NCBI GenBank assembly: GCA_029570205.1
Contig: JAKQSI010000103.1
Span: 1 to 5,342, forward strand
Source of the DNA: Candidatus Omnitrophota bacterium
Lineage (GTDB): Bacteria; Hinthialibacterota; Hinthialibacteria; Hinthialibacterales; JAKPRU01
Direction of reading: 5' to 3'
Length of the DNA stretch: 5,342 nucleotides
Position numbers and translations under genes: made by a program. The notes beneath the pieces were generated by a model. That model saw nothing but the letters and a program-made list of their open reading frames with translations. It did no database searches and was not told where the DNA came from. Numbering within the stretch: the stretch's first letter is position 1; every line of letters starts with the position of its first letter. Shown here piece by piece: positions 1-5,342 of the stretch.

Positions 1-7
1 AAAGGTT

Positions 8-50
8 GGCCGGGAGATCGCTGAAAGGGGAGGAAGGCAACCTCCCGGCC
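8..50 (-). repeat. GC-rich inverted repeat after the last gene; possible terminator or leader hairpin
   Basis: GGCCGGGAG (8-16) and CTCCCGGCC (42-50) are perfect inverted 9-bp arms around 25 bases. Within it, on the minus strand, GGGAGG (46-41) can instead pair with CCTCCC (33-28) around a 7-base loop, so two folds compete. It starts one base after the nucleotidyltransferase stop codon. In the leftward transcript the outer stem is followed by AACCTTT at the window edge, so a terminator with a U-tract partly outside the window is possible but not shown. No gene is visible in positions 1-50. Confidence 0.45.
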
Positions 51-602
51 TCATGTACTGCTTATGGGGTTCTCTCTGCCTTGCATTGCCCGAATGATCT
101 TCGACGAAGACATGTTTTCCATCTCACTCTGAATCAGGAGAATCGCTCCGCCATATCCTTCCACGAAGCGGCGTTCCACCTGATTGATCGTGTCGATTGA
201 ATAATCACCACCTTTCGCATAGATGTCCGGTTTCAACGTTTTCAGCGCTTCCATCGCGTCCATGCCGATCTCAATAACAAGATCAACACCCTTGATGCTC
301 GCGATAATTCCGGACCGGCACTGGAACTTCAGTACGGGCCGATGAGGCCCCTTCAATGCCTGTACCGCCTTATCCGAGTTGACCCCGACAATCAAAATCG
401 AGCCGGGGATTCGCCGCTTGATCTCCTGCAAATACCGCACATGCCCATGGTGCAATATGTCGAAACATCCGTTCGTCCACACCACCGGCGTCGGCCTGGT
501 CTTGCCGACCGTCGGCAATCGGCAAAAGGTCCGCAGCAGCGGATCTCCCAGGTCGAGAATCCGTTGCTCAGCTGTCAGTTCCGGAAACGCTTCCGTCACC
601 AT
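51..602 (-). CDS. rfaE2: RfaE2/HldE-C-like heptose-1-phosphate nucleotidyltransferase, 183 aa
   Basis: This is a cytidylyltransferase-fold protein closest in motif pattern to the C-terminal adenylyltransferase domain of HldE, which joins ATP and D-glycero-beta-D-manno-heptose 1-phosphate to ADP-heptose for lipopolysaccharide core. Visible motifs are TNGCFDILHHGHVRYL (43-58) with the HxGH nucleotide-binding signature (51-54), GVNSD (73-77), KGPHRP (84-89), Arg96, KGGDY (130-134), the GG of EGYGG (148-152), and SSSKII (165-170) in place of ISSTKI. TagD-type glycerol-3-phosphate cytidylyltransferases lack the KGGDY block. An N-terminal extension of about 38 residues precedes the domain, and no kinase domain is attached. 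ATG 602 is preferred, with a weak GGGA (612-609) 6 bases upstream; GTG 599 is the alternative. It overlaps the holin-like gene by 35 bases. The fold and family are confident; the actual sugar substrate is inferred. Confidence 0.87.
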   Translation of the reverse strand: MVTEAFPELTAEQRILDLGDPLLRTFCRLPTVGKTRPTPVVWTNGCFDILHHGHVRYLQEIKRRIPGSILIVGVNSDKAVQALKGPHRPVLKFQCRSGIIASIKGVDLVIEIGMDAMEALKTLKPDIYAKGGDYSIDTINQVERRFVEGYGGAILLIQSEMENMSSSKIIRAMQGRENPISST

Positions 603-885
603 TGCTTGTCCCGGCCCCCAGCGCTTTCTGCCGATCCGTCAGGAATCCTTTCACGAGGGTTCCGAGATAGACAAATCCGGCAGCGATCGCACTCGTGATG
701 AGTGGTCCAAGCGTCTGGCCGAACATACTGTCAAAGTCGATGCTCTGGATCACTTCTTTGATGCCCGGAATCATTTGATCGATAAACACGAGCAACGCGG
801 CAACAAAAACAAAGAGCATTCTCTTCCATGCGTTCTTGAGATCGGTCTTGTCGATCTCCCATCGTGGAGCATTGGCGTCTTTCAT
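568..885 (-). CDS. Two-helix membrane protein, holin-like, 105 aa
   Basis: Residues 22-38 (RMLFVFVAALLVFIDQM) and 59-79 (LGPLITSAIAAGFVYLGTLVK) are hydrophobic helices joined by a short acidic loop (IKEVIQSIDFDSMF). The N-terminus is charged (KDANAPRWEIDKTDLKNAWK) and the C-terminus is a hydrophilic Gly/Ser/Asp tail after a basic LTDRQKA. Small size, two spans and a charged N-terminus fit class II phage holins, which form holes in the inner membrane to release endolysin. No endolysin is visible in the window, and sequence alone does not separate a holin from other small membrane proteins. ATG 885 has an excellent GGAGG (897-893) 7 bases upstream and overlaps the previous stop as ATGA. The 3' end overlaps the next gene by 35 bases, the longest overlap here. 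Confidence 0.78.
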   Translation of the reverse strand: MKDANAPRWEIDKTDLKNAWKRMLFVFVAALLVFIDQMIPGIKEVIQSIDFDSMFGQTLGPLITSAIAAGFVYLGTLVKGFLTDRQKALGAGTSNGDGSVSGTDS

Positions 886-1256
886 GGTGCTTCCTCCATT
901 TCCAGTATGGCTTGCAGGTGCGGGCGAATCTGTTGGTCCACCCGTTCCCTGATTTCGGAGAGATCCTTGTCACTCAGGTCGAGTTCACGCCGCAACTGCG
1001 TCATCACCGTCGTGTCAGGTCTCTCCATAGCCTGATATACCCGCACATCCCGGAAGAGTTCCTCCAAATACGCCGGGCGTGGGAACTGCACTGAGTTCCC
1101 AGCCAACCGGCGTGAGATTGTCCGAAGCAGTTCCGGCTGGTCCTGCAAAGCCTCGCAGAACACATCAAAACCCGGATTGTCCCTGCGAAGCCGGATTGAA
1201 GCCAACAGCCAGATCAGGAATCCCCGCGTATACCGGGTCGTTGCACCGTCAGTCAC
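882..1256 (-). CDS. Hypothetical protein, 124 aa
   Basis: I do not recognise this protein. It starts at GTG 1256 in a GTGA overlap with the sigma-like gene and ends in an ATGA overlap with the holin-like gene, so it is in the middle of a translationally coupled set. It appears soluble and almost wholly helical. The N-terminal GFLIWLLASIRLRRD (12-26) is a hydrophobic helix ending in basic residues, too short and too charged to be a clear membrane span. Residues 27-80 are amphipathic (DVFCEALQDQPELLRTISRR and LEELFRDVRVYQAM), and the C-terminal third (83-118) is strongly charged (RRELDLSDKDLSEIRERVDQ) and could form a coiled coil. There is one cysteine and no catalytic motif. Placement between a transcription factor and a putative holin suggests a regulatory or lysis-timing accessory, but this is a guess. 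Confidence 0.75.
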   Translation of the reverse strand: MTDGATTRYTRGFLIWLLASIRLRRDNPGFDVFCEALQDQPELLRTISRRLAGNSVQFPRPAYLEELFRDVRVYQAMERPDTTVMTQLRRELDLSDKDLSEIRERVDQQIRPHLQAILEMEEAP

Positions 1257-2005
1257 GTATACATCTCCCTATTCCGTTTTTCGATCATCGCCTCGGTCCA
1301 CCCGTTTTCCCGCCGCAGTTTGTCAATCGCCAACTGCTGGTAATACAACACGTCACAAAAGAACTCGGATCCCGCTTTGGGGAATCGTTTCTGCAAATCG
1401 TATCGGTCCGGCAATCGCCCGTTCCGCTGAAAGAAATCCACAATCCACGGAGCAATTTCCAGCGCTTTATCACCCGTTGCGGCAGCGGCGATCCGCAACT
1501 GCCGACAAAGGACCGGCGTGTAAAGCGGTAGGAATTGCGCCAAGGCATGGCAGCGCGGACACACAGTCTCACCCAAATAAATGCCACACCGTGTATTCTC
1601 TGGAATGAACGCCCCACACCGTGAGCAATTGACGGACCGTTGAGCGATCTCAACCTCCGCAATATCCCGAACATTGTCGGGGTGGTATTCGAGTTCCGGC
1701 GGCAGTTCCCCAGAAAACACACCACAATCGCTCCCAACCCTCTCCAGTAGCGCGAAGGCTTTGTTGCGGAGACAGGTCCACAGGTACGCAACACAGTTCC
1801 TGTCCGGGTCCAGATCAATCCGTCGGAACAGCAGGAGCGCTTCGAGAATGCACTCCTGCTTGATCTCGTCACGAAACACCCGCGTTCGGCGACTCCAGCG
1901 GATCTCGTGGAACACCTTCTCGACCAGGGGATACATTTGCTCAAGGAAAGCGTTCTCATCCCCCGACCGAATCGCGTTATTGATCGCATCCTGGTCATAC
2001 AGCAT
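1253..2005 (-). CDS. Phage-type sigma-70-like factor (region 2, gp55-like) with zinc ribbon, 250 aa
   Basis: Residues 7-90 read like sigma-70 region 2. They start with NAIRSGDENAFLEQMYPLVE, followed by a DEIKQECILEALLLFRRIDL block (46-65) and DPDRNCVAYLWTCLRNKAF (66-84). This parallels the region 2.1-2.3 pattern of ECF sigmas and T4 gp55-like late sigma factors (D-x(2)-Q-E ... A...F-D ... F..Y-x-W/T...). Residues 127-152 form a zinc ribbon: CSRC (127-130), Cys140, CPRC (149-152). The C-terminal part (180-250, with RNGRLPDRYDLQKRF) may hold a helix-turn-helix in place of region 4. The protein would bind core RNA polymerase and direct it to phage promoters. ATG 2005 is the start, with AAGGG (2015-2011) 5 bases upstream and an 11-base overlap with the fusion gene. 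Classification rests on pattern, not alignment; a generic zinc-ribbon DNA-binding protein is the alternative. Confidence 0.62.
   Translation of the reverse strand: MLYDQDAINNAIRSGDENAFLEQMYPLVEKVFHEIRWSRRTRVFRDEIKQECILEALLLFRRIDLDPDRNCVAYLWTCLRNKAFALLERVGSDCGVFSGELPPELEYHPDNVRDIAEVEIAQRSVNCSRCGAFIPENTRCGIYLGETVCPRCHALAQFLPLYTPVLCRQLRIAAAATGDKALEIAPWIVDFFQRNGRLPDRYDLQKRFPKAGSEFFCDVLYYQQLAIDKLRRENGWTEAMIEKRNREMYT
1265..1270 (-). promoter_or_regulatory. Shine-Dalgarno deciding a GTG start
   Basis: AGGGAG lies 8 bases upstream of GTG 1256, inside the last codons of the sigma-like gene, and supports translation restart at the GTGA overlap. Confidence 0.75.
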
Positions 2006-3407
2006 ACGTACCCTTGAACACCATCACGTTGGCATGGTCCGGTTTCAGCCCTTCCGACTGCATGTACGGTTCATACGCTTTCGGTTGCCCCCGATCGGGA
2101 AGCAGGACCACCGCCCGCGCGACCTCGATAAAGCCATGCCGAACAATTTCTTCAGACAAGAATCGCGCGAAGTCGAAATAGCCCGATTGTACGCAGTCAA
2201 ATTCCTGCGCATACACGGCGAAATATCCGTTGGGCCGAAGCACGCGCTTGATCTCGCTGAGGATCGACCCGAACACGACGCGATAATTCGGGCGATCCAA
2301 TTTGCCGAGATTCGTTTCTCGTTCCGAATCCGGGTCAACATCCTTCTTCACCAGGACAGGAATCGGCGGATGCACGAATACCAGATCAACATCACCGTCT
2401 TTGATTTCCAGTGAGGCGGCGTCCATGACTTCCACCGCTTCGTGCCGAGGGCTGAGATCAGAACACCACGCCTGTCGATTCATGATCTTGCAGACATCAA
2501 CCGTTGTTCCGCTACCGGCCATCGGATCGAGAACGACATTGCCTTCCCCGGACCAGTGGGCGACAATCTGTTCGACAACCTGAGCAGGTGTGCTTTCTTC
2601 CCAATCGGGATTACCCGCGTACCGGAACGGCTGTTCAATCGGCCAGACAGACGAAAGAATCCGGCCCTGAATGCGGAGAATCTCGGCCCTGGCCTCCTGC
2701 TCGAACGACTTGCGCCGTCCCTGGATCTCTTCTTCCAGGGTGGCGATTCGGTTCTGAAGATGCTCGTTCGACCGCCGAAGCGTTTCGTTCTCTTTTCGAG
2801 CCTTCTCGTAATCCGGCGGTGTGACCTCGATCTTTTCCGGCTCCAGGGTGCGGAGGGTTTTGACCGTTGCTTCCAGTTCGCGGTTCCGGGTGGACAGATC
2901 CTTGTTCCGCGATTCGGCTTCCTGGGCCTGTTTCCGAACCTTGAGAATCTCTTCGCGGGTCAATTCATGGAGGGTCTTTTTCACCCCGTCGATTTCGACG
3001 GATTCTCCCGCCAGGAGCTTGAGCTGCACGTCCTCCGGCCACTGGCTTGAAATCAGGATGAGGATATCCTCCATCCCACGCCCGAATGCCTCATGGATTT
3101 GCTTTGCCCGTTCCTCATTGCGAGCAAGTGCCATCCATTTGTAAGCCGTGGTTCGCGGAATCCCGACTTCCTCGCGTAGCCAGGACAGGAATACTCCCGT
3201 CGGGAATCTGTCAGTCACATCCAACAAGGCTTTGCCGGCCTCAATGACGTGAAGAACAGCGGTCTGACCATGTTGCCGGACAATCTCGGCCTGACTCCGA
3301 AGCCATATCTGGTCCTCGAAGGTGAGTTGATAGTCCTTCAGCTGTCGAGTACTTACCTCAACCACCGAAGCACCGTTTTCCAATTCAAGCAACGCTGTTT
3401 CGTTCAT
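1995..3407 (-). CDS. DUF3102-like DNA-binding domain / coiled coil / DNA methyltransferase fusion, 470 aa
   Basis: Three parts can be read. Residues 45-115 resemble the DUF3102 domain of phage and plasmid proteins: EAGKALLDVTDRFPTGVFLSWL, then a helix-turn-helix-like EEVGIPRTTAYKWMALA (79-95). Residues 147-248 are rich in Glu/Lys/Arg/Gln with heptad-like hydrophobics and probably form a coiled coil. Residues 250-470 are a Rossmann methyltransferase of the DNA N4-cytosine/N6-adenine type. Motif I is DPMAGSGTT (294-302), which binds S-adenosylmethionine; the acidic motif II residue is Asp317 (CSDLSP); EIKRVLRPNGYFAVY (385-399) is the usual post-motif-IV helix and strand. Motif IV is oddly HPPI (346-349): the Pro-Pro pair is kept but the aromatic residue is Ile. 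Motif order is I then IV, with no obvious target-recognition domain, so base specificity may come from the N-terminal domain, or the domain may bind without modifying. The gene opens the leftmost block behind an operator-like leader. The methyltransferase fold is confident, activity is not. Confidence 0.85.
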   Translation of the reverse strand: MNETALLELENGASVVEVSTRQLKDYQLTFEDQIWLRSQAEIVRQHGQTAVLHVIEAGKALLDVTDRFPTGVFLSWLREEVGIPRTTAYKWMALARNEERAKQIHEAFGRGMEDILILISSQWPEDVQLKLLAGESVEIDGVKKTLHELTREEILKVRKQAQEAESRNKDLSTRNRELEATVKTLRTLEPEKIEVTPPDYEKARKENETLRRSNEHLQNRIATLEEEIQGRRKSFEQEARAEILRIQGRILSSVWPIEQPFRYAGNPDWEESTPAQVVEQIVAHWSGEGNVVLDPMAGSGTTVDVCKIMNRQAWCSDLSPRHEAVEVMDAASLEIKDGDVDLVFVHPPIPVLVKKDVDPDSERETNLGKLDRPNYRVVFGSILSEIKRVLRPNGYFAVYAQEFDCVQSGYFDFARFLSEEIVRHGFIEVARAVVLLPDRGQPKAYEPYMQSEGLKPDHANVMVFKGTYAV

Positions 3408-3413
3408 AATTGT

Positions 3414-3417
3414 CTCC
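3414..3417 (-). promoter_or_regulatory. Shine-Dalgarno deciding the start of the fusion gene
   Basis: GGAG lies 6 bases before ATG 3407. This favours that start over the in-frame ATG codons at 3419, which overlaps the site itself, and 3431, which lies inside the palindrome. Confidence 0.75.
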
Positions 3418-3421
3418 ATTG

Positions 3422-3439
3422 AGTCCCGCATGCGGGACT
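3422..3439. promoter_or_regulatory. 18-bp perfect palindrome in the leader of the fusion gene
   Basis: AGTCCCGCATGCGGGACT is its own reverse complement. In the leftward transcript it would fold into a 7-bp GC-rich stem with a CAUG loop, ending 4 bases before the GGAG ribosome-binding site, so it could affect translation. As DNA it is a natural dimer-binding operator. On the + strand it is followed by TTTTTCTTT and so resembles a terminator for rightward transcription, but no rightward gene is seen. Confidence 0.6.
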
Positions 3440-3443
3440 TTTT

Positions 3444-3520
3444 CTTTGCATTTTGGCCTTTTATGCAAAGCCAAAATACCTGATTTTGCCTCTCAGCCCA
3501 AAATCACTTGTCTTTTTGGC
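3444..3520. repeat. Cluster of alternating TTTTGGC / GCCAAAA inverted elements
   Basis: On the + strand five related elements alternate in direction: TTTTGGC (3451-3457), GCCAAAA (3470-3476), TTTTGCC (3484-3490), GCCCAAAA (3496-3503) and TTTTTGGC (3513-3520). They form inverted repeats: ATTTTGGC (3450-3457) with GCCAAAAT (3470-3477), and TGATTTTG (3481-3488) with CAAAATCA (3499-3506). Interleaved with the first pair is another, CTTTGCAT (3444-3451) with ATGCAAAG (3463-3470). The cluster lies directly upstream of the methyltransferase-fusion gene and covers the promoter candidate. It is probably an operator array; the regulator is unknown, and autoregulation by the downstream DNA-binding protein is a guess. 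Confidence 0.6.
3473..3501 (-). promoter_or_regulatory. Weak sigma-70-like promoter candidate for the methyltransferase/sigma operon
   Basis: Reading leftward, TTGGGC (3501-3496) and TATTTT (3478-3473) are separated by 17 bases. They match the -35 and -10 consensus at 3 of 6 and 4 of 6 positions. The spacing is ideal but the hexamers are weak. It is supported mainly by position, in the only clear gap before a five-gene block, and by overlap with the inverted elements. A phage-specific promoter would not need to match this consensus. Confidence 0.3.
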
Positions 3521-3666
3521 TCAATTTCGCACTCAGAACGCAAGACCTGTTCTTTGCGGCCCTGAGCGTCTTCAACGATCAGCGTGTCGCCGAAATCCTC
3601 GACCAACCACCGCTGAACCTTCTCGCGATTTCTCTTGACCCACACCATGACCGGGTTACTGCCCAT
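3493..3666 (-). CDS. Small hypothetical protein, 57 aa
   Basis: A short frame runs from ATG 3666 to TGA 3495-3493 and fills what would otherwise be an intergenic gap. It begins MGSNPVMVWVKRNREKV and continues through RWLVEDFGDTLIVEDAQGRK to ECEIEPKRQVILG. The composition is that of a real small protein: a basic helix (WVKRNREKVQRWL), then a likely beta hairpin (TLIVEDAQGRKEQVL), resembling a small SH3-like or KOW-like fold, though I cannot assign a family. The start at 3666 is preferred because GAGG (3680-3677) lies 10 bases upstream and it gives an 11-base overlap with the previous gene, as seen elsewhere in this window. ATG 3648 is the alternative and has no good ribosome-binding site. Its 3' end enters the repeat-rich control region of the next gene. 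Confidence 0.6.
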   Translation of the reverse strand: MGSNPVMVWVKRNREKVQRWLVEDFGDTLIVEDAQGRKEQVLRSECEIEPKRQVILG

Positions 3667-4354
3667 CTTTGGAAAACCTCGGTTTCTTCGGTTTCGGTTC
3701 GATCAGTTCCGGCGGATCAGTCTCGTCAGCCTCATCCGAAGGCTCATCCACACCCGTTTCGGGAAAGGATCGTCCCGGCATTGGAGCAACCCGCTCTTTC
3801 CTCTCTTCCGTTTTCCTGAGAATGCCGCGCATATACTCGGCGGCAGCGAAAATGACGGGAACAATCAGAGGTTCGTTCCCCTCCTGCCGAATCAAGTGTT
3901 TGTTGTCTTTTCCGCTGCCACGAAGCAACACTCCCTCATCGACCAGAATGGTCTCCGGGGGACCCGGCACGTTCCGTCTGAGGAACGCGATAAGGTCCAG
4001 AATGTTTGGGATCCGAATCGTTTCAACGGGCCGCAACCCTCTTTCAAGATCGTGATCCATGCGCGGCTTGCATCCGTAGTCGTACGCTACCTGCAAATTC
4101 CATTTCGCTTCGCCGTCAATGTCCTGTCCCGGATTATCGGGATCGAATACCTGCAGGAACCGGACATGCTGATCGTGGCGATCATCCCAGAACTCCTGTA
4201 CCCGGTTCACCACTGCCGGGCCAAGCGGCTCCGTACCGTTTGCCTGGAGAATCAGAACGCACTCTCCAACCTCTGCTTTCATCGGGTAGCCGCCTTCCGC
4301 CAACACTTTCAAATCACCCAGAAGCCGAATTCTTGTTCGTGGATCTAATTTCAC
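3656..4354 (-). CDS. Hypothetical protein, 232 aa, with acidic/proline-rich C-terminus
   Basis: I do not recognise this protein. It starts at GTG 4354 behind an excellent AAGGAG. Residues 1-180 look like a folded domain of mixed strands and helices. Readable blocks are ECVLILQANG (31-40), a Trp/Asp/His-rich stretch EFWDDRHDQHVRF (54-66), IPNILDLIAFLRR (115-127) and EPLIVPVIFAAAEYMRGILR (161-180). The last stretch is hydrophobic but is better read as a strand plus amphipathic helix than a membrane span. Residues 181-232 are low in complexity and probably disordered: a KTEERKER helix, then an acidic Asp/Glu/Pro run (200-219), then a basic end (KPKKPRFSK). There is no cysteine cluster or known catalytic motif. 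It is preceded by the parS-like gap and its 3' end overlaps the small gene at 3666 by 11 bases. Confidence 0.8.
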   Translation of the reverse strand: MKLDPRTRIRLLGDLKVLAEGGYPMKAEVGECVLILQANGTEPLGPAVVNRVQEFWDDRHDQHVRFLQVFDPDNPGQDIDGEAKWNLQVAYDYGCKPRMDHDLERGLRPVETIRIPNILDLIAFLRRNVPGPPETILVDEGVLLRGSGKDNKHLIRQEGNEPLIVPVIFAAAEYMRGILRKTEERKERVAPMPGRSFPETGVDEPSDEADETDPPELIEPKPKKPRFSKDGQ

Positions 4355-4361
4355 CGCTGTT

Positions 4362-4367
4362 CTCCTT
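4362..4367 (-). promoter_or_regulatory. Strong Shine-Dalgarno deciding a GTG start
   Basis: AAGGAG lies 7 bases upstream of GTG 4354 and fixes that non-ATG codon as the start of the 232-aa protein. It lies 11 bases beyond the parS-like palindrome, so a protein bound there would sit right at the start of this gene. Confidence 0.85.
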
Positions 4368-4378
4368 CCAATCTCTAT

Positions 4379-4394
4379 CGTTTCACGTGAAACG
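4379..4394. promoter_or_regulatory. parS: parS-like 16-bp perfect palindrome (putative ParB-binding site)
   Basis: CGTTTCACGTGAAACG is a perfect palindrome. Its inner 14 bases, GTTTCACGTGAAAC, are identical to the core of the bacterial chromosomal parS consensus (TGTTTCACGTGAAACA); only the two outermost bases differ. It lies in the 61-base gap between a stop codon (4416) and the Shine-Dalgarno of the next gene (4367-4362), so it overlaps no coding sequence. By family knowledge ParB loads on such sites as a CTP-dependent clamp. Use by a host or element-encoded ParB is inferred. It could instead be an operator for a local regulator with a CACGTG core. Confidence 0.72.
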
Positions 4395-4415
4395 CTAGTT
4401 CTCTGATCTGATCAA

Positions 4416-4688
4416 CTACTCATTTCTCTTCGGACCAGTATCGCCTTCGCCAAGCCATCGGACCGGCGGTCCCTGTGGTTTGGGAGCGCCCGGTGGTTTT
4501 GGTGTTGATGGCGCTTCGTTTACGCCGCCCTTCTTTACCTTCCCTTCCTGCAGGACAGTCATTTGCCCGCCGGGTAGTCGTGGGGATTTGACAAAGAACT
4601 TGTGTACCCATTCCGCGGTGGGAATCAGGTTGCACACCATAATCCCCACGACAAACCCGAAAACGGCCCCTTCGTAAAATATGTTCAC
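4416..4688 (-). CDS. Small single-pass membrane protein with proline-rich tail, 90 aa
   Basis: The N-terminus (residues 5-24, YEGAVFGFVVGIMVCNLIPT) is one hydrophobic, glycine-containing helix long enough to cross the membrane. There is no signal-peptidase site, so it is probably a membrane anchor. After a short amphipathic stretch (AEWVHKFFVK) come a basic linker and a proline/glycine-rich tail (residues 58-76, with TPKPPGAPKPQGPP) that is probably disordered. The start is taken as GTG 4688, giving a GTGA overlap with the preceding gene, with GGAG (4699-4696) 7 bases upstream. A longer frame to 4775 exists but would overlap the previous gene by 91 bases and has no better start. Function is unknown. 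An inner-membrane spanin, a holin accessory or another phage membrane protein is possible, but nothing in the sequence decides between them. Confidence 0.68.
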   Translation of the reverse strand: MNIFYEGAVFGFVVGIMVCNLIPTAEWVHKFFVKSPRLPGGQMTVLQEGKVKKGGVNEAPSTPKPPGAPKPQGPPVRWLGEGDTGPKRNE

Positions 4689-5020
4689 CACGTTACTCCG
4701 TTCATGTGCCCCGCCTTGCGCCGCGCGCGTTTTATCTCCGCGCAGAGATGTTCCGCGGCCCGGATCGCACTGCATACTGCCTCAACGGCCTGGGGATGCT
4801 CCTGTTCGATCAAAATGTCCCGGAACCGGCGCAGATTGGCTACAACCTGAACCTGGTGCGCTTCGATCCGACTGAACACCGTTTCCGCCGTCCGCTTCGT
4901 TTCCTTACCGTCAATCATCGTAAAGGCTCGATCCATATCGCCGAGCAAACGCTTTGACGCACCTGCCTCACCTGCCACAAGCGACGTGTCCGTCATCACT
5001 CCATGGGGTAATCCGACCAT
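4685..5020 (-). CDS. Hypothetical helical protein, 111 aa
   Basis: I do not recognise this protein. It is predicted to be soluble and mostly helical: residues 40-104 alternate charged and hydrophobic positions (ETVFSRIEAHQVQVVANL, then RFRDILIEQEHPQAVEAV), and residues 96-102 (EIKRARR) are basic. No membrane segment, cysteine cluster or catalytic motif is visible. The start was chosen at ATG 5020 because AAAGGA (5034-5029) sits 8 bases upstream. ATG codons at 5029 and 5026 are too close to that site, and the 5083 start would overlap the exonuclease by 58 bases without need. The gene follows the exonuclease directly and its TGA overlaps the start of the next gene (GTGA), so these three genes are probably translated from one message. 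Confidence 0.7.
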   Translation of the reverse strand: MVGLPHGVMTDTSLVAGEAGASKRLLGDMDRAFTMIDGKETKRTAETVFSRIEAHQVQVVANLRRFRDILIEQEHPQAVEAVCSAIRAAEHLCAEIKRARRKAGHMNGVTW

Positions 5021-5025
5021 TTCCA

Positions 5026-5342
5026 TCATCCTTTCAGATATCGTTCCCACCTGTCGCGCAGATGGGGAAAGATTTCGATACACGCCTGAATATCGTTCAG
5101 GGCGCGATGGGTTTCCTGAAATTCTCTGCCGGTAAAGAATGAGTACGCTTCACCAAGTGTGGGCCATTTGTAATCGCGGTATCCGGGATTCGGCGGAAGT
5201 TTCACAATATCTTTCGATTCCAACATGGTGCAGAACATGGATTTCTCCAGGTAGACCTTCGGATAATCCAACCGGCTGCACTCAATGTCGAGCATCGCAA
5301 TATCAAAGGAAATGTTATGGCCGACGATTAGATCGGCTTTCC
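5026..5342 (-). CDS. DnaQ-like DEDDh 3'-5' exonuclease, C-terminal part (5' end outside window)
   Basis: The reading frame is open to the window edge, so the N-terminus with the Exo I motif (DxE) is missing; 104 residues are visible. Two of the three family motifs can be read. Exo II is GHNISFDIAML at visible residues 7-17, with catalytic Asp13. Exo III is HRALNDIQACIEIF at 78-91, which fits HxAxxD (His78, Asp83) and puts the protein in the DEDDh subgroup with the DNA polymerase III epsilon subunit and RNase T. The segment between them (FCTML... KWPTLGEAYSFF) matches the usual DnaQ spacer. Such enzymes remove nucleotides from 3' ends using two metal ions; phages use them in replication, repair or nucleotide recycling. 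The gene ends in TGA, overlapping ATG codons of the next gene. The fold is confident, the exact substrate is not. A fusion to other domains upstream cannot be excluded. Confidence 0.88.
   Translation of the reverse strand, partial: KADLIVGHNISFDIAMLDIECSRLDYPKVYLEKSMFCTMLESKDIVKLPPNPGYRDYKWPTLGEAYSFFTGREFQETHRALNDIQACIEIFPHLRDRWERYLKG

Follow-up and report, generated by a model that had tools for sequence, protein, structure and literature searches.

The locus considered here raises the question of what kind of transcription factor is encoded by the open reading frame at positions 1253-2005, and what stands at the place of its sigma region 4. The window, i.e., the whole stretch of DNA analysed, is one entire contig of 5,342 bases from a genome assembly. 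A preliminary description had presented the frame as a divergent sigma-like factor with a zinc ribbon after region 2, belonging to a coupled gene set that also includes a possible lysis gene. The coordinates proved correct, and the gene lies on the minus strand. Based on family searches, the coupled genes were annotated as follows:

1995..3431, minus strand: DUF3102-like and DNA methyltransferase-like protein, the upstream coupled gene (PF01555, 9e-14; PF11300, 5e-5)
1253..2005, minus strand: whole ORF for the putative divergent sigma factor with a zinc finger (250 aa, from the ATG at 2005 to the stop at 1253)
882..1256, minus strand: Mor-like transcription activator of 124 aa, the downstream coupled gene (Pfam Mor, E 6.9e-5; phrog_532, E 0.002)
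568..885, minus strand: small hydrophobic protein of 105 aa with two apparent hydrophobic segments and without a family match
51..602, minus strand: cytidylyltransferase-like protein, the last gene of the coupled set (PF01467, 4.5e-16)

A relative of the window protein (P0001) was found on a phage contig of 44,668 bases (44.7 kb), which comes from a MAG of Candidatus Omnitrophota that belongs to the same genus as the window. This protein, P0002 (251 aa), shares 73% identity with P0001. The differences between the two genes are distributed over the codon positions as 49/34/115, and the dN and dS values are 0.17 and 1.46, respectively (dN/dS of about 0.12), which indicates that the protein is made and constrained. 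Thus, the ORF is a real gene under purifying selection. The family consists of these two sequences; no other relatives were found in viral contigs (queried with the protein, its parts, P0002 and the neighbour genes), phages, plasmids, genome contigs or 98 genomes. PDB sequence searches with the protein gave no meaningful match. A candidate from Actinobacteria (L004) was rejected as an unrelated protein sharing a short stretch around CGAFIPEN.

The gene order (methyltransferase-like, sigma-like, Mor-like, small hydrophobic protein, cytidylyltransferase) is common to both contigs. Neighbouring genes of the window overlap by 4 to 35 bases, so the coupled genes are probably co-translated. The methyltransferase-like gene and the sigma gene share 11 bases, and the counterpart of the former in the relative is 83% identical; for the Mor-like gene, the overlap is 4 bases and the identity is 67%. 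The coupled set is therefore as described. The lysis gene fared less well: the small protein does have two apparent hydrophobic segments, but it has no family match, and the Mor-like gene lies between it and the sigma gene. The Pfam match of the Mor-like protein falls just short of the curated cut-off, and phrog_532 is a late activator family. The Mor-type activator gene is located directly 3′ of the sigma gene, and the two products could work as a pair. A GC-rich hairpin (GGCCGGGAG...CTCCCGGCC) was found 3′ of the cytidylyltransferase gene in both phages (window 8-50; L007 10812-10967) and probably marks the end of the gene set.

The contig of the relative carries genes for a T4 gp23-type major head protein (phrog_138, 4e-32), with 23-27% identity to the capsid proteins of gp23-type phages, and for a head maturation protease resembling gp21 (phrog_207, 3e-22). 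It also encodes a tail assembly chaperone, a helicase, ParB-like proteins and an anti-restriction protein. Given these T4-type head genes on a contig with the same gene order, and since no capsid gene was found in the window's own genome assembly, the window is probably a phage fragment. Sigma factors have been reported for all gp23-capsid jumbo phages of group 2 (PMC7824862).

Several further elements were observed on these contigs. A parS-type site (CGTTTCACGTGAAACG) is present at 4379-4394 of the window, reading on both strands, in the gap upstream of a gene for a 232-aa protein (start at 4354). Its exact 14-base core (GTTTCACGTGAAAC) occurs three times in the 4.4 Mb assembly, once in the window and twice in contig C90, where both copies lie no more than about 2 kb from the host parB. 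The phage may use the host ParB for segregation or control. Two ParB-like genes (L006:8247-9044 and 9633-10214) share a 300-base duplication with 81% identity. Repeat proteins that are rich in Lys/Ala and resemble histone H1 are encoded on the minus strand at about 7672-8201 of L006; their repeat unit is 15 bases long, and two nearby copies of 111 bases are 97% identical.

For the protein itself, we suggest the following domain organization:

1727..1993, minus strand: sigma region 2 domain, residues 5-93 (AF2 model, VIA-align and hhalign)
1628..1726, minus strand: acidic linker, residues 94-126, the likely counterpart of the ECF sigma2-sigma4 linker by length and charge
1550..1627, minus strand: Cys-rich zinc-finger-like module, residues 127-152 (CxxC-x9-C-x8-CxxC; all five Cys kept in P0002)
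1256..1549, minus strand: helical C-terminal part, residues 153-250 (about 98 residues), without a detectable sigma region 4

Sigma models were the top matches of residues 1-96 in both Pfam (Sigma70_r2, E 0.029) and NCBIfam (FliA/WhiG sigma, E 0.016), each single library match being below its curated cut-off. In a six-frame Sigma70_r2 search of the 4.4 Mb genome, the ORF ranked next after 12 clear sigma factors. Profile comparison of the P0001/P0002 pair with 20 Omnitrophota ECF sigmas by hhalign gave an alignment of residues 11-91 to their region 2, with P 1.7e-4, and none of 300 column-shuffled pairs matched the score. This alignment takes in the GDENAF stretch near the N-terminus, pairs the region 2.2 stretch FRDEIKQE with DAEDLVQE and places AYLWTCLRNKAFALLER of the window protein on AWLFRIARNLALDLLRR, the latter two partners being ECF consensus strings. 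The acidic pair and the QE of region 2.2 (D46 E47 ... Q50 E51) are kept, as is the Y74/R80/N81 stretch of region 2.3-2.4. With a smaller profile of host sigmas, the window protein aligned with P 0.0032 and T4 gp55, a proven sigma, with P 0.0025. Custom hmmsearch profiles did not separate the N-terminus cleanly from shuffled sequences, 36 of 16,262 of which scored equally or better.

The AF2 model of residues 1-96 alone had a mean pLDDT of 86.4 and a pTM of 0.76, with helices at residues 5-14, 17-34, 42-61 and 71-93. Foldseek ranked the structural candidates weakly (E above 1), the ShbA sigma being second. After realignment of these candidates by VIA-align 2, sigma region 2 domains occupied each of rows 1-13 (Z from 5.8 to 8.7, with an rmsd of 2.4-3.2 for 71-90 residues), among them ShbA (Z 8.7, rmsd 2.5 over 89), sigmaE (Z 8.6, rmsd 2.5 over 87), SigC (Z 8.2, rmsd 2.4 over 80) and CnrH (Z 8.1, rmsd 2.7 over 84). 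The non-sigma rows had Z of 5.3 or less and mostly an rmsd of 4.5-8; for helical bundles, Z below about 13 can reflect a common arrangement. In the viral structure library, the matches included a Klebsiella phage sigma-like factor and a phage Sigma70-ECF protein, with weak E-values. Of the full-length model, which was poor as a whole with a mean pLDDT of 52.7, we considered the N-terminal and Cys parts alone; sigma factors made up nearly all of the top 38 structural rows that it returned. As the model of residues 1-96 realigns best to sigma region 2, the helical bundle expected of such a domain is present in the prediction, and the sigma-like N-terminal third of the preliminary description is borne out by both profile and predicted fold. 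The N-terminal domain is very likely a sigma region 2.

The closest resemblance is to ECF (group 4) sigma factors such as E. coli sigmaE, S. coelicolor ShbA and M. tuberculosis SigC, which have the same region 2 fold in the same sequence register. The N-terminal "GDExAF" stretch and the length and charge of the linker are also common to them and the window protein. Residues 91-126 (36 aa, net charge -6) are a short acidic segment of the kind that joins sigma2 and sigma4 in ECF sigmas, the linkers of 20 Omnitrophota ECF sigmas being of 27-37 aa with charges from +1 to -9. In solved ECF complexes, the acidic linker threads the active-centre cleft and the RNA-exit channel (PMC6372665). After the linker, no further similarity was detected: ECF sigmas have region 4, whereas the window protein has a putative zinc finger and a helical part without a detectable region 4.

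The Cys residues are spaced exactly as had been claimed (C127-x2-C130-x9-C140-x8-C149-x2-C152). Residues 126-154 are the least conserved segment between P0001 and P0002 (about 45-49% identity), with 5/5 Cys kept. The label of zinc ribbon, a fold with two zinc knuckles on beta-hairpins, is doubtful. The pattern is of the four-Cys CxxC...CxxC type, but the model, with a pLDDT of only about 72-76 here, has a beta-hairpin followed by a helix starting at C149-x2-C152, so that the second CxxC is put at the helix start. C1/RING domains are among the structural neighbours (VIA rows 39, 40 and 42). Judging from the predicted fold, the module is probably treble-clef-like rather than a classical ribbon. 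A DksA/TraR finger was also considered and rejected; the likeness is local (CxxCGxxIPE), 3 of 150 Cys-fixed shuffles were as good, and P0002 does not have this stretch.

The C-terminal part (residues 153-250) is 74% identical in P0002. It is helical, as described, but its basic character is slight (net +3 over 96 residues). Its comparison with the ECF region 4 profile by hhalign gave no signal, 180 of 300 shuffles being as good, and no region 4 match was obtained in Pfam, NCBIfam or PHROGs. The claim that a zinc-type module follows region 2 where region 4 would be expected thus agrees with these searches. Replacement of region 4 by a zinc finger and a new domain is plausible, resting as it does on region 4 being undetected in two sequences. 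Since the C-terminal half has no confident model, a degenerate region 4 might still be hidden there. The protein would then be an ordinary ECF-type phage sigma whose region 4 (residues 180-250) has diverged very far and whose linker has acquired a structural zinc finger. Region 2 and the linker are indeed ECF-like, and residues 195-234 could pass for a helix-turn-helix; against this stand the shuffle result and the silence of the three libraries, and we regard such a sigma as unlikely.

The T4 late sigma factor gp55 offers another comparison. Its region 2 is accompanied by a helix-loop-helix, a conserved -35 element is missing from T4 late promoters, and gp33 occupies the flap (PMC7892883). 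Like gp55, the window protein has a region 2 without a detectable region 4 and comes from a phage whose capsid is of the gp23 type; unlike gp55, it has a Cys module, and the two do not match at the family level. Three gp55 controls (from T4, a Synechococcus phage and a Stenotrophomonas phage) matched phrog_234 with E from 2.5e-39 to 2.9e-69, whereas neither the window protein nor P0002 did, and N-terminal fragments likewise reached no gp55 family. Profile comparison with gp55 was weak. Because gp55 controls score so strongly where it has no match, the ORF is not assigned to gp55, and the family membership suggested earlier was not borne out. The protein may nevertheless work like gp55, with a region 2 that acts without a -35 contact and a zinc/helical part that touches a coactivator or the sliding clamp. 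Consistent with this are the T4-type capsid genes on the relative's contig, the in-register alignment of the same gp55 stretch by hhalign, and the precedent of gp55 itself, a region 2 without region 4 serving promoters with a -10 element only (PMC7892883). In addition to the missing family match (real gp55 proteins score 1e-39 to 1e-69), no gp33 or clamp was seen among the ORFs scanned on the relative's contig, a minority of its ORFs. We therefore consider a gp55-like late factor quite unlikely.

A region 2 fold alone predicts contact with the polymerase and not initiation, and a regulator that sequesters or blocks the host polymerase through such a domain (host shut-off) would also show it. 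Retention of D46 E47 ... Q50 E51 and of Y74/R80/N81 favours a working -10 module, which makes shut-off improbable. Extra metal-type Cys are also known in the metal-responsive ECF sigmas CorE and CorE2, whose extensions are Cys-rich (PMC8999054), but a metal or redox sensor is most improbable here, as the CxxC...CxxC spacing is typical of a structural finger, the linker has no CXC, the C-terminal extension is not Cys-rich and metal sensing is unexpected in a phage gene set. CorE keeps region 4, carries its Cys domain after it and has CXC in the linker, whereas the Cys module of the window protein comes directly after the linker. Assignment to the CorE type itself (ECF238, former ECF44) was rejected: there is no CXC in residues 91-126, and the only Cys after C152 are C167, which is not conserved in P0002, and C217.

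Based on the above results, we suggest that the window protein is a strongly diverged phage factor of the sigma70 family, with an ECF-like region 2 and a zinc-finger/helical module at the place of region 4, probably driving later phage genes; among the readings considered, this is the one we hold to be likely. A working sigma factor for phage genes is likely as well. That it binds RNA polymerase and zinc, where its C-terminal half lies and which class of promoters it serves are predictions, and so are the late-gene switch and the replacement of -35 recognition put forward in the preliminary description. Region 2 (residues 5-93) would bind the host RNA polymerase at the beta′ clamp helices and melt the promoter at a -10-like element. 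As in ECF sigma factors, the acidic linker of 36 aa would thread the active-centre cleft and the RNA-exit channel. At the beta-flap and upstream DNA, the usual place of region 4, one would expect the zinc finger (127-152) and the helical part (153-250), which could take over or replace the contact with the -35 element and the activator. The factor would thereby switch the host polymerase to the later genes of the phage, perhaps in concert with the Mor-like protein.

The preliminary description proposed to look for a shared promoter motif upstream of late genes. A candidate for such a motif was found in the relative only. CCTATATC has four occurrences in its whole contig, three of which are in short intergenic gaps of the second half, on the coding strand, here the minus strand:

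37293 of the relative contig, coding strand: candidate CCTATATC box before the protease/capsid genes
31063 of the relative contig, coding strand: candidate CCTATATC box before a structural-region gene
23245 of the relative contig, coding strand: candidate CCTATATC box before a small basic-protein gene

A TATA-containing 8-mer was present in at least three gaps in 0.3% of shuffles, and any 8-mer in 25%, in a test framed after the box had been noticed. For this reason, CCTATATC is a lead and not proof: a candidate promoter box of late-half transcription units. No such box was found in the intergenic stretches of the window. The first, presumably early, half of the relative contig carries three near-identical promoters of the TTGACA/TATAAT type (9913, 14535 and 21777). 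These read TTGACAATAGGGG...TATAAT/TATAGT on the minus strand (L005:9913 and 14535; L006:6777, i.e., contig 21777) and are flanked by repeats of 38-49 bases.

A bolder form of the preferred reading can be put forward tentatively. After an RNA-mimicking linker, the zinc finger and a new helical domain might replace region 4 at the RNA-exit channel and beta-flap, so that the protein would have converged on the layout of TFIIB/TFB and would read promoters without a classical -35 module. In archaeal and eukaryotic TFIIB/TFB, a zinc module lies beside the element threading the RNA-exit channel (PMC6372665). This is an analogy only, with an unrelated fold and the opposite order of domains, and no homology is claimed. 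No sigma with the order region 2, zinc finger, helical part was found in a limited search of searchable literature and profile libraries, and the literature searched, which covered few subscription journals, did not mention a phage sigma whose region 2 is followed by a zinc finger.

With its melting module kept and a putative zinc finger and helical part at the usual place of the second DNA-reading module, this divergent sigma may redirect the host RNA polymerase in an unusual way. If the proposal is true, an unrelated zinc module would be able to take the place of sigma region 4, and uncultured phyla would have phages whose initiation factors escape current profile libraries. The finding also bears on the occupation of the RNA-exit channel by unrelated modules across kingdoms, which was called unexplained (PMC6372665), and the 250-aa protein with its candidate promoter box makes a small, testable system.

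Follow-up and report, generated by a model that had tools for sequence, protein, structure and literature searches.

ParB is a CTP-dependent clamp that loads at parS and slides over the neighbouring DNA. The closest described phage case is phi29, which carries four one-mismatch sites TGTTTCACGTGGAACA, and B103 carries one exact consensus site. Spo0J has been implicated in entrapment of the phi29 genome in the spore (Meijer et al. 2005, according to the citing text of PMC9437464). Outside phages, the parS-like sites of SGI1 hijack the ParABS system of the IncC plasmid (PMC10954446). ParB can also affect transcription; the P. aeruginosa protein represses genes beside the intergenic sites parS3 and parS4 (reviewed in PMC7022226). 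We regard phi29 as a precedent, and the breadth of the phenomenon across phages looks unreported in the searchable literature. Among the openly searchable papers, no survey of phage genomes for parS turned up.

The stretch analysed here (the window) is an entire contig, C75, of 5342 bp, from a 4.39-Mb metagenome bin of 131 contigs. It carries a parS-type site on tailed-phage sequence, one of the features of phi29-type use of a host ParB. Like phi29, the window phage is a tailed-phage genome with a chromosomal-type parS site. However, the near-consensus sites of phi29 are several and dispersed, its small genome is protein-primed and its host sporulates, whereas one exact core flanked by C..G is known from the window phage, which is incompletely assembled and belongs to an uncultured lineage. 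The likeness to SGI1 is that a mobile element copies the centromere site of another replicon and uses its ParB for its own stability (PMC10954446), but SGI1, an integrative mobilizable element, takes ParB from a helper plasmid rather than from the host chromosome. With the chromosomal ParABS systems the window site shares an identical 14-bp core; it differs in lying on a phage contig, in being single as far as seen, and in having C..G instead of T..A outside the core.

The site and its surroundings

All likely genes of the window are on the minus strand. The features are as follows:

4379..4394, no strand: parS-type site CGTTTCACGTGAAACG, with the exact 14-bp core at 4380-4393
4355..4415, no strand: 61-bp gap with the site, between co-directional genes (sequence and ORF reading)
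3656..4354, minus strand: 232-aa protein starting with GTG, the next one downstream of the site; orphan
4416..4775, minus strand: 119-aa ORF upstream of the site, which probably begins further inside; no family given
5026..5340, minus strand: 3'-5' exonuclease domain, truncated by the contig end (RNase_T; PHROG DNA polymerase exonuclease subunit)
1995..3407, minus strand: DUF3102-like N part and N6/N4-methyltransferase-like C part (family matches)
1253..2005, minus strand: 250-aa protein, 73% identical on the related contig C468; no family over the cut-off
882..1256, minus strand: Mor-like (Mu middle operon regulator) activator, slightly under the Pfam cut-off

The earlier note had described a perfect 16-bp palindrome with the parS core inside it, and both the palindrome CGTTTCACGTGAAACG and the chromosomal core GTTTCACGTGAAAC proved exact. 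Its estimate that such a match is expected about 2e-5 times by chance is close to the 1.5e-5 per window that we calculated from base composition; the corresponding expectation for exact cores is 0.012 per 4.39-Mb bin. A motif scan found no second match to GTTTCACGTGAAAC at three or fewer mismatches elsewhere in the window. A palindrome by itself is not rare here, because the window has a second perfect one, of 18 bp, at 3422-3439. On the sequence, the improbable part is thus the identity to the parS core rather than the palindromy.

This second palindrome (AGTCCCGCATGCGGGACT) precedes the probable start of the methyltransferase-like gene, at 3407, by 15 bp, and it also resembles a plus-strand terminator. 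The equivalent place on the related contig G001:C468 (44310-44333, in L251) is occupied by a 24-bp perfect palindrome, TTTACTGCCACATGTGGCAGTAAA. The position is kept between the two, and the sequences are unrelated.

The location in a short intergenic gap, also claimed previously, was confirmed. The 61-bp gap is bounded by two minus-strand genes and contains the Shine-Dalgarno sequence AAGGAGA at about 4361-4367 (minus strand), ahead of the GTG start at 4354. The palindrome is 24 bp from the start codon and, as had been noted, about 11 bp from the Shine-Dalgarno sequence. A promoter scan of the surroundings of the site gave no sigma-70-like promoter. An RNA hairpin reading of the site was rejected, the 76-nt leader folding no better than shuffles (z 0.57).

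The 16-bp parS consensus TGTTTCACGTGAAACA includes an outer T..A pair, which is common but not necessarily essential. The window site has C..G at these positions and does not match that consensus. All chromosomal parS cores found in this group have T..A and none has C..G. The comparison with the parS of the predicted host, suggested in the earlier note, therefore had a divided outcome: the 14-bp core is identical, but the outer pair is C..G against T..A in the host.

The phage and the candidate readers of the site

The cluster had been called phage-like, and a related contig bears this out. Window positions 82-3666 match, at about 76%, part of the 44.7-kb contig G001:C468 from a different bin of the same genus; this contig encodes a major head protein and a head maturation protease and carries a tape-measure-like gene. 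A second contig of the window's own bin, C110, aligns at 75% with another part of C468 and carries tape-measure-like and other structural (tail) genes. Since C75 and C110 match one phage contig, they are very probably parts of one phage, and the gene content identifies this element as a tailed phage. Two bins of one genus hold related phages, which supports that genus as the host.

The methyltransferase-like protein, whose gene probably starts at 3407 (MNETALL), is 83% identical to the protein on C468, and searches for its relatives gave that contig alone, apart from short partial matches. The 250-aa protein looks like sigma-factor region 2, judged by eye. By its family matches the exonuclease belongs to the phage context. 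The 232-aa protein had no relative in Pfam, PHROGs, GenBank phages, IMG/VR, GTDB contigs or 60 genome relatives, and neither it nor the exonuclease was found elsewhere in the bin of C468. At the other end of the window (51-602) is a cytidylyltransferase-like protein that resembles heptose-1-phosphate adenylyltransferase and is conserved on C468; it is possibly a surface-sugar or cofactor gene of the phage.

Family searches of the window proteins revealed no par genes. The host bin has a single ParB with all three domains (ParB_N, HTH_ParB and ParB_C), encoded on C90 beside parA and rsmG, so that a cognate HTH_ParB-bearing ParB accompanies the chromosomal-type site. This protein aligns to Caulobacter ParB and Spo0J. 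The positions R173 and G201 mark reading of parS rather than of Noc sites (PMC7383237), and the host ParB has R and G at these positions in the alignment (mapped by eye). Two exact parS cores at the host rsmG-parA-parB locus, flanking parA/rsmG, have the same 14 bp as the window site, and the bin has no exact core besides these three. The search for further copies that had been recommended thus returned two cores in the bin, both beside the chromosomal parAB, but none other on the phage-side sequence of C468. This 44.7-kb contig has no parS at three or fewer mismatches; it ends at the equivalent of about window 3670, about 700 bp before the place of the site.

ParB_N proteins are encoded on C110 and C468, and a domain search found neither the DNA-reading HTH_ParB nor the dimerisation domain ParB_C in them; it is unlikely that they read parS. 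Two of them, on C468 (13248-14045 and 14634-15215 in L252), are separated by one gene and have near-identical N-terminal halves, and look like a recent duplication. The phage-side proteins lack HTH_ParB, and host ParB is therefore the likely reader of the window site. The proposal that the element borrows host ParB now appears probable, given these proteins on the phage side and a canonical ParB in the host.

It had alternatively been suggested that the element encodes a chromosomal-type ParB of its own, as a phage-plasmid with its own ParABS elsewhere in the genome would. The incomplete phage assembly and the ParB_N proteins themselves speak for this reading. However, these proteins lack the other two ParB domains, full-length ParB was absent from the 20 scanned proteins of C468 (0/20), and the bin has two ParB_N matches, with the chromosomal protein beside rsmG-parA as its sole full-length ParB. 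Across the phage-side sequence examined, with the phage in pieces (C75 and C110), no parS-reading ParB was found. A phage-encoded system is accordingly disfavoured, and we consider it the least probable of the alternatives weighed here.

parS-type sites in other phages and viruses

The same 16-mer as in the window occurs in the Arthrobacter phage Bennie, in an intergenic gap with DNA polymerase I on one side and a purA-like gene on the other. Nine Korravirus genomes of Arthrobacter were searched whole, and all nine (9/9) have two exact cores, which in Bennie are at about 23.6 and 34.8 kb; most also have a third core with one mismatch. Most of the Korravirus sites are about 20-30 bp upstream of the purA-like gene. 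Both C..G and T..A outer pairs occur in Arthrobacter phages at a single conserved position; Joann, a Korravirus, has T..A where the other genomes have C..G. The outer pair was changed on both sides, so palindromy was kept. No exact core was found in a search of three Microbacterium phages related to Korravirus.

The CGTTTCACGTGAAACG 16-mer was present in at least 120 stretches of IMG/VR, whereas control palindromes of equal base composition were present in 1 (same dinucleotides as CGTTTCACGTGAAACG), 2 (same inner TCACGTGA) and 5 (inner TTTCACGTGAAA retained, outer two bases swapped). The motif thus recurs in unrelated viruses at least 24 times as often as the best matched control, and this type of site is strongly over-represented in viruses.

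We examined a sample of 237 viral loci among the matches listed for the 14-mer and 16-mer scans, falling into 198 context clusters. In the 14-mer sample, 96 of 147 sites (65%, against 25% expected) had a complementary pair flanking the 14-mer, nearly always T..A; C..G was rare there (3 of 120 contigs among the matches listed). In the sampled loci 100 of 278 sites (36%) were intergenic, compared with 7-8% of bases. IMG/VR matches may include host fragments. Near the site, a ParB relative was detected in two loci (2/237) and neither parA nor rsmG in any (0/237), which argues against fragments from near a host origin. When 50 large viral records were searched whole, ParB_N scored over the cut-off in six (6/50) and one terminase family was found in 25 (25/50).

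Gap sites followed gap length. By counts that rest on crude ORF calls, 57 sites were in co-directional, 19 in convergent and 15 in divergent gaps, versus 54.3, 17.2 and 19.5 expected from gap length, and 25 of 60 sites were 5-45 bp before starts versus 22.3 expected, which is no enrichment.

Some viral contigs carry several cores. L038 (2658-3443) and L083 (10536-11461) each have five parS cores in about 0.8-0.9 kb; these arrays are centromere-like and adjoin similar terminase-sized genes. L026 and L094 (IMG/VR), two related-looking small-phage contigs, have paired cores about 24-29 bp apart, located at gene ends or in gaps.

Possible roles of the site

The window site is probably a genuine parS through which the phage borrows host ParB, most likely for positioning or partition of its DNA. 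The host ParB clamp would load at the site on the phage genome and slide onto the flanking DNA; the phage sequence so far lacks a parS-reading ParB, and the clamp would be the borrowed host protein. Loaded ParB would tie the intracellular phage DNA to the host ParA/SMC-linked machinery of origin segregation, and as a result the phage DNA may be given a position, be compacted or be inherited by a daughter cell during a slow or dormant infection. This would match the role proposed for Spo0J with phi29 DNA in sporulation and the one shown for SGI1 with the ParB of its helper plasmid. We infer both that host ParB binds the site and that partition or positioning is the benefit.

Two other readings place the effect at the adjacent genes. 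Host ParB at the site may control local transcription according to the host cell-cycle state, through a roadblock or a spreading zone at the 5' end of the 232-aa gene that acts on this gene and on the operon that follows. The short distances from the site to the start codon and the Shine-Dalgarno sequence would suit this, as would the regulatory look of the genes behind it (methyltransferase-like, sigma-like and Mor-like), the similar spacing of most Korravirus sites ahead of the purA-like gene, and the repression by ParB at P. aeruginosa parS3 and parS4 (PMC7022226). However, no sigma-70-like promoter was recovered at the window site, and the viral gap sites track gap length by type, with no excess just before starts. 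Transcriptional control of the gene at 4354, as raised in the earlier note, is thus possible at this particular gap but has no counterpart in a promoter-gap or start-proximal preference across the viral loci, and we think it unlikely. Because the sites favour neither a gap type nor a start-proximal position, a genome-level loading site fits better than an operator, and positioning or partition of phage DNA is more likely than an operator role.

The palindrome might instead be the operator of a dimeric phage or host regulator unrelated to ParB, its identity to parS being a coincidence. The 18-bp palindrome, 15 bp ahead of the next long gene, together with the different 24-bp one there in the relative, indicates that this phage lineage puts palindromes before genes. 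Yet only about one random palindrome in 16,000 would match the 7-bp half-site of parS, and the recurrence of the exact motif in unrelated viruses far exceeds that of every matched control; this reading is quite improbable.

The preferred reading, borrowing of host ParB for positioning or partition, may extend well past this locus. In viral sequences parS greatly outnumbers the matched control sequences, and many phages therefore probably borrow the host machinery. That carriage of a host centromere site in the absence of an own ParB is a widespread and repeatedly evolved trait of tailed phages, which would recruit ParB, and ParA and SMC by way of it, so as to place, fold or passively inherit their DNA, is a proposal that we hold with about even confidence. 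The Korravirus genomes of Arthrobacter are a named, cultured set of phages that carry the sites, and the window adds to the parS-bearing phages an uncultured lineage for which a single bin contains both the host and the site. If the proposal is true, chromosome segregation would be a common phage target, more than a curiosity of phi29, with consequences for the way in which phage DNA is positioned, compacted or carried through slow growth without integration.
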